Assembly: GCF_001831495.1 (NCBI RefSeq)
Contig: NZ_CP017689.1
Coordinates: forward strand, 1,116,001 to 1,180,000
Direction: 5' to 3'
Length of the DNA stretch: 64,000 nt
From: Thalassotalea crassostreae
Lineage (GTDB): Bacteria > Pseudomonadota > Gammaproteobacteria > Enterobacterales > Alteromonadaceae
The position numbers were made by a program, and so were the translations under genes. Below, piece after piece: positions 1 through 64,000 of this stretch. The notes under the pieces were generated by a model. The model saw only the letters and a program-made list of their open reading frames with translations, was not told the origin of the DNA and did not search any database. How positions within the stretch are numbered: position 1 is the first letter of the stretch; the number at the start of each line of letters is the position of its first letter.

Positions 1-2
1 CA

Positions 3-890
3 CTTAAATTACTAGCTGACTTGCAGATGCAAGAGAAGCAGTATGAAAAGGCATTAGCCAACTACGAAAAGTGGATGAAGTTTACTGGTAAAGAAGACGC
101 TGATACTTACGTTAAAATTGCACAAGCTAATTATGAGTTAAAAAATCTAGATAAGATGATTGAACCTTCAGATAGAGCAATCGCTTTATATAAGAAGCCT
201 AATCAAAACCCTTATGTATTAAAATTAACGTCATATTACGAGCGTAAGCAATATACTAACGCAGTGAAAGTGCTTGAAGAAGTAGTGGTAATTTTCCCTG
301 AAAACAAGATTTGGTGGACACAACTAGGTAGCTTCTACATGTTAATAGAAGATTACGATAGAGCGTTATACACTTTAAATCTTGCTTATAAACAAGGATT
401 CCTTGAAAAGGAATCTGAAATCAAAATGTTAGCAAACTTGTTTGCGACTAATGATAACCCTTATAAGTCAGCGAAATTACTTGAGAAGCACATTGACAGT
501 GGTTTAGTAGCTCGAACGGATACTAATTTGTTCGCAATGGCAAACTCATTCCATGCGGCTCAAGAAATTGCTTTAGCAGCGAAGTATTTTGGTGAAACAG
601 CTAAGCTGTCTAACGATCCAAGACATTATCGTCGTCAAGGTATGCTTTTACAGCAATCGGAAAAATATGATGCCGCAGCTGCGGTATTACAAAAAGCTAT
701 TGATCTAGGTATTGAAAACCCAGGTCGAGTATGGATGACAATGGCAGAAGCATATTTCTACCAAGAAAAATTCAAACAAGCTTATGCTGCGATAAAGAAA
801 GCGCAGGAAGATCCGAAAACTAAGAAAGCAGCTCGCGCTTGGGCATCTTATATTAAAGATACTGCAGAGCGTAAGAAGAAAAGCATTTAG
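3..890 (+). CDS. TPR-repeat protein, 5' end outside window
   Basis: The reading frame is open from the first bases of the window, so the true start and any signal peptide lie upstream. The visible ~296 residues are helical repeats of TPR type (for example AVKVLEEVVVIFPE near residue 85 and AAAVLQKAIDLG near residue 225), with a basic C-terminus ending in KKKSI. In Alteromonadales a TPR protein of this kind closes the tonB2-exbB-exbD energy-transduction cluster, so a role alongside a TonB system is plausible but is inferred only from resemblance, since the upstream genes are not visible. A strong terminator follows 20 bases after the stop, so this is the last gene of its transcript. Confidence 0.8.
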   Translation, partial: LKLLADLQMQEKQYEKALANYEKWMKFTGKEDADTYVKIAQANYELKNLDKMIEPSDRAIALYKKPNQNPYVLKLTSYYERKQYTNAVKVLEEVVVIFPENKIWWTQLGSFYMLIEDYDRALYTLNLAYKQGFLEKESEIKMLANLFATNDNPYKSAKLLEKHIDSGLVARTDTNLFAMANSFHAAQEIALAAKYFGETAKLSNDPRHYRRQGMLLQQSEKYDAAAAVLQKAIDLGIENPGRVWMTMAEAYFYQEKFKQAYAAIKKAQEDPKTKKAARAWASYIKDTAERKKKSI

Positions 891-910
891 TTCGACGTTT
901 TAAGTTATCA

Positions 911-939
911 AAAACCAGCCTAACGGCTGGTTTTTTTTT
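911..939 (+). terminator. Rho-independent terminator after TPR gene
   Basis: Six-base-pair GC-rich stem CCAGCC / GGCTGG with loop TAAC, extended by AA/TT, followed by nine T residues. It ends the transcript of the TPR gene. The remaining 240 bases up to the next gene are AT-rich and hold no other recognisable gene. Confidence 0.9.
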
Positions 940-1182
940 GCCTAAATTATTCAACTTTTAATTGCATTATAAATAGCACAATCCAGTTATTAATCGCTTA
1001 TTGGCTTTTGGCTTTAGCAATACTTCCGATGTTTTATTAACCACAATTTTGAAAGTCTTTTTAAATTAATCAGTTAGTCTGTTGATTTGACATGTTAGTG
1101 AAGAAAAAAGACTACAAAATTTCATTAAAACAGCTATGATAAATAATAACAAAAATATAATTTCATAAATTCAGGGTATACT

Positions 1183-3624
1183 ATGAAAAGATCTTCTTCG
1201 ATTGGCTTATTTTTCCTCTACCTTTTTTCCTTCTCCGTTCTCGCTGTTGATCTTGAAGAAAAACCTTCTGAAGATGTCGCTGAAGTTGACGATGCCTCTA
1301 GCGAGTTTTCAATGGCAGATATTCAGCAACTTGAGCTTGAAGTGTTAGATGAACCACCAGTTATTGATGGCGACTTGACCGATAGATTTTGGGCCTCTTC
1401 GAGCATACTAAGCATCGACTTGGAGATGTACCCTACGCGTTTTGATAAATCAGTTGTCGATACAGATGCGTTAATAGGCATGACTAAGACTCACGTATAT
1501 TTTGCTTTTAATGCCTACGACCCAGATACATCACAGCTCAGAACGGCAATAAGAGAAAATGACGGTGTTAAAGAAGATGATTACGTATCAGTCGTTATTG
1601 ACCCTACCGGTAATTTAAGAAAGAAATACGAGTTTCGAGTTAATCCAAGTGGCTCAAAAGCAGACGTATTACAAAATACGGTGAGTGACCGGTACATATA
1701 CGACTGGGACACTGAATGGGAAGCAACAGCAAAAATAACTGAAACCGGTTATTTAGTAGAAATGGCGATTCCGATTGATTCTCTAAAGTCTCCCAAAGCG
1801 GAAGGTGAAGAGCGAAATATGTGGGCGCTAATATTAAAACGTTCTTATCCTAGAAAAATAGATAGAACAATGGGCGGGATTTACATCATATATCCACCAA
1901 ACCCGGTTTCGAGTCAGCGTATAGCATCTTCTGAAGGCGGCGAAATTACCTTTGAAAATGCTACTAAAAATTTAGAAATATACCCTTATGGTATTTATCA
2001 TTCTAGCGAAAAGCGTAAGTACCAACAGCCGTTCGAACAGCGTGAAGAAATAGAAGAGTTCGATGCGGGTATGGACATTAAGTTAACCATTAATAGTGCA
2101 ACGACAATTGCTGCAACAGTTAATCCTAATTTTACTGATGTTGAAGCTGATATTGCTCGTGATTCAATTAACAACCAATTCAACGTATTCCAACCTGAGA
2201 AACGTCGATTTTTCCAACAAGACATGGATTTGTATTCAACATTAATGTCACTAGTTTACACCCGCAATATTATAGATCCCGACCTAGGCTTAAGTGTATC
2301 CCATGAAACTAAAGAATATTCTACCGGTTTTTTTTGGTCTAACGATGAAGAAACAACTGTCATTATTCCTGATAATTTAGGTAGTGATAAAGTTGAGCTT
2401 GATGACTTAGATAGTCAGTCTGTAGCTGCTCGATATGTGACTGCTGCGGGCGGTAGTGCCTATGGTGCGATGGTGACCCAACGTACGGCAGGAGATTATA
2501 AGAACTCCGTAGTTTCACATGACGGATTATTAAATTTAGGGATTGATGATAAATTACGTTATCAAATCGCTTTTTCCAATACTGAATACATTGAGGAGTT
2601 TGGTGATGATATCTGTGAAGAAGATGATTGCTTAGATATTCCTGAAGATGTCTATTGTGAATTAGGAAACTGTGGCACAACGAGTGAAGTATTAAGAGCA
2701 TCTGCGGACGAAACGCTAGAAGGATATGCGGCGCAAATTAAATATCGTCATACTGCGCCTAAGTCTTTTATTACACTAAATTATTACGATATCAGTGAAG
2801 ATTTTCGTGGTGACTTAGGGTACATGACTAAAGCTGATTATCGTTTAATCAATGCCCTTTACGGTCGTAACTGGTATTTTGAAACGTTTAGTGGTGATGA
2901 AGGAAAGTCGCGAGCACGTTTATATTTGTCAGCGACGCAAATTGAAAACCAAGCTGGTGCTAAGATAGCAACCATGTACGATATTTGGGCTGAATTTAGA
3001 GGCTCTTATCAAACTGTATTTCGTCCGGGTATTAGAACTATTGAAAGACGAGTAAATCGATTAAATCAAAACTCATTAGAGCTCAAAGGGAATGCTCCTA
3101 GATTTGATGAGAGCTATATTCAGTGGTATTTTGAGACTGCCCCCGTTACAGATTGGACATTTAATTTAGATGGACGATATGGTGAAATTGCTGATGCTGA
3201 TAATATCGTACTTGGTGATATGGCAGAGTTTAAACCTCGAGTTCGTTACCAAATAGGTGATTTTAATATCGATCTACAGCACACTTTTAGAGATTATGAT
3301 TTTGAAGATGAAAAACTCTACGGCGAAGATTTCACAACGTTCACGGTAAATTGGAGACCAAGTGATGATAGAGTCGTGCGTTTCCTAGTAAAATGGGATG
3401 AAACTGAGCGTGATCTTAATCGCTGGCGTGATCCTTCAGAAAAGTCTTATGAGCGCGAGGTTGAAATAGAATTAACCCATACACGTTACGTCACGAAAAA
3501 TTTATCGTTATTAACAGGCTTTAAATTTGAACGTGAAAAAGATAATACGATTCCCCGTGATTTTACCAATGATCGACAGTTTTACTTAAAGGTTAATTAC
3601 AATATGGGCTTTATCGGTAACTAA
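1183..3624 (+). CDS. Secreted CBM9-like / DUF5916 outer-membrane protein
   Basis: 813 residues. A signal peptide (MKRSSSIGLFFLYLFSFSVLA) is followed by an acidic linker. Residues ~53-230 are a carbohydrate-binding CBM9-like domain, recognised from the opening PPVIDGDLTDRFW and the later DYVSVVIDPTG. The remaining ~570 residues are rich in alternating aromatic and polar strands, as expected for the DUF5916 beta-barrel, and end in an aromatic/glycine strand (YNMGFIGN). The family is common in marine Gammaproteobacteria and Bacteroidetes; no substrate is established. The gene stands alone, with terminators on both sides. The 3' portion contains long antisense reading frames, which are shadows. 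A role in binding or importing polymeric sugars is inference from the CBM9-like domain alone. Confidence 0.85.
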   Translation: MKRSSSIGLFFLYLFSFSVLAVDLEEKPSEDVAEVDDASSEFSMADIQQLELEVLDEPPVIDGDLTDRFWASSSILSIDLEMYPTRFDKSVVDTDALIGMTKTHVYFAFNAYDPDTSQLRTAIRENDGVKEDDYVSVVIDPTGNLRKKYEFRVNPSGSKADVLQNTVSDRYIYDWDTEWEATAKITETGYLVEMAIPIDSLKSPKAEGEERNMWALILKRSYPRKIDRTMGGIYIIYPPNPVSSQRIASSEGGEITFENATKNLEIYPYGIYHSSEKRKYQQPFEQREEIEEFDAGMDIKLTINSATTIAATVNPNFTDVEADIARDSINNQFNVFQPEKRRFFQQDMDLYSTLMSLVYTRNIIDPDLGLSVSHETKEYSTGFFWSNDEETTVIIPDNLGSDKVELDDLDSQSVAARYVTAAGGSAYGAMVTQRTAGDYKNSVVSHDGLLNLGIDDKLRYQIAFSNTEYIEEFGDDICEEDDCLDIPEDVYCELGNCGTTSEVLRASADETLEGYAAQIKYRHTAPKSFITLNYYDISEDFRGDLGYMTKADYRLINALYGRNWYFETFSGDEGKSRARLYLSATQIENQAGAKIATMYDIWAEFRGSYQTVFRPGIRTIERRVNRLNQNSLELKGNAPRFDESYIQWYFETAPVTDWTFNLDGRYGEIADADNIVLGDMAEFKPRVRYQIGDFNIDLQHTFRDYDFEDEKLYGEDFTTFTVNWRPSDDRVVRFLVKWDETERDLNRWRDPSEKSYEREVEIELTHTRYVTKNLSLLTGFKFEREKDNTIPRDFTNDRQFYLKVNYNMGFIGN

Positions 3625-3649
3625 TCAACCAATAGATTGCTCTGGAAAC

Positions 3650-3688
3650 AAAAAATCCCGATACTTGAATCAAGTTTCGGGATTTTTT
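3650..3688. terminator. Bidirectional terminator
   Basis: An almost perfect inverted repeat: AAATCCCGA pairs with TCGGGATTT, and an inner ACTTG / CAAGT pair lies beyond a T-T mismatch. It is flanked by A and T runs on both sides. It lies between the convergent DUF5916 gene and carbonic anhydrase gene and would serve both. Confidence 0.9.
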
Positions 3689-3709
3689 GTTTAATGAATC
3701 AGTTAATTG

Positions 3710-4309
3710 TTAAAGCTTTTTATCAATACTCACGTTCAAATCCTTTAAAACACCATCGGCAACATTGTATATAAAACCATGAACAGTGACATCTTGATTA
3801 GCATCCCATGCATTTATCATAATTGTCGTGTTTGCAACATTAGCAACTTGTTCAACAACATTAAGTTCACAAAGTCTATTGGTTAAGTCGTTACCTTCAA
3901 GTTTTGCTAATTCTTCCTTATTAAAGCGATAAACATCACTGATATGTCTTAGCCAGTTGTCGATTAAGCCAAATTGGTCGTTCGTTAACGAAGCAGCAAC
4001 CCCACCACAGCCATAATGACCACAAACAATGATATGCTTAACTTTTAGTACATCGACGGCGTACTGTATCACTGAGAGGCAGTTAAGGTCTGTATGAACT
4101 ACTTGATTGGCAATGTTACGATGAACAAATATTTCGCCCGGGGCTAAGCCTAATAATTGATTGGCCGGTACTCGAGAGTCACTGCAACCTATCCATAGGT
4201 ATTCTGGTGATTGCTGGTTGGCCAAATTGTCAAAAAAGTCTGGCGTTTGCTTTTTGATTTCTTCAGCCCAATCTTTATTATTTTGGAATAGGTGTGTTAA
4301 TGAAGCCAT
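3710..4309 (-). CDS. can: Beta-class carbonic anhydrase
   Basis: 199 residues. It catalyses reversible hydration of CO2 to bicarbonate in the cytoplasm, supplying bicarbonate for carboxylases and pH balance. The zinc site is complete: Cys42 and Asp44 with Arg46 in CSDSR, then His98 and Cys101 in GHYGCGG. These are the same positions as in E. coli Can (220 residues), so only the C-terminus is shorter. The start at the ATG gives the expected MASLTHLFQNNKDWA N-terminus. It is a single-gene unit facing the DUF5916 gene. No export signal is seen. Confidence 0.95.
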   Translation of the reverse strand: MASLTHLFQNNKDWAEEIKKQTPDFFDNLANQQSPEYLWIGCSDSRVPANQLLGLAPGEIFVHRNIANQVVHTDLNCLSVIQYAVDVLKVKHIIVCGHYGCGGVAASLTNDQFGLIDNWLRHISDVYRFNKEELAKLEGNDLTNRLCELNVVEQVANVANTTIMINAWDANQDVTVHGFIYNVADGVLKDLNVSIDKKL

Positions 4310-4528
4310 AGTAAAGTTTACCTCGATTGCTTTTAGTTATTGTCAAAAAAAACAACGACTAAGTAAAGGCGTTTTGTCGATTAAAATAATTTAATACGAT
4401 CAATCAGCAATTATCTTGGCTTGGTATCGACCTCAATGACGTGATAAAATGCGGCTTAAACAAAATAGACACTGATATTTTTTCGAATTAGCGCATAGAG
4501 TAATAGAGAGCAAAAGGACAAAATAGTT

Positions 4529-4807
4529 ATGGCAAGAACTGCACATGCTTTGCACATATTGGTTAAACACCAAGAGCAAGCGAAAGATATTTTAAAGCAG
4601 ATACAAAAAGGTAGTAAATTTCAAACATTAGCGAAAAAATATTCGAGTTGCCCATCAGGTAAGAAAGGTGGTGACTTAGGTGAGTTCAGGCAAGGCCAAA
4701 TGGTACCGCAGTTTGATAAGTTTGTATTTAGTGGAGAAATACTTACGCCAACTATCGTTAAAACACGTTTTGGTTATCACATCATAAAAACGTTATATCG
4801 GACCTAG
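4529..4807 (+). CDS. ppiC: Parvulin peptidyl-prolyl isomerase
   Basis: 92 residues, the size of E. coli PpiC (93). The single parvulin domain fills the protein: [17 protein letters not shown] at the start, the [15 protein letters not shown] loop, and FGYHIIKT at the end, which includes the conserved active-site histidines. It accelerates cis-trans isomerisation of X-Pro bonds; with no signal peptide it should act in the cytoplasm. A Shine-Dalgarno AAGGA lies 10 bases before the ATG. It stands alone. Confidence 0.95.
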
Positions 4808-4869
4808 TCTGCACTAATACATCTAATCTAGTCGAATCACTTGAAAGCATGCACTGGTAGTTAACCGCG

Positions 4870-5034
4870 CTAGTCGTTTTCTTTTTCTTGTTGCTCAAGC
4901 TCTTTATTGCGTTGATTGATTTTAGCTAACTGCTCTTTACTAAGATTAAATTTTTGTGCACTTTTATAGATGAAGTAGATACCACTAATTATAAATCCTA
5001 TTACTGCGATAATAATCCAGGTTGCTGTGCTCAT
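4870..5034 (-). CDS. Small single-pass membrane protein, DUF2897-like
   Basis: A 54-residue frame: MSTATWIIIAVIGFIISG starts a single transmembrane helix (~residues 5-23), followed by a charged, glutamine-rich cytoplasmic tail ending EQQEKEND. The short length, the N-terminal helix and the position just downstream of trpA resemble the DUF2897 family of small gammaproteobacterial proteins, whose function is unknown. Family assignment is by recollection of the pattern, not by search. It is on the same strand as the trp operon, 152 bases beyond trpA, and could be read by run-on transcription or from its own promoter. Confidence 0.7.
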   Translation of the reverse strand: MSTATWIIIAVIGFIISGIYFIYKSAQKFNLSKEQLAKINQRNKELEQQEKEND

Positions 5035-5044
5035 TTAATATCCC

Positions 5045-5084
5045 TTAGTTTGGCTTAGTTTGGCTTAGTTTGGCTTAGTTTAGC
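5045..5084. repeat. Tandem 10-bp repeat
   Basis: Three exact copies and one altered copy of TTAGTTTGGC in a row. They lie directly upstream of the small membrane-protein gene and downstream of trpA. This is probably slippage-derived. No function is evident. Confidence 0.85.
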
Positions 5085-5186
5085 GACGTGTTTAATGATG
5101 CATTTTATATGGCGATTGTCGTATATTAGTTGCCTTCCATGGCATTACGACATTAATTCATCCTGAATTTCAATTTGTCGCTATGT

Positions 5187-6005
5187 TTAACTTGCTGCTT
5201 TCATCGATTGAATAAACGTCGCTAAGCTCGCTAACATTTGTTGTTCGTCATCAATGTTATTGGCAATAATGTTAACGACAGCACTACCACTTATCGCACC
5301 TTTAGCACCGCTATCTATCGCTTCTTTAACTTGCTCAGGGGATGAAATACCAAACCCTAATACTGGCTCTGGAGCATGGTAACCATCTAGCGTTGCAATT
5401 AACTCCTTGCCCGGCATATTCGCTTTTACTTCAGTGCCAGTAACGCCAGCGCGACTTAAAACATAAGTATAGCCTTGTCCATGTGCAGCGACCTTTTTCA
5501 AAGTATCTTCATCGGCGTTTGGTGGTGCAATAAAAATAGGCGCTATATCATGAGCAAGAGCCGCTTGTTCAAAACGTTTGCTTTCACGCATTGGTACATC
5601 AGCGATAAGCACAGAATCCACACCAGCATTTTTCATGTCGTTATAAAACTTATCGATACCACGGGCAAACACTAAATTAGCATAGAGCAATAACCCGATA
5701 GGAATATCAGGCGCATAAGCTCTAATTTCAGTTAATATGTCGATACAAACATCAGTATTGATTTTCGCGTTTAACGCTCGCTTTGCTGCCATCTGAATAG
5801 TTAAACCATCGGCACTAGGATCTGAAAACGGAATACCTAATTCGAGCGCATCAGCACCGTTATCAATTAACGTTTTTATGATCTCAATAGATTGTTGTTT
5901 ATGTGGGTCGCCAATCATAACAAAAGGAATAAACGCCCCTTGCTGTTTGCTCGCTAAGTTTGCAAAACACTGTTGATAACGCTGACCTGTTTTAATGTTA
6001 GTCAT
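5187..6005 (-). CDS. trpA: Tryptophan synthase alpha subunit
   Basis: 272 residues. It cleaves indole-3-glycerol phosphate to indole and glyceraldehyde-3-phosphate, and indole is channelled to TrpB. The catalytic glutamate (Glu55) and aspartate (Asp66) lie in [14 protein letters not shown]; the phosphate-binding end [10 protein letters not shown] and GAISGSAVV are present. It is the last biosynthetic gene of the trp operon. Its ATG overlaps the trpB stop codon by one base (TAATG), which implies translational coupling and suits the 1:1 complex. Confidence 0.97.
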
Positions 6006-7264
6006 TATAATTCTCCTCCCTTAGCTTTCTCTTTTGAGGCTTGTTCTCGTTTTTCACGATAATTTTCACCACCTAAAATACTACTAACATGAGCTAAATC
6101 TTTATCACCACGACCCGATAAATTAACTAAAATCACAGTTTCTTCAGTTGCAGCATCTGCTAATTTCACCGCATGAGCCAAGGCATGGGAAGATTCTAAC
6201 GCAGGAATAATACCTTCATTTCGAGATAAGGCTTGAAATGCATTGAGTGCTTCATCATCGTTAATCGGAACATATTCAGCTCTGCCAATATCTTTTAGTA
6301 AAGAATGTTGCGGCCCCACTCCTGGGTAATCTAAGCCTGCTGATACCGAATAAGATTCTTCAATTTGACCGTATTTATCTTGCATAATATAGGTGTACGC
6401 GCCATGTAGCATACCTTTACTGCCAGCCACTAAAGTTGCGCCATGTTGGGGGGTATCGATCCCTTTACCACCGGCTTCCACGCCAACTAACTTAACCTCT
6501 GTTTCGTCGATAAAATCATGGAACATGCCGATGGCATTAGAGCCACCTCCAACACAAGCTACGACATAGTCAGGTAAGCGACCTTGTTCTTTCAAGATTT
6601 GCTGCTTTGCTTCAATGCCAATCATTTTTTGAAATTCACGAACAATGGTTGGAAATGGGTGAGGACCTGCCGCGGTACCTAACAAGTAATGGGCATTGTC
6701 ATAATTGGCTGACCAGTCTCTTAATGCTTCATTAACCGCATCTTTTAATGTGCCTGAGCCTGCAGTTACCGGGATAACTTCTGCGCCCATAAGCTCCATT
6801 CTAAAAACATTTGGTTGCTGACGGTCACAATCTACTTTACCCATATAAACTCGGCACTTTAAGCCAAGTAATGAACAAGCGATAGCCGTTGCAACACCAT
6901 GTTGTCCGGCTCCAGTTTCAGCGATGATTTCTGTTTTGCCCATTTTCTTAGCAAGCAAAGCCTGACCAAGTACCTGGTTGGTTTTGTGAGCGCCGCCGTG
7001 AAGTAAGTCTTCACGTTTAAGGTATATCTTTGCCAACGGATTTTTCACTAAGTTGCGACAAAGGGTAAGTGGTGTAGGGCGACCAGCAAAAGAGTTTAGT
7101 AAATGGTTAAACTCGTTTTGAAATTCTTCATCGTTTTGTGAGTCTATGAATGCCGCTTCTAACTGTTCTAATGCAGGAACCAGTAATTCACTTACGTACA
7201 TACCGCCAAATTCACCAAAATATGGTGATAAGGCGTCATCATTTTGTTGTTTTGGATCTGTCAT
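6005..7264 (-). CDS. trpB: Tryptophan synthase beta subunit
   Basis: 419 residues. This PLP enzyme condenses indole with serine to give tryptophan. The PLP lysine is Lys94 in HGGAHKTNQ. The phosphate-binding [10 protein letters not shown] and the C-terminal [11 protein letters not shown] are intact. It carries a basic tail of ~20 residues ([17 protein letters not shown]) beyond the usual end of the family. It lies 14 bases after trpC and overlaps trpA. Confidence 0.97.
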
Positions 7265-7278
7265 GTTAATACTGCCTA

Positions 7279-8706
7279 TTAATAATTTCTTATAAGCTCA
7301 AAAGCTTTTTTTAATTTGTTGTGGTCTTTGACACCTGGGCTTACTTCAATACCCGAGTTAATATCTAAACCTACTAATTCTTGTTCAGCGCAAAGTTCTA
7401 ATGCGCTGCGGATGTTGTCTATATTCAGGCCACCAGCGAGCATGCAATTGCTAAAATCTTGCTGTGAATTTGCTAACAGTTGCCAGTTAAACGCTTGACC
7501 GCTTCCACCTTGTTGAGCGTCGAGTAAGTAACTATCTGCACCATAGTTTAACTTTGGTAGTTGCTGCATTACGCTGATAGCTTTAACGATTTTGCAATGG
7601 CTATTTAGATGTATACGCAACGCGTCAATAAACTGATCATCTTCATTGCCATGTAACTGCACCGCATCTAAATTTAGGTGGTTGGCAAAGTTGCTGACTT
7701 CATCAACACTTTGATCTTTAAACACACCAACATAATTAATGCTAGCCATACTTGCTTCAGCAAGCTCTTCGATAATTCTACGCGCTTGTTCAAAACTAAC
7801 GTGACGAGTGGATTGCTCGGTAAAGATAAAACCAGCATACACTGCGCCGGCTTGTATCACTGCACTCACATCGGCCGTTGATGTTAAGCCACAGACTTTA
7901 TTGTCGCCGAAAATTAATTCGCGGCAGGCCAAATCAATATCATCTTTTGCCATAACCGAGCTACCGACTAAAAAGCCGTTAACAGCTGGGGCTAATTCGC
8001 GTACTTGTTTATTGGTATAGATACCCGATTCAGAAATAATCAATGTGCCATCAGGGATCATCGGCGCTAATTCAAACGTAGTGGTTAGATTCGTTGATAG
8101 GTCTCTAAGGTTGCGATTGTTGATGCCAATTAATTTCGCACCAAGTTTTATCGCTCGAGTGGTTTCTTCTGCATTTGAAACCTCGGTTAAGATCGCCATG
8201 TTATAGCGCAGGGCAACGCTAGCTAGATGTTTGTATTCATCATCTGATAGGACGCTCAGCATTAATAAAATAGCGTCTGCGCCGTAATAACGACCAAGGC
8301 ATATTTGGTATTCGTCTATAAAAAAGTCTTTATTTAGTACTGGACAACTTACTTTGTCGGTAACCATTTTTAAGTACTCGTGAGTACCTTGGAAATACTT
8401 ATAGTCAGTTAGCACTGAGATTGCTGCCGCATATTTTTGGTAGGTCAGAGCAATATCTAATACATCGAAATGCTCGCGTATTAAGCCTTTTGAAGGTGAG
8501 GCCTTTTTACATTCTAGAATAAAACCTGCATTCTCTTGTGCTAATGACGCGTACATATCTTTAGTACTTGGTTGCAAATCATCAATGAAACTAGCAAGCG
8601 GCCTGCTAGCTTTTAGTTGTTCAACTTCAATACGTTTGTCGGCAACAATTTTTTCTAAAATATTAGCTTGTTTGCTATTTGTTGCTTGTGTGTTTTGCTC
8701 AGACAT
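7279..8706 (-). CDS. trpCF: Bifunctional indole-3-glycerol-phosphate synthase / PRA isomerase
   Basis: 475 residues, two TIM barrels in one chain as in E. coli TrpC. Residues ~15-260 are the IGP synthase: [19 protein letters not shown] and IGINNRNL are its active-site strands. Residues ~268-475 are the phosphoribosylanthranilate isomerase ([36 protein letters not shown]). Together they perform the two steps between phosphoribosylanthranilate and indoleglycerol phosphate. The start overlaps the trpD stop by 8 bases (ATGTCTGA), indicating coupling. Confidence 0.96.
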
Positions 8707-9706
8707 TGCTGACCTCTATCATGCTTTGTAATGTTTTAACGGCAGAGCCTTGTTTTAATGTGTCTTTTACGATACTTGCAGCGCCGCGCAAGTTGTCTGA
8801 TTTACCAGCAAGGTAAATTAGTGCGGCAGCGTTAATGATAACAGCATCAATATGAGCTTGTTCGCCATTGCCACTGAGTACAGCCATTGAATAACGTGCG
8901 TTGTCAGCGGGTAATCCACCTTTAATCGATTCTAAAGTGTGCGTTTCTAAACCAAAGTCACTTGGTATTACCGATTTTTCGATGAGTTGGTCGCCATCAA
9001 TTTCGATAACTTGGGTTTCACCATGAATGGCCACTTCATCGAGGCCACTGCCGTGAACCACCCAAGCACGCTCAACACCAGTTAGTTGTAATGCTTTTGC
9101 CATAGGTTTAAGTAATTCTGGTGTGTAGACACCTAATAGCATTACTTTTGGACTTGCCGGATTTACCAATGGACCAAGTATATTAAATAAAGTTCTAACG
9201 CCCATTGCTGCGCGAACAGGGGCGGCATGTCTAAAGCCGGAGTGGTAATTTGGTGCAAAAAGAAAGCTGCAACCACTAGTTTTTATCGATTCGAGAGCTT
9301 TTTCTGGTGAAAGAGTTAAGTTAACACCAAAGCTTTCTAATAAATCCGCTGATCCAGATTGACTTGAAACGCTGCGGTTACCATGTTTTGCAACGTTGAG
9401 GCCGCAAGCACCGGCAACAATTGCTGCTGTGGTAGATATATTAATGGTGCTATGACCATCACCTCCCGTACCGACGCAATCAACAAGACGAAGGTCATTT
9501 TCTGGAAACGGCGTTGCAGCGGCTCGGATTGCAATTGCCGCACCGGCGATTTCAGTTGCTGTTTCACCTTTAATTTTTAACGCAGTCAACACACTTGCCA
9601 TCAGTGCAGGCTCAACATTGCCGTTTACCACTTCAGTGAAAAACGCTTCGGCTTGCTGTTGACTTAAGTCTTTGCCATCAATTAACTGTTGTAAAATATC
9701 ACTCAT
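8699..9706 (-). CDS. trpD: Anthranilate phosphoribosyltransferase
   Basis: 335 residues from the chosen start. It transfers phosphoribose from PRPP to anthranilate. The PRPP loop GTGGDGHSTINIST, KHGNRSVSS and the C-terminal GSGLDEV are present. A longer frame begins at 9715, but AAGGA directly abuts that ATG with no spacing, whereas it is 9 bases from the ATG at 9706, so the latter is preferred. Unlike E. coli, trpD is not fused to trpG; one base separates the trpG stop from this start. Confidence 0.95.
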   Translation of the reverse strand: MSDILQQLIDGKDLSQQQAEAFFTEVVNGNVEPALMASVLTALKIKGETATEIAGAAIAIRAAATPFPENDLRLVDCVGTGGDGHSTINISTTAAIVAGACGLNVAKHGNRSVSSQSGSADLLESFGVNLTLSPEKALESIKTSGCSFLFAPNYHSGFRHAAPVRAAMGVRTLFNILGPLVNPASPKVMLLGVYTPELLKPMAKALQLTGVERAWVVHGSGLDEVAIHGETQVIEIDGDQLIEKSVIPSDFGLETHTLESIKGGLPADNARYSMAVLSGNGEQAHIDAVIINAAALIYLAGKSDNLRGAASIVKDTLKQGSAVKTLQSMIEVSNV

Positions 9707-9707
9707 C

Positions 9708-10367
9708 TTAAGCATTCCTTGTTTTGCTGTTACTACTAGCGCTTTGACTTACTTGACTCATTGTTGATTCATCGTTCATTGAATTTGTCGCTAATAAATA
9801 ATCGAAACTTTGTGTTATCAACACGCTACCTTTAGAAGTCAGCAAAGACTCTGGGTGAAATTGAAAGCCGAGTACTTTGTCGTTTGCATTCAAAATCGCC
9901 ATTGGCAAATCATTGTACTGCGCGATGGTTTCTAAACTATCGGGCATATCAGTACCAATTAACGAATGGTATCGTGCAACTGGCAATGGTGACGGTAGAC
10001 CGGCAAATGGTCCAATACCATTATGTTCTACATTAGAAGCTTTACCATGAACAATTTCACCTGCGCGCTCTACTTTTCCACCATAGTGTTCAACAATCGC
10101 TTGGTGTCCTAAGCAAATACCAAGAATTGGGAATTTACCCGTACAAAGTGCAAGTAAATCCATTAAGCTTCCTGCGCCTTTTGGATCGCCAGGACCTGGT
10201 GATAATACTAAGATCACTGGCTCTGAATGTGCGCACATCTTATTGTAAATAAATTCAGCATCGACAGTATTACGATAGATTATTGGCTCAAACCCTAAGG
10301 TTTTAAATTCATCAACTAAGTTGTATGTGAACGAGTCTAGGTTGTCGAGCATATATAATTTAGTCAT
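9708..10367 (-). CDS. trpG: Anthranilate synthase component II (glutamine amidotransferase)
   Basis: 219 residues. A class I amidotransferase supplying ammonia from glutamine to TrpE. The nucleophile is Cys85 in GICLGHQA; the His-Glu pair lies in FQFHPES near residue 170. A serine-rich tail of about 25 residues extends beyond the domain. The possibility that it also serves folate synthesis as PabA cannot be excluded, but the position in the trp operon argues for TrpG. It starts 2 bases after trpE. Confidence 0.95.
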   Translation of the reverse strand: MTKLYMLDNLDSFTYNLVDEFKTLGFEPIIYRNTVDAEFIYNKMCAHSEPVILVLSPGPGDPKGAGSLMDLLALCTGKFPILGICLGHQAIVEHYGGKVERAGEIVHGKASNVEHNGIGPFAGLPSPLPVARYHSLIGTDMPDSLETIAQYNDLPMAILNANDKVLGFQFHPESLLTSKGSVLITQSFDYLLATNSMNDESTMSQVSQSASSNSKTRNA

Positions 10368-10369
10368 TG

Positions 10370-12034
10370 TTACGCTTCCTTACTTTGACTAGCATGGCTA
10401 GAATTTTTATTAGCTAAAGAAGAGGATTGCTTAGCAGCATTTGCTATTTGCACTGCTTTTATTACCGCTTGTGCTTTTTGCCTGGTCTCATCGGCTTCGG
10501 CTTGCGCCACTGAATCATAAACCACACCAGCACCTGCTTGAATATAGGCTTTATTGTTTTTAACAAAAGCACTGCGAATAACAATACAAGTATCCATATC
10601 GCCGTGACCATTTATATAACCAACCGCGCCGCCATAGCTGCCACGGCGTTTGCCTTCGATAGAGCGGATTAGTGACGTTGCTTTTACTTTTGGAGCGCCG
10701 GAAAGGGTGCCCATGTTCATACACGCTTGATAGGCGTGCAGCGCATCAAGTTTTTCGCTAAGGGTACCAACAACTCGAGAAACTAAATGCATTACGTGAG
10801 AATAGCGGTCTACTTTAAGAAGTTCGGCGACATAACGTGTTCCGCCTTTACTGACTCTGGCAATATCGTTACGTGCTAAATCAACGAGCATTAAGTGCTC
10901 CGCTTTTTCTTTTTCATCATTACGCAATTCAAGTTCAATTCGGCCATCCAAATCGGCGCTGTAACTGCCATCACTGCGAAATCCTCGCGGACGTGTGCCG
11001 GCGATAGGATAAAGCTCGACTTGGCGACTTTCTTCGGTGTATTTCAGTGCCGACTCTGGAGAGGCGCCAAATAAAGCGAAGTTTTCATCTTTGACGAAAA
11101 ACATATAAGGGCTTGGGTTTGTCTGTTTTAACACTTGATAAGCATTGATGGCATTATTGCAATCGAGACTAAATGTTCTTGAAGGGACAACCTGAAAAAT
11201 ATCACCTGCTCTAATATGATGTTTGAGTGTTTCAACTTGCTGGCAGAACTCGTCATCACTAATGTTAACGTTGACAGCTTGCTCGCTTTGTTGCGATAGA
11301 TTTACTGCAGACATTGGCACTACGTTTTTGCATTGCTCTTGCAAGGCAACTAAACGTTGATTTAGTCGCTGTTGGTTACTACTCGAATTGTTGCCGCCAA
11401 AGGTATTAGCAATTAATTGCGTTTGCTGCTGCTGATGGTCAATGATCACTAACGTTTCTGCTAAGTAGTAGACATAATCAGAGCAACTATTTTCACTGTT
11501 ATCTACGCTAGGCAATTGCTCGGCCAGCTCAATTAAATCAAAGGCAAAGGTACCACCAACAAAAATAGAGAAGGGATGATCACTATCGCTTTCCATATGT
11601 TGTAATTCTCTAAGCACTTGCATCGGGTTGACACTGAGTAAACGTGAAAGCTCATCTTGCTGAACATCATTTTTTATGAATTTAATGATTAGCTTGCTAG
11701 AGCTAGACTCTTCAATGACGACTAGATTTTGATATTGTTGCTCGCTAAAAACTTGTTGTAGGTAAGTAATAACCGCTTCGCCATTATTTGAAAGAGCCGT
11801 GAGCCTCACTGACTGCTGATCACAAATGATTTTTAAAGCGCTATCAATTAGTAATAAACTCTTTAATGCCTTTTTATCGATGATTTCAGCCGATTCTAAT
11901 AACAAACAGTTACTTTGCTCTGCGGTTAGTTGCTTAAACAGAGCTAATGGATCTTGCACGTAGTCGGCACTGCTAACAGTGGTAAAAACTTGTCCATGTT
12001 TCGCTTGTTCAATCGGTGTCGTATGTTTGCTCAT
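10370..12034 (-). CDS. trpE: Anthranilate synthase component I
   Basis: 554 residues from the chosen ATG. It converts chorismate and ammonia to anthranilate with TrpG. The N-terminal LLES motif (in NCLLLESAEI) is the element of the tryptophan feedback site in TrpE proteins. The C-terminal chorismate-binding domain includes AGTRPRG, ELRNDEKE, ARNDIARVS and GAGVVYDS. A TTG-initiated extension to 12052 exists, but AAGGAA sits inside it, 5 bases upstream of the ATG at 12034. First structural gene after the leader and attenuator. Confidence 0.96.
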   Translation of the reverse strand: MSKHTTPIEQAKHGQVFTTVSSADYVQDPLALFKQLTAEQSNCLLLESAEIIDKKALKSLLLIDSALKIICDQQSVRLTALSNNGEAVITYLQQVFSEQQYQNLVVIEESSSSKLIIKFIKNDVQQDELSRLLSVNPMQVLRELQHMESDSDHPFSIFVGGTFAFDLIELAEQLPSVDNSENSCSDYVYYLAETLVIIDHQQQQTQLIANTFGGNNSSSNQQRLNQRLVALQEQCKNVVPMSAVNLSQQSEQAVNVNISDDEFCQQVETLKHHIRAGDIFQVVPSRTFSLDCNNAINAYQVLKQTNPSPYMFFVKDENFALFGASPESALKYTEESRQVELYPIAGTRPRGFRSDGSYSADLDGRIELELRNDEKEKAEHLMLVDLARNDIARVSKGGTRYVAELLKVDRYSHVMHLVSRVVGTLSEKLDALHAYQACMNMGTLSGAPKVKATSLIRSIEGKRRGSYGGAVGYINGHGDMDTCIVIRSAFVKNNKAYIQAGAGVVYDSVAQAEADETRQKAQAVIKAVQIANAAKQSSSLANKNSSHASQSKEA

Positions 12035-12144
12035 ATTTTCCTTTACCAACAATACCTAAGGTATCTTTATTACTAATTTATAAAATTATGTTCTCAAGTT
12101 TTTTTAGCGCTTGTTTTGCTTCTAAATATTAGGCGCTAAAAACG

Positions 12145-12221
12145 AAAAAACCCGCCATAAAGCGGGTTTTCTGAAATATTTTTGCTGCACGCAATTTCAT
12201 AACCCACTATGTAAGGTCATG
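12145..12221 (-). promoter_or_regulatory. trp attenuator (terminator and competing hairpins)
   Basis: On the minus-strand transcript the leader is followed by a terminator hairpin ACCCGC / GCGGGT (12149-12168) and six U residues. Upstream, GGTTATG (12198-12204) can pair with CATGACC (12215-12221) directly after the Trp codons. The overlapping AGTGGGTT (12201-12208) can instead pair with AACCCGCT (12161-12168), which is the 5' arm of the terminator. This is the classical 1:2 / 2:3 / 3:4 arrangement: stalling at Trp codons frees segment 2 to form the antiterminator. The pairings are read by eye and not energy-evaluated. Confidence 0.85.
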
Positions 12222-12257
12222 CCACCACCAAATTACTGATTTATTTATTGCGTTCAT
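12207..12257 (-). CDS. trpL: trp leader peptide with three Trp codons
   Basis: A 16-residue frame, MNAINKSVIWWWHDLT, with three consecutive TGG codons at 12222-12230. It lies 37 bases upstream of the attenuator hairpin. A weak ribosome site AAGAAG precedes the ATG by about 10 bases. E. coli TrpL has two adjacent Trp codons; three would make the sensor more dependent on charged tRNA-Trp. Its stop codon falls inside the segment between the two competing stems, as attenuation requires. Confidence 0.9.
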   Translation of the reverse strand: MNAINKSVIWWWHDLT

Positions 12258-12314
12258 GCTATTTTTTCTTCTTTATTGATTAGCATATGTTGATGCTATC
12301 GAAACCTGTTAGAG

Positions 12315-12354
12315 AGCTATGTATTTAGCTACTATCTATTTAGTCACTATCTAA
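12315..12354. repeat. Imperfect triple repeat in trp/rnm divergent region
   Basis: Read on the minus strand there are three successive copies of a ~14-base unit: CTTAGATAGTGA, CTAAATAGATAGTAG and CTAAATACATAGCT. They lie between the divergent trp leader and the rnm gene. They could be a regulator-binding array for trp transcription, but no canonical TrpR box was recognised and no -35/-10 pair can be assigned with confidence. Confidence 0.4.
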
Positions 12355-12396
12355 GTAAACTATTAATATGATACATAAAACCGCAATTACACTCTG

Positions 12397-13272
12397 ATGT
12401 CAACGTTAAGCGATGAAAATAAAACAAATAATTACAATTCTTTAAGAATTGACTTGCATAGTCATACGACATGTTCGGATGGTCATTTGTCGCCGCAAGA
12501 GTTAGTGAGTCGTGCGGAAAACTATCAAATCGAACAATTTGCTATTACCGATCACGATACCGTTGATGCTTTTTCAATTGCCCAACAACATATCGACGAG
12601 CAAAATTTTAAACTGAGATTAATTTCAGGTATTGAAATTTCAACCATGTGGGAAAATTTCGAAATACATATTGTTGGTTTGAATATTGATACTGAGCACC
12701 CAGCCTTAACGACGCTAATTGAACAGCAACAAAATGCCCGAGAACAGCGGGCGCAATTGATGGCCGAAAAACTCACTAAAGCCGGTTTTGAAAACTGCTA
12801 TGAAGATGCGAAATTGTTAGCTCATCAAGGCACAATCACCAGAGCTCACTTTGCGCGGGTATTGCACAACCGCGGCGTGGTTAGCACCATGCAAAAAGCG
12901 TTTGATAAGTATATCGGCAAGGGTAAACGTGCATATGTAAAACCACAATGGTGTTCAATAGAACAAGCAATTTTGGTCATTCATCAAGCTGGTGGTAAGT
13001 CAGTGATTGCCCACCCGATGAAGTATGATTTATCGAACAAATGGTTGCGCCGTTTAATTGTTGATTTTAGCGATGCTGGCGGTGATGCGATGGAGGTTGC
13101 GTCACCACAAATGAATGAGCAACAACGTTTGTTTTTGCGACAATTGTTAGTCGAGTATCAATTACAAGGCTCGGTTGGATCAGATTTTCACTTTCCGTCA
13201 AGGTGGAGTGACTTAGGCAAGAATTTAACGCTACCAGACGATGTCGACGTTGTTTGGCAACATTGGCAATAA
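12397..13272 (+). CDS. rnm: PHP-domain RNase AM / nucleoside bisphosphate phosphatase
   Basis: 291 residues. PHP metallophosphoesterase of the YciV family: DLHSHTTCSDGHLSP at the N-terminus (metal-binding histidines), FAITDHDT, GIEIS, VIAHPMKY and GSDFHFP near the C-terminus complete the trinuclear metal site. E. coli YciV (RNase AM) matures the 5' ends of ribosomal RNAs and degrades short 5'-phosphorylated oligonucleotides. In E. coli too this gene lies divergent from trpL and before yciO, so synteny supports the call. It lies 12 bases upstream of yciO. Confidence 0.92.
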   Translation: MSTLSDENKTNNYNSLRIDLHSHTTCSDGHLSPQELVSRAENYQIEQFAITDHDTVDAFSIAQQHIDEQNFKLRLISGIEISTMWENFEIHIVGLNIDTEHPALTTLIEQQQNAREQRAQLMAEKLTKAGFENCYEDAKLLAHQGTITRAHFARVLHNRGVVSTMQKAFDKYIGKGKRAYVKPQWCSIEQAILVIHQAGGKSVIAHPMKYDLSNKWLRRLIVDFSDAGGDAMEVASPQMNEQQRLFLRQLLVEYQLQGSVGSDFHFPSRWSDLGKNLTLPDDVDVVWQHWQ

Positions 13273-13284
13273 GGAGTTGTTACC

Positions 13285-13905
13285 ATGAGTCAGTTTTTTT
13301 ATATGCATCCGGACAATCCACAGGCAAGGCTGATAAAGCAGGCAGTAGAGATCGTGCATAGAGGTGGTGTAATCGTTTATCCAACGGATTCTGGTTATGC
13401 ATTAGGGTGTCATATTGGCGACAAAAAAGCGTTAGAGCGCATTTGTCGTATTAGGGACATTGATAGAGAGCATAACTTTACTTTGGTCTGTCGAGACTTG
13501 AGTGAATTGTCTGAATATGCTCGTGTTGATAACGCCTATTTTCGCCTGCTAAAAAACAATACACCGGGCGCTTACACCTTTATTTTTAAAGGCACCAAAG
13601 AAGTACCAAAGCGGTTATTAAATAGCAAACGTAAAACCATAGGTATTCGAATTCCGGAAAATAATATTGCTATGGCGTTGTTAGAAGCGCTCGGTGAACC
13701 GTTAATGTCGACAACATTAATTTTACCTGGCAATGACAGTGCCGAGTTTGATCCTGAAGAAATAAGAGATAACCTGGAACATCAAGTAGATTTAATTCTC
13801 AATGGCGGCTACCTCGGCGAAAAGCCTACTACCGTTGTGGATTTCACCGACGATTATCCACAAGTGATACGTACCGGAGAGGGCGATCCTGAACCATTTA
13901 ATTAA
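13285..13905 (+). CDS. yciO: YciO, Sua5/YrdC-family protein
   Basis: 206 residues. One YrdC-like domain: VIVYPTDSGYALGC, KRKTIGIRIPE and the C-terminal VVDFTDDYPQVIRTGEGDP. The family binds L-threonine and ATP; TsaC/Sua5 make threonylcarbamoyl-AMP for tRNA t6A, while the YciO branch has an unclear role. The assignment to YciO rests on length (E. coli YciO 206) and on the rnm neighbour. GGAG lies 10 bases before the ATG. Confidence 0.92.
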   Translation: MSQFFYMHPDNPQARLIKQAVEIVHRGGVIVYPTDSGYALGCHIGDKKALERICRIRDIDREHNFTLVCRDLSELSEYARVDNAYFRLLKNNTPGAYTFIFKGTKEVPKRLLNSKRKTIGIRIPENNIAMALLEALGEPLMSTTLILPGNDSAEFDPEEIRDNLEHQVDLILNGGYLGEKPTTVVDFTDDYPQVIRTGEGDPEPFN

Positions 13906-13916
13906 TAGCGTGAATA

Positions 13917-14777
13917 ATGGCAGAGACTAATCATACAGCGATGGAAGAAAACAAAGCAGTTGCTAAAAACGCATTAGCCAATAGTGGTGAAATGGTGCAG
14001 CAAGTGCTGCCATTAGCATTGGTTCACGGTGAAGCCGTTGTTGAAAAGCCACAAGATCTTTTTATACCACCTGATGCGCTAGAAGTAATTCTTGAAGCGT
14101 TCGAAGGACCGCTTGATTTATTACTCTACCTTATTCGCAAACAAAAATTTGATATCGTTGAATTGCCAATCGCCGAAATTACCCGCCAATACATGGTATA
14201 TGTCGATGTAATGAAAGACTTAAAATTAGAACTTGCCGCTGAGTACCTAGTAATGGCTGCGATTCTAGCGGAAATTAAATCTCGATTATTGTTGCCAAAA
14301 ACCGATGTCGAAGATGACGAAAGTGATCCTCGAGCCGAGCTAATCAGACGTCTTCAAGAATATGAAGTCATTAAAAATGCGGCTGAAAATCTCGACGAAA
14401 TACCTCGCTTAGAACGAGATAATTTCGAGTTAACGGTGCAATTGCCAGAAAGTTACAAGCCTAAATTCGTCTCAGCTGATGTTGACCTACAAGAGTTAGT
14501 CTTTGCTTTACAGGGCGTATTAAAAAGAGTTGAAGCGTTTGAACACCATCATATTCAGCGAGAAAACTTGTCAACTCGTGAACGTATGACTCAGATATTA
14601 TCTAAACTAAAATCGAAACAATATTTTGAGTTTAGTGAACTGTTTTCGGTAGAAGAAGGGCGTTCAGGTGTTGTCGTGACATTTTTAGCGATTCTTGAAT
14701 TACTGAAAGAGTCGTTAATTGAATGTGTGCAAGCGCAAGTGTTTGGTCAAATTCAGCTAAAATTAAAAGAGCACTAA
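13917..14777 (+). CDS. scpA: Segregation and condensation protein A
   Basis: 286 residues. Kleisin subunit of an SMC-type complex: EAFEGPLDLLLYLIRKQKFDIVELPIAEI is the N-terminal kleisin signature (here residues ~58-85), followed by the AAILAEIKSRLLLP helix and the C-terminal winged helix (FLAILELLKESLIE). About 45 N-terminal residues before the domain are variable, so the true start could be an internal ATG. It lies 11 bases after yciO and upstream of scpB. Together they act in chromosome organisation, usually with SMC; many gammaproteobacteria with MukBEF lack them. Confidence 0.93.
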   Translation: MAETNHTAMEENKAVAKNALANSGEMVQQVLPLALVHGEAVVEKPQDLFIPPDALEVILEAFEGPLDLLLYLIRKQKFDIVELPIAEITRQYMVYVDVMKDLKLELAAEYLVMAAILAEIKSRLLLPKTDVEDDESDPRAELIRRLQEYEVIKNAAENLDEIPRLERDNFELTVQLPESYKPKFVSADVDLQELVFALQGVLKRVEAFEHHHIQRENLSTRERMTQILSKLKSKQYFEFSELFSVEEGRSGVVVTFLAILELLKESLIECVQAQVFGQIQLKLKEH

Positions 14778-14830
14778 AGTAGTCATAACCAAAGTACTAG
14801 TAATAACAAAAATAAAAAGCAAAATTAACG

Positions 14831-15421
14831 ATGAAAAAATTACCCGAAAATGAATTACAAAACTTAATTGAGGCGATGTTATTAGTGTCAGTAACGCCGC
14901 TATCAGTAAAATATTTACATCAAACATTATCGGAAGAAGTTAAAATATCGAAAAAAGCGGTGATAAACATTTTACAACAGCTTAAAAATGATTATGATCA
15001 GCGCGGAATTGAATTAGTTGAAGTCGCGACAGGCTATCGTTTTCAGGCGAGAGACCAATATAGCGACTATATAGCCTTGTTATTTAAAGAAAAAGCACCA
15101 AGATATTCACGTGCTTTACTGGAAACATTGTCACTTATCGCCTATCGTCAACCTATTACTCGTGGCGAAATTGAAGATATTCGAGGCGTTGCGGTAAGTA
15201 GCTATATAATTAAAACATTACAGGAAAGAGATTGGATCTGCGTTGTCGGCCATAAAGAAGTACCGGGTAAGCCGGCGCTGTTTGCCACAACCAAAGCATT
15301 TCTTGATTACTTTTCTCTGAAATCTCTGGCACAGCTCCCTGAGCTCATGTCAGTAAATGAGCTCGACATCGACAACGATGTTGAGCAAGCATCACTTGCC
15401 GAGAAGGCAACGCAAAATTAA
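14831..15421 (+). CDS. scpB: Segregation and condensation protein B
   Basis: 196 residues with two winged-helix domains: [18 protein letters not shown] at the N-terminus and [29 protein letters not shown] in the second half, the most conserved ScpB stretch. It forms a dimer that binds ScpA. The C-terminal 25 residues are acidic and variable. It sits between scpA (53 bases upstream) and rluB (8 bases downstream), the usual order in Alteromonadales and Vibrio. Confidence 0.94.
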
Positions 15422-15429
15422 GAGATATT

Positions 15430-16326
15430 ATGTCTGAAAAATTACAGAAAGTATTAGCTAGAGCAGGTAAAGGCTCACGACGCGAAATGGAAGGCGTTAT
15501 CAGTCAAGGACGCGTAAGTGTTAATGGTAAGGTTGCTTATCTTGGTGATCGCGTTGAAGGTAACGAACAAATTCGCATTGATGGACATCAAGTTAAAATA
15601 GTTAACGTTGATGAACAACCTTGTCGCGTTTTGGTTTACAACAAACCTGAAGGCGAAATGTGTACTCGTAAAGATCCTGAAGGTAGACCAACCGTTTTTG
15701 ACCGACTTCCACGTATCGAAGGTAGTCGTTGGGTTGCCGTTGGTCGTTTGGATATCAATACATCAGGTATGCTTATTTTCACCAATGATGGTGAATTAGC
15801 CAATCGCTTAATGCACCCATCTCACGAAGTTGAACGTGAATATGCCGTCCGTGTTTTCGGTGAAATTGATGAAGCGATGTTACAACGCCTTCGTCATGGC
15901 GTTAAGCTTGAAGACGGTATGGCCAAGTTCGACAAAATTACCTACAAAGGTGGTGAAGGTCGTAATCATTGGTTCCACGTTGTTCTAACGGAAGGTAGAA
16001 ACCGAGAAGTAAGACGTTTATGGGAATCACAAGATGTCTTAGTAAGTCGTCTTATCCGTGTTCGCTATGGTGATATGACCATGGAGCGCAGACTACCACT
16101 TGGTGGCTGGGTTGAGTTAAATCTTAAAGATGTTAACTATTACCGTAAGTTAGTACAGTTATCTGCGGAAACTCAATCGAAAGTGAAAGTCGATGAAAAA
16201 CGCATTGATAACACTAAGAGTCGTAAGATCCGTAACCAAGTGAAAAAACATCAACAACGTCAAGGCCAGTCGCAACAGCAACAACGCCAAGGACAAAAGC
16301 AGCAACGTACGAGAAAGCGTCGCTAA
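15430..16326 (+). CDS. rluB: 23S rRNA pseudouridine-2605 synthase
   Basis: 298 residues. An S4 RNA-binding domain (residues ~2-60, [17 protein letters not shown]) precedes the RsuA/RluB catalytic domain with catalytic Asp108 in [10 protein letters not shown]. It isomerises U2605 (E. coli numbering) in the peptidyl-transferase region of 23S rRNA. The last ~50 residues are a Lys/Arg/Gln-rich disordered tail, as in other RluB proteins, which separates it from RluE and RsuA. Last gene of the rnm-yciO-scpAB-rluB group, followed by a strong terminator. Confidence 0.95.
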
Positions 16327-16367
16327 ACATAGGCAGTTTGGCTAAACATCAGCCTAAAAGAAAAATG

Positions 16368-16401
16368 AAAGAGGATTATGATAGTCATAATCCTCTTTTT
16401 T
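16368..16401 (+). terminator. Strong terminator after rluB
   Basis: A perfect 14-bp stem AAAGAGGATTATGA / TCATAATCCTCTTT with loop TAG and a T run. It ends the rnm-rluB transcript and marks the edge of the accessory region that follows. Confidence 0.95.
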
Positions 16402-16500
16402 GTGCATGCTATTTCTGCTTTGTGTCATTCAGAGACAGTCACAATATCAGAAAAAGAGCACCAAAGAAGCCCGCACACAATAAGAAAAAGTACAACGTCA

Positions 16501-16570
16501 TTGTGGCGAAGGCCACAACCTCCTCAAGCGCAATGAGAGTATAAGTTCGACTTCCTGAACTTGTTTCAGG
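16501..16570. repeat. Two short intergenic palindromes
   Basis: TTGTGGC-GAAG-GCCACAA (16501-16518) is a perfect 7-bp stem, and CCTGAA-CTTGT-TTCAGG (16554-16570) is a 6-bp inverted repeat. Neither is followed by a T run on the plus strand. The second resembles REP-type dispersed palindromes seen between genes in many marine bacteria; no copy is seen elsewhere in this window. The stretch 16402-16632 holds no supported gene. Confidence 0.5.
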
Positions 16571-16632
16571 ATCTGTTTTGGTTCTGCTGTGACCGGCTAA
16601 AAAGTGCCATTTGCCGTCAGTCGATAAAGCTC

Positions 16633-16713
16633 ATTAAGAGGCTGGAAATATAGTTGGCTATAAAATTGAGCGGAGCGAAAACAGCCATTAGAAATACCTT
16701 CTGCACAATTAAG
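16633..16713 (-). other. attC-like recombination site, 3' of the 195-aa cassette gene
   Basis: An imperfect long palindrome starting ATTAAG and ending AATTAAG (plus strand). Its inner arms are GTTGGCT (16653-16659) and AGCCATT (16683-16689), around a ~23-base centre. The spacing and arm sequence parallel the clearer attC at 17866-17957. In the minus orientation it begins at the stop codon of the 195-residue gene, where the attC of a cassette should be. An antisense-looking reading frame through it is explained by the palindrome. Arms match less well than in the 17866 copy. Confidence 0.55.
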
Positions 16714-17296
16714 TTCCTCTTGGCATCGGTAGCACACAAGGCATCTTAGGATTCTCTTTTTGTAACTCCTTACAACTCTTTGGTGTTCCATTAACAAACT
16801 TCTTAACTGTTAATCTTTTTGAGACACCTCGATAAACAGACGACCATTCTGGTGAGTGTTTAAAGTGTTTTTCAAGATGAGAAAAAACAACGTGCATTGG
16901 GCCTTCGAAAATTAGTCCCTCTCTTTTAATAATTACAAACGTATTTGGATCAACACCGTCATGTCGTTTAAAAACAACACTGAACGCAGTATTTAATAAA
17001 GACTTCTTTAATAGATAGTCCGCAAAGGTAACTGCTGGGTCTTTACATCTTAAACTCATAACATACTTATAGAAGAAGTCTCGAACATCGCCATGATATT
17101 TTTTTATTTTATCTATCGTTATCGTATATTGAACAGAACCTGGACCTTCGAGTAGAATAAGACATAAGTTTTCAGTATTGCCATTACTAATTTTGTTAAA
17201 ATAGTCTGGAAGAATTGGATAACGATCTCTTAACTCTGCGGATACAGTGGTATTGAACATTAACAAAAGAGATAAGAAGCAAACTAAAATTCTCAT
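16709..17296 (-). CDS. Secreted protein of unknown function, probable integron cassette gene
   Basis: 195 residues beginning with a signal peptide (MRILVCFLSLLLMFNTTVSA, cleavage after SA). The mature part is basic and contains no domain I recognise; YILPDYFNKI-like segments and three cysteines (Leu-Cys-Leu near residue 45, SLRCKDP, then SCKE and MPC near the end) could form disulfides. A Shine-Dalgarno is weak. It is bounded on both sides by attC-like palindromes, a single-gene layout typical of integron cassettes. Function unknown. Confidence 0.7.
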   Translation of the reverse strand: MRILVCFLSLLLMFNTTVSAELRDRYPILPDYFNKISNGNTENLCLILLEGPGSVQYTITIDKIKKYHGDVRDFFYKYVMSLRCKDPAVTFADYLLKKSLLNTAFSVVFKRHDGVDPNTFVIIKREGLIFEGPMHVVFSHLEKHFKHSPEWSSVYRGVSKRLTVKKFVNGTPKSCKELQKENPKMPCVLPMPRGT

Positions 17297-17320
17297 AATA
17301 TATATTCCTATGGCCAGCTT

Positions 17321-17410
17321 TTTTAACGATTCAGGTTTGCGGTTTCTGGACGTCAGAAGTGTAGGCCCATCTATAGCCCTTGATATCCATCCGATTTCTC
17401 GGAGCTTAAC
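17321..17410 (-). other. attC-like recombination site between two cassette genes
   Basis: A ~90-base imperfect palindrome bounded by TTAACG (17323) and GCTTAAC (17404-17410) on the plus strand. Internal pairing is TGGACGTCA against TGGATATCA (from the reverse complement), plus GCGG against TCGG. In the minus orientation it follows the stop of the frameshifted cassette gene by 3 bases and ends GTTAAA just before the next gene. The core sites fit RYYYAAC/GTTRRR loosely. This is weaker than the 17866 site; a covariance search would decide. Confidence 0.5.
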
Positions 17411-17413
17411 TTA

Positions 17414-17840
17414 TTAGCAGCTTACAAAGAGAACTTCTAGGTTGTCAAGAAATGTAACACCATTGAAAACCCATCCGTTTGGCGACTTGTAAAATGTGAC
17501 AGTCCAGTAAATAGCATGATTTTGAAATTTATGGAGGTAGTAATAACGAAGAAATGAATTTGCAATGCGTTCTTCACGGACGAATTCTTTGCCTTTGCTT
17601 TCCCCCGAACCGTTGGTCAACAATTGGCCACTGAGTTGATATTTGGCTGGCCAATCCATCAATTTCAACTGAAGGCATTGGCCAGTAAGGCTTTGCTAAT
17701 GCCAAGCCCTGCTGAAACTCTTTTCTCGTGAAATGCGCTATCATTTTTTCGGATAAAACTTTAGCTTCGTCCGGCCCCTTAATCGTATCAGCAAATGAAA
17801 AGCTTGAGATAAAGGTAATAAATATTCCGATAATTTTCAT
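17414..17840 (-). pseudogene. Frameshifted small secreted protein, cassette gene
   Basis: Two overlapping frames join into one sensible protein if one G is removed from the G5 run at 17602-17606. The 5' part reads MKIIGIFITFISSFSFADT (signal peptide) through AKPYWPMPSVEIDGLASQ to WPIVDQRFG; the 3' part resumes at GKEFVREERIANSFLRYYYLHKF and ends NGVTFLDNLEVLFVSC. The intact product would be ~141 residues of a secreted protein of unknown function. The start at 17840 has AGGAGC 5 bases upstream. This may be a genuine mutation or a homopolymer sequencing error. Confidence 0.65.
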
Positions 17841-17865
17841 TATTGCTCCTTTGTTCATAAAGACT

Positions 17866-17957
17866 GCTAACGCCTCATTCAGAGGCAAATAATTGTTGGC
17901 TAAAATCGCGACGCAGGAGCAAAAGCCAACTGTTATTTGTCCTGCTGCAATGACTTG
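17866..17957 (-). other. attC-like recombination site, interrupted by the IS element
   Basis: The clearest attC of the region. Inner arms AAATAATTGTTGGCT (17887-17901) and AGCCAACTGTTATTT (17924-17938) pair with two mismatches. The outer arms continue the match: TCATT-CAG on one side and TCATTGCAG on the reverse complement of the other, with one extra G as expected for an extrahelical base. The left edge is GCTAAC (GTTAGC on the minus strand), next to the cassette gene that starts at 17840. The expected terminal TTAAC on the other edge is missing, because the IS begins there. Confidence 0.75.
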
Positions 17958-17979
17958 ATACTTATTGAGCCTTCTCCCC

Positions 17980-18004
17980 GAAGTCTAGCGATAAACTAGA
18001 CTTC
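17980..18004 (+). promoter_or_regulatory. Perfect hairpin upstream of the transposase
   Basis: GAAGTCTAG and CTAGACTTC form a perfect 9-bp stem with loop CGATAAA, enclosed by GCCTT / AAGGC. It lies 30 bases before the transposase start and its AAGGAGA ribosome site. It may limit read-through translation or act as an end-recognition structure. There is no T run, so it is not a typical terminator. Confidence 0.55.
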
Positions 18005-18034
18005 AAGGCGACCAAACCAAAAGGAGAACACTCA

Positions 18035-19078
18035 ATGAAATTCTATACTAATTCTCACCCTTTTTATTGTGGGATCGATCTTCATTCACGTATTTTGTAC
18101 GTGTGCATTATTGATAATGAAGGAAAAACTGTTTTACATCAACAGATTAAAGCAGATAAGCAACAACTATTAAATTTACTAAAACCTTACATTGGCCATG
18201 TCGTTGTTGGTGTTGAATGTATGCATTGCTGGTATTGGGTTAGTGATTGGTGTGAAGAATATAGTATTGATTTTATTCTAGGCCATGCACTTTATATGAA
18301 AGCTATTCATGGTGGGAAAGCCAAAAACGACAAAATAGATTCTTATAAAATTGCCTGTTTAATGCGTGGCGGTAACTTCCCTCTTGCTTACGTTTACCCT
18401 TCAAGAATGCGTGCAACTCGCGACTTACTCAGACGACGAACTCATGTTGTTAGGCACGGTGCTGATTTAAAAGCACATGTCGTTAATACCGACAGCCAAT
18501 ATAATTTACCGTCTCAAGCACTCAATCTGAAAAATATATCAGCCAGAGAAGGCTTAAAACACCATTACGAGGACCCTGTTATTCAGCGAACCATCGAGCT
18601 GGATATGGTGTTACTTGATTGCTATGCAAAAGAGTTAAAGAAAGTAGAATGGTTTATCGAAAAACAAGCGAAAGAGCACCACGGTTGTTATTTATCATTA
18701 ATACGCACCTTTCCTGGTATCGGACAAATTCTTGGGTTAACCATTCTTTATGAAATTGGTGAGATTTGCCGATTTGAATCCGTTCAAAACTTTGCCTCTT
18801 ATAGTCGACTCGTAAAGTGTAAAGCCGAGTCAGCAGGTAAAATTTATGGTACTAGCGGCAATAAGATTGGAAATGGCTATCTAAAGTGGGCATTTAGCGA
18901 AGCCGCGGTTCTGTATCTGCGCGGTAACGATAGAGCGAAAAACCATCTAAGCAAACTGCAAAAACGCATGAGCAAAGGCAAAGCACTCTCTGCGTTAGCG
19001 CATAAAATAGGTCGTTGTGTGTATTACATGCTGAAAAACAAAACGGTATTTGATGAAGATAAATTTTTAAAAGGTTAA
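18035..19078 (+). CDS. IS110-family transposase (DEDD)
   Basis: 347 residues. The N-terminal RuvC-like DEDD domain has Asp15 (CGIDLHSR), Glu61 (GVECMHCW), Asp99 and Asp102 (NDKIDSYK). The C-terminal domain has the helix-hairpin-like FPGIGQILGLTILYEIG and then ESAGKIYGTSGNKIGNGYLKWAFSEAA, where Ser266 is the likely conserved nucleophilic serine of this family. It appears complete. IS110 recombinases use a non-coding RNA from the element to pair donor and target DNA. AAGGAGA lies 9 bases before the ATG. Confidence 0.95.
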   Translation: MKFYTNSHPFYCGIDLHSRILYVCIIDNEGKTVLHQQIKADKQQLLNLLKPYIGHVVVGVECMHCWYWVSDWCEEYSIDFILGHALYMKAIHGGKAKNDKIDSYKIACLMRGGNFPLAYVYPSRMRATRDLLRRRTHVVRHGADLKAHVVNTDSQYNLPSQALNLKNISAREGLKHHYEDPVIQRTIELDMVLLDCYAKELKKVEWFIEKQAKEHHGCYLSLIRTFPGIGQILGLTILYEIGEICRFESVQNFASYSRLVKCKAESAGKIYGTSGNKIGNGYLKWAFSEAAVLYLRGNDRAKNHLSKLQKRMSKGKALSALAHKIGRCVYYMLKNKTVFDEDKFLKG

Positions 19079-19310
19079 GTCGCACAATGGCGTGAGCCTA
19101 AAGCCTAACTCGCTGGTTAAGAGCATGAACTATCATCGTCGTTTAATCACTATTTGATGATGATTATGCCAAGTTGTCCAAGCCCATATTGCTTGATTAG
19201 ACACGCCATTGGTGCGCATACAAACAATAAGCAAAATCGTTTACACCTTAGCTAAGCCTGAAACTAACTGAACGTTTGAATCACTTTGCTTGAATAGTGC
19301 TAGTCAAAGG
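19079..19310 (+). ncRNA. Candidate IS-encoded guide (bridge/seek) RNA
   Basis: The 232-base non-coding right end has nested complementarity. A long stem pairs GCACAATGGCGTG (19082-19094) with CACGCCATTGGTGC (19202-19215), with one bulged base. Inside it, ATCATCGTC (19132-19140) pairs with GATGATGAT (19156-19164). A second domain pairs AAGCAAA (19229-19235) with TTTGCTT (19285-19291). Two consecutive stem-loops downstream of the transposase gene match where IS1111-type elements encode their guide RNA. Exact ends, promoter and guide loops are not determined. Confidence 0.5.
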
Positions 19311-19357
19311 TTAACCGAAGAATGTCTAGTGCCCCTATTTTCACCAAGGAGGATGGA

Positions 19358-19465
19358 ATGATAGGCAGTGATGAGATCACATTAAGAGAGCCTCAATATG
19401 TGTTTGCAGTAAACGATGATTTAATTGCAAAGCGACAGAACGAAGCAGACGTTTTTGCTAATTGA
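19358..19465 (+). CDS. Possible 35-residue ORF with consensus ribosome site
   Basis: AAGGAGG lies 5 bases upstream of an ATG that opens MIGSDEITLREPQYVFAVND and continues to 35 residues. The strong ribosome site is the only positive evidence; the peptide matches no family I know. It lies just outside the right end of the IS. It may be a real small protein, or the residue of a larger gene cut by the insertion. Confidence 0.35.
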   Translation: MIGSDEITLREPQYVFAVNDDLIAKRQNEADVFAN

Positions 19466-19534
19466 TATAAGAGGTGGCTGCTACGCAACCACAGAATTTC
19501 TAGTGCTTATTTGACAGGAAAAGGCTCATATGTG

Positions 19535-19945
19535 TTATGTATCGCCATCACATTGCTTCTTATTAGATTCTAGTGTCAGCAATTGATTTACAGTCATTCC
19601 AACACAAAAAAGTAAAGTACCCCAAAAGAAATAAGGATCTTCTTCCATAGATAAACCACCATGTTTCCCAGGTATATTCCCATAATAGAGACAGGCTGCT
19701 GCGGCAATTAGAATAAAAGAAGATGTGATAATTTTTTCTTTATTAGTGCGTTTACGTTTAGGCTTTTTAGTATCTTCTTTAACTTCAACTTCTGACTCTT
19801 CTTCCTCTCTTAGCTTTAATTCATGTAGTAAATCTTTATACCTTTCAGGATATGCTTCCTTATCGATATTTACTTCTACATCATATAACTCTTCGAGTGT
19901 ATAAGATTGATAGTCAGGTTTCACCAAATCCTTCCTTAGATACAT
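19535..19945 (-). CDS. Unknown protein with two predicted membrane helices
   Basis: 136 residues. The N-terminal half is soluble and highly charged (YTLEELYDVEVNIDKEAYPERYKDLLHELKLR, then a Glu/Lys-rich stretch, split here at residue ~46). Two hydrophobic helices follow at ~73-88 (ITSSFILIAAAACLYYG) and ~108-122 (FFWGTLLFCVGMTVNQLL). Such proteins are common and uncharacterised in Alteromonadales; the first half resembles a motif in small membrane proteins with a leading LEEL-DVxxNIDKExxPERY segment. No functional call is possible. It is isolated from its neighbours by more than 200 bases on both sides. Confidence 0.65.
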   Translation of the reverse strand: MYLRKDLVKPDYQSYTLEELYDVEVNIDKEAYPERYKDLLHELKLREEEESEVEVKEDTKKPKRKRTNKEKIITSSFILIAAAACLYYGNIPGKHGGLSMEEDPYFFWGTLLFCVGMTVNQLLTLESNKKQCDGDT

Positions 19946-20175
19946 AACAGCTTTATTAAGAAGAGAACACCTGCATTTGCTGTGTAAAGTGCAGATACTT
20001 ATTCGATAGCGTATGTCTCATAATCGCTCTTTTCTGCCGCTAGGCTTTTAATTTAAATTGCGTTATATTTATCTATGATGCAAATGCGCCAAAACGGTAC
20101 TTAAGTTGAAAAAGGTAACTTTACTATATGAAAGCTAAATGATTGGCAACTATTTAGGGATTTATGTTTCAGAAT

Positions 20176-20541
20176 TTAGCCCTGAACTTCCATTTTTTCT
20201 CCCCACTCATAAAACAATCTATCAATCGATTCTCTATCATTGCCAACTTCATACAGAGCATATAGTTTTTCGTGTAGCTGAAGTGACAAAAGCATTTCAG
20301 GATAGCCCTTAATGATTCTAAAAGGACCAAAATCAGGCTCAGTTGGAATCCACATATTGGAAGCTTGTATTACATTGGCTAGCCTAGAATTTATTTCAGA
20401 GGTGCCTTCACCAAAATTATTTTCCAATCGATAAGCGTATATTGTCATGTACTTACTATCTTTATACATATATATGCCATTAGCGACATATTCTTTACTA
20501 TTTCTATTTAAAGGGGTCATATGTTCAGGATCAAGTAACAT
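20176..20541 (-). CDS. Hypothetical protein
   Basis: 121 residues, no signal peptide or membrane helix, moderately acidic. It begins MLLDPEHMTPLNRNSKEYV and contains GIYMYKDSKYMTIYAYRLENNFGEG and PDFGPFRIIKGYPEMLLSL. I recognise no family. The ribosome site is poor and flanking spacers are 150-230 bases. It belongs to the run of small unknown genes next to the integron remnant, and could itself be a former cassette, although no attC was found beside it. Confidence 0.55.
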   Translation of the reverse strand: MLLDPEHMTPLNRNSKEYVANGIYMYKDSKYMTIYAYRLENNFGEGTSEINSRLANVIQASNMWIPTEPDFGPFRIIKGYPEMLLSLQLHEKLYALYEVGNDRESIDRLFYEWGEKMEVQG

Positions 20542-20690
20542 AATTTTATAATCTCGTTGGGTTTAAAATCTAATAGCCAGTTTGGGGAATTGCTTATACT
20601 TACCACCAATAGCAAGTATCTGTAGTTCGCTCTTTAGAGACCTTACCCTAATTAACTGTATTTGTTCAAGGCAGCTGTAAGAAACCCACT

Positions 20691-21053
20691 TTAACACAGT
20701 GATTTTTGTAAACGATACTGTCCCTGAATAAATAATAAGTGTGCGGCAAAGCGTTTGTTGGCGTTGTTATCAAACCAAACCGGTTCAATAATTTCTCTTT
20801 CAACCGCCGCTTCAAATATGCGTACCGGGTACTTTTTATAGAATGCTATTGAGAGTTCTACATGACAAGGTTTATTCGGGTATTGCTCATTTCTACTTTG
20901 TTCAAATTCTTGTTTTAATTGATCAATGAGTAATGGTGCGATGCTATTGTTGAGCCAGTCGATAAAACGATTAAAGCGCTTTGCCTGCCATAACTTCCAA
21001 GCCATCCAAACAAGGATGAGGCTGGCGATACTAAGCATGATGATTTCAGTCAT
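20691..21053 (-). CDS. Small membrane-anchored hypothetical protein
   Basis: 120 residues. One N-terminal membrane helix (MTEIIMLSIASLILVWMAWKLW), then a soluble domain containing FIDWLNNSIAPLLIDQLKQEFE and a cysteine near residue 64. No known family. It lies 66 bases upstream of ogt, on the same strand but in the downstream direction, so co-transcription after ogt is possible. Confidence 0.65.
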   Translation of the reverse strand: MTEIIMLSIASLILVWMAWKLWQAKRFNRFIDWLNNSIAPLLIDQLKQEFEQSRNEQYPNKPCHVELSIAFYKKYPVRIFEAAVEREIIEPVWFDNNANKRFAAHLLFIQGQYRLQKSLC

Positions 21054-21119
21054 AAATAAAACTAATACAAATTATTAAACAATAAATGGGATCGGCAGAA
21101 TAACAATTTAATCTAATAA

Positions 21120-21641
21120 TTACACTTTAAAATATGCTTTTTCGTGCATCAGTAATTTTGCCTTGATGCCGATGCCACCGGCATAACCCGTTAGCTTCTT
21201 GTCTTTGCCGATGACCCTATGACAAGGAACAATAATAGCAATTTTGTTTGAGCCATTTGCCGTTCCTACGGCTCTAACTGCTTTTGGGTTGTTAATGATA
21301 TTGGCTAAATCACCATAACTTTTGGTTTGCCCCATCTCAATAGTTGTTAATGCATGCCAAACTGTTTTTTGAAAGTTCGTGCCTTGTTGCGCTAATGGTA
21401 AATCAAACACTCGACGCTCACCGGCAAAATATTGCTCGAGTTGTTGTTTGGCAATAGCGACAAATTCGGCTCCAGTATTTGAGCCAGAGCTAAAATTTGT
21501 TGTGTTGCTAACTAGGGTACAATTATCCAAGCAAGCGGCTGCTTTACCTTGTTGAAAAGCGACTTCAATTAGTCCGTCATTGCTAGCGATAATTGCAATA
21601 TCACCATAATCAGATGACAGAATGTTGTAATATTTATCCAT
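21120..21641 (-). CDS. ogt: Methylated-DNA--protein-cysteine methyltransferase
   Basis: 173 residues. A suicide repair enzyme that takes the alkyl group from O6-alkylguanine. The acceptor is Cys140 in IIVPCHRVIG; the helix-turn-helix NPKAVRAVGTANGSN precedes it. The N-terminal RNase H-like domain is present. It lies 86 bases downstream of the Ada-AlkA fusion gene on the same strand, so the two form an alkylation-repair pair. Confidence 0.95.
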   Translation of the reverse strand: MDKYYNILSSDYGDIAIIASNDGLIEVAFQQGKAAACLDNCTLVSNTTNFSSGSNTGAEFVAIAKQQLEQYFAGERRVFDLPLAQQGTNFQKTVWHALTTIEMGQTKSYGDLANIINNPKAVRAVGTANGSNKIAIIVPCHRVIGKDKKLTGYAGGIGIKAKLLMHEKAYFKV

Positions 21642-21727
21642 TTGTTTTCCCTAATTTTATACTTAGCTTTATTCTCAGCTTTATTCTTAAGTTTGACTTT
21701 GGCAGGTCTGGTGGAGCTGTCGTACGA

Positions 21728-23251
21728 CTATTCATTAGAAAGCGATAATGAATGCCATAAATAAATAGCAGCGTAAGCTCGCCATGGTCGCCATTGCTCA
21801 GCAATGTTGAGAATTTGTTTCGGCGTAACTTTTTGCTGTTCGGTTGAAAGTGCTTTAATAATGCCTAAGTCTGCAGCAGGAAAAGCATCAGGTAAACTTA
21901 GTCCACGCATCGCTAGGTAATTAGCAGTCCATGGACCTATGCCCTTAAGTTGACAAAGCTGTTGTTCAAATACTTCACTGTCTATCGCATTGTCAAAAAG
22001 AGACTCATTACTTCCATAGAACTCAACCCATGTTTTTAATGTCCGCATACGGGTATTGGTGATCCCTAAGTTATCAAACTCAGCGTCTGAAAGGGCACTA
22101 ACCGATGGAAACACTAAGGTTAATTGTTGAGGATACTCGATGTCTTTATTACAAGGTGGTTTACCATAACGTGTGGCAATTCTACTGGCTAAAGTCGTTG
22201 CGGCTTTTACCGAAATTTGTTGGCCTAAAATCGCTCGAATCGAAAATTCAAAGTGATGCCAACAGCCTGGCAGCCTTAACCCTGGAAATGCAGTTATTGC
22301 TTGTTTAATTTTGTCGTGAGTTCCAATTGTGCTTGTAATGACATCGAGTTCGCAATCTAAATCAAACATTTTACGCACACGGGCAATAATCTTAGGTAAA
22401 GCGGTATATTGATCTAAGTGCAAATCCAGTTGTAAGAACTGCTCGCGATTTAACAGTGAATTTTGATCCGCCGCATTGTTCCTATCACTGTTGTTCTTCG
22501 CATTTCTGTCTTTAACTTGCTTAAACTTCGCAGGGCAGCTAACTTCTATCCAGCCTGAACACCCATCTAACTCAATGGTACGTTGATAGGTGTCCTCTAT
22601 ATGTTCGACCCCAGGTATTAAACGAGCTCTAAAAAATGACAACATAAGGGCAAAGTCTAAGTCTTGGCTATAACGTAATTTTACCGACAAATAATCACTT
22701 TTCGAACGTTTAGAGCCAGTTCTAATTTGACTTGGTGTTTGCTTATATTGAGCCTTAATGTTGTCATTAAAACTACGTAAGCTGGTAAAGCCACTAATAC
22801 TGGCTATATGCGGCATTGATAATGTTGTTGTTAACAGCAGGTTTCGTGCATTAATTTGACGTTTTTGATTGATGAATGCTTTTGGCAACATGCCTAAATG
22901 CTGCTCAAAATAACGCTGTAATTGGCGCTCACTAATATCAAGTTTAGTGGCTAAATCATTAACGCTTATGGTTGGCTGAATTGATAAAATTTCTACTGCT
23001 TGCTCTAACAAAGTTGGTAACGGCATATTCGGTGAGAGTTCTGGTTTACAACGTTTACAAGGCTGGTAACCATAAAATTCGGCTTGTACGGCGTTTTGAT
23101 AATATCGTACGTTTTCTTCTTTTGCCGGGCCGGCAGGACAGGTTGGTCGACAATAGATCCCCGTGGTTAATACCGCTGTATAAAATTTACCATCAAATCT
23201 CGGGTCTCTTGATAGTCGAGCTTGTTGGCAGGTAGCGGGATCTAAAATCAT
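21728..23251 (-). CDS. alkA: Ada-type regulator fused to AlkA 3-methyladenine glycosylase
   Basis: 507 residues in three parts. Residues ~1-75 are the Ada zinc domain with Cys34, Cys38, Cys65 and Cys68 (GIYCRPTCPAGP, GYQPCKRCKPE), which senses methyl phosphotriesters. Residues ~80-180 are an AraC-type DNA-binding domain (DISERQLQRYF, SLRSFNDNIK). Residues ~190-507 are AlkA: the helix-hairpin-helix LKGIGPWTANYLAMRG followed by the catalytic aspartate in AADLGI. It removes alkylated purines by glycosidic cleavage. The fusion lets one protein sense damage, activate genes and repair. Confidence 0.94.
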   Translation of the reverse strand: MILDPATCQQARLSRDPRFDGKFYTAVLTTGIYCRPTCPAGPAKEENVRYYQNAVQAEFYGYQPCKRCKPELSPNMPLPTLLEQAVEILSIQPTISVNDLATKLDISERQLQRYFEQHLGMLPKAFINQKRQINARNLLLTTTLSMPHIASISGFTSLRSFNDNIKAQYKQTPSQIRTGSKRSKSDYLSVKLRYSQDLDFALMLSFFRARLIPGVEHIEDTYQRTIELDGCSGWIEVSCPAKFKQVKDRNAKNNSDRNNAADQNSLLNREQFLQLDLHLDQYTALPKIIARVRKMFDLDCELDVITSTIGTHDKIKQAITAFPGLRLPGCWHHFEFSIRAILGQQISVKAATTLASRIATRYGKPPCNKDIEYPQQLTLVFPSVSALSDAEFDNLGITNTRMRTLKTWVEFYGSNESLFDNAIDSEVFEQQLCQLKGIGPWTANYLAMRGLSLPDAFPAADLGIIKALSTEQQKVTPKQILNIAEQWRPWRAYAAIYLWHSLSLSNE

Positions 23252-23597
23252 TTTCTGTCTAATACTGGTGAAGTTTCCATTATCTTAAAACAAAAAAGTC
23301 GAACTTTCTCGCGAAAATCCGACAGTATACCAAATGACTTAAAAATCTGAGTATTGAGAAATAATACTGATTATCAATATTGAAGTGCACTAAGAAGGAA
23401 ATTAATTATTTCCCTTCGGGAGTTCATCTGAAATCATATAACGGCTGTAAATTTTAAAAGATATGAATAACTATCTATATAAAATTTACTTTGTTATCTA
23501 ATCCCAGCTGCAACTCTCAATTACCCACATTTTCAAGTCAGTTGGTATTCCAAATCATAATACCCAAAGTTTATTTATCAAAAATAATCTTGTTGAG
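23252..23597. other. Intergenic region, no gene seen
   Basis: A 346-base AT-rich stretch between alkA and the MepK-like gene. The only structure noticed is an imperfect inverted repeat GAAGGAAAT / ATTTCCCTTC near 23395-23420, without a T run. No frame with a ribosome site was found. The alkA promoter should lie at its left end. Confidence 0.5.
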
Positions 23598-24161
23598 TTA
23601 CCAACTACGAACCCATGCAGTATCAATATGAACAAATCCTGAATTAGGGTAATAACCGACACCGCCAAGTTTTAACGATTTTGCCGTATCGCGGATCAAG
23701 GCAAGGTCGATACCTGGAATGGCAAAATCAATTGCCTGACCTTTCATGTGAAAGCTTTTCTTTGCGACACCGTTTGAACGACCTGCAAGCATGGCATTCG
23801 TCTTAGGCGAACGATAACCAGAGATAATGTGTATCTCCTTGTCTGTCACTAAACGTTGTTGGATCTTATGAAGAAACTGAAATAAACGTCTATCCATGGC
23901 GGCAACTTCATTTTGACGATGATCTCGAAGGTTTTTTTCAAATGATTTAATCACATCATTTTGATAAGTGCCATTTGCCCAAAATACGCCTTCAGCTCGT
24001 TCACCTGTATGGCGGTTATATAATGCTAAACGTTTGACTGATGTATCCATATTCATCGATGCATGCGCATTATTAATAAGTAATGGTGCGCTAGCGCCAA
24101 GTGCTACAGCACCTCCGACTTTACGAAAAAATTGACGACGATTATGACAAACTAAGCTCAT
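23598..24161 (-). CDS. mepK: MepK/YcbK-type murein endopeptidase
   Basis: 187 residues from the chosen start. An N-terminal twin-arginine signal (HNRRQFFRKVGGAVALG) implies folded export by Tat. The DUF882/M15 domain has zinc ligands in SFHMKGQAIDF (His, Asp) and FVHID (His), plus GYRSPKTNAML. It parallels E. coli YcbK/MepK throughout (GVAKKSxHxKGQAxDF, GGVGYYPxSxFVHID), an enzyme that cleaves peptidoglycan cross-links, notably 3-3 links. A longer frame starts at 24176, but AGAGG 4 bases before the ATG at 24161 decides the start. The ycbB (ldtD) neighbour of E. coli is absent. Confidence 0.92.
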   Translation of the reverse strand: MSLVCHNRRQFFRKVGGAVALGASAPLLINNAHASMNMDTSVKRLALYNRHTGERAEGVFWANGTYQNDVIKSFEKNLRDHRQNEVAAMDRRLFQFLHKIQQRLVTDKEIHIISGYRSPKTNAMLAGRSNGVAKKSFHMKGQAIDFAIPGIDLALIRDTAKSLKLGGVGYYPNSGFVHIDTAWVRSW

Positions 24162-24477
24162 ACTACCTCTCAGCATTTTGCGGTCCCAACGTCTGCGGGG
24201 CCTTTTGAAATGGGATAATTGCGCACAGGTTAATGAAATGTTGCGAGCTTTTCAATGGTATGAAAAATGAACAGTTGTGGGTTTTTACGGCTTAAAACAC
24301 TAAGTCGTTATCATCTAAGAGTTTTTTCGTAGATTAAATTGAAAAATTAAATTGTTCGAAATTGTACAAGTGCATAGAATTGCGCAGTCTTATCGACGAT
24401 AGCTTACTAAAAATGGAAATTGTTTATTCATTCGTTTAATCTCGTCTCGTGCAGAGATCGTGTGTAATGTATCTAAG
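24162..24477. other. Intergenic region, no gene seen
   Basis: A 316-base spacer between the mepK start and the end of the GDSL gene, both on the minus strand. It should hold the mepK promoter. No hairpin terminator, repeat or small frame stood out. Confidence 0.5.
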
Positions 24478-25116
24478 CTACAGTATTTGATGTTGCTGTA
24501 GCACTTCAAAAATGTGCTCAGCTAAAAATTGATAACCGCGATCATTAAAGTGCACGGTATCCGATTTCATTTCTCTTTGTTTGATCAGATCTGTGACTAT
24601 ATCGTCGGCATAAACTAATTGGTACTCTTGTGCTAATTGATCATAAATATCTGCGGTACCAGCAAACAATCGTTTTTCTGGAACACCAATAAGTACCACT
24701 TGAATATTACGATGTTGTGCATACTCAATCATAGTGGCTAATGATTGTTTGGTTTTAGTCATCGACTTATTACGCAATATATCGTTGCCGCCGTGTAATA
24801 AAATCATTAATTCAATTCTGTCATCGTTGATAACAGAAGGTAATCGAGCTGCGCCTTGACCGCTAAGTTCGCCTGAAATTCCGGCGTTAATAACTTCTAA
24901 ACCTGTAAGCCTCGACAGTACATCAGGATAGCTATTGTTTTTAGTACTGCCTTTACCAAATGTTAAACTATCGCCAAAAGCTAGGATCTTAGCTTGATAG
25001 CTTAATGGCTTTACCTGAATGTCTGAACAACCAATACTAGTGAAGGCTACAAGCAATGACATTAGTAGCAACGGTAACTTAAACACGTGTTTGAACTGTT
25101 TTGAATATTTGATCAT
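24478..25116 (-). CDS. GDSL/SGNH hydrolase lipoprotein
   Basis: 212 residues. A lipoprotein signal ends in SIGC (Cys30), so the mature enzyme should be membrane-anchored in the periplasm. SGNH blocks are complete: FGDSLT (serine, block I), GISGELSG (glycine), GGND (asparagine) and FNDRGYQF, preceded by VHFND with the catalytic Asp/His pair. It resembles arylesterase/TesA-type acyl hydrolases but is anchored, unlike soluble TesA. Substrate unknown. It diverges from the TonB receptor gene. Confidence 0.88.
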
Positions 25117-25287
25117 TGTGCTATTTCAAAAAATGCTTTACATATATTTCACATAAGGTGATTATAGAGGTCAGACCAAGGATGTCTATCAATAAGTAAG
25201 ATTTTAAAAAAACAATAAAAAATAAAAAAATCTATACGGATATATCAATAATAAAAATTAATAAATATCTTTGTCTGGGGAAGAAAC

Positions 25288-27837
25288 GTGACATTTCATA
25301 GAAACCAATCTCGCACGCACTTTAAACACAGTGTACTTGCACAAACGATCGCAGCAGCGATAACTCTTTCGTCATATTCTGCAATTGCTGCAGAACAAGA
25401 AGTCTCCGATGAACAAGCCGATATAGATGACGTTATCGTCGTAACGGCGCAAAAACGCGAGCAGAATGTAATGAAAACGCCAGTAACTGTAGATACAGTT
25501 TCGGCCGAAACCATTAAAGAATCTGGCTCTATCTTATTAAGTGAGATAGATAAGTTTATTCCAGGCTTTGATTTTAGCGACGGTAATATGACTCAAGCCG
25601 GTGTTACTATTCGTGGTGTATCAAGTCCAGGTATTACCGTAGGTGGTGATCCTTCTTCAGCGACATTTTTTGATGGTGTTTATATGCCTCGTGCCGCTCA
25701 AAATGTATTATTTTCAGATATGCAACGTGTTGAAGTGCTAAAAGGTCCGCAAGGGACACTATTTGGTAAAAACGCGGCAATGGGTGTGGTATCTATGGTA
25801 CCGAACGCGCCAAACGAAGATTTTGAAGGATTTGTAAAAGGTACTGTGGGTACTGACAACCTTCAACGTATTGAAGGTATGATCAATTTTTCATTAACGG
25901 ATAACGTTTATTTACGCGCGAATTTATTAACTAATACACGCGATGGTTATATTGACAACATTACAAGAGCCGAATGGAACGAAGGTACTAAAGTTTGGGA
26001 TTTAGGTGCGCAAGATCATAACGCAGCTCGTATCGCAATTAAATGGGATATCAGTGATCGCACTAATCTTCAATTGTCATACGATGTTGATGATTTAGAA
26101 CAAGCACCACCTATGGCTGTTGGGTACAGTGAATGGGCATACAAAATGGGTCAAGACCCATTTGGTGATAAACAAGAAAATGATGTACGCCATGGTGTCG
26201 AAAGTCGTGACATGTACGCCGTGACATTGAAGTTGAACCATGAATTTAATGACCAATGGTCAATGATGTTTGTGTCATCTTTTCGTGATTGGGATACCAT
26301 CAACCGTGAAGATGAAGACGGTACTGCCGATCCAACACGTTATTTAGATACCTCGAATAATGAAGATTCAAATATTCATTACAATGAACTGCAAGTGAAC
26401 TACAACTCTGACAAAATTAATTTTGTTGGTGGTATTACTTATTCAAAAGAAGAAGTTTGGCAAGAAACTGAGATTAATTTTACCACGGACACTGTTGCGC
26501 GTTTAGTGACTGGTGATCTTAATTCCGGTATCAAAGCAATGGTAGGTGAAGAAACGTTTGAAGCGCTGGGGATGGAAATGGATCATATATGGAATGCCGA
26601 TGAGTGGCAACATACAATGACGATTCTAGGCTTTCCACCAGAAGTATTCGCTTGGGGAGATACCTCATATAAATTAGCTGCAAGTCCCTTAGTTTTTAAT
26701 GAACCTTTGGTTTTCGGTCCTAGCTATGCAGGTGAGTTCTGGTCTGAAAACTTTTACAACACTGGTGAATTTACTTCATATGGTGTTTATGCGGATTTAG
26801 ACTATCAAATTACTGATAAATGGAATGTATTCGGTGGTTTACGTTACTCGGAAGATGAAAAAGAGTTTTCTTGGGAAGTAACACAAACACCATTTGCAGA
26901 GCAAGTACAAGGCGTTTCAAATTTATTCTTCCCGCCACGTGAAAAATACACGACCTCAAAAACTTGGGACAAAGTAACTGGTCGTATTGGTACGGGTTAT
27001 ATTATCAATGATGATCATATGGTCTTCGCTTCATTTGCAACTGGCTATAAAGCCGGTGGTTTTGACTCATTAAATTCTCCGCATGATAATAATCCATTTA
27101 GCCCAACCGCAGGTGAGTTAATCATTGATCCTGCAACCGGTGAAGTGCGCGATGTATCGTTTGACCCGGAAGAGTCACAAAACTTAGAGTTAGGCTATAA
27201 GGGTATATTGTTTGATTCATTAAGAACAACAGTAGCTCTTTACCATACGATTTTGGATGATATGCAAACGTCTCGTGAGTCAATGCCACCAGGGCAAGTT
27301 GCACCACTGCCAACGGTTGTTAACCAAGACGTAACGATTGATGGTATTGAATTAAGTTTAATTTGGGAAGCGACAGATACAATCACTGCTGGAATCGTAA
27401 CCGATTATCGTGAAAGCGATACAGAAACAGCATCTTACTATAATTCTATTGGTGAACTAATCCCGGAAACTTCGACTACAGGTGAGTCGTTAACATCTTA
27501 TACAGTGACGTTCGATTGGTTACCTGATATTGGTCTAGGTAATACTAAATTGCATATGGACTATGTATTTGTTGAAAATGGTCGTAAGTTTGAGGTAGGA
27601 ACACCTGAATGGGAAAAGAACCTTCCTAACTACTTAGATGATCGTCAAGATTTAAACGCTCGTGCTTCTTGGGTAAATGAGAGTGATAATCTTGAGGTCG
27701 GCATTTGGGGTAAGAATCTTCTAGATAACCGCTATGTAGAAAGCGCAGGTGGTCGAACTGTTGAGTTCTTTGGTACAGCATTTGGTCGCGTTAATCGCGG
27801 TATAGAAGCGGGCGTTGATGTTAAGTACTCATTCTAA
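25288..27837 (+). CDS. TonB-dependent outer-membrane receptor
   Basis: 849 residues, GTG start with GGGGAAG 4 bases upstream. A signal peptide (ends SAIAAEQ) is followed by a TonB-box-like DDVIVVTAQKREQ, the plug domain (residues ~55-165, GVTIRGVSSPG, VEVLKGPQGTLFGKNA) and a 22-strand barrel ending in EAGVDVKYSF with a terminal phenylalanine. The plug style is that of the iron/organic-substrate receptors abundant in marine gammaproteobacteria. The ligand cannot be told. It precedes an AraC-type regulator and three cytochrome-linked genes, suggesting uptake of the compound that the downstream enzymes process. Confidence 0.93.
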   Translation: MTFHRNQSRTHFKHSVLAQTIAAAITLSSYSAIAAEQEVSDEQADIDDVIVVTAQKREQNVMKTPVTVDTVSAETIKESGSILLSEIDKFIPGFDFSDGNMTQAGVTIRGVSSPGITVGGDPSSATFFDGVYMPRAAQNVLFSDMQRVEVLKGPQGTLFGKNAAMGVVSMVPNAPNEDFEGFVKGTVGTDNLQRIEGMINFSLTDNVYLRANLLTNTRDGYIDNITRAEWNEGTKVWDLGAQDHNAARIAIKWDISDRTNLQLSYDVDDLEQAPPMAVGYSEWAYKMGQDPFGDKQENDVRHGVESRDMYAVTLKLNHEFNDQWSMMFVSSFRDWDTINREDEDGTADPTRYLDTSNNEDSNIHYNELQVNYNSDKINFVGGITYSKEEVWQETEINFTTDTVARLVTGDLNSGIKAMVGEETFEALGMEMDHIWNADEWQHTMTILGFPPEVFAWGDTSYKLAASPLVFNEPLVFGPSYAGEFWSENFYNTGEFTSYGVYADLDYQITDKWNVFGGLRYSEDEKEFSWEVTQTPFAEQVQGVSNLFFPPREKYTTSKTWDKVTGRIGTGYIINDDHMVFASFATGYKAGGFDSLNSPHDNNPFSPTAGELIIDPATGEVRDVSFDPEESQNLELGYKGILFDSLRTTVALYHTILDDMQTSRESMPPGQVAPLPTVVNQDVTIDGIELSLIWEATDTITAGIVTDYRESDTETASYYNSIGELIPETSTTGESLTSYTVTFDWLPDIGLGNTKLHMDYVFVENGRKFEVGTPEWEKNLPNYLDDRQDLNARASWVNESDNLEVGIWGKNLLDNRYVESAGGRTVEFFGTAFGRVNRGIEAGVDVKYSF

Positions 27838-27895
27838 TATGCCAAACCAAATCATCAGTAATGAACAGACATTATTACTGAATTGATTGATATTT

Positions 27896-27925
27896 AAACG
27901 CCGGTCACAGACTGGCGTTTTTCTT
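27896..27925 (+). terminator. Terminator after TonB receptor gene
   Basis: AAACGCC pairs with GGCGTTT around a loop of ~11 bases that can add further pairs; a T-rich run follows. It separates the receptor transcript from the regulator gene that begins 40 bases later. Confidence 0.8.
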
Positions 27926-27966
27926 TTAGTTTGTACAATTTCTAACGTTTTCAATGCTAGAAATAG

Positions 27967-29058
27967 ATGGAACCAAGTGCTAATCTGTTGATTAGTTCTT
28001 ATAACGCGACAAAGTCTTATTCAATGATAGAAATCAGCCAATTCTTTGCAATTTTCACTATATCTCAACTGCTTTTTGCCCTGTTATTGCTAGGCCGAAA
28101 TGCGCAACAAAGCACACAGGTCGGTTTGTACTGTTTATTGATGATAAGCGCAATTTTTTATTTGCTGCCAAATGTGATCATTGATGCCAAGGATATTGCT
28201 ATCCTTGGTTATATTATTTTCTTTGCCGAAAATCTACTGCCGGGGATCTTTTATCTCACCAGTTTAAGTGTGTTTAGTGATCATAATCGCATTAAACCTT
28301 GGCAATATTTACTGGCCGTGTCAGCAGCTTTACTGTTATTTGTTCTTCGTTTGCTAAACTTAGCTGATGTGCAAGCAAGTTTGGACGGCGGATGGTTATT
28401 TACAGTAATCACCAGTTGTGCGTTGATTCTAGATATCGCTTTAGTTATGTATGCCTTGTATTTTGCGACTAAATATTGGCGCGATGACTTAGTAAATAAA
28501 CGTCGAATTATACGCGGCGCTGTCATAAGTTTAACCGCGGTTTATATCATTTTAGTGATCTTTGTTGGGCAAATAATTAAAGTGCAATGGGGCTGGATAG
28601 AGAGTTTTGAATTGGGCCTGTTAGCTTTTCTGATCACCGGTTTAAATTTGTTTTTATTTAAAGCGGATATTCCGGCATTATTTGAACCGCCAGGAAACGA
28701 AAATACGCAGATTATTAGAGAATCGAAAAAGCAAATAGAATTACTTGAATCAAGTATGCTTGAAGATAAATATTATCGCCAAGAACGTTTAACCATTCAT
28801 GACTATTCACGACTGGTTAATATACAAGAATACAAATTAAGAGCGTTAATAAATGGCGAGCTAGGTTATCGAAATTTTAATGACTTTTTGAACCATTACC
28901 GGGTTCAAGAAGTGAGTAAAAAGTTAAAACATGATGACTATATCGGTACGCCAATTTTGTCTATTGCACTGGAAAGTGGTTTTCGCAGTCTCAGTTCGTT
29001 CAATAAAGCCTTTAAAGAGACATTTGCTATGACCCCCAGCGAATACCGTAAAAACTAA
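27967..29058 (+). CDS. Membrane-embedded AraC-family regulator
   Basis: 363 residues. Seven hydrophobic helices occupy residues ~20-225 (ISQFFAIFTISQLLFALLLLG at ~23, LLAFLITGLNLFLF at ~215). A soluble AraC DNA-binding domain follows at ~265-363 (YSRLVNIQEYKLRALINGELG, SIALESGFRSLSSFNKAFKETF, MTPSEYRKN). The layout means signal detection in the membrane with direct DNA binding. The start is uncertain: ATG at 27967 has no clear ribosome site, and MIEISQ at 28024 is an alternative. It probably controls the adjacent receptor and/or the cytochrome operon. Confidence 0.88.
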   Translation: MEPSANLLISSYNATKSYSMIEISQFFAIFTISQLLFALLLLGRNAQQSTQVGLYCLLMISAIFYLLPNVIIDAKDIAILGYIIFFAENLLPGIFYLTSLSVFSDHNRIKPWQYLLAVSAALLLFVLRLLNLADVQASLDGGWLFTVITSCALILDIALVMYALYFATKYWRDDLVNKRRIIRGAVISLTAVYIILVIFVGQIIKVQWGWIESFELGLLAFLITGLNLFLFKADIPALFEPPGNENTQIIRESKKQIELLESSMLEDKYYRQERLTIHDYSRLVNIQEYKLRALINGELGYRNFNDFLNHYRVQEVSKKLKHDDYIGTPILSIALESGFRSLSSFNKAFKETFAMTPSEYRKN

Positions 29059-29331
29059 GGCATTACTTTGGTTTAGGTGGGACTTTTTAGGAATGAGTCA
29101 GCTTTTTTTAATGTTCCGTCAGATGTTTTTAGAATTACGTAAGCCTTTTTTAAAATAAATCGGTAATCTAACTGTTAGAAATCGATTTTAGTAGAACGCT
29201 TGATTTTGTTTAGATGGTATTTAGTGAATACACTTACTGATTAGCTGATGAAACCAGCAATTAAAACCAGCGACTAAATCAAAAACTATAATCATAAATT
29301 ATATAAAACCAGTCATTGAGGATTAAAAATT

Positions 29332-29967
29332 ATGTCTACTATTTGCAAGCGTGTTTTTGTATTTATTACCTTAACCTTGATGTCTGTTTTTTCAGTAAGC
29401 GCCAAAGCAGCAGATACCGAAGAAGGTAAAAAATTATACCAATCTTGTGTTGCTTGTCATGGCGATCAAGGACAAGGTGTTGACGACTTAAATGGTGCTG
29501 CATTAGCCGGTCAATATGAGTGGTATTTAAAGCGCCAACTTACATTTTATAAGACAGGCGTTCGTGGCAGTAAACCAGATGATGTAATTGGCCAACAAAT
29601 GTCGGCAATGTCGACGATATTAAGTGAAGCGGATATTGAAAACGTTAGCGCTTATTTAGCCAGTTTGCCTGTTGTCACTAAGGTAGAGGCCGTTGCTGGC
29701 GACGCAGCCAAAGGTGATAATAAATATAACGCTCAATGCGGGGCATGTCACGGCCCAGATGCAAAAGGTAATGTTAGCTTAAATGCACCAAATCTAAGTA
29801 TGTTATCGGCGAAATATTTAACTCAACAAATGAAAAGCTTTCAAAAAGATTTACGCGGCTTTCATCAGGATGACAAATACGGTCGTCAAATGAAAATGAT
29901 GGCCAATACTGTGACTAACGATAAAGATTTAAACGACATCGTTGCTTACATTAAGTCTTTAAAATAA
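29332..29967 (+). CDS. Periplasmic cytochrome c4-like di-haem protein
   Basis: 211 residues. A signal peptide (to SAKAA) precedes two similar class I cytochrome domains: CVACHG near residue 41 and CGACHG near residue 139, each followed by the heme methionine region (QMSAMS, MKMMAN). This is the cytochrome c4 arrangement, an electron carrier of the periplasm. GAGG lies ~12 bases before the ATG. It is the first gene of the three-gene cytochrome operon, 46 bases before the peroxidase-like gene. Confidence 0.93.
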   Translation: MSTICKRVFVFITLTLMSVFSVSAKAADTEEGKKLYQSCVACHGDQGQGVDDLNGAALAGQYEWYLKRQLTFYKTGVRGSKPDDVIGQQMSAMSTILSEADIENVSAYLASLPVVTKVEAVAGDAAKGDNKYNAQCGACHGPDAKGNVSLNAPNLSMLSAKYLTQQMKSFQKDLRGFHQDDKYGRQMKMMANTVTNDKDLNDIVAYIKSLK

Positions 29968-30013
29968 TCGTTAAATTAGCCATTGAATAGTCGATTAATA
30001 TGAGTTGCTTAGT

Positions 30014-31261
30014 ATGAAGTCTTTTATATTCTATTTGTCAGTATTGTTAATGTCATTAGCGAGTGTTAATAGCTATGCAAACGATGGTGAATTTGAACTA
30101 AGCAGTAATTGCCCACCAAGCTTTGAGCTAACCGAGCAGGGCGTATGTAAACTGCTAAACATGTATCAATTCTACGATTCGGTACAAGGACGTGGTTTAG
30201 GCGGCACACAAACATCTTTACCAGATCACCGTGACGGTTTTACGCCGGAGCAGATAGATCTAGGCCGATTCTTATTTTTTGATCCAGCGTTATCGAAAGA
30301 TGGCAGCATTAGTTGTGCTAGTTGTCACCAACCTGACAAAGGCTTTAGTGATGACTTAGATCGTAGTGTCGGTATTACCGGTGAAAAAGTTGCTCGCAGT
30401 GCACCAACACTATGGAATGTCGCCTTTCTTGATAAATTTTTCTGGGATGGTCGTTCTGATACGCTAGAAGCACAAGCAATTGGACCTTTGTTTGACCCTA
30501 AAGAAATGGGCAATACTCCAGAGCATTTAATAACGTCGTTATCGTCAATTGATACATACCAACAAATGTTTGCCACTGCATTTGAAGATAAACAGATCAG
30601 TGTTGAAAATATAAGTGCTGCTCTTGCTGCATTTCAATCAACATTGATTTCGCTTAATTCGCGCTACGATAGATATGCGCATGGCTATCATCAAGCGTTG
30701 ACGGAAAATGAAATTAAAGGTCTGAATATATTCCGTTCGTTTGTAGCACGCTGCGCCGAATGTCATCAACCGCCATTGTTTACCAATAACCAAATCGCCG
30801 TGATTGGTACTGAAGATCCAGAAGGTATGCCTTTTGATGTCGGTGCTGAAAAAACCTTTAATAACAAATCTAACCGTGGTGGCTTTAAGGTACCTACGCT
30901 TAGAAATATCGCGAAAACTGCGCCTTATATGCATTCAGGCGGTTATAAAACATTAAGAGAAGCGACAGAGTTTTATAACAAGGGGCGTGGCCACGGTATT
31001 CCGGAAGGAGAAGAGTTAATTATTCATTGGCATATTTGGGAACCGAATTTGCAAGATGAAGAAATAGACCTTATTGTTGAGTTTCTACATACACTTAATG
31101 ATGAGTCATTAATGCCTGCGACACCTGATAGAGTACCGTCAGGTCTACCGGTTATTGATGCCAAAATTGCACAGCTAAAACAACAGCAAAAACAACCAAT
31201 ACAACAACAAAAAAATAAACCAGAAAACCATAAACAACAGCAAGTAATGGGTGGAGAATAA
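30014..31261 (+). CDS. MauG/CcpA-family di-haem cytochrome c peroxidase
   Basis: 415 residues with a signal peptide (to SYA). The N-terminal haem motif CASCHQ lies in LFFDPALSKDGSISCASCHQ, the second motif is CAECHQ. RSAPTLWNVAF, FWDGRSDTLEAQAIGP, RGGFKVPTLRNIAKTAPYMHSG are hallmark segments. Family members reduce H2O2 or perform oxidations using a high-valent bis-haem state. The final ~30 residues are glutamine-rich. The frame opens with TTG at 30005, but the ATG at 30014 begins the signal peptide. It lies one base before the start of the beta-helix gene. Confidence 0.92.
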   Translation: MKSFIFYLSVLLMSLASVNSYANDGEFELSSNCPPSFELTEQGVCKLLNMYQFYDSVQGRGLGGTQTSLPDHRDGFTPEQIDLGRFLFFDPALSKDGSISCASCHQPDKGFSDDLDRSVGITGEKVARSAPTLWNVAFLDKFFWDGRSDTLEAQAIGPLFDPKEMGNTPEHLITSLSSIDTYQQMFATAFEDKQISVENISAALAAFQSTLISLNSRYDRYAHGYHQALTENEIKGLNIFRSFVARCAECHQPPLFTNNQIAVIGTEDPEGMPFDVGAEKTFNNKSNRGGFKVPTLRNIAKTAPYMHSGGYKTLREATEFYNKGRGHGIPEGEELIIHWHIWEPNLQDEEIDLIVEFLHTLNDESLMPATPDRVPSGLPVIDAKIAQLKQQQKQPIQQQKNKPENHKQQQVMGGE

Positions 31262-31262
31262 A

Positions 31263-32765
31263 ATGAGTAAAGGCAAAATATTGTCATTAGTACTAGTTGC
31301 TGGCGCATTTGCAGTCGGTAATTATTATGGAGGGATCAATTCTGATCCTGTGATCACTGCTTCTGGTGGCGCAAGCTTCCAAGGTGGTTACGATAAATCA
31401 CAAGACTCATCAGTTGATGCACAAGTGATAACACCGATTGCTGGTGAAACACGAATCGTTAATGAAGGCGAATCAATTATGGCAGCAGTTAAAGCTGCAA
31501 ATCCGGGTGATACCATACAAGTAATGCCAGGTAGCTATCATGAGACGGTTTACATTGATAAAGAAAACATAACGATTCGCGGTGTCATTAAAGCCGGCGA
31601 ACGTGCCACGCTTGATGGTAAGGGCGTATTAAATGACGCAATTTTATATTCTGGCAACAACTTTGTTGTAGAGAATATGAAAATCACTGGTTATAAAGGT
31701 AATGGTATTATGGGCCAGGCCGGTAACAACTTTATCATTCGCAATAACCTTATTGTTGATACCGGTGTTTATGGTATTTTCCCACAACTTGGCAAAAACG
31801 GTATCGTTAATCATAACATTATTTCAGGCATTGAAGATGCTGCGATTTATGTTGGTATGAGTGATAATATTCAAGTTGCTCACAACGAAGTGTTTGATTC
31901 GGTTGCAGGTATTGAAATAGAAAACTCTCGTCATGCAATTGTTGAAAACAACTACGTACATGATAATACCGGTGGTATTTTAGCCTTTATTACTCCAGGT
32001 CTACCAATTAAAACGACTTATGATGTCATTATCCGTAATAACTTTGTTGTTAATAATAACCATAAAAACTTTGCTATCCCAGGCTCTACGGTTTCAATGA
32101 TCCCAGCGGGTTCAGGTATCATTATTTGGGCGGCAGATGACGTTATTGTTGAAGGTAACATCATCACCAACAACAAAACTGGTGGTATCATTATTGCCGA
32201 CCATAATTCATTTGGTACAGGTTCAAACGACCCTGATTCAGAGCCAAACCCAGATCGTACTATGATCCTGGATAACTTTATGGTTAATAACGGTTATGAT
32301 TCTATCGATGAAGTTAAAGCATTATTGTTAGCTGAATTTAAAGGCACTGATAAAGCCGATATCATTCGAGTAGGCCCTGGTGTAGATAGCTGTATTATCA
32401 ATCGCCATCGTTATACTACAGCCGGTGTAAGTGATTGGAAAGAATGTGACTTTACCAATACCAATAATATTAAAACTTACTTATTAGACAAGCCAGTACC
32501 ACCACGTGTAATTGATCCTACAGAACGTGGTAAAATCGCTTATCTTGGTATTTGTGCAGGTTGTCATACATACACAGACCGTATGATTGGTCCTCCTGTA
32601 AATATTATTCAGGCACTATATATGGATAATCCACAAGGCATCGCTGATTTCATTGCTAAGCCAACGAAAAAACGTGAAGATTACCCTGAAATGCCACCAC
32701 AAGATTACTTAGATGTGGAAACTCGTCTTGCGGTAGCGGAATATATGCTGAAAGTGAAAAACTAA
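31263..32765 (+). CDS. Right-handed beta-helix protein fused to a cytochrome c domain
   Basis: 500 residues. An N-terminal signal or anchor (ILSLVLVAGAFAVGNYYGG) is followed by ~320 residues of parallel beta-helix: DTIQVMPGSYHETVYIDKEN, then rungs such as NNFVVENMKITGYKGNGI and ADDVIVEGNIITNNKTGGII, as in NosD/pectate-lyase folds. Residues ~420-500 form a class I cytochrome with CAGCH and an axial methionine in YPEMPPQ. I know of no named protein with this combination. GGAG lies 6 bases before the ATG; a GTG frame from 31251 is less likely. It closes the cytochrome operon. Confidence 0.88.
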   Translation: MSKGKILSLVLVAGAFAVGNYYGGINSDPVITASGGASFQGGYDKSQDSSVDAQVITPIAGETRIVNEGESIMAAVKAANPGDTIQVMPGSYHETVYIDKENITIRGVIKAGERATLDGKGVLNDAILYSGNNFVVENMKITGYKGNGIMGQAGNNFIIRNNLIVDTGVYGIFPQLGKNGIVNHNIISGIEDAAIYVGMSDNIQVAHNEVFDSVAGIEIENSRHAIVENNYVHDNTGGILAFITPGLPIKTTYDVIIRNNFVVNNNHKNFAIPGSTVSMIPAGSGIIIWAADDVIVEGNIITNNKTGGIIIADHNSFGTGSNDPDSEPNPDRTMILDNFMVNNGYDSIDEVKALLLAEFKGTDKADIIRVGPGVDSCIINRHRYTTAGVSDWKECDFTNTNNIKTYLLDKPVPPRVIDPTERGKIAYLGICAGCHTYTDRMIGPPVNIIQALYMDNPQGIADFIAKPTKKREDYPEMPPQDYLDVETRLAVAEYMLKVKN

Positions 32766-32848
32766 GATTCTAACACTAGAGAAAACAAGCAGAATGCGAA
32801 TATATTTTAGATCAGTTTAAATTATTCACTTTGCTGATAATCTGTACT

Positions 32849-32877
32849 AAAAAGCTGTCTTCGGACAGCTTTTTTTA
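32849..32877 (+). terminator. Terminator of the cytochrome operon
   Basis: AAAAGCTGTC / GACAGCTTTT closed by a stable TTCG tetraloop, followed by T residues. It ends the three-gene transcript starting at 29332. Confidence 0.93.
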
Positions 32878-32916
32878 TTAGTTCATAAAATGCTTAAACA
32901 AGTGAATAAGAGAGTT

Positions 32917-33465
32917 TTATGTTAGTTTTAAACTAGGATTAAGAGCGGCATAAATATAACTATCATACCAAGTGTCATAAATGCGATAATTTGAGCGTTG
33001 TAGTGCCTCTCGTTGCAATCCTATCTTTTCCATTATTTTCCAACTCGCAATGTTATCGACATTACAAATTGCTTCAATACGACGTACATTGAGATGATTA
33101 AAGATATAATCCTTTACCGCTAATGCGCCTTCACTGGCAAAGCCTTTGCGTTGATGGTTTGTTAAAATGATATAACCCATTTCTGCATTGCCATGATATT
33201 TACTGACGATACGCAATGAAAAAGCGCCAATTGGCTGATCTGTTGCTTTCTCAACAGCAACAAACATTGTCCATTGATTATCTTCGGCCTGCCAAGGTTC
33301 TAGCAACTCGTTATACATTGCTTTTATCGCTTCTAAATCGAGTATTTCTTTGACATGTCGCTGTAATTCTTTATTGCTTTGAATTTCAAGTACAACCGGC
33401 CAGTCCTCACTCGATACTGGCCTTAAGATTAAACTAGATGTTTCTAAAGTTGGTAACTCAATCAT
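32917..33465 (-). CDS. GNAT-family N-acetyltransferase (RimJ/RimL type)
   Basis: 182 residues. LILRPVSSEDWPVVLEIQ at the N-terminus, the acetyl-CoA site NHQRKGFASEGALAVKDYIF, and NIASWKIMEKIGLQREA near the C-terminus define the RimJ/RimL-like subgroup (Acetyltransf_3). Substrate not predictable; relatives acetylate ribosomal proteins, amino acids or drugs. Single gene, opposite to its neighbours. Confidence 0.9.
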   Translation of the reverse strand: MIELPTLETSSLILRPVSSEDWPVVLEIQSNKELQRHVKEILDLEAIKAMYNELLEPWQAEDNQWTMFVAVEKATDQPIGAFSLRIVSKYHGNAEMGYIILTNHQRKGFASEGALAVKDYIFNHLNVRRIEAICNVDNIASWKIMEKIGLQREALQRSNYRIYDTWYDSYIYAALNPSLKLT

Positions 33466-33559
33466 GCTTATTCATCGTTATTTTTAATAAGTTAATTGTT
33501 GCACCCTGTGTATGATCAGCGGTCATCGATTAGCAACCATTCTGTTTCCAAAGTATTTA

Positions 33560-33631
33560 TACCAATACTTATATCAGTACCTAAACAAGTACCTAAACAA
33601 ATACCTACACAATTACTTACATAAATACTTT
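33560..33631. repeat. Six degenerate 12-bp tandem repeats
   Basis: Six successive 12-base units of the type AACAAGTACCTA, degrading at both ends (TACCAATACTTA first, CATAAATACTTT last). It lies between the divergent GNAT and SDR genes, ending ~80 bases before the SDR start. Copies are adjacent, without spacers. Function unknown; it may change the spacing of regulatory sites. Confidence 0.75.
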
Positions 33632-33713
33632 AGTTGGGTATTTGCTATCGAGGCGATAAACACATAAATTTATAGTCACTTTACAATCTATTAAATTCAA
33701 TCGTGGAATCAAC

Positions 33714-34388
33714 ATGTCTGAACAAGCAAGAACAATCGTAATTACTGGAGCTAATCGAGGTATTGGTTTGGCTATGGCGACACAATTTGTTGCCAATGGC
33801 GATAATGTTGTCGCGCTCTGTAGAGAAAGCTCTGAGGCGTTAGCAGCACTAAATATAGAAGTGATCACCAATGTCGAATTAACCAATCAACAATCTCTGG
33901 ATATGGTCAGTGAAAAATTAAAAGGGCGATGTATTGATCTTTTAATTAATAACGCCGGTATATTAAAGAATGAAACCTTAAGCGATTTAAATAGTCAGAC
34001 TATCACTGAGCAATTTTTAGTAAATGCATTAGCACCACTAAAGTTAACTCAAGCTTTATTAAATAACTTGTTTGATGGCAGTAAAGTAGCGTTTATAACC
34101 TCTCGTATGGGCTCTATCAGCGATAATGGCTCTGGTGGAAGGTATGGATATAGAATGTCAAAAGCGGCACTAAATATTGCGGCAGTTTCGCTAGCGAAAG
34201 ATTTAGCTCCGAATAACATCGCTATCGGTATTTTTCACCCAGGTTATGTGCAAACTGATATGACTGGGCAAAGAGGTGAAATCACAACAAAACAATCAGC
34301 AACTGGGTTAATTAAATTGATGGATAAGCTTTCACTTGAAAATAGTGGTGAGTTCTTCCATTCAAATGGACAAGCATTACCTTGGTAA
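33714..34388 (+). CDS. Short-chain dehydrogenase/reductase
   Basis: 224 residues. Rossmann nucleotide motif TGANRGIGLAMA (residues ~13-24), NNAG at ~80, and the catalytic Ser-Tyr-Lys in FITSRMGS and YGYRMSK. Proximity to the C-factor/carbonyl reductase-like SDRs is suggested by the short length and the NANRGIG form. Substrate unknown. Monocistronic. Confidence 0.92.
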   Translation: MSEQARTIVITGANRGIGLAMATQFVANGDNVVALCRESSEALAALNIEVITNVELTNQQSLDMVSEKLKGRCIDLLINNAGILKNETLSDLNSQTITEQFLVNALAPLKLTQALLNNLFDGSKVAFITSRMGSISDNGSGGRYGYRMSKAALNIAAVSLAKDLAPNNIAIGIFHPGYVQTDMTGQRGEITTKQSATGLIKLMDKLSLENSGEFFHSNGQALPW

Positions 34389-34518
34389 ACTCATGGAATA
34401 TTAAGCTATGTGTTCACTATTTACCAAACTCGTGGCTTTTAAAAAATGCTCACAAATAAAAATAAAACCCTAACGATACATTTAAATACCAATTTGATTG
34501 GTTAACAGGATAGAAATT

Positions 34519-36042
34519 ATGCCCTACTTCGGTAAGTTTACATTGTTGCTAAGCACATTACTGGGCTCGCTATTGCTTGCGCCAATGGCGACTGCACAAA
34601 TAAACTTCAATCATTTTCAAGTCAACGCGCCATTCAATATTTCTCAAGAACCTATTCGAGTAAATTTACTTACTAATAAGGGCAAGGAAATTATCGTTAT
34701 TGGTGACAAAGATGGTCAAGCGAAGTTAGCGTTGTTTGCGTTTGATGAGGCAGAGCAAAGTTATCAATTGCAGGTTAACGTCGATTTGCCAAAAACGTTA
34801 TTTGCTTATGATTACCATGACAGTCACTTAGAAAGTGAAAAACAAGCGGATTTACCATTGCAGCATTTATACTTTTTAAGTAGTGATTCTGTTGTACAGT
34901 TTACACCAAATAATGAGCAAGTATTCACCGATGTTGCTGACGTAGAATCTATTTATATCAATCAACAAACTCCGTACTTAAGACGCTTAAGCTTTCTTGA
35001 AGACATCAATGCAGATGGCTTAGATGATATAATATTACCTGATTTTAGAACGATAAATGTATTTATTAATCAAGATATTGGAGGCTTTGTTCGCAATTCT
35101 TTACCGGTGTTTCCTACGGTCGAAATATTCTCCAATGGTATAACTTACACTGAACAACGCTACTTTTTAGCGGATGCTAATTTTGATCAAAAGTTAGATA
35201 TATTATTGGTTGAGAATAACCAGCTAGTTGTTTATCAGCAAGACAATAATAGTTTTGAAACAGGCCCTATATACATCGACCTAAAGCAACCTATTAGCGG
35301 TGTTAATTGGTGGGATGATCGTGGTGCGGACGGTAATAGTTTAGATCAAAGTGATTTGAAACATCGTATGGTAGAGCGAATTGAGGATATTAACGGTGAT
35401 GGTATTGTTGATTTAGTGGTTCGATATACCCAAAGTAGTGGCGTGCTTGAACGTCAAAATGATTATGAAATATATTTGGGTAAAGAACAGAACAAGCAAC
35501 TGGTTTACACCAATAAAGCTCATACAACGATTAAGTCTGAAGGGACTTTAGCTGGGCTAAACATTGTTGACTTAAATAATGACAAACAACAGGAGATTGT
35601 GCTGTCGTCTTTTGATATTTCAGTGTCACAAATCATTGGCGCTTTATTGTCGGGTAGTGTTGATCAAGATGTATTGATTTTCTCGTTAGACAAAAACCAA
35701 ACCTATAAAGAGCGAGTGAGTAAACAGGTACAATTGAAATTTAGTTTGTCATCAGGAAAAAGTGGGTCACCGGTCGTCGCATTAGCAGATTTAAATGGCG
35801 ATGGTGTAAAAGATTTAATATTGTCATCAGATGATGACGAACTAAGCATATATCCTGGCAATCGAAAAACCGGATTAGTGGGCCGCGATTATCAGCAACT
35901 TGATATTCGACTTCCAACTAATGGTGTGCTGCTAATCACTGATGATCTTGATTATGACGGTCGTGATGAAATGATTATCCGTTACGGTAGTGAAGATGGA
36001 GAATCAAAACAGAATCGCTTACTTATTGTTGAAGCTAAGTAA
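34519..36042 (+). CDS. Secreted FG-GAP/VCBS beta-propeller protein
   Basis: 507 residues from the ATG with AGGA 9 bases upstream (a TTG frame starts at 34498). A signal peptide (to ATAQ) is followed by at least six calcium-loop motifs of the type DxNxDGxxD: DINADGLDD, DANFDQKLD, DINGDGIVD, DLNNDKQQE, DLNGDGVKD and DLDYDGRDE. These are FG-GAP/VCBS blades as in integrin-like propellers. Likely an exported or surface calcium-binding protein; its partner is unknown. It lies 17 bases before the Atl gene. Confidence 0.9.
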   Translation: MPYFGKFTLLLSTLLGSLLLAPMATAQINFNHFQVNAPFNISQEPIRVNLLTNKGKEIIVIGDKDGQAKLALFAFDEAEQSYQLQVNVDLPKTLFAYDYHDSHLESEKQADLPLQHLYFLSSDSVVQFTPNNEQVFTDVADVESIYINQQTPYLRRLSFLEDINADGLDDIILPDFRTINVFINQDIGGFVRNSLPVFPTVEIFSNGITYTEQRYFLADANFDQKLDILLVENNQLVVYQQDNNSFETGPIYIDLKQPISGVNWWDDRGADGNSLDQSDLKHRMVERIEDINGDGIVDLVVRYTQSSGVLERQNDYEIYLGKEQNKQLVYTNKAHTTIKSEGTLAGLNIVDLNNDKQQEIVLSSFDISVSQIIGALLSGSVDQDVLIFSLDKNQTYKERVSKQVQLKFSLSSGKSGSPVVALADLNGDGVKDLILSSDDDELSIYPGNRKTGLVGRDYQQLDIRLPTNGVLLITDDLDYDGRDEMIIRYGSEDGESKQNRLLIVEAK

Positions 36043-36059
36043 TAGGTAATTTTAACAAA

Positions 36060-36401
36060 ATGGCTAATCCCGATTATGAAAAAATCTGGCAAACGGTCCG
36101 CCTGATCCCAGTAGGTAAAATTGCCTGCTACGGACAAGTTGCAGACTTGGCAGGCTTACCTGGTCGTGCCCGTATGGTTGGTCGGGCACTAGGGGATGCG
36201 CCGAGTACGATGGAGGTACCTTGGCATAGAGTTATTAACTCTCAAGGCAAGATTTCATTTCCTATTGGCTCAGAGCATTTTGAAAAACAAAAAGGACTGT
36301 TACAAAGTGAAGATGTAGTGGTTATTAATGGTCGAATTAAACTAGGACAATTTCAATGGCAGCCAGATTTAGCTGAATTGTTATTTACTTTAAAATACTA
36401 A
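36060..36401 (+). CDS. Alkyltransferase-like protein (Atl)
   Basis: 113 residues. It has the DNA-binding half of O6-methylguanine methyltransferases (GKIACYGQVADLAGLPGRARMVGRAL) but the acceptor cysteine is replaced: PWHRVIN instead of PCHRV. Atl proteins bind O6-alkylguanine without repairing it and hand the lesion to nucleotide-excision repair. This is the third alkylation-response gene in the window, 13 kb from ogt. Confidence 0.93.
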   Translation: MANPDYEKIWQTVRLIPVGKIACYGQVADLAGLPGRARMVGRALGDAPSTMEVPWHRVINSQGKISFPIGSEHFEKQKGLLQSEDVVVINGRIKLGQFQWQPDLAELLFTLKY

Positions 36402-36407
36402 TAACAC

Positions 36408-36659
36408 TTATTTATAGCTTACTTTGTTACCAACAATTTTGTATGCAGGGGTACCTCTAACCAATGTTTCTCTAGCAAATACTGATTGGCAATTAGGACA
36501 TGTACAGGGAGTCACGGTGTAATCTTTGACTATGCGTTCTTTAAAACACTTTATCAGTGCTCCTTTACCGCCTTTTTTGTATTTAAACAGCCTAGCTTTG
36601 CAGCTTGAACACTGAATATCTACCGATTTTTGCGGAAGTTTCTTATTAGGTTTAGCCAT
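36408..36659 (-). CDS. Small zinc-ribbon protein
   Basis: 83 residues, basic. Two CxxC pairs, CSSC near residue 17 and CTCPNC near residue 53, plus a cysteine at ~38, suggest a zinc ribbon. It starts with a lysine-rich segment (MAKPNKKLPQK). Resembles uncharacterised gammaproteobacterial zinc-ribbon proteins; nucleic-acid binding is a guess. Convergent with the Atl gene, 6 bases apart. Confidence 0.75.
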   Translation of the reverse strand: MAKPNKKLPQKSVDIQCSSCKARLFKYKKGGKGALIKCFKERIVKDYTVTPCTCPNCQSVFARETLVRGTPAYKIVGNKVSYK

Positions 36660-36802
36660 AAATTGTTCTAGGGAGTGAACTGTCTTGAATAAAAGTATAC
36701 TCCTGCTTTTTTGAGCTTACAATGCCAATAAACTAGTAACAACGGTGCTGCTCTTTAAGCCACCCTGTTATACACTGTAAGTGATATTCTAAATGGAACC
36801 AA

Positions 36803-37597
36803 ATGATGAAAGAGAAAATATTACCGGGTATAAAAGTAACAGGTGACGGTCCTGCTGTGCTATTTCTTCATAGCTCGTTAAGCTCTTCTAAACAATGGCA
36901 ACCGTTAATCAGTGTTCTTAGTGATAGTTTTCGTTGCATTAATGTAGATTTACTCGGTTATGGTCGTGCGCCACAAGTTAGCAATCCGGATAATTATAGC
37001 TTAGCAACTGAATTGAACAGGATATTTAATGCGTTAGAGCATATTATAGGTAACCACCCGTTTCATTTAGTTGGTCATTCATTTGGTGGTGCTAATGCGT
37101 TGAAAATCGCGGTTGAAAATCCTAAGCGCATCTTATCTCTGAGTTTATATGAGCCAGTAGCATTTCATTTGTTAGAAGAAGGCACGGATGTTAGGGCTAG
37201 GGTTATAGACTTTGCGAACACGGTTGCCCGTTTAGATGCTGAAAGCGCGGCGCGTCACTTTACTGATATGTGGAACTCAAAAGGTTTTTTCGATAGCTTA
37301 CCGAGGAAAATGCAAACGTTAATGAGTGATGATATTGCGAAAGTAAATCTTGATTTTATTGGCTTAATATCAGAAAAATATGGCTTGCAAGAGTGTCAAA
37401 TTGTAACGTGTCCTGTTACTCTTATTCATGGTAGTCAAAGCCCCGATATTAGCCGAGAAATTATTGATCGTTTAGCCAATAGTTTTAGCAATGTGATTGA
37501 ATATGAAATTGACGCAGGGCATATGGCACCAATTAGCCATGCTGAGCAAGTCGCAAGTATCATTAATAATGCAATACGTGGCGGTGATAATTTCTAG
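36803..37597 (+). CDS. Alpha/beta-fold hydrolase
   Basis: 264 residues. Oxyanion-hole region FLHSSLSSSKQW, nucleophile serine in VGHSFGGANAL, and the terminal histidine in DAGHMAPISH. The acid would be in the HGSQSPD segment. The family covers esterases, haloperoxidases and C-C hydrolases; substrate not predictable. ATGATG start; the second ATG is equally possible. Single gene. Confidence 0.9.
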   Translation: MMKEKILPGIKVTGDGPAVLFLHSSLSSSKQWQPLISVLSDSFRCINVDLLGYGRAPQVSNPDNYSLATELNRIFNALEHIIGNHPFHLVGHSFGGANALKIAVENPKRILSLSLYEPVAFHLLEEGTDVRARVIDFANTVARLDAESAARHFTDMWNSKGFFDSLPRKMQTLMSDDIAKVNLDFIGLISEKYGLQECQIVTCPVTLIHGSQSPDISREIIDRLANSFSNVIEYEIDAGHMAPISHAEQVASIINNAIRGGDNF

Positions 37598-37639
37598 CGC
37601 GCTTGCCTAATTTTCAGCAAAGCAGCTTAAAGGTCAATT

Positions 37640-38986
37640 CTATAGACCAACGCGAATCCACTTTTGCCAGGTTAAACTTTGCTTGCGTAGTAGGCGTTTT
37701 AGCGAGCGATACAGTGCTTGTAGCTCTACAATGTCGACTATATAAAATATAAGCCAAGCAACAGGCGCTAGCATAATTAGATTTCGATGATATTTAGGTT
37801 TGCTATCGAGAAACACTTGCAGGCAAAGTAATACGCTTATAAACCCTATCATTGTGAGTATTGGTAAGTAATCGTTATAGTAGACACTATAACCATAAAA
37901 CAAGCTTATTATGACGGCTTCTAGCATCAAAATAACTTCACCATAAATAGCCAGCGGTAATACTAACCAAGTTAAATAAACACTGTGTTTTGTATCAACA
38001 CTGAAAAACATATTTTTAAATTTTAATAATGTTTGAAAGCGACCGAATTTCCAACGTAAACGTTGGTTAAACAAACCTCGCCAATCCGAAGGGCCTTCAG
38101 TGTACGTAATTGCATCGGCAGCGTAACGAGTCCGATAGCCGGCGTTCAAAATGCGCAATGACATTTCAATGTCTTCAGTAACAATGTCGTGATTAAAACC
38201 GCCAAGCTTTTTCAGGACACTGTGTCGATATGCTGCGGCAGCACCGCCGATGATAAATACGGCATTAAATACTGAGTCAGCTCTTCTAAGAAAGAAACCA
38301 AATAAGTATTCAAGTTGCTGCATGATTTCGATTGACCTACGCTTGTTTCCAATCACCACATTGCCAGCCACAGCAGCAACGTTTTCTTGATGGAAATGTT
38401 TAACCGTATTGATGACAGCGTCTTTATCTATTAGGCAATCACCGTCAATAGTCATGATAATATCGCCAGTCGCACTCTTCAAAGCATGATTAAGCGCGTT
38501 CGCTTTACCTGCATTTGTAATTGATAGGTAAATAAATTCTATCAAAGAATCGCTTTGTTGGTGCTGGCGTTGAAACTCACTAATAATGTCATCGGTATTA
38601 TCCGTAGAGCCGTCATTAATGACGATGATTTGTAATTTATTATAGTGAGTATTAACTACCGACCTTAACGTTTTTGTAATGCCAACTTCTTCATTATATG
38701 CTGGCACAAGAATGGATACAGACGGCAAATTTTGTTCATCAATATTGTGTTTGTTATTTATTCTTGGATAAAAACAAAGCGCGACCAGTTGAGTAATATA
38801 TTTGATTAATAATGGTAGCAACAACATAAACAACACTATGCGAACTAAGTTCATCTGCTCGCTTGCGACTGTTTGAGTCGAAATGGCTAAATAAAAAATT
38901 GCAAACGTGATGCTATAAAGGGCACACAAAGTCATGACTTTATAAAATTTTTTAAAAAAGCTTGGTATACGGATTTTCGCCTTCAT
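37640..38986 (-). CDS. Membrane family-2 glycosyltransferase (PgaC/HasA-like)
   Basis: 448 residues. Two N-terminal membrane helices, a GT2 domain with VLVPAYNEE, NDGSTDNTD, TIDGDC (metal-binding), VTEDIEMSLR and the processive QRLRWKFGRF motif, then three C-terminal helices. This organisation is that of processive polysaccharide synthases such as PgaC, hyaluronan and chitin synthases. A poly-N-acetylglucosamine product is possible, but no pgaA, pgaB or pgaD neighbour is present, so the product is open. Confidence 0.88.
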   Translation of the reverse strand: MKAKIRIPSFFKKFYKVMTLCALYSITFAIFYLAISTQTVASEQMNLVRIVLFMLLLPLLIKYITQLVALCFYPRINNKHNIDEQNLPSVSILVPAYNEEVGITKTLRSVVNTHYNKLQIIVINDGSTDNTDDIISEFQRQHQQSDSLIEFIYLSITNAGKANALNHALKSATGDIIMTIDGDCLIDKDAVINTVKHFHQENVAAVAGNVVIGNKRRSIEIMQQLEYLFGFFLRRADSVFNAVFIIGGAAAAYRHSVLKKLGGFNHDIVTEDIEMSLRILNAGYRTRYAADAITYTEGPSDWRGLFNQRLRWKFGRFQTLLKFKNMFFSVDTKHSVYLTWLVLPLAIYGEVILMLEAVIISLFYGYSVYYNDYLPILTMIGFISVLLCLQVFLDSKPKYHRNLIMLAPVAWLIFYIVDIVELQALYRSLKRLLRKQSLTWQKWIRVGL

Positions 38987-39266
38987 TTTAGATACTTCTT
39001 AATGGCAACTATTACTAGCGCCATAACTCCCATTAAAGACTGTTTTGTTAAAATAATGTTGATGGCGGCGGAGTATGCCACTAGTACTGAAAATAAGACA
39101 TCCCTTTTATTCTGTTCAGAGGTCCAATTTGGCTGCTCTGTAAAGGTTTAGAGTGAGAAGTATCTATTTTACAACCGTTTATAGGAGGATTTTTGAAATA
39201 TAAAAAATTGCTATATGTTATAACTATCGAAAGAAGTTAAACAAAACGTCCATATATTTTTCAAAG
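38987..39266. other. Intergenic region upstream of GT2 gene
   Basis: About 280 bases with no supported frame. It should contain the minus-strand promoter of the glycosyltransferase gene. It continues into the 103-bp repeat array; the segment ACGTCCATATATTTTTCAAA before the array already resembles part of the repeat unit. Confidence 0.5.
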
Positions 39267-39488
39267 CTTACATCCTGTAAGGCGTCAAAAAATTAAACAT
39301 CCATGTATTTTTTGCATACCATGTATAGGACATACGAATGCCGCGGTCACATGGACGTGAAAGAGCGGTCTTACATCCTGTAAGGCGTCAAAAAATTAAA
39401 CATCCATGTATTTTTTGCATACGATGTATAGGACATACAAATGCCGAGGTCACATGGACGTGAAAGAGCGGTCTTACATCCTGTAAGG
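39267..39488. repeat. 103-bp tandem repeat, two full units plus a partial
   Basis: Units begin at 39267, 39370 and 39473, each with CTTACA-TCC-TGTAAG, a perfect 6-bp inverted repeat. The two full units differ at only three or four bases (for example CATACC against CATACG, CATACG against CATACA). Each contains several ACATGG/CCATGT words in both orientations (CATCCATGTA, ACCATGTATA, TCACATGGACGTG), so single strands could fold extensively. Reading frames across it are incidental. Confidence 0.9.
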
Positions 39489-39490
39489 CA

Positions 39491-39513
39491 AAAAAAGACC
39501 CGCAAAGCGGGTC
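39491..39513 (-). terminator. Terminator of the Hsp20 gene
   Basis: On the minus strand GACCCGC-TTT-GCGGGTC is followed by seven T residues. It lies 125 bases after the Hsp20 stop codon and next to the repeat array. Confidence 0.9.
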
Positions 39514-39637
39514 AAAACGAATAGGGAGTGTTTGTTGTGAGTATTCGAAACTCATAGGTAAAAAGGATAATTGAGTAGCAACATGATTCGACAAATCAGG
39601 GGGAGAGAATGCTACTCAATACGTTCTATATCAATCC

Positions 39638-40096
39638 TTATTTGGTATCGCCTTCAAGTAATGATTTGCTATGTATAGCAATCTTACGAGGCTTTAACGC
39701 TTCTGGTATTTCTCGCTCAAGGTCGATATGTAACAAACCATTTTCCATGTGAGCGGCAATAACTTTTACATGATCGGCAATTTGAAACTTACGCTCAAAG
39801 TTGCGCTCTGCGATACCTTGGTAAACAAACGTTCTATTTTCATCACCATCTTGAGGTGCTTTGATACCCGTTACTGTAAGAGAGTTTTCTTCTGATTCAA
39901 TATCTAACTCTGCTTCGACGAAGCCAGCAACAGCCATAGTAATTCGGTATTTATCGTCGGCAATTGATTCTATGTTATATGGTGGGTAAGCAGGCTGTTT
40001 CTCAGCTCGAGAAGCTTTTTCCATAAGAGATGCTAAGTGTTCTGCACCGATGAATGAACGATAAAGTGGGCTAAAATCTTTTGAAATTGTACGCAT
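39638..40096 (-). CDS. ibpA: Hsp20/IbpA small heat-shock protein
   Basis: 152 residues. The alpha-crystallin domain spans ~35-130: YPPYNIESIADDKYRITMAVAGF, LTVTGIK, FERKFQIADHVKVIAAHMENGLLHIDL, and the C-terminal IPEALKPRKIAI with the I-x-I type anchor. It starts MRTISKDFSPLYRSFIGAEHL, as IbpA proteins do. It holds unfolding proteins in a refoldable state for DnaK/ClpB. AGGA lies 7 bases before the ATG, within a possible thermosensing leader. Confidence 0.94.
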   Translation of the reverse strand: MRTISKDFSPLYRSFIGAEHLASLMEKASRAEKQPAYPPYNIESIADDKYRITMAVAGFVEAELDIESEENSLTVTGIKAPQDGDENRTFVYQGIAERNFERKFQIADHVKVIAAHMENGLLHIDLEREIPEALKPRKIAIHSKSLLEGDTK

Positions 40097-40130
40097 AATT
40101 ATATCCTATATATAGCAATATTAAGTTTGT
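40097..40130 (-). promoter_or_regulatory. Possible ROSE-like RNA thermometer of ibpA
   Basis: On the transcript TTGCT (40114-40118) faces the ribosome site AGGA (40104-40107) across a short AU-only loop. The UUGCU/AGGA facing pair is the characteristic last hairpin of ROSE elements upstream of ibpA genes. Only this local hairpin was examined; the longer upstream stems were not verified. Confidence 0.4.
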
Positions 40131-40430
40131 GTGCCTTTCATAATGAACAGGCGATTAATACCAAGACAAGTGCTTGGTGAATTTGGCAATCCATTCGGAC
40201 TTGCCGGTTGTAGACCCGTTATGGCGACTACAATAAATAGATAGGAACGAATAATTATTTTTCAAGGGATTAATGAAAAAATTATTAATTGAAAATAAAA
40301 TAAAACCAAGAAAGTTAATTTTAAGATAATAATATCAATGACTTACTGTTTTTGGTTTTTTTATCTTTATTTGCAATTAATTAAAAACTTTCTATCTTTA
40401 AGGGCAAGAAGGAAGAATCAAGGAAGCGCA

Positions 40431-41045
40431 ATGAACGGAAATATAAGTAAAGTACTCGATTTTTGGTTTGGTGAAATTAACGATCAGCTTTCCGATGATA
40501 AACAAACTATTCTTTGGTACCAATCAACCAATGAAATGGATGAAAATATACGTAATGAGTTTGAACATCTTTACGAGCAAGCTTTTTCTGGGCAGTTAAC
40601 ATCGTGGCTAGATACTGCGCAAGGTTGCATGGCATTAATTATTTTACTCGATCAAATGCCGCGCAATATGTACCGAGGCAGCGCCCAGGCATTTGCAAGC
40701 GATCATTTAGCGTTAGACTATTGTTTATTGGGTTTAAATAAGGGTTATGACAAGCTATTGCCGCTGGTTCAACGTTGCTTTTTCTACCACCCATTAGAGC
40801 ATGCCGAGGACATAGAGTTACAACAACTTTGTGTAACTGAATTTCAACGACTACAGCAAGTTTATAATGGCGAGAAGCAGCAATTGTTTATCCGAAATGG
40901 CCTTGAATTTGCTAAGAAACACTTAGAAATTATTGAACAATTTGGCCGCTTTCCCTATCGAAATGAGGTTCTTGGAAGGGAGTCAATTAAAGAAGAGTTG
41001 GAATTCTTAAAGACCGGCGTAAATTTTGGCCAGTCCAAAAGTTAA
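40431..41045 (+). CDS. DUF924 family protein
   Basis: 204 residues from the ATG with AGGAAG 5 bases upstream; an in-frame extension to 40338 is rejected because it begins inside AT-rich leader sequence. Family hallmarks are VLDFWFGEI at the N-terminus, GCMALIILLDQMPRNMYRGSAQAFASD, FFYHPLEHAED and RFPYRNEVLGR. It is all-alpha and TPR-like. The biochemical function of the family is not established. Confidence 0.92.
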   Translation: MNGNISKVLDFWFGEINDQLSDDKQTILWYQSTNEMDENIRNEFEHLYEQAFSGQLTSWLDTAQGCMALIILLDQMPRNMYRGSAQAFASDHLALDYCLLGLNKGYDKLLPLVQRCFFYHPLEHAEDIELQQLCVTEFQRLQQVYNGEKQQLFIRNGLEFAKKHLEIIEQFGRFPYRNEVLGRESIKEELEFLKTGVNFGQSKS

Positions 41046-41135
41046 AAACCGATATCAGCTCGTCAGTTAGTGCACTCTAGTGCGCAACACACAAGCTGAT
41101 AACGGCTTATTAAGTTATAGTTATATCGTCGATAT

Positions 41136-41726
41136 TTACAGGCTATTTGCTTCTTTAGCTGCAACTAAAGCTGCATCGTAATCTGGGTGAGTCGAAATAT
41201 CAGCAACTAATTCTTTATAAAAGATCTTTCCTGATTTATCGATGACAAAAATTGAGCGCGATAATAGCCCCATATCTTTTATCAATAAACCGTATTTGTG
41301 ACCAAAGTCACGCCACACTGAATCTGAAAGTACTTTAATGCTTTCAACACCTTCTGTTTTACAAAAGCGCTTTTGAGCAAATGGTAAATCGTTACTGATA
41401 GTAAGCATCACAATATTATCGGGAAGGTTAGCAACTTCTTCATTAAAACGTTTTGTTTGCAATGAACAAACACCTGTATCTAGGCTAGGTACCACAGATA
41501 CAACAACAGTCTTTCCTGCAAAATCAGACAACTTAACTTTGGTAAACCTTTCATCAACTACCTTAAAGTTTGGTGCCGTGTTGCCTTTGTATACTTGCTT
41601 CCCTATTAAAGTGATCGGTTTCCCACCTGCAACCACTAAACCGGTTGATTCAGTGACTTCCTCAGCGAATGCGAGAGTAGAACAACACATGGCTGCAGCG
41701 ATAGTTAAAGATAATAGTTTTTTCAT
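41136..41726 (-). CDS. tpx: Thiol peroxidase with N-terminal export signal
   Basis: 196 residues. Residues 1-21 (MKKLLSLTIAAAMCCSTLAFA) form a cleavable signal peptide, absent from cytosol-type Tpx of ~168 residues. The peroxiredoxin domain has the peroxidatic cysteine in PSLDTGVCSLQTKRF and a resolving cysteine in KRFCKTEGVE. It reduces hydrogen peroxide and alkyl peroxides. The motif is SLDTGVC instead of the usual SLDTPVC. A periplasmic location is inferred from the signal. Confidence 0.9.
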   Translation of the reverse strand: MKKLLSLTIAAAMCCSTLAFAEEVTESTGLVVAGGKPITLIGKQVYKGNTAPNFKVVDERFTKVKLSDFAGKTVVVSVVPSLDTGVCSLQTKRFNEEVANLPDNIVMLTISNDLPFAQKRFCKTEGVESIKVLSDSVWRDFGHKYGLLIKDMGLLSRSIFVIDKSGKIFYKELVADISTHPDYDAALVAAKEANSL

Positions 41727-41842
41727 GTTAGCTTCTTAAAGTAGTTTATAAAATAGAGTGTAAAGTTTAATTTTAAAATTAGTTATAAAACCAGTTAAAT
41801 CAAAGGTTAATTGTCGCAGTCGTATTTATTAATCTGTTTACA

Positions 41843-43516
41843 TTATTTGATTCTTACTGTCTCGCCATTAACCCATGTTTGCTCGACAGGTATTTGCCAT
41901 ATTGTTGATGGCTCAATGTTAAATATATCATCTTTGATGAGAATGAAGTCAGCTTTCTTACCAACTTCTAAACTGCCAATGATGTGTTCTTGATGTCCCG
42001 CATATGCAGCGTTTAAGGTAAAGCTTTGCAACGCTTCTTGAAGGTTCATTCGTTGTTCGCCGTACCAGCCACCGTTAGGTTGATTGTCTTTATCTTGACG
42101 AGTTACTGAGGCGTGCAGGCCAAAAAATGGATTTGGATACTCTACAGGGAAATCGGAACCTGCTGCAATCATAATTTTGTTGTCGAGAAGAGTCCGCCAA
42201 GCATAAGCGCTTTTTATTCTATGCTGGCCTATTCTGTCTTCTGCCATGTTTTTATCACTGGTTGCGTGTGTTGCTTGCATAGAAGCAATGATATTCATCT
42301 GTTTGAAGCGCACAATATCTGCTGGTAATAATACTTGCGCATGTTCGATACGGTGACGTAAATGTTTACTATTGGTTTGTTCGATTAATGTTTGGTAGTT
42401 ATCTAAGGCTTGCTTGTTGGCATTATCGCCTATCGCATGGGTATTCACTTGGAAACCAAATTCCATTGCCGTTTTCATCACCGAGGTTAACTGCTCTGGA
42501 CTATATAGCAACAAGCCTTTATGGTGTGGTAAATCAGAGTAATCCTCCACAAGCGCCGCACCGCGAGAGCCAAGGGCACCATCGACAGAAATTTTAACGC
42601 TATTTATGGCTAACATGTTGTCAGCGCTTTTATAAGGACCTTTGGCCAAAGTATTTAGCCAATTTTTATCTTTTACATCGACCATTGCATTGACGCGGAT
42701 CGGCATTCTATTTTGTTTGACTAGCGCTTGGTAAGCAGTAATATTGGCCAAATCAATACCTGCATCATGAACACTGGTTAAACCTTTACTCGCCAATGAT
42801 GTCATCGCGGTAAACAACACATGTTCTAACTCATCCTGATTTAGTTTGGGTTTGGCTTTATAAATTAGTGACATGGCATTATCTATAAAGACACCGGTTG
42901 GTTCACCTTGGTCATCTTTTAATATTTGTCCGCCCGGCAGATCTGCTGTGCTTCTGTTTACACCAGCGATCTCCATTGCTTTACTATTTACCCAAATCGC
43001 ATGACCATCAACACGGCGCAATAGCACTGGCGTATCGGGAAAGTATTTATCTAACAATTGTTTACTTGGAAATTGCTTATCTGGCCAGTTTACTTGGTTC
43101 CAGCCTCGGCCCTCTATCCAAGTTAATGTTGGGTTTTCTAATTGATATTGTTTGGCTTTTTCTACTGCATCTTGCTCGCTAATAGTTTGTTCAAGCTTTA
43201 CCTGCATGAGGCTTAAACCATAACTTTTAACATGGCCGTGGGCATCAATTAGTCCCGGCAACATTGTATTGCCATGACCGTCAACGCGCTCAATTTTGCT
43301 ATCGTTTGGCAGCTTCTCACCATGACTATAGATCTTTTCAATAATATCATTGTTAATCTGCAAAGCATGAAACTTGGTCAATTCGCCACTATTATCTTGC
43401 GCATTACCGGTTAACGTATAACCGTTGACGTTGTAGATTATTTTAGTTTTAGCGAGGCTGCTAGGAGAGGTCAATAGTAAAGCGAAAACGAGAATGGGCG
43501 CTAAGTATTTATTCAT
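41843..43516 (-). CDS. Exported amidohydrolase, YtcJ-like
   Basis: 557 residues. A signal peptide (to SLAKTK) is followed by the amidohydrolase-3 fold: LIDAHGHVKSYG (metal site), GRGWNQ, VDGHAIWVNS, HAIGDNANKQALD, RIEHAQVL and AAGSDFPVEYPNPFFGL. YtcJ-like enzymes hydrolyse N-acyl or cyclic amide bonds; in marine gammaproteobacteria secreted versions are common and unassigned. Monocistronic, likely periplasmic. Confidence 0.9.
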   Translation of the reverse strand: MNKYLAPILVFALLLTSPSSLAKTKIIYNVNGYTLTGNAQDNSGELTKFHALQINNDIIEKIYSHGEKLPNDSKIERVDGHGNTMLPGLIDAHGHVKSYGLSLMQVKLEQTISEQDAVEKAKQYQLENPTLTWIEGRGWNQVNWPDKQFPSKQLLDKYFPDTPVLLRRVDGHAIWVNSKAMEIAGVNRSTADLPGGQILKDDQGEPTGVFIDNAMSLIYKAKPKLNQDELEHVLFTAMTSLASKGLTSVHDAGIDLANITAYQALVKQNRMPIRVNAMVDVKDKNWLNTLAKGPYKSADNMLAINSVKISVDGALGSRGAALVEDYSDLPHHKGLLLYSPEQLTSVMKTAMEFGFQVNTHAIGDNANKQALDNYQTLIEQTNSKHLRHRIEHAQVLLPADIVRFKQMNIIASMQATHATSDKNMAEDRIGQHRIKSAYAWRTLLDNKIMIAAGSDFPVEYPNPFFGLHASVTRQDKDNQPNGGWYGEQRMNLQEALQSFTLNAAYAGHQEHIIGSLEVGKKADFILIKDDIFNIEPSTIWQIPVEQTWVNGETVRIK

Positions 43517-43664
43517 ATTATTATCACTTTATTTTATTATTTTACTATCAGCATTAAATGGTCAATTTAAGTCTATTTATACTAGCGCAGTAGAGCTTGA
43601 TTATTAACAAGTTTCTCTACATAGAGATAAGTTAAGGGGGCCCTAATTGTTTTAGTTGGTGGTT

Positions 43665-45206
43665 CTAGTTGCGATAGCGACGAATAATCAGCATTAAAGC
43701 AAATACCACGAACAGCAACTTGTCTAAATGAATTCCATAATCTGAATAAAACGTTGTTCCGGTCACGACATCAACTTTTGTTTGCAATGTACTTAAGGTA
43801 AATTGTTCGATATCTGCGGATATTCGACCATTATGGTCAATCACAGCGGTTAAGCCATTGTTGGTCGCTCTAAGCATCGGCCTAGCATATTCTAGCGCTC
43901 GCATACGAGCAATTTCTAAATGTTGATCAGGGCCATGTGAAGCGCCAAACCAAGCGTCATTACTGACCGTTAATAATATTTCAGTGTCATTATCAAAATT
44001 AGCCGCTAGTTGTTTTGAAAATACTACTTCAAAACAAATCAGTGGCGCAATTTGAATACCGTTTGCAATTAAATTCTTTTGTACATAATCACCGCGACTG
44101 AACGAAGACATCGGTAAATTGAATAGTGGGGCAATCGGCCTTAGTAATTCCTGAAATGGAATAAATTCGCCAATGGGTAAAAGGTGATGTTTGTCATAGT
44201 GATTGCTGTTGCGCCAATAATAGTCGCCCTCATTATCATCAACGTTTTTATTGCCGAGTACGATTAAACGATTGAAAAACGCGCTACTATCTGGCTCATA
44301 ATTAATAATGCCGGTAATTAATGCTGTATTGGCTTGTGCCGCTTCATGGTTCAGTTTACTAAGAATATCTTGCGACAATGGCTCAAGTCTTGGTATTGCG
44401 GCCTCTGGCCATATGATTAAATCGTTGTTTTTATATAATTCTGTGGTTTGATCGATATATAAATCGATGATGTTTTGTTCTGCTTGTTTATCCCAGCGCA
44501 ACTCTTGTTTGATGTTGCCTTGCACTAAGGCGGTATTAATCACTTTCCCTGTTTTTTCAACAAAGCTAAGTTGTGAGGCAATTATGGTAACGATGACTAC
44601 CGAAGCAAGTATGGCTGAATTGAGTTTCAGGCGCTGTTTGTTGACTATGGAAACTAATAAACAAGCAATTAAAATCACAATGAAGCTAATGCCTATTTCA
44701 CCAATTATTGGTGCTAAAGCGGCAAATGGGCCATCAATTTGACTATAACCGATTGATAACCATGAGAACCCCGTAAGCACAACCCCGCGAAGCGTTTCAG
44801 CAATTAGCCAGGTAAATGGCAGGTATACTAGACTTACTTTATTTTGGTTAAAACGGGCGGCTAAATAAGCGGCCAAGCCGGTGAACAAAGCCAAATAAGC
44901 ACACAGTAGTACCATCAACAAGATAGAAACAATAAGTGGTAAACCACCAAATTGTTCAATAGAAACATGAACCCAACTAATACCTACTCCAAAAAAGCCC
45001 AAACCAAACGCAAACGCTGATCTGAACGCTTGTTTTTTATCTTGCTCGTTGAGTAAATATATCCATATTGATAGTGCGGCAATACTGACAAACCACAAAG
45101 AGAAGGGCGCATAGGAAAACACCATAATAGCCCCTAATAAAAAATTAGGGACGTAACGTTTCCATAAGGAGTGTTCGATTGATAACAGGCTGGTTTTATT
45201 ATTCAT
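43665..45206 (-). CDS. lnt: Apolipoprotein N-acyltransferase
   Basis: 513 residues. Six or more N-terminal membrane helices (residues ~15-210) then a periplasmic nitrilase domain with the catalytic Glu in IIWPEAAIPRLEP, a Lys near LLPIGEFIPF and Cys in APLICFEVVF. A final helix (LLFVVFALMLII) anchors the C-terminus. It adds the third acyl chain to lipoproteins in the inner membrane. Downstream of corC, the usual position. Confidence 0.96.
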   Translation of the reverse strand: MNNKTSLLSIEHSLWKRYVPNFLLGAIMVFSYAPFSLWFVSIAALSIWIYLLNEQDKKQAFRSAFAFGLGFFGVGISWVHVSIEQFGGLPLIVSILLMVLLCAYLALFTGLAAYLAARFNQNKVSLVYLPFTWLIAETLRGVVLTGFSWLSIGYSQIDGPFAALAPIIGEIGISFIVILIACLLVSIVNKQRLKLNSAILASVVIVTIIASQLSFVEKTGKVINTALVQGNIKQELRWDKQAEQNIIDLYIDQTTELYKNNDLIIWPEAAIPRLEPLSQDILSKLNHEAAQANTALITGIINYEPDSSAFFNRLIVLGNKNVDDNEGDYYWRNSNHYDKHHLLPIGEFIPFQELLRPIAPLFNLPMSSFSRGDYVQKNLIANGIQIAPLICFEVVFSKQLAANFDNDTEILLTVSNDAWFGASHGPDQHLEIARMRALEYARPMLRATNNGLTAVIDHNGRISADIEQFTLSTLQTKVDVVTGTTFYSDYGIHLDKLLFVVFALMLIIRRYRN

Positions 45207-45283
45207 ATGGCCTAGTTTTTGTTTGTACTTATTTTCTGAGTGTCATCAATATTAAACTTTATTAATATCGATGACACTTTTTA

Positions 45284-46165
45284 CTAACGATCGTCAGCAA
45301 GTTTGCCATTTACTTCGTGATCTTTTGGCACTGCCACTTGAAGTTGTTGTATACGTCGTTTATCGGCTGATACAACTTTAAATTCAAAGCCAAGAATATT
45401 TATGCTTTCGCCTCGATTTGGCATGTGACCAAACTGATGAATAACAATACCACCAATGGTATCGGCTTCTTCTTCATTAAAGCCAGCATTGAAATATTCA
45501 TTAAAGTTATCAATTTCAGTTAGTGCTTTAACTTGATACACATTACCGCTTAAGTGACGAATTTCGCGCTCTAACATGTCATCATGTTCGTCTTCGATTT
45601 CACCAACAATCAACTCTAGAATATCTTCGATGGTAACTAGACCTGAAACTCCACCATATTCGTCAACAACAACAGCCATGTGGTAGCGCTGTTGTCTAAA
45701 TTCTTTTAATAAAGGTTCAACCTTTTTACTTTCTGGAATAATAATCGCTGGACGAATAATATCCTTTAAAGAAACCTCTGCGGCATCGGCATTAAAACCA
45801 TAGGCCAATAGATCTTTAGCCAGCAATACACCTTCGATATGATCAATGTCATCATTTATCACCGGAAAACGTGAGTGTGCAGATTCTAAAACTGTTGGCA
45901 GAAATTCTGATACTGACTGCTCAATATCAATAGTTACCATGTGTGAGCGAGGGATCATGATATCGCGAACGCGCATATCACTAACTTCTAAAACGCCTTC
46001 AAGCATTTGCTTAGTAGCGGGTTTTATTAAATCTCGGTCTTGTGCATCATTTAGCACTTCAACTAGTTCTTCTTTGTTTTTCGGCTCTCCGGTAAAGACT
46101 TGTACAATCTTTTCCATTAATGTTTTCGAAGAACCGTTTCCAGAATGGGGGTTGTCGTCGCTCAT
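45284..46165 (-). CDS. corC: CorC/YbeX CBS-domain protein
   Basis: 293 residues. Two CBS domains (~65-190; [68 protein letters not shown]) precede the CorC_HlyC transporter-associated domain (INEGFEF-like end, [19 protein letters not shown]). E. coli YbeX has been linked both to magnesium/cobalt efflux and to ribosome homeostasis. Between ybeY and lnt on the same strand. Confidence 0.95.
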
Positions 46166-46196
46166 AGAGCTTTTTTAATTCCTGTATTAATTAATA

Positions 46197-46655
46197 TTAA
46201 GAGGCAATATACGGATTATTATGACCAAGTTCGGCCATCAATCGTATTTCTATTGCTTCCATTTCTTCTGCTTCATCTTGTGTTATATGATCATAACCCA
46301 ACAAATGCAAGCATCCGTGAATGATCATATGCGCCCAATGAGCATGAATTTGTTTATTCTGATCAATAGCTTCGGTTGAAACTACGTCAGCTGCAACTAC
46401 TAGATCGCCTAATAGATCAAGTTCGATCCCATCAGGAACTTCAAAGGGAAAAGACAATACATTAGTCGGTTTGTCTTTATCACGGTATTGTTTGTTAAGT
46501 TGCTGGGATTCATCGTTGTTTACAACGCGGATTGTTAGTTCAAAATCTTTATTATACGGCAATAGCGCAATGTCAGCCCATTGCTGAAATTGTTCATCTG
46601 ATGGTAGGTTTTCAGTTTGATACGGACGTTGGATATCAAGGGTAATGGTTGCCAT
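46197..46655 (-). CDS. ybeY: Endoribonuclease YbeY
   Basis: 152 residues. The zinc site H3xH5xH is complete in HGCLHLLGYDH near the C-terminus; DKPTNVLSFPFE is the other hallmark. It acts in 16S rRNA 3'-end maturation and ribosome quality control. Its ATG overlaps the ybeZ stop by one base. Confidence 0.97.
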   Translation of the reverse strand: MATITLDIQRPYQTENLPSDEQFQQWADIALLPYNKDFELTIRVVNNDESQQLNKQYRDKDKPTNVLSFPFEVPDGIELDLLGDLVVAADVVSTEAIDQNKQIHAHWAHMIIHGCLHLLGYDHITQDEAEEMEAIEIRLMAELGHNNPYIAS

Positions 46656-47671
46656 TAACGTTTGTACTCAGCGTTAGGTGTATTGACACTTTCGTGACGC
46701 TCGTACGCTTCTACTATGCGACCAACCACTGGATGACGAACGACGTCTTTAGATTGGAAGTAATTAAAGCTCACCCCCTTAATGTCAGTTAACACTTCAA
46801 TTGCATGACGCAGACCCGAACGTTGGCCTCTAGGTAAATCTACCTGAGTGATATCTCCGGTGACGACAGCCTTTGAATTAAAACCAATACGAGTTAAGAA
46901 CATTTTCATTTGTTCTACAGTGGTATTTTGGCTTTCATCAAGAATAATAAAGGCATCGTTTAATGTGCGGCCACGCATATAAGCAAGTGGTGCAACTTCG
47001 ATTACGTTACGCTCAATCAGTTTTTCTACTTTTTCAAAGCCAAGCATTTCAAATAATGCGTCATAAAGAGGGCGTAGATAAGGATCAACTTTTTGAGATA
47101 AATCACCTGGTAAGAATCCAAGCTTTTCGCCAGCTTCAACGGCTGGACGAGTCAATAGTATGCGTCGAACTTCTTGACGCTCTAATGCATCAACGGCGCA
47201 GGCTACTGCAAGGTATGTTTTACCAGTACCAGCGACACCAACACCAAAGCTGATATCGTTTGTTAAAACATTTTGAACATATTCGCCTTGGTTCTCGTTA
47301 CGAGGTTTGATCACGCCGCGCTTGGTGCGAATGGTAACCATTTGATCAAACTCTGCAGCGGTTTCTGCGGTTTCTTGTTCAAGCATGTTTAGTTCAGTCA
47401 GAGCTAAGTGCAGCTCTTCTGCTGAAACTGTGCCGACTTTGCCTTTTACTGGCGCAGTTTGAACATAGAGATCTTTAAGTAGTTTAACAACAGCAACACA
47501 CACTTGCTCTTTGCCATGTATCTTAAATTTGTTGCCACGATAGCCAATTTCAACACCTAAACGGCGCTCAATTTTACGCAGGTTATCATCTAGTGGTCCG
47601 CAAAGGTTGGCCAGTCGATTATTATCTAATGGCTCAAGTAATACTTCGTGGCTTTGATTATCTTTACTCAA
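46655..47671 (-). CDS. ybeZ: PhoH-like ATPase YbeZ
   Basis: 338 residues. Walker A GVAGTGKTYLA and Walker B AFIILDESQN with sensor VVTGDITQVDLPRG define the PhoH domain; the N-terminal KH-like region (NRLANLCGPLDDNLRKIERRLGVEI) is typical of YbeZ. It works with YbeY in rRNA processing. The gene lies 63 bases after miaB. Confidence 0.96.
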   Translation of the reverse strand: MSKDNQSHEVLLEPLDNNRLANLCGPLDDNLRKIERRLGVEIGYRGNKFKIHGKEQVCVAVVKLLKDLYVQTAPVKGKVGTVSAEELHLALTELNMLEQETAETAAEFDQMVTIRTKRGVIKPRNENQGEYVQNVLTNDISFGVGVAGTGKTYLAVACAVDALERQEVRRILLTRPAVEAGEKLGFLPGDLSQKVDPYLRPLYDALFEMLGFEKVEKLIERNVIEVAPLAYMRGRTLNDAFIILDESQNTTVEQMKMFLTRIGFNSKAVVTGDITQVDLPRGQRSGLRHAIEVLTDIKGVSFNYFQSKDVVRHPVVGRIVEAYERHESVNTPNAEYKR

Positions 47672-47734
47672 TCGTATCTCTATTTTTAATTGTTAAATCA
47701 ACGTTCTACATTGTTAATTAAGGTATTAATTAGA

Positions 47735-49177
47735 TTATGGCGTAAATGTCGCAACACCTAAATCATCAGTTTCATAATTTGGCTTACCGTGATGTTGGTT
47801 AGCAAGGATGTCCGCTGGAGAGTGCGCAATACGCAAGCCCATTTCATCTTCAGTACGTACTAACTTACCACGCAATGAATTTGAATAGACATCAGTAATT
47901 TCAACATCGACAAATTGACCAATTACAGTATGTGGCGCTTCGAAGTTAACTATACGGTTATTTTCGGTACGGCCACGTAATTCCATCGGGTTCTTTTTCG
48001 AAGGACCTTCAACTAGGATACGTTGCTCTGTGCCTAACATACGACGAGCAATTGATAATGCTTGTTGAGTGATTCGGTCTTGTAAGATTTGCAAACGTTG
48101 TTTTTTGGTTTCTTCACTTACGTCATCAATCGCATCAGCCGCTGGAGTACCTGGGCGGGCACTGTAGATAAAGCTAAAACTTAAATCAAAATCGATGGCT
48201 TTGATTAAGTTCATTGTCGCTTCAAAATCTGCATCTGTTTCACCTGGGTAACCGATGATGAAATCAGAAGACATACATAATTCTGGACGTACCTTTTTAA
48301 GGGCGCGGATTTTAGATTTGTATTCAATTGCAGTGTGGTTACGCTTCATCATATTCAAAATACGATCTGAACCACTTTGAACTGGTAGATGTAAATGATC
48401 TACAAGTTCTGGAATATCGTTATACGCTTCGATTATGTCGTTGGTAAACTCTACAGGGTGTGATGTGGTGTAACGAATACGGTCAATACCATCAATCGTT
48501 GCAACTAGGCGTAACAAATCAGAAAAACGACAAATATCACCATCATGAGTATCACCACGGTAAGCATTTACGTTTTGGCCTAGTAGGTTAACTTCACGCA
48601 CACCTTGCTCTGCAAGTTGAGCAATTTCATAAAGTACGTCGTCTAGCGGGCGGCTAACTTCTTCTCCACGAGTATATGGAACAACACAGAAAGTACAGTA
48701 CTTAGAACAACCTTCCATAATTGAAACAAACGCTGTTGGGCCTTCAGCTTTTGGTTCTGGTAAACGATCAAACTTTTCAATTTCAGGGAAGCTTACATCG
48801 ACAACTGAGGTATGTTCACCATTTACTTGGTTAATCATTTCAGGTAAGCGGTGCAAGGTTTGCGGACCAAAAACAATGTCTACAAATGGTGCACGTTGAC
48901 GAATTGCATCACCTTCTTGAGATGCAACACAACCACCAACACCAATGATTAATTCTGGATTATCATTTTTCATGTTTTTCCAGCGACCTAGCTGATGAAA
49001 AACTTTTTCCTGGGCTTTTTCACGGATAGAACAGGTATTCAATAATAATACGTCTGCTTCTTCCGGCTCTTTAACTTCTATGAAGCCGTGAGTGGAATCT
49101 AATAAATCAGCCATCTTCTGCGAGTCATACTCGTTCATCTGACAGCCCCAGGTTTTAATATAAAGTTTTTTACTCAT
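47735..49177 (-). CDS. miaB: tRNA-2-methylthio-N6-isopentenyladenosine synthase
   Basis: 480 residues from [19 protein letters not shown]; an in-frame extension to 49210 is unlikely, as it passes the ribosome site GGTGGG. Radical SAM methylthiotransferase: N-terminal cysteines in [19 protein letters not shown] and GGCVAS, the radical-SAM cluster CSKYCTFC, and a C-terminal TRAM domain (~385-450). It converts i6A37 to ms2i6A37 in tRNAs that read U-starting codons. First gene of the miaB-ybeZ-ybeY-corC-lnt run. Confidence 0.97.
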
Positions 49178-49351
49178 TGTTTGATTGCCCACCAAATCTT
49201 GCTTAAACATAAATCGATTTTGTGCCTAAATGCACAAAAGGGGGCGTATTTTACTCTTTCTTCACATTTGGTGCTAGCAAAAGCGGTGTTTTAATTTGTA
49301 ATTTTGTCGTTAATTCGCCTAAATAAGCGAAGAAATAGCGGAATGAATAAA

Positions 49352-49392
49352 GAAAAAGCCCAATCATCTTAATTTTTTATATGAATGGGCTA
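49352..49392 (-). terminator. Terminator after small secreted protein gene
   Basis: AGCCCATTCAT and ATGATTGGGCT form a long stem with one mismatch around an AU-rich loop, and TTTTTC follows on the minus strand. It ends the transcript of the 98-residue gene. Confidence 0.8.
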
Positions 49393-49438
49393 AGGTAGTG
49401 ACTTTCTTTTTTGGTGAAGCGGTTGTTATAGCTCAACC

Positions 49439-49735
49439 TTATTCACTGTATAACTTAGTTGTTTGAGCCTTTGCAGAAATCGCATATAAGTTTGATTCTT
49501 GCGCTAGGTTTAGTATTTCAGTTTCAATGCTATTGCGAGCTTGACGGCTGATGTCTAGTGTTAGTTTATAGTCCATTTGTTGTAATAAATGACGTGTTTG
49601 TTGTTTTACCACGTCAACATTTTCAACGTAAGTAACTTCAAATACTGGCATTTGAGGGTCCGCTGTATTTGCAAGAGCAAAAGTAGACGAAGAAACAAGT
49701 GATATAGCGATTAATGATTTAGTTAAAATGTTCAT
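49439..49735 (-). CDS. Small secreted protein of unknown function
   Basis: 98 residues. A signal peptide (MNILTKSLIAISLVSSSTFALA) precedes a 76-residue mature chain of mainly helical, charged sequence (VVKQQTRHLLQQMDYKLTLDI). No cysteines and no recognised domain. Its own promoter and terminator make it a single-gene unit. Confidence 0.75.
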   Translation of the reverse strand: MNILTKSLIAISLVSSSTFALANTADPQMPVFEVTYVENVDVVKQQTRHLLQQMDYKLTLDISRQARNSIETEILNLAQESNLYAISAKAQTTKLYSE

Positions 49736-50094
49736 AGTGATTTCCTAATATATGTATTGTAAATCTATTTTGCTAAGCGACTTCTTTCTGCTCTGCAATG
49801 TGTTACCTATTAAGATACAGCAACTGGAAAAAACGTTGCAAAATGGATGTAAGAATATGTTTCAACAACCGTGTTTCGTGAACTTTTGTTACATTCATTT
49901 TACAAATTGCACTTTATCGCTGATTTCATGTAGTTCGTCGACAAGGTCAAAAAATGACATTAAAAAACATTAAAAACAATGGTTTATGTTGGTTGTGGGT
50001 TTATTTTTCAATAAAGAATTATTTTTAGTCGAGCGAGATAATCGCTTGGTATTCATCTGTGGCTTAGTTAGAATTGATAAAAACCTGCAATATT
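49736..50094. other. Divergent intergenic region, no gene seen
   Basis: A 359-base AT-rich spacer between the divergent small secreted protein and ubiF. It must hold the promoters of both. A 73-codon plus-strand frame (49752) lacks a ribosome site and was not accepted. Confidence 0.5.
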
Positions 50095-51276
50095 ATGAGT
50101 AATGAATCAGTGAAATCTTTCGATTGTGTGATCGTTGGCGGTGGAATGGTTGGTGGTGCGACAGCATTAGCACTTTCTGATCTTGGATTAAGTGTCGCGA
50201 TTGTTGAAGCACATACGCCAAAATCATTTGATCGCGAACAGGACTTTGATTTACGGGTTTCTGCAATCTCAGTCGCCTCAGAGCAACTACTTGAGCAGTT
50301 ACAAGCTTGGCAACAAATCAGTGAATGGCGCACCTGTCCCTATAAACGTCTTGGGGTTTTTGAAGACGATATCGCTTATGCAGAATTTAATAGCGATGAG
50401 ATTGGCCAAAGTCATTTAGGCCATATCATTGAGAATCGTCTGATCCAATTATCAATTTGGCAGCAAATTGAGACTCGAGCAAACATCCATTTATATTGCC
50501 CTCAGACACTCGTTGGTTTTGAACAGACTGCAGAATCAATTACCGTTGAGCTTAATAATGAAAATATCACGAGTAAACTTCTTATCGGCGCCGATGGTGC
50601 AAACTCAAAAGTACGGCAACTAGCAAACATTGGCACGACAGGCTGGGACTATAAGCAAAGTGCCATGTTAATCAATGTTGAAACGCAACTCCCACAACAA
50701 GATATAACGTGGCAGCAATTTATCAATGGAGCACCAGTGGCATTTTTGCCGATGCCTGGCAATAACGGCTCGTTGGTTTGGTACGACTCTCGTGATGAAA
50801 TTAATCGCTTAGTTAAACTCACTAACGAACAACTTCAAGATGAAATAGCTGCGCACTTTCCTGTCAAGCTAGGCAGCATAGTGGTTAAGGATAAAGGAGC
50901 GTTTCCTCTTACACGTCGTCACGCCAACCAATACGTTGAAAACAGAGTGGTATTGTTAGGGGATAGTGCCCATACTATAAACCCATTAGCAGGACAGGGC
51001 GTTAATCTTGGTTTTAAAGACGTTGCGGCATTGCAAAGTGTTATTGCCAAAGCGATTGGTGATGGTGAAAACTTTGATGATGCGAAAGTATTACAACGTT
51101 ACCAACAAAAACGTAAACCGGATAATTTAGTAATGCAAGGCGCAATGGATGCTATTTATGCGACCTTTAATAACCCGTCTACGCCAATAAAACTGCTACG
51201 TAATATCGGAATGTTCGCAGCTCATCGAGTACCATTGTTGAAGCAAAAAGCGCTGAAATACGCTTGCGGTTTATAA
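50095..51276 (+). CDS. ubiF: Ubiquinone-biosynthesis FAD hydroxylase UbiF
   Basis: 393 residues from MSNESVKSFDC (a TTG extension to 50074 is less likely). FAD-binding VGGGMVGGATALALSDLGLSVAIVE at the N-terminus and GDSAHTINPLAGQGVNLGFKD near residue 290 identify the UbiH/UbiF/VisC family. Sequence alone does not separate UbiF from UbiH, but the neighbouring miaB matches the miaB-ubiF order of E. coli, so C6-hydroxylation of the quinone ring is the likely step. Confidence 0.9.
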   Translation: MSNESVKSFDCVIVGGGMVGGATALALSDLGLSVAIVEAHTPKSFDREQDFDLRVSAISVASEQLLEQLQAWQQISEWRTCPYKRLGVFEDDIAYAEFNSDEIGQSHLGHIIENRLIQLSIWQQIETRANIHLYCPQTLVGFEQTAESITVELNNENITSKLLIGADGANSKVRQLANIGTTGWDYKQSAMLINVETQLPQQDITWQQFINGAPVAFLPMPGNNGSLVWYDSRDEINRLVKLTNEQLQDEIAAHFPVKLGSIVVKDKGAFPLTRRHANQYVENRVVLLGDSAHTINPLAGQGVNLGFKDVAALQSVIAKAIGDGENFDDAKVLQRYQQKRKPDNLVMQGAMDAIYATFNNPSTPIKLLRNIGMFAAHRVPLLKQKALKYACGL

Positions 51277-51295
51277 ACAATTATCTGGCAATATT

Positions 51296-52099
51296 ATGAC
51301 TACATCGCTGTTATACCATAAGACGTATTTGCAATCTAAAAGCAAGGAATGGATTGTATTGGTCCACGGTGCTGGTGGAAGTTCAAGTATTTGGTTTAAA
51401 CAAATCAAAGAGTTTAAGAAGCATTTTAATTTATTGCTAATCGACTTGCGCGGTCATGGCCGTTCGGCCTCTTTTACCGCGAAAGCCAGTAATAGAAGAG
51501 GATACTCTTTTAATGACGTCTCTTTAGACATTATTCAAATACTAGACCACCTTTCAATCACTAAAGCACATTTTGTCGGTATATCCTTAGGAACTATCCT
51601 AATCCATAAACTTGCCGAAATCGCCCCAAGTAGAGTAGACGTTATGATATTGGGCGGAGCAATTACACGCTTTGATGTTCGCTCTTTAGCACTAGTAAAA
51701 CTGGGAAATCTATTTAAAGATGTAATTCCCTATATGTGGTTGTATCGATTGTTTGCCTATATTTTAATGCCCCAAAAAGGCCAAGTTGAAGCTCGAAGCC
51801 TATTTATTAAAGATGCCAAAAAGCTTTGTCAAAAAGAGTTTAAACGTTGGTTTAAACTAGCCAATGGGGTCAACCCTTTAATGCAGCATTACAAAAAAAA
51901 TGAATTGACCAAGCCTGTTTTATATTTGATGGGAGCCAATGATTATATGTTTATCACACCGGTAATCGACATGGTGACTCACCATGAAAATAGCAAACTG
52001 ATAAAAATTCAAGATTGCGGTCATGTATGTAATGTTGAAAAACCGGCGGAATTTAATAAACACGCAATTGATTTCATCCACCACCATGCTGGCGACTGA
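51296..52099 (+). CDS. Alpha/beta-fold hydrolase
   Basis: 267 residues. HGAGGSSSIWFKQIKEF, IDLRGHGRS, nucleophile Ser in VGISLGTILIH, Asp in LMGANDYMF and His in DCGHVCNVEKP. The nucleophile elbow is G-I-S-L-G, as in 3-oxoadipate-enol-lactonase-like hydrolases. Substrate unknown. It lies 19 bases after ubiF and is probably co-transcribed. Confidence 0.9.
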   Translation: MTTSLLYHKTYLQSKSKEWIVLVHGAGGSSSIWFKQIKEFKKHFNLLLIDLRGHGRSASFTAKASNRRGYSFNDVSLDIIQILDHLSITKAHFVGISLGTILIHKLAEIAPSRVDVMILGGAITRFDVRSLALVKLGNLFKDVIPYMWLYRLFAYILMPQKGQVEARSLFIKDAKKLCQKEFKRWFKLANGVNPLMQHYKKNELTKPVLYLMGANDYMFITPVIDMVTHHENSKLIKIQDCGHVCNVEKPAEFNKHAIDFIHHHAGD

Positions 52100-52198
52100 T
52101 TACTAGATTAAAATAAGAAGTATCTTAATCTTGTATGGTGGTTTTGTGCCATTATCCGCCAGCTACCTTAAGCAAAAGTAGAAACAATTAGCCACGTC

Positions 52199-52223
52199 AT
52201 TCCACCGTGATTTTGGGTGGAAT
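52199..52223. repeat. REP-like palindrome
   Basis: ATTCCACC and GGTGGAAT form an 8-bp stem with a 9-base loop, preceded by CGTC and followed by CTTCTCC. It resembles the dispersed GTCATTCCA...TGGAAT palindromes found in many Alteromonadales. The 282-base spacer holds nothing else. Confidence 0.5.
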
Positions 52224-52381
52224 CTTCTCCAGTTTTAAGGTGACTATGAACGGCAATTTTGTGCCAATCAGAGACGGAAGTTGTTTTGAATAAAGTGATA
52301 ATTTATGAGGAAGCCACTAAACAGCTATGCGTTTGCACAGCTATATTAGTGTTATCTTTAAAAGTGCTTCAGACTATAGCT

Positions 52382-53179
52382 CTATTGACACATAGAAGCC
52401 CATCGTTGTGAACCACCTAGAGAAAGAATACAAAGCTCCGCAGCATTTGCAAAATCGGTATCTACACCACAAATTTTTTCATATTTATCAACAGTATCTG
52501 AATGGTAAAAAATTCTACAAGAAAATGCTTCATCTGTACTTTTACTTGCATTCGCAGCTACGCACTTACTATCATTTTCACAAATAGTTTTACATGCAGA
52601 AGAGTTAATTTCATCAAAGATTGATACAATTTGTTCTTTTGCGATATACGCGCCTTTAACTTCGAACCAAGCCTGGCGTGATGGCGTACCATCAGCATTT
52701 GTTGATTCGCGGTGTTTAATGGTTAGTAGGCCATCTTCTGGAGAAGCGCTACAGCTATTATAGTTACCCATTTCATCTTCAAAGAATTGAGCTGAATTCA
52801 TTTCTGTGATCGTACCTGTAGGCATTGTATGAGTATCAGAAGGACAACCTTCAGGATACTGGCCTAAATTAGCAAATGCTTCACAAAACTGCTGATGACT
52901 ATACATTACTTCGGAGGTCTGACTTGAAGTTACATTCGCTGTACAGTCGAAAGCATTCCAAGCTCCATCTTTATTAACATCTTCATCTGCTTCATTAACT
53001 CGATTAAGATTTAAATCCCAACAGTTTATTCCAGACTCCCCTTGAACACCTTGCTCTCCCATTACTCCTTGAGGTCCCTGTTCCCCTGAAGCTCCTGCGG
53101 TACCTGTTGAACCGTTATCACCATCACATGCAAATAACGTGAATGATGTAATTAATATTGTTAATATCTTAGATTTCAT
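52382..53179 (-). CDS. Lipoprotein with collagen-like repeat
   Basis: 265 residues. Lipobox LFAC gives a predicted lipidated cysteine at residue 18. Right after it is a collagen-like Gly-X-Y run (GDNGSTGTAGASGEQGPQGV and on to GESG, ~11 triplets). Then comes a cysteine-rich region with ~11 Cys and an EF-hand-like DVNKDGAWNAFDC. The C-terminal part (residues ~150-265, AWFEVKGAYIAKEQIVSIF, CKTICENDSKCVAAN) looks like a PAN/apple-type disulfide domain, tentatively. Start from MKSKILTIL; a longer frame to 53230 has no signal peptide. Confidence 0.8.
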   Translation of the reverse strand: MKSKILTILITSFTLFACDGDNGSTGTAGASGEQGPQGVMGEQGVQGESGINCWDLNLNRVNEADEDVNKDGAWNAFDCTANVTSSQTSEVMYSHQQFCEAFANLGQYPEGCPSDTHTMPTGTITEMNSAQFFEDEMGNYNSCSASPEDGLLTIKHRESTNADGTPSRQAWFEVKGAYIAKEQIVSIFDEINSSACKTICENDSKCVAANASKSTDEAFSCRIFYHSDTVDKYEKICGVDTDFANAAELCILSLGGSQRWASMCQ

Positions 53180-53318
53180 AATGTGTTTCTCTGTCCGCTT
53201 TTCGCTCTTATACGACCTTAACCTTTTCACATAGTTAACGTCAAATTTGTGACAATACCTAACCCGAACATAGGTTTAAATTCCCCGAAGGTAGACATAC
53301 TTTCTTTCATGCATAAAA

Positions 53319-53357
53319 AACTCCTAAGCAAATTTGAGTAAATTCACTTAGGAGTTT
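53319..53357 (-). terminator. Terminator of the distal tRNA-Leu gene
   Basis: AAACTCCTAAG and CTTAGGAGTTT form a perfect 11-bp stem with a 17-base loop, followed on the minus strand by T residues. Its flank (TTTTTTATGC) matches the flank of the terminators in the 166-bp repeats, suggesting a common origin. Confidence 0.9.
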
Positions 53358-53360
53358 AAA

Positions 53361-53445
<85 letters not shown>

Positions 53446-53457
53446 AATCCGAGGTGA

Positions 53458-53485
53458 ATTATAGGGATCGTTAGTAAAAGCGCAA
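53458..53485 (-). promoter_or_regulatory. Promoter of the distal tRNA-Leu
   Basis: TTGCGC (-35) and TATAAT (-10) with 16 bases between, ending 12 bases before the tRNA. This is a near-consensus sigma-70 promoter, as expected for a stable RNA. Confidence 0.8.
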
Positions 53486-53653
53486 GCATTTTTTAATTAT
53501 TTTTAATATTTTATTTCAAAACAATTTCGTTTTATCGAATTGTTGCCTAAAAAATACAACAGCTGTTTATTCTTTATCCTCCTCGCGCTTTGCTAAATTA
53601 CTGTTTCAACACTATATTTTGATGATGGAATAATAATTAAAACAGGGCCCCAA

Positions 53654-55483
53654 TTGTCTGCATCGCTATTTGAAGAATTAAAAAGACGTAATGTATTTAG
53701 AGTAGGTGTCAGCTATTTGGTACTTGCTTGGATAGTTATACAAGTAACGAGTATTGCAGTTCCTGCGTTACATTTACCTGATTGGGTAAATTCTTTAGTA
53801 TTCTATTTTGGTCTTATAGGCTTTCCTTTTGCTTTATTTTTCGCCTGGGCCTTTGAAATCACACCAGATGGTATTAAGCGCGAGGCGGATGTGGATCGCA
53901 GTCAATCTATTGCTCCTCAAACCGGCCGTTATCTTGATTACACGATTATTGCATTATTATCAGTCGCCTTACTGTATTTCGTATGGGAAAGTCGATTTGA
54001 GACTGATACTTTAACGCAGCCAGAAGTCGCTGCGGAGCATACACCAGCATCAATCTCTAAAGTTATTTCTATTGCCGTTTTGGCATTTGAAAATATGTCT
54101 TCAGATAAAGAGCAAAGCTTTTTCTCTGATGGGATTTCAGAGGAAATATTAAATGTATTGGTAAAGGTCCCGGGATTGGATGTGTCTTCACGCACATCAT
54201 CATTTCAATTTAAAGGTCGAGATATAGGGATCCCTGCTATCGCAAAAGAGTTAAAAGTACGTTACGTCGTAGAAGGATCGGTTCGAAAAGCTGGAGACAA
54301 TATCCGTGTAACGGCTCAGTTAATTGATTCAACTAATGACAAACACTTATGGTCAGACACCTACGATAGACCTTTAAATATAGAGAATGTATTCGTAATC
54401 CAAGATGAAATTGCGGGTTCAATTGTTCAGGCATTAAGCGATGTTCTTGGTACCAATCAAATCGCCGTTAAAGTAGATAAATCGACTAATAATTTAGATG
54501 CATACGAATTATATTTAAAAGCAAGGACACTATTTCATGCTCGAATCGATTTAGATATCGCAGATCAACTATTGGTTCAAGCTATCGATAAAGACGCTAA
54601 TTTTTCAAAGGCATGGGGAATAAGATCTGCATTACAGTCATTAATGGTTGAATATGGATATAGTGACAATTCAATTGATAACGTAGATAGGTTGACAGTT
54701 GAATATGCCAAAACAGCAATTGGTTTGAATCCTAATAGTGCGACTGCCTTCGCCGCCATGGGATTAATGATGTACAACAGTAACGTTGATCTTAGAACGC
54801 AATATAATTGGGAAGAGATTTTTGAATTATATGAAAAAGCACTTTCAATCGAGCCAACCAGTGCTTCAGCATTAAATTGGCAAGGATTGTCTTATTTGTC
54901 GGTTGGCGAATTAGATGAGGCATTGAAAAGTTTTAAACAGTGTATTGAATATGAGCCTTATTATACGCCGTGTGTTGATAATCAAATGGTGATGCTTGGT
55001 TATATGGGCACTGACGACGAAGCAGTAAAAGCGTTTCTTGATGCATTAGATTCAGGCCTTGTGAAACTTGATCAAGCGAGTTATTTCCTGCCATTACTCG
55101 CCCGATTAAATAAAGAGCTTGTATTTAAATCTGTGACCAATTTACAAACGGTTTTATTCGGCTGGCGACGACATGATGAATTGTATGATGCTTATAGAAA
55201 TCCAGGGGAGATTTATACTGAGTTAATTACTGACATAAAGCGTTTTAGTGAAAGTAATAGAGTATCAGAACCGACTTATTTAAGAATGATTTTATTGTAT
55301 ATCGGAGACTATGATGCTTTACCTTTTACTTTGTCTATGTGGGATAAGTCGTTATATAACTATCGACAATCGCCACAATTCCACTCTTTTATCAAGAAAA
55401 GTAATGTGTTGAAATATTGGCAAAACAATGGTTTTCCAAAACAATGTAAACCGCAAGGGAAAGTCGATTTTTATTGTGATTAA
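53654..55483 (+). CDS. TolB/FlgO-like domain and TPR protein with membrane helices
   Basis: 609 residues, TTG start (no in-frame ATG nearby). The opening FEELKRRNVFRVGVSYLVLAWIVIQV with helices at ~17-35, ~45-67 and ~93-110 is typical of a family of gammaproteobacterial sensor proteins. Residues ~135-270 are a TolB/FlgO-like domain (IAVLAFENMSSDKEQSFFSDGISEEILNVL, VRYVVEGSVRKAGDNIRVTAQLID). Residues ~280-600 are TPR helices (ALNWQGLSYLSVGELDEALKSF). Relatives carry an N-terminal CadC-type DNA-binding or adenylate-cyclase domain, lacking here. It lies between two tRNA units, opposite to them. Confidence 0.85.
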   Translation: MSASLFEELKRRNVFRVGVSYLVLAWIVIQVTSIAVPALHLPDWVNSLVFYFGLIGFPFALFFAWAFEITPDGIKREADVDRSQSIAPQTGRYLDYTIIALLSVALLYFVWESRFETDTLTQPEVAAEHTPASISKVISIAVLAFENMSSDKEQSFFSDGISEEILNVLVKVPGLDVSSRTSSFQFKGRDIGIPAIAKELKVRYVVEGSVRKAGDNIRVTAQLIDSTNDKHLWSDTYDRPLNIENVFVIQDEIAGSIVQALSDVLGTNQIAVKVDKSTNNLDAYELYLKARTLFHARIDLDIADQLLVQAIDKDANFSKAWGIRSALQSLMVEYGYSDNSIDNVDRLTVEYAKTAIGLNPNSATAFAAMGLMMYNSNVDLRTQYNWEEIFELYEKALSIEPTSASALNWQGLSYLSVGELDEALKSFKQCIEYEPYYTPCVDNQMVMLGYMGTDDEAVKAFLDALDSGLVKLDQASYFLPLLARLNKELVFKSVTNLQTVLFGWRRHDELYDAYRNPGEIYTELITDIKRFSESNRVSEPTYLRMILLYIGDYDALPFTLSMWDKSLYNYRQSPQFHSFIKKSNVLKYWQNNGFPKQCKPQGKVDFYCD

Positions 55484-55589
55484 AAGCAAGTTAATGGTTT
55501 ATTTATTAATTTTATTTTAGGCATAAAAAAACTCCGGAGAAAGATTCGATAGGAAAATATCTTCGGAGTTTTTCTATATAGATATCAAA

Positions 55590-55684
55590 TGGTGCGGACT
55601 TCGATACTTGAACTCTCACATCGCCAATGGTGCTAGAGGAACCTAAATCCAATGGATTTATAGTTCAGCTATTCAGCTAACTCT
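55590..55684 (-). pseudogene. Decayed tRNA-Leu, copy A
   Basis: The 3' part keeps the CCA end, GTCCGC, most of the T-arm (GAGAGTTCAAGT) and the anticodon loop GATTTAGGTTC with TAG. The 5' acceptor strand and D-arm are gone, replaced by AGTTAGCT-GAAT-AGCTGAACT, itself a hairpin, and by AAATCCATTGGATTT. No cloverleaf can form. Identical to copy B. Confidence 0.8.
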
Positions 55685-55755
55685 AGGCATAAAAAAACTC
55701 CGGAGAAAGATTCGATAGGAAAATATCTTCGGAGTTTTTCTATATAGATATCAAA

Positions 55756-55850
55756 TGGTGCGGACTTCGATACTTGAACTCTCACATCGCCAATGGTGCT
55801 AGAGGAACCTAAATCCAATGGATTTATAGTTCAGCTATTCAGCTAACTCT
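55756..55850 (-). pseudogene. Decayed tRNA-Leu, copy B
   Basis: Identical to copy A, offset by exactly 166 bases. It lies beyond the terminator of the intact tRNA-Leu (55922), so it should be transcribed poorly if at all. Confidence 0.8.
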
Positions 55851-55856
55851 AGGCAT

Positions 55857-55905
55857 AAAAAAACTCCGGAGAAAGATTCGATAGGAAAATATCTTCGGAG
55901 TTTTT
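55857..55905 (-). terminator. Terminator of the tRNA operon
   Basis: ACTCCG...CGGAGT stem with further pairs and T runs on both sides. It is the first stop signal after the last intact tRNA-Leu of the operon. Two identical copies follow at 55691-55739 and 55525-55573; the last also faces the end of the TolB/TPR gene and may serve it from the other strand. Confidence 0.85.
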
Positions 55906-55921
55906 CTATATAGATATCAAA

Positions 55922-56143
<222 letters not shown>

Positions 56144-56146
56144 GTA

Positions 56147-56223
56147 TGGTGGCTACACCGGGACTCGAACCTGGGACCCCATCATTATGAGTGATGTGCT
56201 CTAACCAACTGAGCTATGTAGCC
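56147..56223 (-). tRNA. tRNA-Met (CAU, elongator)
   Basis: 77 bases including CCA. Acceptor GGCTACA / TGTAGCC, anticodon loop CTCATAA (CAT), T-arm CCAGG TTCGAGT CCCGG. Elongator type, as judged by a paired 1:72 end; identical to the copy at 56737. Confidence 0.96.
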
Positions 56224-56305
56224 ATACAAATTTTTACTTTTCTTTAGAGCAAAAAAAAAGCTGATAACAGCTTTATTTTGTTGCCACTTTACTTAATAAG
56301 AAAAG

Positions 56306-56380
56306 TGGCAGGGGTAAGAGGATTTGAACCTCTGAATGACGGGATCAAAACCCGCTGCCTTACCGCTTGGCTATACCCCT
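56306..56380 (-). tRNA. tRNA-Gln (UUG)
   Basis: 75 bases with CCA. Acceptor AGGGGTA / TACCCCT, anticodon loop TTTTGAT (TTG), T-arm GAGG TTCAAAT CCTC. Second of two tandem copies. Confidence 0.96.
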
Positions 56381-56436
56381 GCAGTGTTTTCTGCTTTCTT
56401 ACATTGTTTGTTCCGCCACAATCTTTCGAAAAGAAG

Positions 56437-56511
56437 TGGCAGGGGTAAGAGGATTTGAACCTCTGAATGACGGGATCAAAACCCGCTGCCTTACCGCTTG
56501 GCTATACCCCT
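56437..56511 (-). tRNA. tRNA-Gln (UUG)
   Basis: 75 bases with CCA, identical in the tRNA body to the copy at 56306. The tandem Gln pair matches glnU-glnW in the E. coli metT operon. Confidence 0.96.
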
Positions 56512-56549
56512 ACAATGTATTCTGGCAATTTACCTTCAATGAAAGTAAA

Positions 56550-56638
56550 TGGTGCGATTGAGAGTTTTGACACTCACATTGCCAATGGTATTAGGAGAAC
56601 CTAAATCCAATGGATTTACTATTTCGCTTAATAGTAAA
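56550..56638 (-). pseudogene. Decayed tRNA-Leu, diverged copy C
   Basis: It keeps the CCA end, the anticodon region GGATTTAGGTTC and ATGTGAG, but the acceptor and T stems no longer pair. As in copies A and B, AAATCCATTGGATTT and ACCATTGGC replace normal sequence. The 5' end is TTTACTATT-AAGCGA-AATAGTAAA, a perfect 9-bp hairpin (56615-56638). The shared changes show that A, B and C descend from one already altered copy. Confidence 0.75.
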
Positions 56639-56723
<85 letters not shown>

Positions 56724-56736
56724 AATGTTAATGTTA

Positions 56737-56813
56737 TGGTGGCTACACCGGGACTCGAACCTGGGACCCCATCATTATGAGTGATGTGCTCTAACCAACT
56801 GAGCTATGTAGCC
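56737..56813 (-). tRNA. tRNA-Met (CAU, elongator)
   Basis: 77 bases with CCA, identical to the copy at 56147. It is the first gene of the operon Met-Leu-(decayed Leu)-Gln-Gln-Met-Leu, comparable with metT-leuW-glnU-glnW-metU in E. coli, which also lies next to ubiF. Confidence 0.96.
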
Positions 56814-56854
56814 ATAACATTACTTATTTAAGTTGCCTCAAACAAGTGCGGCGT

Positions 56855-56883
56855 ATTATGCAAATCTGCCTTGCCGCCGTCAA
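56855..56883 (-). promoter_or_regulatory. Promoter of the tRNA operon
   Basis: TTGACG (-35, 56878-56883) and CATAAT (-10, 56855-56860) separated by exactly 17 bases. A GC-rich discriminator ACGCCGCAC follows, the kind that makes stable-RNA promoters sensitive to the stringent response. It lies ~40 bases before tRNA-Met. Confidence 0.9.
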
Positions 56884-57000
56884 CTGTTTTTTTCAAATAA
56901 ATGCTACTTTTTGCCCGATTGCTTAAAGAGTCATCAATTTGTGTTATTTCTGATCACGATTACCGCGGTTTGGTAACATAAAATTGCAATTTTACGCTGT

Positions 57001-60000
57001 TTAAGCCATGACAGTATTTGTTTGTTCAAAAGGTTTTGATTTACTCATCAGACAAAATATTGCCGGCACAAAATAGAATGAAAGTAGGGTAGTTAACACC
57101 GTACCGCCAGCTATCGCAATCGCAAACGGTGGCCAAAACCCACCTCCGGCAAGTATCAGTGGTAAAAAACCGCCGACAGTGGTGATGGTTGTCGAGCTAA
57201 TATGACGAGTACAACTTAATACCGCATGTATGATGGCATTGTTATCTCCACTGATTGCTTTGCTGTCTGCCTTGAGCTCTGCCAATATTACAATGGCAGA
57301 GTTAATGGCTAGCCCCATAAGGCCAAGTAAGCCAATGATCACGGTAAAACCAAACGGATGGTTAAACATATACACACTTAATAACCCTAAGCCCGTTGAC
57401 ATAAAACCTGAAATAAAAATAATGCTCGAAATTCTAAAAGAGTTAAACGACAGCACAACAACCGTAATAAGTAGTATGGCAATAATGCCGACGCTACTCA
57501 TTAATTTACCAACGGCCTCATCACGAGCGCCACTTTCACCGCCTATTTGTATGCTGTAACCGTTTGGTAGGTTAAAATCTTGTTGCTCAAGTTTTTGCTG
57601 TATTTCAGCCAGTACCATCGACGGTAATACACCAGTTCTAACATAACCTTCAATAACGTTCACGCGCATACCGTCTCGATGTGGAATAGCACCGCGACTT
57701 GGACTAACGACAGATTTACTTACCGCGGATAATGGAAAACTACTGCCGTCCTTATTATTAACAATCGGGAAGTTGGCTAAATCATTAATACTTTGATGTT
57801 CGCTATCGGCAATTTTTACGCGAACGTTGATAGACTCCGTTGCTTCAATGACCGAACCCTGTTTACTGCCATCTAATGCCAAGTTCAACTGATTAGCAAT
57901 ATCGGCCAAATTAAGTCCTAAACGATTCACCGTTTCTTCATCAGCTTCAAGCCAAACCTTTGGGGTTCCCGGCATTAATGTGGCGCGCGAGTGAATGATA
58001 TGATCAGTTTCAGAGAATACTTTACGGATCTCATTACCTTTGCTTTGCAATATATCTAAGTTCGGACCAAATAGCCGGATCTCAATTGGTGCATTAAAAG
58101 GAGGGCCTTGTTCAAGCTTGCGTACCAATATTTGTGCTTCTGGAAAATGATTGTCTAAATCAAATTGCAACTGCGGTATCAATTTATTTGCAACTTCAAA
58201 ATCAGCGGCGCTAACCATAGCCTGCGCATAGTTTTGCATACCATCTTTGGAGCTCATTAAATTGTAATAAAACGATGGTGCAGATTTACCGATAAACCAG
58301 TTTAATGCCTTTATTTCGTTATACTGATTTAAGTATTCTGATATTTGCTGAGTCATTGTGGTCGTCGCATTAATGCTCGTTTGCGCTGGCATATACAACT
58401 CTATTTGAAACATGTCTCTGTCGGATGCCGGGAAGAATTGCTCATGTAATTGTGACGCACTGAAAAAACCTGCTATTGGCAGTAATAGCACAATAGCAAT
58501 GGTTAGCTTAGGCTTATGCAAAGATTTCGCTAAACTCTTTTCAAATAAAACATGCAACTTAGGCAAGGTAATACCTTGGTATAGCCAACCTGTTTTACTG
58601 TTATCAATTTTAATAAATCGCCCTGATAGTCCTGCGACAATCGTATGAGAAATTATATACGAACCAATTAGCGCAAAAATAACACTTAACGCTATACCAC
58701 CGACAAATTCTCCAGCATCACCAGGCATTAATACGATTGGCATGAACGCTAAAACCGTGGTCAATGTTGAGCCCATTAGTGGCATCCACAAATGTTTTAC
58801 CGACTCTAGTACCGCTTGTAAACCGCGAATACCTTTCATCTTCTTTTGCTGTATTGTGTCGGTCATTACAATCGCATTGTCGACCATTATGCCTAAGGCA
58901 ACGACCAAACCAGTGACCGACATTTGGTGAATAGGCAGGCCATAAAAGTTCATTACTGACAACGTAAAGAAAACAGTAAGGGGTAGTGAGGCAACAACAA
59001 TCAAAGCAGAGCGAAAACCCAAACTGACTAATAACACAGCTGCTATTATGCCAAAGCCAATAAAGATGTTATTAACCAGATCAGATAGGCGCACACTGGT
59101 GTATGTGTTTTGATCAAACAGTACTTCCAATTCAATATTTTCTGGCAGCGACTGTTCAAATTCCGCGATTTTTTCAGCAACTTTAATTGACCATTGATCA
59201 ATACGTACTCCGGTTAACATGCGCGTACCGACAACGATTGCAGGTCTTCCATTAATAATCGCAGCTTCGTCATGGGGACTAATAATTTGGCGTTTTATAT
59301 TGGCAACATCACCAACTAACAAAGAGCTATTACTGTCTGAATAAATCGGGATGTTTCTAATGCGATCAAGTGATATTAAAGCACCGGTGAGCTCAATTTG
59401 CATTTGGTTGTAATCATTAACCAGTTTGCCTGCCGGCACTTTGACATCGGCTCGAGCAATCGCGTTACTCACTTGTTGCAATGAAATGCTAGATTGCGCT
59501 GCTAATTGCTGGTTTAGCTCAACCAGTATTTCTTCATCATTTTGGCCATGAATTTCAACAATATCAGTGTTACTTACTAGCCTAAGTTGAGATTTTAATT
59601 CTGTGGCGTAACGACCTAAAATTATCTGATTAACCGGGCTATCATCGGCCCATTTAACCGCGACCAATTGCGTATAAGCAAAACTTCGTTCATCTTCCAA
59701 AATAGGCGACATTGCGGATTGCGGAAGTTCGTGGTCAACATCATTTAGTAAGTCTCGAATACGAGAGAAAACCGGATCAGAATCGGAAACTTCGCCTTTG
59801 AGTTTTACCTGAATAACTGAGATACCAGGTCGTGAAGTTGATTCTAAGTAATCTATCTCCGCAAGGCGTCTTAATTTTTGTTCTATTTTTTCAGTAACTA
59901 ACGCTTCAACACGCTCAGCACTCGCCCCTGGAAAAGGCGTGATAACACTGGCGGCGCGATTTACCATCGTTGGATCTTCAGCGCGTGGCAAGACACTAAG

Positions 60001-60078
60001 TGATGCTAAGCCGGCGACAATAATGATGGCAATCATCAGCACCATCAAGCGGCCATTTTTTACGAATAATTCAATCAT
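57001..60078 (-). CDS. RND efflux permease (AcrB-like)
   Basis: 1025 residues, inner-membrane pump of HAE1/AcrB type with 12 helices and two large periplasmic loops. N-terminal MIELFVKNGRLMVLMIAIIIV and TM4 GLVVALGIMVDNAIVMTDTIQ are clear. The proton-relay residues differ from AcrB: only the first Asp of the DD pair remains (VDN), and the TM10 lysine position reads AINSAIVIL. It lies 15 bases after the adaptor gene; no outer-membrane TolC gene is near, so it must use one encoded elsewhere. Confidence 0.94.
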   Translation of the reverse strand: MIELFVKNGRLMVLMIAIIIVAGLASLSVLPRAEDPTMVNRAASVITPFPGASAERVEALVTEKIEQKLRRLAEIDYLESTSRPGISVIQVKLKGEVSDSDPVFSRIRDLLNDVDHELPQSAMSPILEDERSFAYTQLVAVKWADDSPVNQIILGRYATELKSQLRLVSNTDIVEIHGQNDEEILVELNQQLAAQSSISLQQVSNAIARADVKVPAGKLVNDYNQMQIELTGALISLDRIRNIPIYSDSNSSLLVGDVANIKRQIISPHDEAAIINGRPAIVVGTRMLTGVRIDQWSIKVAEKIAEFEQSLPENIELEVLFDQNTYTSVRLSDLVNNIFIGFGIIAAVLLVSLGFRSALIVVASLPLTVFFTLSVMNFYGLPIHQMSVTGLVVALGIMVDNAIVMTDTIQQKKMKGIRGLQAVLESVKHLWMPLMGSTLTTVLAFMPIVLMPGDAGEFVGGIALSVIFALIGSYIISHTIVAGLSGRFIKIDNSKTGWLYQGITLPKLHVLFEKSLAKSLHKPKLTIAIVLLLPIAGFFSASQLHEQFFPASDRDMFQIELYMPAQTSINATTTMTQQISEYLNQYNEIKALNWFIGKSAPSFYYNLMSSKDGMQNYAQAMVSAADFEVANKLIPQLQFDLDNHFPEAQILVRKLEQGPPFNAPIEIRLFGPNLDILQSKGNEIRKVFSETDHIIHSRATLMPGTPKVWLEADEETVNRLGLNLADIANQLNLALDGSKQGSVIEATESINVRVKIADSEHQSINDLANFPIVNNKDGSSFPLSAVSKSVVSPSRGAIPHRDGMRVNVIEGYVRTGVLPSMVLAEIQQKLEQQDFNLPNGYSIQIGGESGARDEAVGKLMSSVGIIAILLITVVVLSFNSFRISSIIFISGFMSTGLGLLSVYMFNHPFGFTVIIGLLGLMGLAINSAIVILAELKADSKAISGDNNAIIHAVLSCTRHISSTTITTVGGFLPLILAGGGFWPPFAIAIAGGTVLTTLLSFYFVPAIFCLMSKSKPFEQTNTVMA

Positions 60079-60093
60079 AATAAAAGGCCCTAA

Positions 60094-61266
60094 TTAATGT
60101 GCTAACGCGGTATTGATAACCGTTTTGCTTTTTCTAACTTTCTGACCTGGAACAAAGCGCTGAATGCCTGATTTTAATATTTCGGTGCCCGAAGGTAGGT
60201 CAACTTGAATAAATGCTTTGTCTTGTTCGCTATGCAGTAGCACTATGCTGTGGCTTTTAATTTCAAACAGCTCTGGATCATTTTCTAGAGGCTTTAATAT
60301 ATAAATGTTCCAAGTACCACGAATACCATCAGTGAGTGCCGCTAATGGTACCCAAAACCCTTGTTCTTGGTGCTCTTGTTGAAACTTGAAATAGGCAATT
60401 TGGTTGTTAAAAACCTCAATATTATCAACAAGTTCGAAACGTAATTGCACGGTTCTTGATTGCAAGTTGATATTCGAATTTATCGCTAGATTATCAACAA
60501 TATAATCTTGTTCGTTAATGCTTAAGTGGTACTGTTTTTGGTCTTTAACGTATGGAATTAAGGATTTAGGTACGCCCACTTTTAACTCATTGTTTCCACG
60601 GCGTTGAATTTCAAAGGCAATAATTTGTTGGTTAACCACTTCACCGTTATTGATCATTCGTTTGTTAACCGTTCCGGCAAATGGCGCGCGTATTTGACTG
60701 TGGTTAATTTGATATTGTTTTGCTTCTATACTGGCATTTAATTGCTGTTCATTAGCCAATAATACATTTTGCTGGGCATTGAGTTCATCGAGTCTTTGTG
60801 CAGACGTATAGCCTTGCTCTAATAAAGAATTGTTGCGAGTTAAGTTTGCTTTCACTAAATCCATATCGGCGCTGACTTGCATTAACTGCGCCTTGAGTTG
60901 CTTTAACTCGATTGACAATAATTCACTATCAAGTTGCGCAAGTAATTGACCTTGTTCAACCTTAGCGCCTTCATCTACGAGTACTTGGTCAACGCGACCT
61001 TGGATTTCAAAATTTAAACTTGCGGTTTGCTTGCTAACCACAGTGCCGGCAAACTTTCGATTGACTAAGTAACTCGATTGTTTAACCAAAGCTTCACTTT
61101 GTACTTGATGATAGAAAGGCTGAGATGAATCGATAATCTTGCTACTGCTCTTTGTCGGATCTTCGCCGCAGCCAGCTATTAGCAATAGCACGGCCAAAAA
61201 TATAAAGGTGACAATAAAAGAAGTCTTTCTATTGCTGAGCGGAAAATTGTTTAACTTAAATATCAT
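60094..61266 (-). CDS. RND periplasmic adaptor lipoprotein (AcrA-like)
   Basis: About 390 residues. Lipobox LIAGC anchors it to the inner membrane. GRVDQVLVDEGAKVEQGQLLAQLDSELL is the lipoyl half; a coiled-coil hairpin (~residues 105-185, LKQLKAQLMQVSADMDLVKANL) and then IRAPFAGTVNKRMINNGEVVNQ complete the membrane-fusion fold. It links the RND pump to an outer-membrane channel. A GTG 12 bases upstream (61278) is an alternative start; neither has a clear ribosome site. Confidence 0.93.
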   Translation of the reverse strand: MIFKLNNFPLSNRKTSFIVTFIFLAVLLLIAGCGEDPTKSSSKIIDSSQPFYHQVQSEALVKQSSYLVNRKFAGTVVSKQTASLNFEIQGRVDQVLVDEGAKVEQGQLLAQLDSELLSIELKQLKAQLMQVSADMDLVKANLTRNNSLLEQGYTSAQRLDELNAQQNVLLANEQQLNASIEAKQYQINHSQIRAPFAGTVNKRMINNGEVVNQQIIAFEIQRRGNNELKVGVPKSLIPYVKDQKQYHLSINEQDYIVDNLAINSNINLQSRTVQLRFELVDNIEVFNNQIAYFKFQQEHQEQGFWVPLAALTDGIRGTWNIYILKPLENDPELFEIKSHSIVLLHSEQDKAFIQVDLPSGTEILKSGIQRFVPGQKVRKSKTVINTALAH

Positions 61267-61321
61267 CGAACTGGTCACTTAATCATTTTGAAGAATTAGT
61301 CGTACAATCGAGTTGTTAAAC

Positions 61322-61370
61322 TGGACTGTTCGGTCTAGTTTAGTATGATCAAACTAGACTGTCCAGTCTA
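61322..61370. promoter_or_regulatory. Two TetR-type operators in the efflux/regulator intergenic region
   Basis: TAGACTG-TC-CAGTCTA (61355-61370) is a perfect 7-bp inverted repeat. TGGACTG-TT-CGGTCTA (61322-61337) is a related imperfect copy. They are 33 bases apart, about three helical turns, so two dimers could bind the same face. The position between the divergent genes suggests repression of both promoters. Confidence 0.85.
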
Positions 61371-61465
61371 TTTTGTTGCAGTTTATAACAAATAGTCATA
61401 AGATTGGTTACAGTTGTGATATACCTTCTGTGTAAAATGTTGATTTAAAAACAGAGTTAGAGAAA

Positions 61466-62083
61466 TTGAATAAAATTAAAGTTCGCAGTAAAAGTGATTC
61501 TAAAAGGCAACTGATCTTAACGGCAGCGACCGAGTGTTTTTGCGACAAAGGTTTTCTTGCTTCGTCGATGGCTGGTATTGCTAAAATGGCCAACGTGTCT
61601 AAACAAACCGTTTATAGCCATTTTGGTAGTAAAGATGAGCTGTTTCAGGCTGCTATTGCCAATCGTTGTGAGGCATTTAAATTAGCCATAAGTGAACGAA
61701 CTAATATTGATGATCCTAAAATAACCTTACTGGAATTTGCTCATGAATTCGTCGCACTGTTATTGTCAAAAGAGGGCATGGCGATACATCGAACATGTAT
61801 CGCAGAATCTAAATCTAACCCAGAGATATCGCGCCTATTTTTTGCCGCAGGTCCTGAGCCTGTTATTAAAGAGTTATCAGCATTGTTAGAAGGTTATCGC
61901 AAAAACGGCACACTCGATATTACTGATAGTCACCAAGCGGCCATTCAATTTCTCGCGATTGTTAAAGGCGAGTCGGTCATGCGTAATGAATATAATACTG
62001 AACTTCAATTGAGCCAACAGCAGATCACAGAGTATCTGGAAAATACTGTTAGCTTATTTTTGCGGGGCTATGGCTACCAATAG
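61466..62083 (+). CDS. TetR-family repressor of the RND pump
   Basis: 205 residues. The HTH is near residues 20-60: ILTAATECFCDKGFLASSMAGIAKMANVSKQTVYSHFGSKDELF. The C-terminal domain (FAHEFVALLLSKEGMAIHRTCIAES) is of the TetR_C AefR/AcrR-like group. The TTG start is required because the only ATGs lie inside the HTH. Divergent from the efflux pair with operators between them, so it most likely represses the pump and itself. Confidence 0.92.
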   Translation: MNKIKVRSKSDSKRQLILTAATECFCDKGFLASSMAGIAKMANVSKQTVYSHFGSKDELFQAAIANRCEAFKLAISERTNIDDPKITLLEFAHEFVALLLSKEGMAIHRTCIAESKSNPEISRLFFAAGPEPVIKELSALLEGYRKNGTLDITDSHQAAIQFLAIVKGESVMRNEYNTELQLSQQQITEYLENTVSLFLRGYGYQ

Positions 62084-62094
62084 CCGATAAGTTA

Positions 62095-63111
62095 TTATTC
62101 TTCTTTATTCGAAGAACCACGAACAACCAGTTTAGGGACAAACTGTTCGCACACTAATTCTTTGTTGGTACCACGAATATCACTGATTAACATCGATGTC
62201 GCATTTTCTGCAATCGTTTGGTTTGGCTGATCAGCGGTAGTGATTTGAGGCCAAGTCTGACGTGAGAACGGCGAATTCTCAAAACCAACTACGGCGAGCT
62301 GATCTGGTATTTTGATATTTTGTAAACGTGAACCAAATAGTGCGCCAGCGGCGATTTCATCATTACAGCCGAAAATCGCAGTCGGTTTATTCTTTAATTG
62401 AAGCAACGCTTCACTGCCTTTTACACCTGATTCAAAGCTGTATTCACCATCGACGATATAGTCATTATTAATGGCAATATCATGATCAGTAAGGGCGGCT
62501 TTATAACCATTAAGTCGCTCGTCAGTTGATTTATGCTCTTTTCCACCACAAATAAAACCGATGTCTTTGTGCTTCAGTTCAATCAAATGTTTGGTTAATT
62601 CATAAGACGCATCAAAGTCATTCACCATAATACAGCTAGATAAATTATCTTTTGATTTATTACCAGAAAAAATACGAACAAATTTAACACCCATATCATG
62701 TAGCTTCTGGATCACATCTTCCATTTCTGAAAACGGTGGGGTGAGCACAACACCTGCGATACGAGAATGCCTGATCATATTGGAAATTTCGTCGACAATA
62801 TCGCCTGACTTCGAGTTACAAGGGTGAATGACAAGTTCGAAATCTTGCTTACGACATTCATTCAAAATACCGTTTTGCATATCAATGATGTAATAGGCAT
62901 TTGGGTTGTCGTAAATGTAAGCGATCGTATAAGAGCTAGTGCCAGCAAGGCTTCTAGCAGCTAAGTTGGGTTGGTAATTTAATTCAGATACTGCTGCGAG
63001 TACTTTTTCCCGCGTTGCTTGTCTAACTGAAGCTTCTTTATTGATAACGCGGGAGACAGTCTTAATTGACACTCCTGATAATTTAGCAACATCGTTAATC
63101 GTTACTTTCAT
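62095..63111 (-). CDS. LacI-family transcriptional repressor
   Basis: 338 residues. The N-terminal HTH and hinge TINDVAKLSGVSIKTVSRVINKEASV, then LNYQPNLAARSLAG, and a periplasmic-binding-protein-like effector domain (GVVLTPPFSEME, GFICGGKEHKSTDERLNGYK, AVVGFENSPFSRQTWPQITT). Effector likely a sugar or sugar phosphate. It diverges from pgi and a typical LacI operator overlaps the pgi promoter. Exact identity (for example NagR or another sugar regulator) cannot be settled here. Confidence 0.93.
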   Translation of the reverse strand: MKVTINDVAKLSGVSIKTVSRVINKEASVRQATREKVLAAVSELNYQPNLAARSLAGTSSYTIAYIYDNPNAYYIIDMQNGILNECRKQDFELVIHPCNSKSGDIVDEISNMIRHSRIAGVVLTPPFSEMEDVIQKLHDMGVKFVRIFSGNKSKDNLSSCIMVNDFDASYELTKHLIELKHKDIGFICGGKEHKSTDERLNGYKAALTDHDIAINNDYIVDGEYSFESGVKGSEALLQLKNKPTAIFGCNDEIAAGALFGSRLQNIKIPDQLAVVGFENSPFSRQTWPQITTADQPNQTIAENATSMLISDIRGTNKELVCEQFVPKLVVRGSSNKEE

Positions 63112-63262
63112 TTATTCGCCTTATTATTATTGTTCTCTGTATCTGCAATTCAGTTAATGTATAGCAGGACTATATACCAAAACATTGCAAATGTTTATGA
63201 ATTTTGATCGTTACTGTTGTTAATCGGCCGTTAACTTTTATTCTACATTAAGTGAAAATGAA

Positions 63263-63291
63263 TTGACAGCGCTGTCATTTAACTCTAGTTT
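63263..63291 (+). promoter_or_regulatory. pgi promoter with overlapping LacI-type operator
   Basis: TTGACA (-35, 63263-63268) and TAGTTT (-10, 63286-63291) lie 17 bases apart. The perfect palindrome TGACAGCGCTGTCA (63264-63277) with a central CG, typical for LacI-family regulators, covers the -35 box. A bound repressor would block polymerase. Confidence 0.8.
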
Positions 63292-63334
63292 ATAGTTTCA
63301 ATTTTGCAAATTAATCGTTCTATAGGCAATTTCT

Positions 63335-64000
63335 ATGACTTCACGCACACAATTAAACAGTTGGAAAAAACTACAGTCTTTAGCCGAAGACATCAAAAGT
63401 ACCCACTTGAATCAATTGTTTGAGCAAAACCCAGATCGTTTTGATAACTTTTCTTTAAAGTTAGACAACATGTTATTTGATTACTCAAAAAACCTTATCA
63501 ACCAAGAAATCTTAGATACCCTAATTGAGCTGGCGAATGACGTTCAATTATCCCATTGGCGTGAAAAGATGTTTAATGCCGAGCGTATTAACCTAACGGA
63601 AAACCGTGCAGTACTGCATACCGCATTACGAAATCGCTCGCTATCTCCAATTATGCTTGACGGTGAAAACGTTACTGAGCAAGTCGAAGCTCAACTTGAA
63701 AAAATGAAAGGCTTTGTGCAACAGGTGCGACAGGGCAGTTGGTTAGGTTATTCGAATAAACGAATTACGGACATCGTTAATATTGGTGTAGGTGGTTCAA
63801 ACCTTGGACCACAAATGGTGACTGAAGCGCTTAAGCATGAAAGTGACCAAAGTGTGAATGTGCATTACGTTTCAAATGTTGATGGCACACAAATCAGCGA
63901 AGTATTGGCACCGCTAAATCCTGAAAAAGTATTGTTCATAATTTCCAGCAAAACATTTACCACAACAGAAACAATCACCAATGCCAATACTGCTGTGGCT
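63335..64000 (+). CDS. pgi: Glucose-6-phosphate isomerase, 3' end outside window
   Basis: The first 222 codons are present, in frame to the last base of the window. The product opens MTSRTQLNSWKKLQSLAEDI and contains NRAVLHTALRNRS and the phosphate-binding VNIGVGGSNLGPQMV, signature regions of Pgi. It interconverts glucose-6-phosphate and fructose-6-phosphate. E. coli Pgi has 549 residues, so ~330 are missing. Likely controlled by the divergent LacI-family repressor. Confidence 0.96.
   Translation, partial: MTSRTQLNSWKKLQSLAEDIKSTHLNQLFEQNPDRFDNFSLKLDNMLFDYSKNLINQEILDTLIELANDVQLSHWREKMFNAERINLTENRAVLHTALRNRSLSPIMLDGENVTEQVEAQLEKMKGFVQQVRQGSWLGYSNKRITDIVNIGVGGSNLGPQMVTEALKHESDQSVNVHYVSNVDGTQISEVLAPLNPEKVLFIISSKTFTTTETITNANTAVA

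Follow-up and report, generated by a model that had tools for sequence, protein, structure and literature searches.

Clusters of attC sites and single attC sites that lack a neighbouring integron integrase are described as CALINs and SALINs, respectively (PMC9024848, PMC9229058), and the default of IntegronFinder for a CALIN is two attC sites (PMC9024848). In the account given for Shewanella, CALINs occur in most strains, complete genomes with intI (33) outnumber those without it (26), and 115 single orphan cassettes (SALINs) are spread across 41 genomes (PMC9229058). Insertion sequences of the IS1111-attC group, as described, include ISKpn4, ISPst6 and ISPa25, and the seekRNAs of IS1111 elements are made in the non-coding region downstream of the transposase (PMC11187229).

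In this study, a locus of Thalassotalea crassostreae located within a 64 kb stretch of DNA (hereafter the window, which denotes this whole stretch) was analyzed computationally, following an original prediction of an integrase-less cassette cluster with an IS1111-like element. Like CALINs and SALINs, the locus combines an attC site with small genes at a distance from intI, the genome having an integron as well; unlike them, its sole recognizable attC is split by an insertion sequence (IS) and a second is decayed. We consider it about 90% probable that the locus is a SALIN, or a decayed CALIN, situated away from the integron of its own genome and invaded by an IS1111-attC element. The arrangement is of a known kind and well preserved, not new.

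Results

The insertion occupies the interval between rluB, which ends at 16326, and a conserved gene, E (20691–21053). As predicted, small genes on the minus strand alternate with long palindromes, the open reading frames (ORFs) interleaving with the three palindromic stretches within 16633–17957: the first palindrome (16633–16713) is followed by gene C (16709–17296; 195 residues, function unknown), the second (17321–17410) by gene B (17414–17844; two overlapping ORFs), and the third (17866–17957) by the IS (17957–19533, plus strand), beyond which lie the minus-strand genes A (19535–19945, 136 residues) and D (20176–20541, 121 residues). Neither Pfam nor NCBIfam gave an over-threshold match for genes A, C and D or for either ORF of gene B, and an Rfam scan of the window at gathering thresholds returned seven tRNAs and nothing else. 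The stretch 16405–16632 (no strand given), which adjoins the first palindrome, is a dispersed intergenic repeat, fragments of which occur at 36 genomic sites counting this one; 16405–16630 had been considered as a truncated cassette gene because a 37-residue piece of it matches beside an attC at 301 kb, but the sequence at that site and a genome search revealed the repeat, and the reading was abandoned.

The attC sites were assessed with a covariance model built from 14 uninterrupted array attC sites elsewhere in the same genome, which is not the model of IntegronFinder. In a scan of the whole window with default filters, the only match at E ≤ 10 was the third palindrome (17865–17963, 76.5 bits, E = 1.5e-16), here termed attC 3. 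As foreseen, it has attC-like arms and forms a long hairpin, with predicted energies of −16.2 kcal/mol on the plus strand (z = −1.87; 8 of 200 shuffles equally good) and −16.0 kcal/mol on the minus strand (z = −1.77; 9 of 200). The site aligns with an attC of the main integron array at 92% identity over 112 positions, the last 18 of which belong to the IS, and is identical to none of the main-array sites. Its core boxes, read on the minus strand, bound the hairpin: R' is GTTAGCA at 17865–17871, so that the site short of its R'' box spans 17865–17956, and R'' is ACATAAC at 19534–19540, beyond the IS, where it is recovered by rejoining the flanks and overlaps the TAA stop codon of gene A. The R' consensus is GTTRRRY, from which GTTAGCA deviates in its last two bases. 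The third palindrome is thus a genuine attC.

The first palindrome appears to be a decayed attC. It is called so because its alignment to the array attC sites (score 40) is far above chance, with a shuffle mean of 18.8 and none of 300 shuffles as good; its inner loop and 3' half are recognizable, its 5' half is eroded, its recombination core is GCTTTA versus GCGTTA in the array sites, and it overlaps the gene C stop codon. It fails both other tests, however: with filters off, the model gave 8.2 bits over the inner 33 nt (E = 1.5, chance level), and 123 and 128 of 200 shuffles folded as well on the two strands. The second palindrome is either not an attC or one eroded past recognition. Its fold is no better than chance (116 and 79 of 200 shuffles as good), its alignment score of 17 lies against a shuffle mean of 18.2 (222 of 300 as good), and the sole overlapping match with filters off was partial and on the opposite strand (17258–17358, 8.5 bits, E = 1.2); as an attC it is supported by none of these three tests and was rejected. 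A further candidate at about 19940–20075 was also discarded (128 of 300 shuffles as good; 6.5 bits and E = 4 on the opposite strand). Of the proposal that all three palindromes are attC sites, the third therefore stands by the model and the first, as a decayed site, by alignment, and the second falls; in the two checks proposed for them, a model scan and single-stranded folding, the third scored highly and surpassed most shuffles, whereas the first and second remained at chance. That the palindromes are chance or terminator-like repeats, between which the IS simply landed among genes, has a negligible probability: the shuffle-like folding of the first two fits such a reading, which is already refuted for the third by its bit score and is further opposed by the alignment of the first and by the other four copies of the IS, all of which lie within attC sites.

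The small genes bear unevenly on a cassette origin. Gene A, the cassette gene of attC 3, has weak distant relatives, many of which align only to the first ∼50 residues; they adjoin an attC in eight of the 29 loci examined, no attC being seen in the other 21, and the main-array stretches that were fetched contained no match. Gene B is apparently frameshifted, its ORFs (17574–17888 and 17414–17668) overlapping in different frames and most of its relatives having about 140 residues; one of its four relatives from the order sits between two attC sites. Gene C has paralogues at two other places in the genome near which no attC was found; it may therefore not be of cassette type and was dropped as proof of cassette origin. 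Beside gene D no attC was recognized by the model or by alignment.

The element adjoining attC 3 encodes a DEDD transposase of 347 residues (18035–19078, plus strand) that matches PF01548, PF02371 and NF033542 (196.5 bits, with a cutoff of 140), confirming the IS110/IS1111 family assignment. Its limits are given by five genome copies that are identical over 1577 bp and end here at 19533, which places the IS at 17957–19533 or, owing to a one-base ambiguity, equally at 17958–19534. The original prediction had ended it at 19316, with TTAACC (19311–19316) restoring the attC core. This does not hold: TTAACC lies within the IS and is present in all eight relatives that reach it among the 12 aligned over the non-coding region, and TAACAAG is restored in all five copies when the flanks are joined across the true ends of the element, but in none of the five with TTAACC taken as the flank. 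The left end, GATACTTATTGAGCC, is common to the relatives' loci that were compared, and the right end, GGCTCATATGT, is the same in seven of 20 such loci, being those in which the motif was found. Both ends carry subterminal inverted repeats of 12 bp, read by eye, with one mismatch (TGAGCCTTCTCC on the left and TGAGCCTTTTCC on the right, the latter as reverse complement), within the ∼11–13 bp of the IS1111-attC group. Beyond these the terminal extensions are 9 and 5 bp; the values of that group, 7 bp on the left and 3 bp on the right, are obtained only with a repeat taken to be 14 bp long and to contain three mismatches, and their difference of 4 is the expected one with the ambiguous G placed on the left. 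The non-coding region 3' of the transposase (19079–19533) holds blocks conserved in the aligned relatives; a 35-codon ORF within it was rejected as a passenger gene, its frame being interrupted by a stop codon in many relatives.

All five copies split an attC at CTT^GTTA in a single orientation; three of these sites belong to the main array and two to off-site places. Among the relatives, 30 of 48 IS loci have an opposite-strand attC whose end lies 70–75 nt upstream of the transposase, a count made by hand on the 48 named loci out of the best 80 fetched (transposases 64–81% identical), and no adjoining attC was seen with our model in the other 18. The model was run on 72 IS loci in all, these 48 of 80 plus 24 of 30 from another set, and the count covers the 48; the search that yielded the 80 may omit records from the genome of the window itself.

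The integron-integrase model matches the genome at four places, all outside the window, in agreement with the prediction. One is a full-length intI (3828350–3829297; 456 bits to TIGR02249, cutoff 265) and three are weak (24.8–29.1 bits). The description of an integrase-less cluster is therefore right for the neighbourhood of the locus but not for the genome, in which intI accompanies a main array at 3.813–3.829 Mb with at least 17 attC sites; on a circular reading of the single contig, the distance to it is about 1.17 Mb. At E ≤ 1 the genome has at least 31 attC matches, of which 17 belong to the main array and 14 lie off-site, and at E ≤ 1e-3 at least 13 off-site ones in six loci including the present one; these counts are lower bounds, 150 of 1508 first-look candidates having been scored (at most 150 per genome). 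The IS is absent from four of the six off-site loci. An additional weak attC at 2394 kb (25.3 bits) lies outside the 31. The proposed search for sister sites thus found them, attC 3 being homologous to the main-array sites.

In the genus, 14 of 15 genomes have intI, this one included, and 13 of the 14 relatives gave a comparable locus, one yielding none. A gene E homologue lies downstream of rluB in seven of the 13: directly beside it in five, with about 100–240 bp between the matched stretches, and separated by ∼1 kb of other sequence in two; in the remaining six, no match to gene E was seen within the fetched stretch. The rluB regions of relatives showed no attC at E ≤ 1 (17 loci, 63.8 kb). 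Relatives with the spacer but without cassettes had been named in advance as evidence against a cassette cluster; they were found, yet point the opposite way, since this spacer is an empty site and therefore supports insertion. At the locus itself one side of the insertion runs into the dispersed repeat, and the flanks are too diverged from those of the relatives for the G^TT exchange expected of entry by IntI to be read at the junctions.

The same comparison bears on whether the locus is a second, once complete integron whose local integrase was lost. Such erosion would fit the decay of the first palindrome, the frameshifted gene B and the lack of an intI in the window. Against it, however, the window yields not even a weak integrase match, attC 3 is close to the main-array sites, and an integron platform does not look ancestral, given that rluB stands beside gene E in five relatives and that the scan of the 17 loci gave no attC match; we regard this origin as very improbable.

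Discussion

The findings favour a SALIN or decayed CALIN with the following history. A few integron cassettes came to lie in an insertion between rluB and gene E, far from the integron of the genome, with at least two attC sites involved, namely attC 3 of gene A and the decayed site after gene C. IntI may have moved them here by recombination between attC and a genomic site; we only infer this entry because the ends of the insertion cannot be set, one side lying in a dispersed repeat. An IS1111-attC element later entered attC 3 exactly at the R'' core, CTT^GTTA. This detached R'' from the remainder of attC 3, which is now presumably inactive, the gene A cassette probably being no longer excisable. 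The target was presumably chosen by a seekRNA, as reported for ISKpn4, ISPst6 and ISPa25.

That the cassettes arrived without IntI, carried by a different mobile element or through homologous recombination of one IS copy with another, is unlikely but deserves some weight. The identical copies at five places provide homology, and a dispersed repeat borders the insertion; on the other hand, most off-site attC loci lack this IS, attC 3 matches no main-array site identically and gene A is absent from the main-array stretches fetched.

As a SALIN or decayed CALIN, the locus has no neighbouring integron integrase and one attC supported by the model, so that IntegronFinder with its default of two would not report a CALIN; SALIN is the term that fits. 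It shares homologous attC sites with the main integron of its own genome, three of whose sites carry the same IS, and differs from it in that the latter has intI and at least 17 attC sites. The element resembles the IS1111-attC group in its DEDD transposase, downstream non-coding region and subterminal inverted repeats, and in its insertion at one end of attC with fixed position and orientation in five of five copies; the likeness to ISKpn4, ISPst6 and ISPa25 rests on their descriptions and not on sequence. Earlier papers cited for the group are those of Tetu and Holmes (2008) and Post and Hall (2009).

It is quite doubtful, although conceivable, that the IS copies act as a second system that locks and mobilizes cassettes. 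If so, a split R'' would disable excision of the cassette by IntI, and the identical IS stretches would let cassettes between copies move by homologous recombination.

The locus joins two known behaviours, the settling of cassettes outside an integron and the insertion of a transposon of an RNA-guided family at the attC recombination point. The five identical IS copies, whose targets can be restored, and the related elements next to attC sites in many gammaproteobacteria form a handy set for studying how a guide RNA recognizes attC. Furthermore, a local call of 'no integrase' is uninformative on the genome: the gene for an enzyme that could work in trans lies at another place on this chromosome.

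Identification of attC sites

The three palindromes at 16633-16713, 17321-17410 and 17866-17957 (palindromes 1, 2 and 3), which had been described as alternating with small genes on the minus strand, had been predicted to belong to a cassette array. They were folded as single-stranded DNA on both strands against 200 shuffles, and a covariance model of attC was trained on 14 uninterrupted attC sites of the genome's own main array, none of them from the window. Palindrome 3 forms the long hairpin originally described (-16.2 kcal/mol; eight of 200 shuffles as good, nine of 200 for the other strand), whereas palindromes 1 and 2 folded no better than shuffles on either strand. With default filters, the only match in the window at E <= 10 was 17865-17963 on the minus strand (76.5 bits, E = 1.5e-16). 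With this home-made model unfiltered over 16300-21200, enclosing the 16400-20700 proposed for such a scan, 16 matches at E <= 10 were obtained: palindrome 3, the same site on the other strand (17.0 bits), and a further 14 no better than chance. Among these last, palindrome 1 reached 8.2 bits (E = 1.5) across 33 inner nt, and the only match touching palindrome 2 overlapped it in part, on the opposite strand, with 8.5 bits (E = 1.2). The negative control, 63.8 kb of relatives' DNA from 17 rluB-region loci, gave no match at E <= 1. In direct alignment with the 14 array sites, palindrome 1, the core of which is GCTTTA instead of GCGTTA, scored 40 (shuffle mean 18.8; 0 of 300 as good) and palindrome 2 scored 17 (shuffle mean 18.2; 222 of 300 as good). 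On the basis of folding, model and alignment, palindrome 3 is an attC, as predicted, palindrome 1 is a decayed attC, recognized by alignment only, and palindrome 2 is not recognizable as an attC.

The insertion sequence in attC 3

Palindrome 3 (attC 3) is interrupted by an IS1111-type element with a DEDD transposase. The genome contains five copies, identical across 1577 bp (three in the main array, one in the window and one at 997 kb), and in all five the transposase and the attC match are on opposite strands. The window copy occupies 17957-19533 or, equally, 17958-19534, because one G can be assigned to either side. The original prediction rightly placed attC 3, lacking its terminal core, at the start of the element, but ended the element at 19316 and took TTAACC as the restoring sequence. 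This TTAACC (from 19311) is internal to the element, in the block GGTTAACCGA, which is present in all eight relatives, among 12 aligned, whose aligned stretch reaches it. The R'' box ACATAAC is found past the true end, at 19534-19540 on the minus strand, overlapping the TAA stop of gene A (19535-19945, minus strand). Rejoining the flanks at the true ends restores TAACAAG in 5/5 copies, against 0/5 with TTAACC as the flank; all 14 uninterrupted sites have TAACAA at the corresponding position.

The left-end motif GATA.T.AT occurs in 79 of the best 80 named relatives' loci and is preceded by T in 76 of these, the other three starting two bases 5' of the motif, also with TT. Of the 48 named relatives' loci scored, 30 have an attC whose end precedes the transposase by 70-75 nt; this count is probably a lower bound because the attC model was built from one species. 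Two features of the element agree with the account of the IS1111 family in the accessible part of PMC11187229: a 12-bp subterminal inverted repeat (one mismatch) and a non-coding region downstream of the transposase. The family's extensions of 7 and 3 bases appear here only if the repeat is widened to 14 bp with three mismatches. By analogy, we infer that the RNA logic of IS1111 elements would apply here as well. The non-coding region contains a 35-codon ORF (19358-19465), the DNA of which is conserved among relatives; since a stop interrupts the frame in many of them, conservation is probably at the RNA or DNA level.

Borders and genes of the probable insertion

A homologue of the conserved gene E (20691-21053) follows rluB, which ends at 16326 on the other side, in seven of 13 genus loci (L026-L038), the matched stretches being ~100-240 bp apart in five and ~1 kb in two (L027 and L036); the remaining six have no gene E match inside the fetched stretch. 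None of the 17 rluB-region loci scanned in relatives has an attC there. Because rluB lies close to the gene E homologue in five of these genus loci and no attC is found, the 4.3 kb from ~16405 to 20690 is most simply read as having been inserted in this lineage. At one border stands a dispersed repeat (16405-16632), pieces of which are found at 36 genomic places, counting this one. The repeat contains a GATCCTGAAACAAGTTCAGGA-like palindrome, and one of the pieces immediately adjoins an attC at 301 kb. Entry at a genomic site mediated by the integron integrase (IntI) is likely but unproven, owing to this repeat border and to relatives' flanks too diverged to fix the junctions. Literature on off-site attC clusters credits Loot et al. 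(2024) with describing cassette insertion at genomic attG sites.

Database relatives of gene A number 20, not counting its own entry; most are metagenomic and one is from Salinimonas. Matches, mostly weak, occur in 40 of 394 genomes of the order (own included). In eight of 29 relatives' loci scored, the homologue has an attC immediately next to it and on its strand, and in the other 21 none was found there. Gene B (17414-17888, minus strand) comprises two overlapping ORFs in different frames, most of its database relatives being single proteins of ~140 aa, and reads as a frameshifted gene; of the four relatives it has in the order, one (L223) has an attC on either side within an array. Gene C (16709-17296, minus strand) is not tied to cassettes, because no attC match was found within the 10 kb fetched around each of its two paralogues in the genome (L134:4468-4983 at 1395 kb and L135:4741-5253 at 3409 kb). 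The former has repeated stretches on its flanks (ACTAACATACCTAAGTTACAG...), and the latter immediately precedes a gene that by eye resembles mutM. No recognizable attC accompanies gene D (20176-20541, minus strand). Seven tRNA genes occupy 53364-56813 of the window on the minus strand.

Integrase and attC sites elsewhere

The description of the cluster as integrase-less holds for the window only, because the genome has an attC array and encodes a full-length integron integrase at 3828350-3829297 (TIGR02249, 456 bits, cut-off 265; also PF00589 and PF13495). With 150 of the 1508 first-look candidates scored, it contains at least 31 attCs at E <= 1. The main array (3813197-3827334) accounts for 17 of them; the remaining 14, of which 13 reach E <= 1e-3, lie off-site at ~301-302, 370-372, 996-999, 1133.9 (the window), 2395 and 3353 kb. 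Among 15 genus genomes (own included), intI scores above the cut-off in 14, some broken or partial, and all 15 have attC matches, from at least 8 to at least 68 each at E <= 1e-3, lower bounds with at most 150 first-look candidates scored per genome.

The off-site pair of attCs at 301-303 kb (L136:4010-6038) lies between groEL-like and SulP-like genes, both named by eye, and is accompanied by two genes that match PF13376 and PF00144 (beta-lactamase fold), respectively. In another off-site cluster, at ~371.5 kb, a ribbon-helix-helix antitoxin is paired with a ParE-type toxin (PF20605 and PF05016; L137:6486-6969). In the main array, near-identical tandem cassettes (L006:6489-7211) carry an 84-aa ORF twice, differing by one residue.

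Classification

The stretch comprises a single attC with a cassette gene, the IS1111-attC element that splits them, and a decayed second attC. It corresponds to a SALIN (a single attC without a nearby integrase) in the sense of the accessible part of PMC9229058 or, by its parts, to a decayed CALIN (an attC cluster without one), for the reporting of which IntegronFinder 2 requires two attCs by default, according to the available text of PMC9024848. Off-site attC clusters in genomes that retain intI are described for Shewanella and Xanthomonas in portions of PMC9229058 and PMC12444791, and no new kind of system is required by any observation. In two Shewanella loci with relatives of the window element (L148 and L149) no attC was found; in four others (L144, L146, L147 and L152) such relatives adjoin an attC. 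The latter contrast, if only slightly, with the statement in the accessible part of the Shewanella survey (PMC9229058) that no insertion sequence was detected interrupting attC sites.
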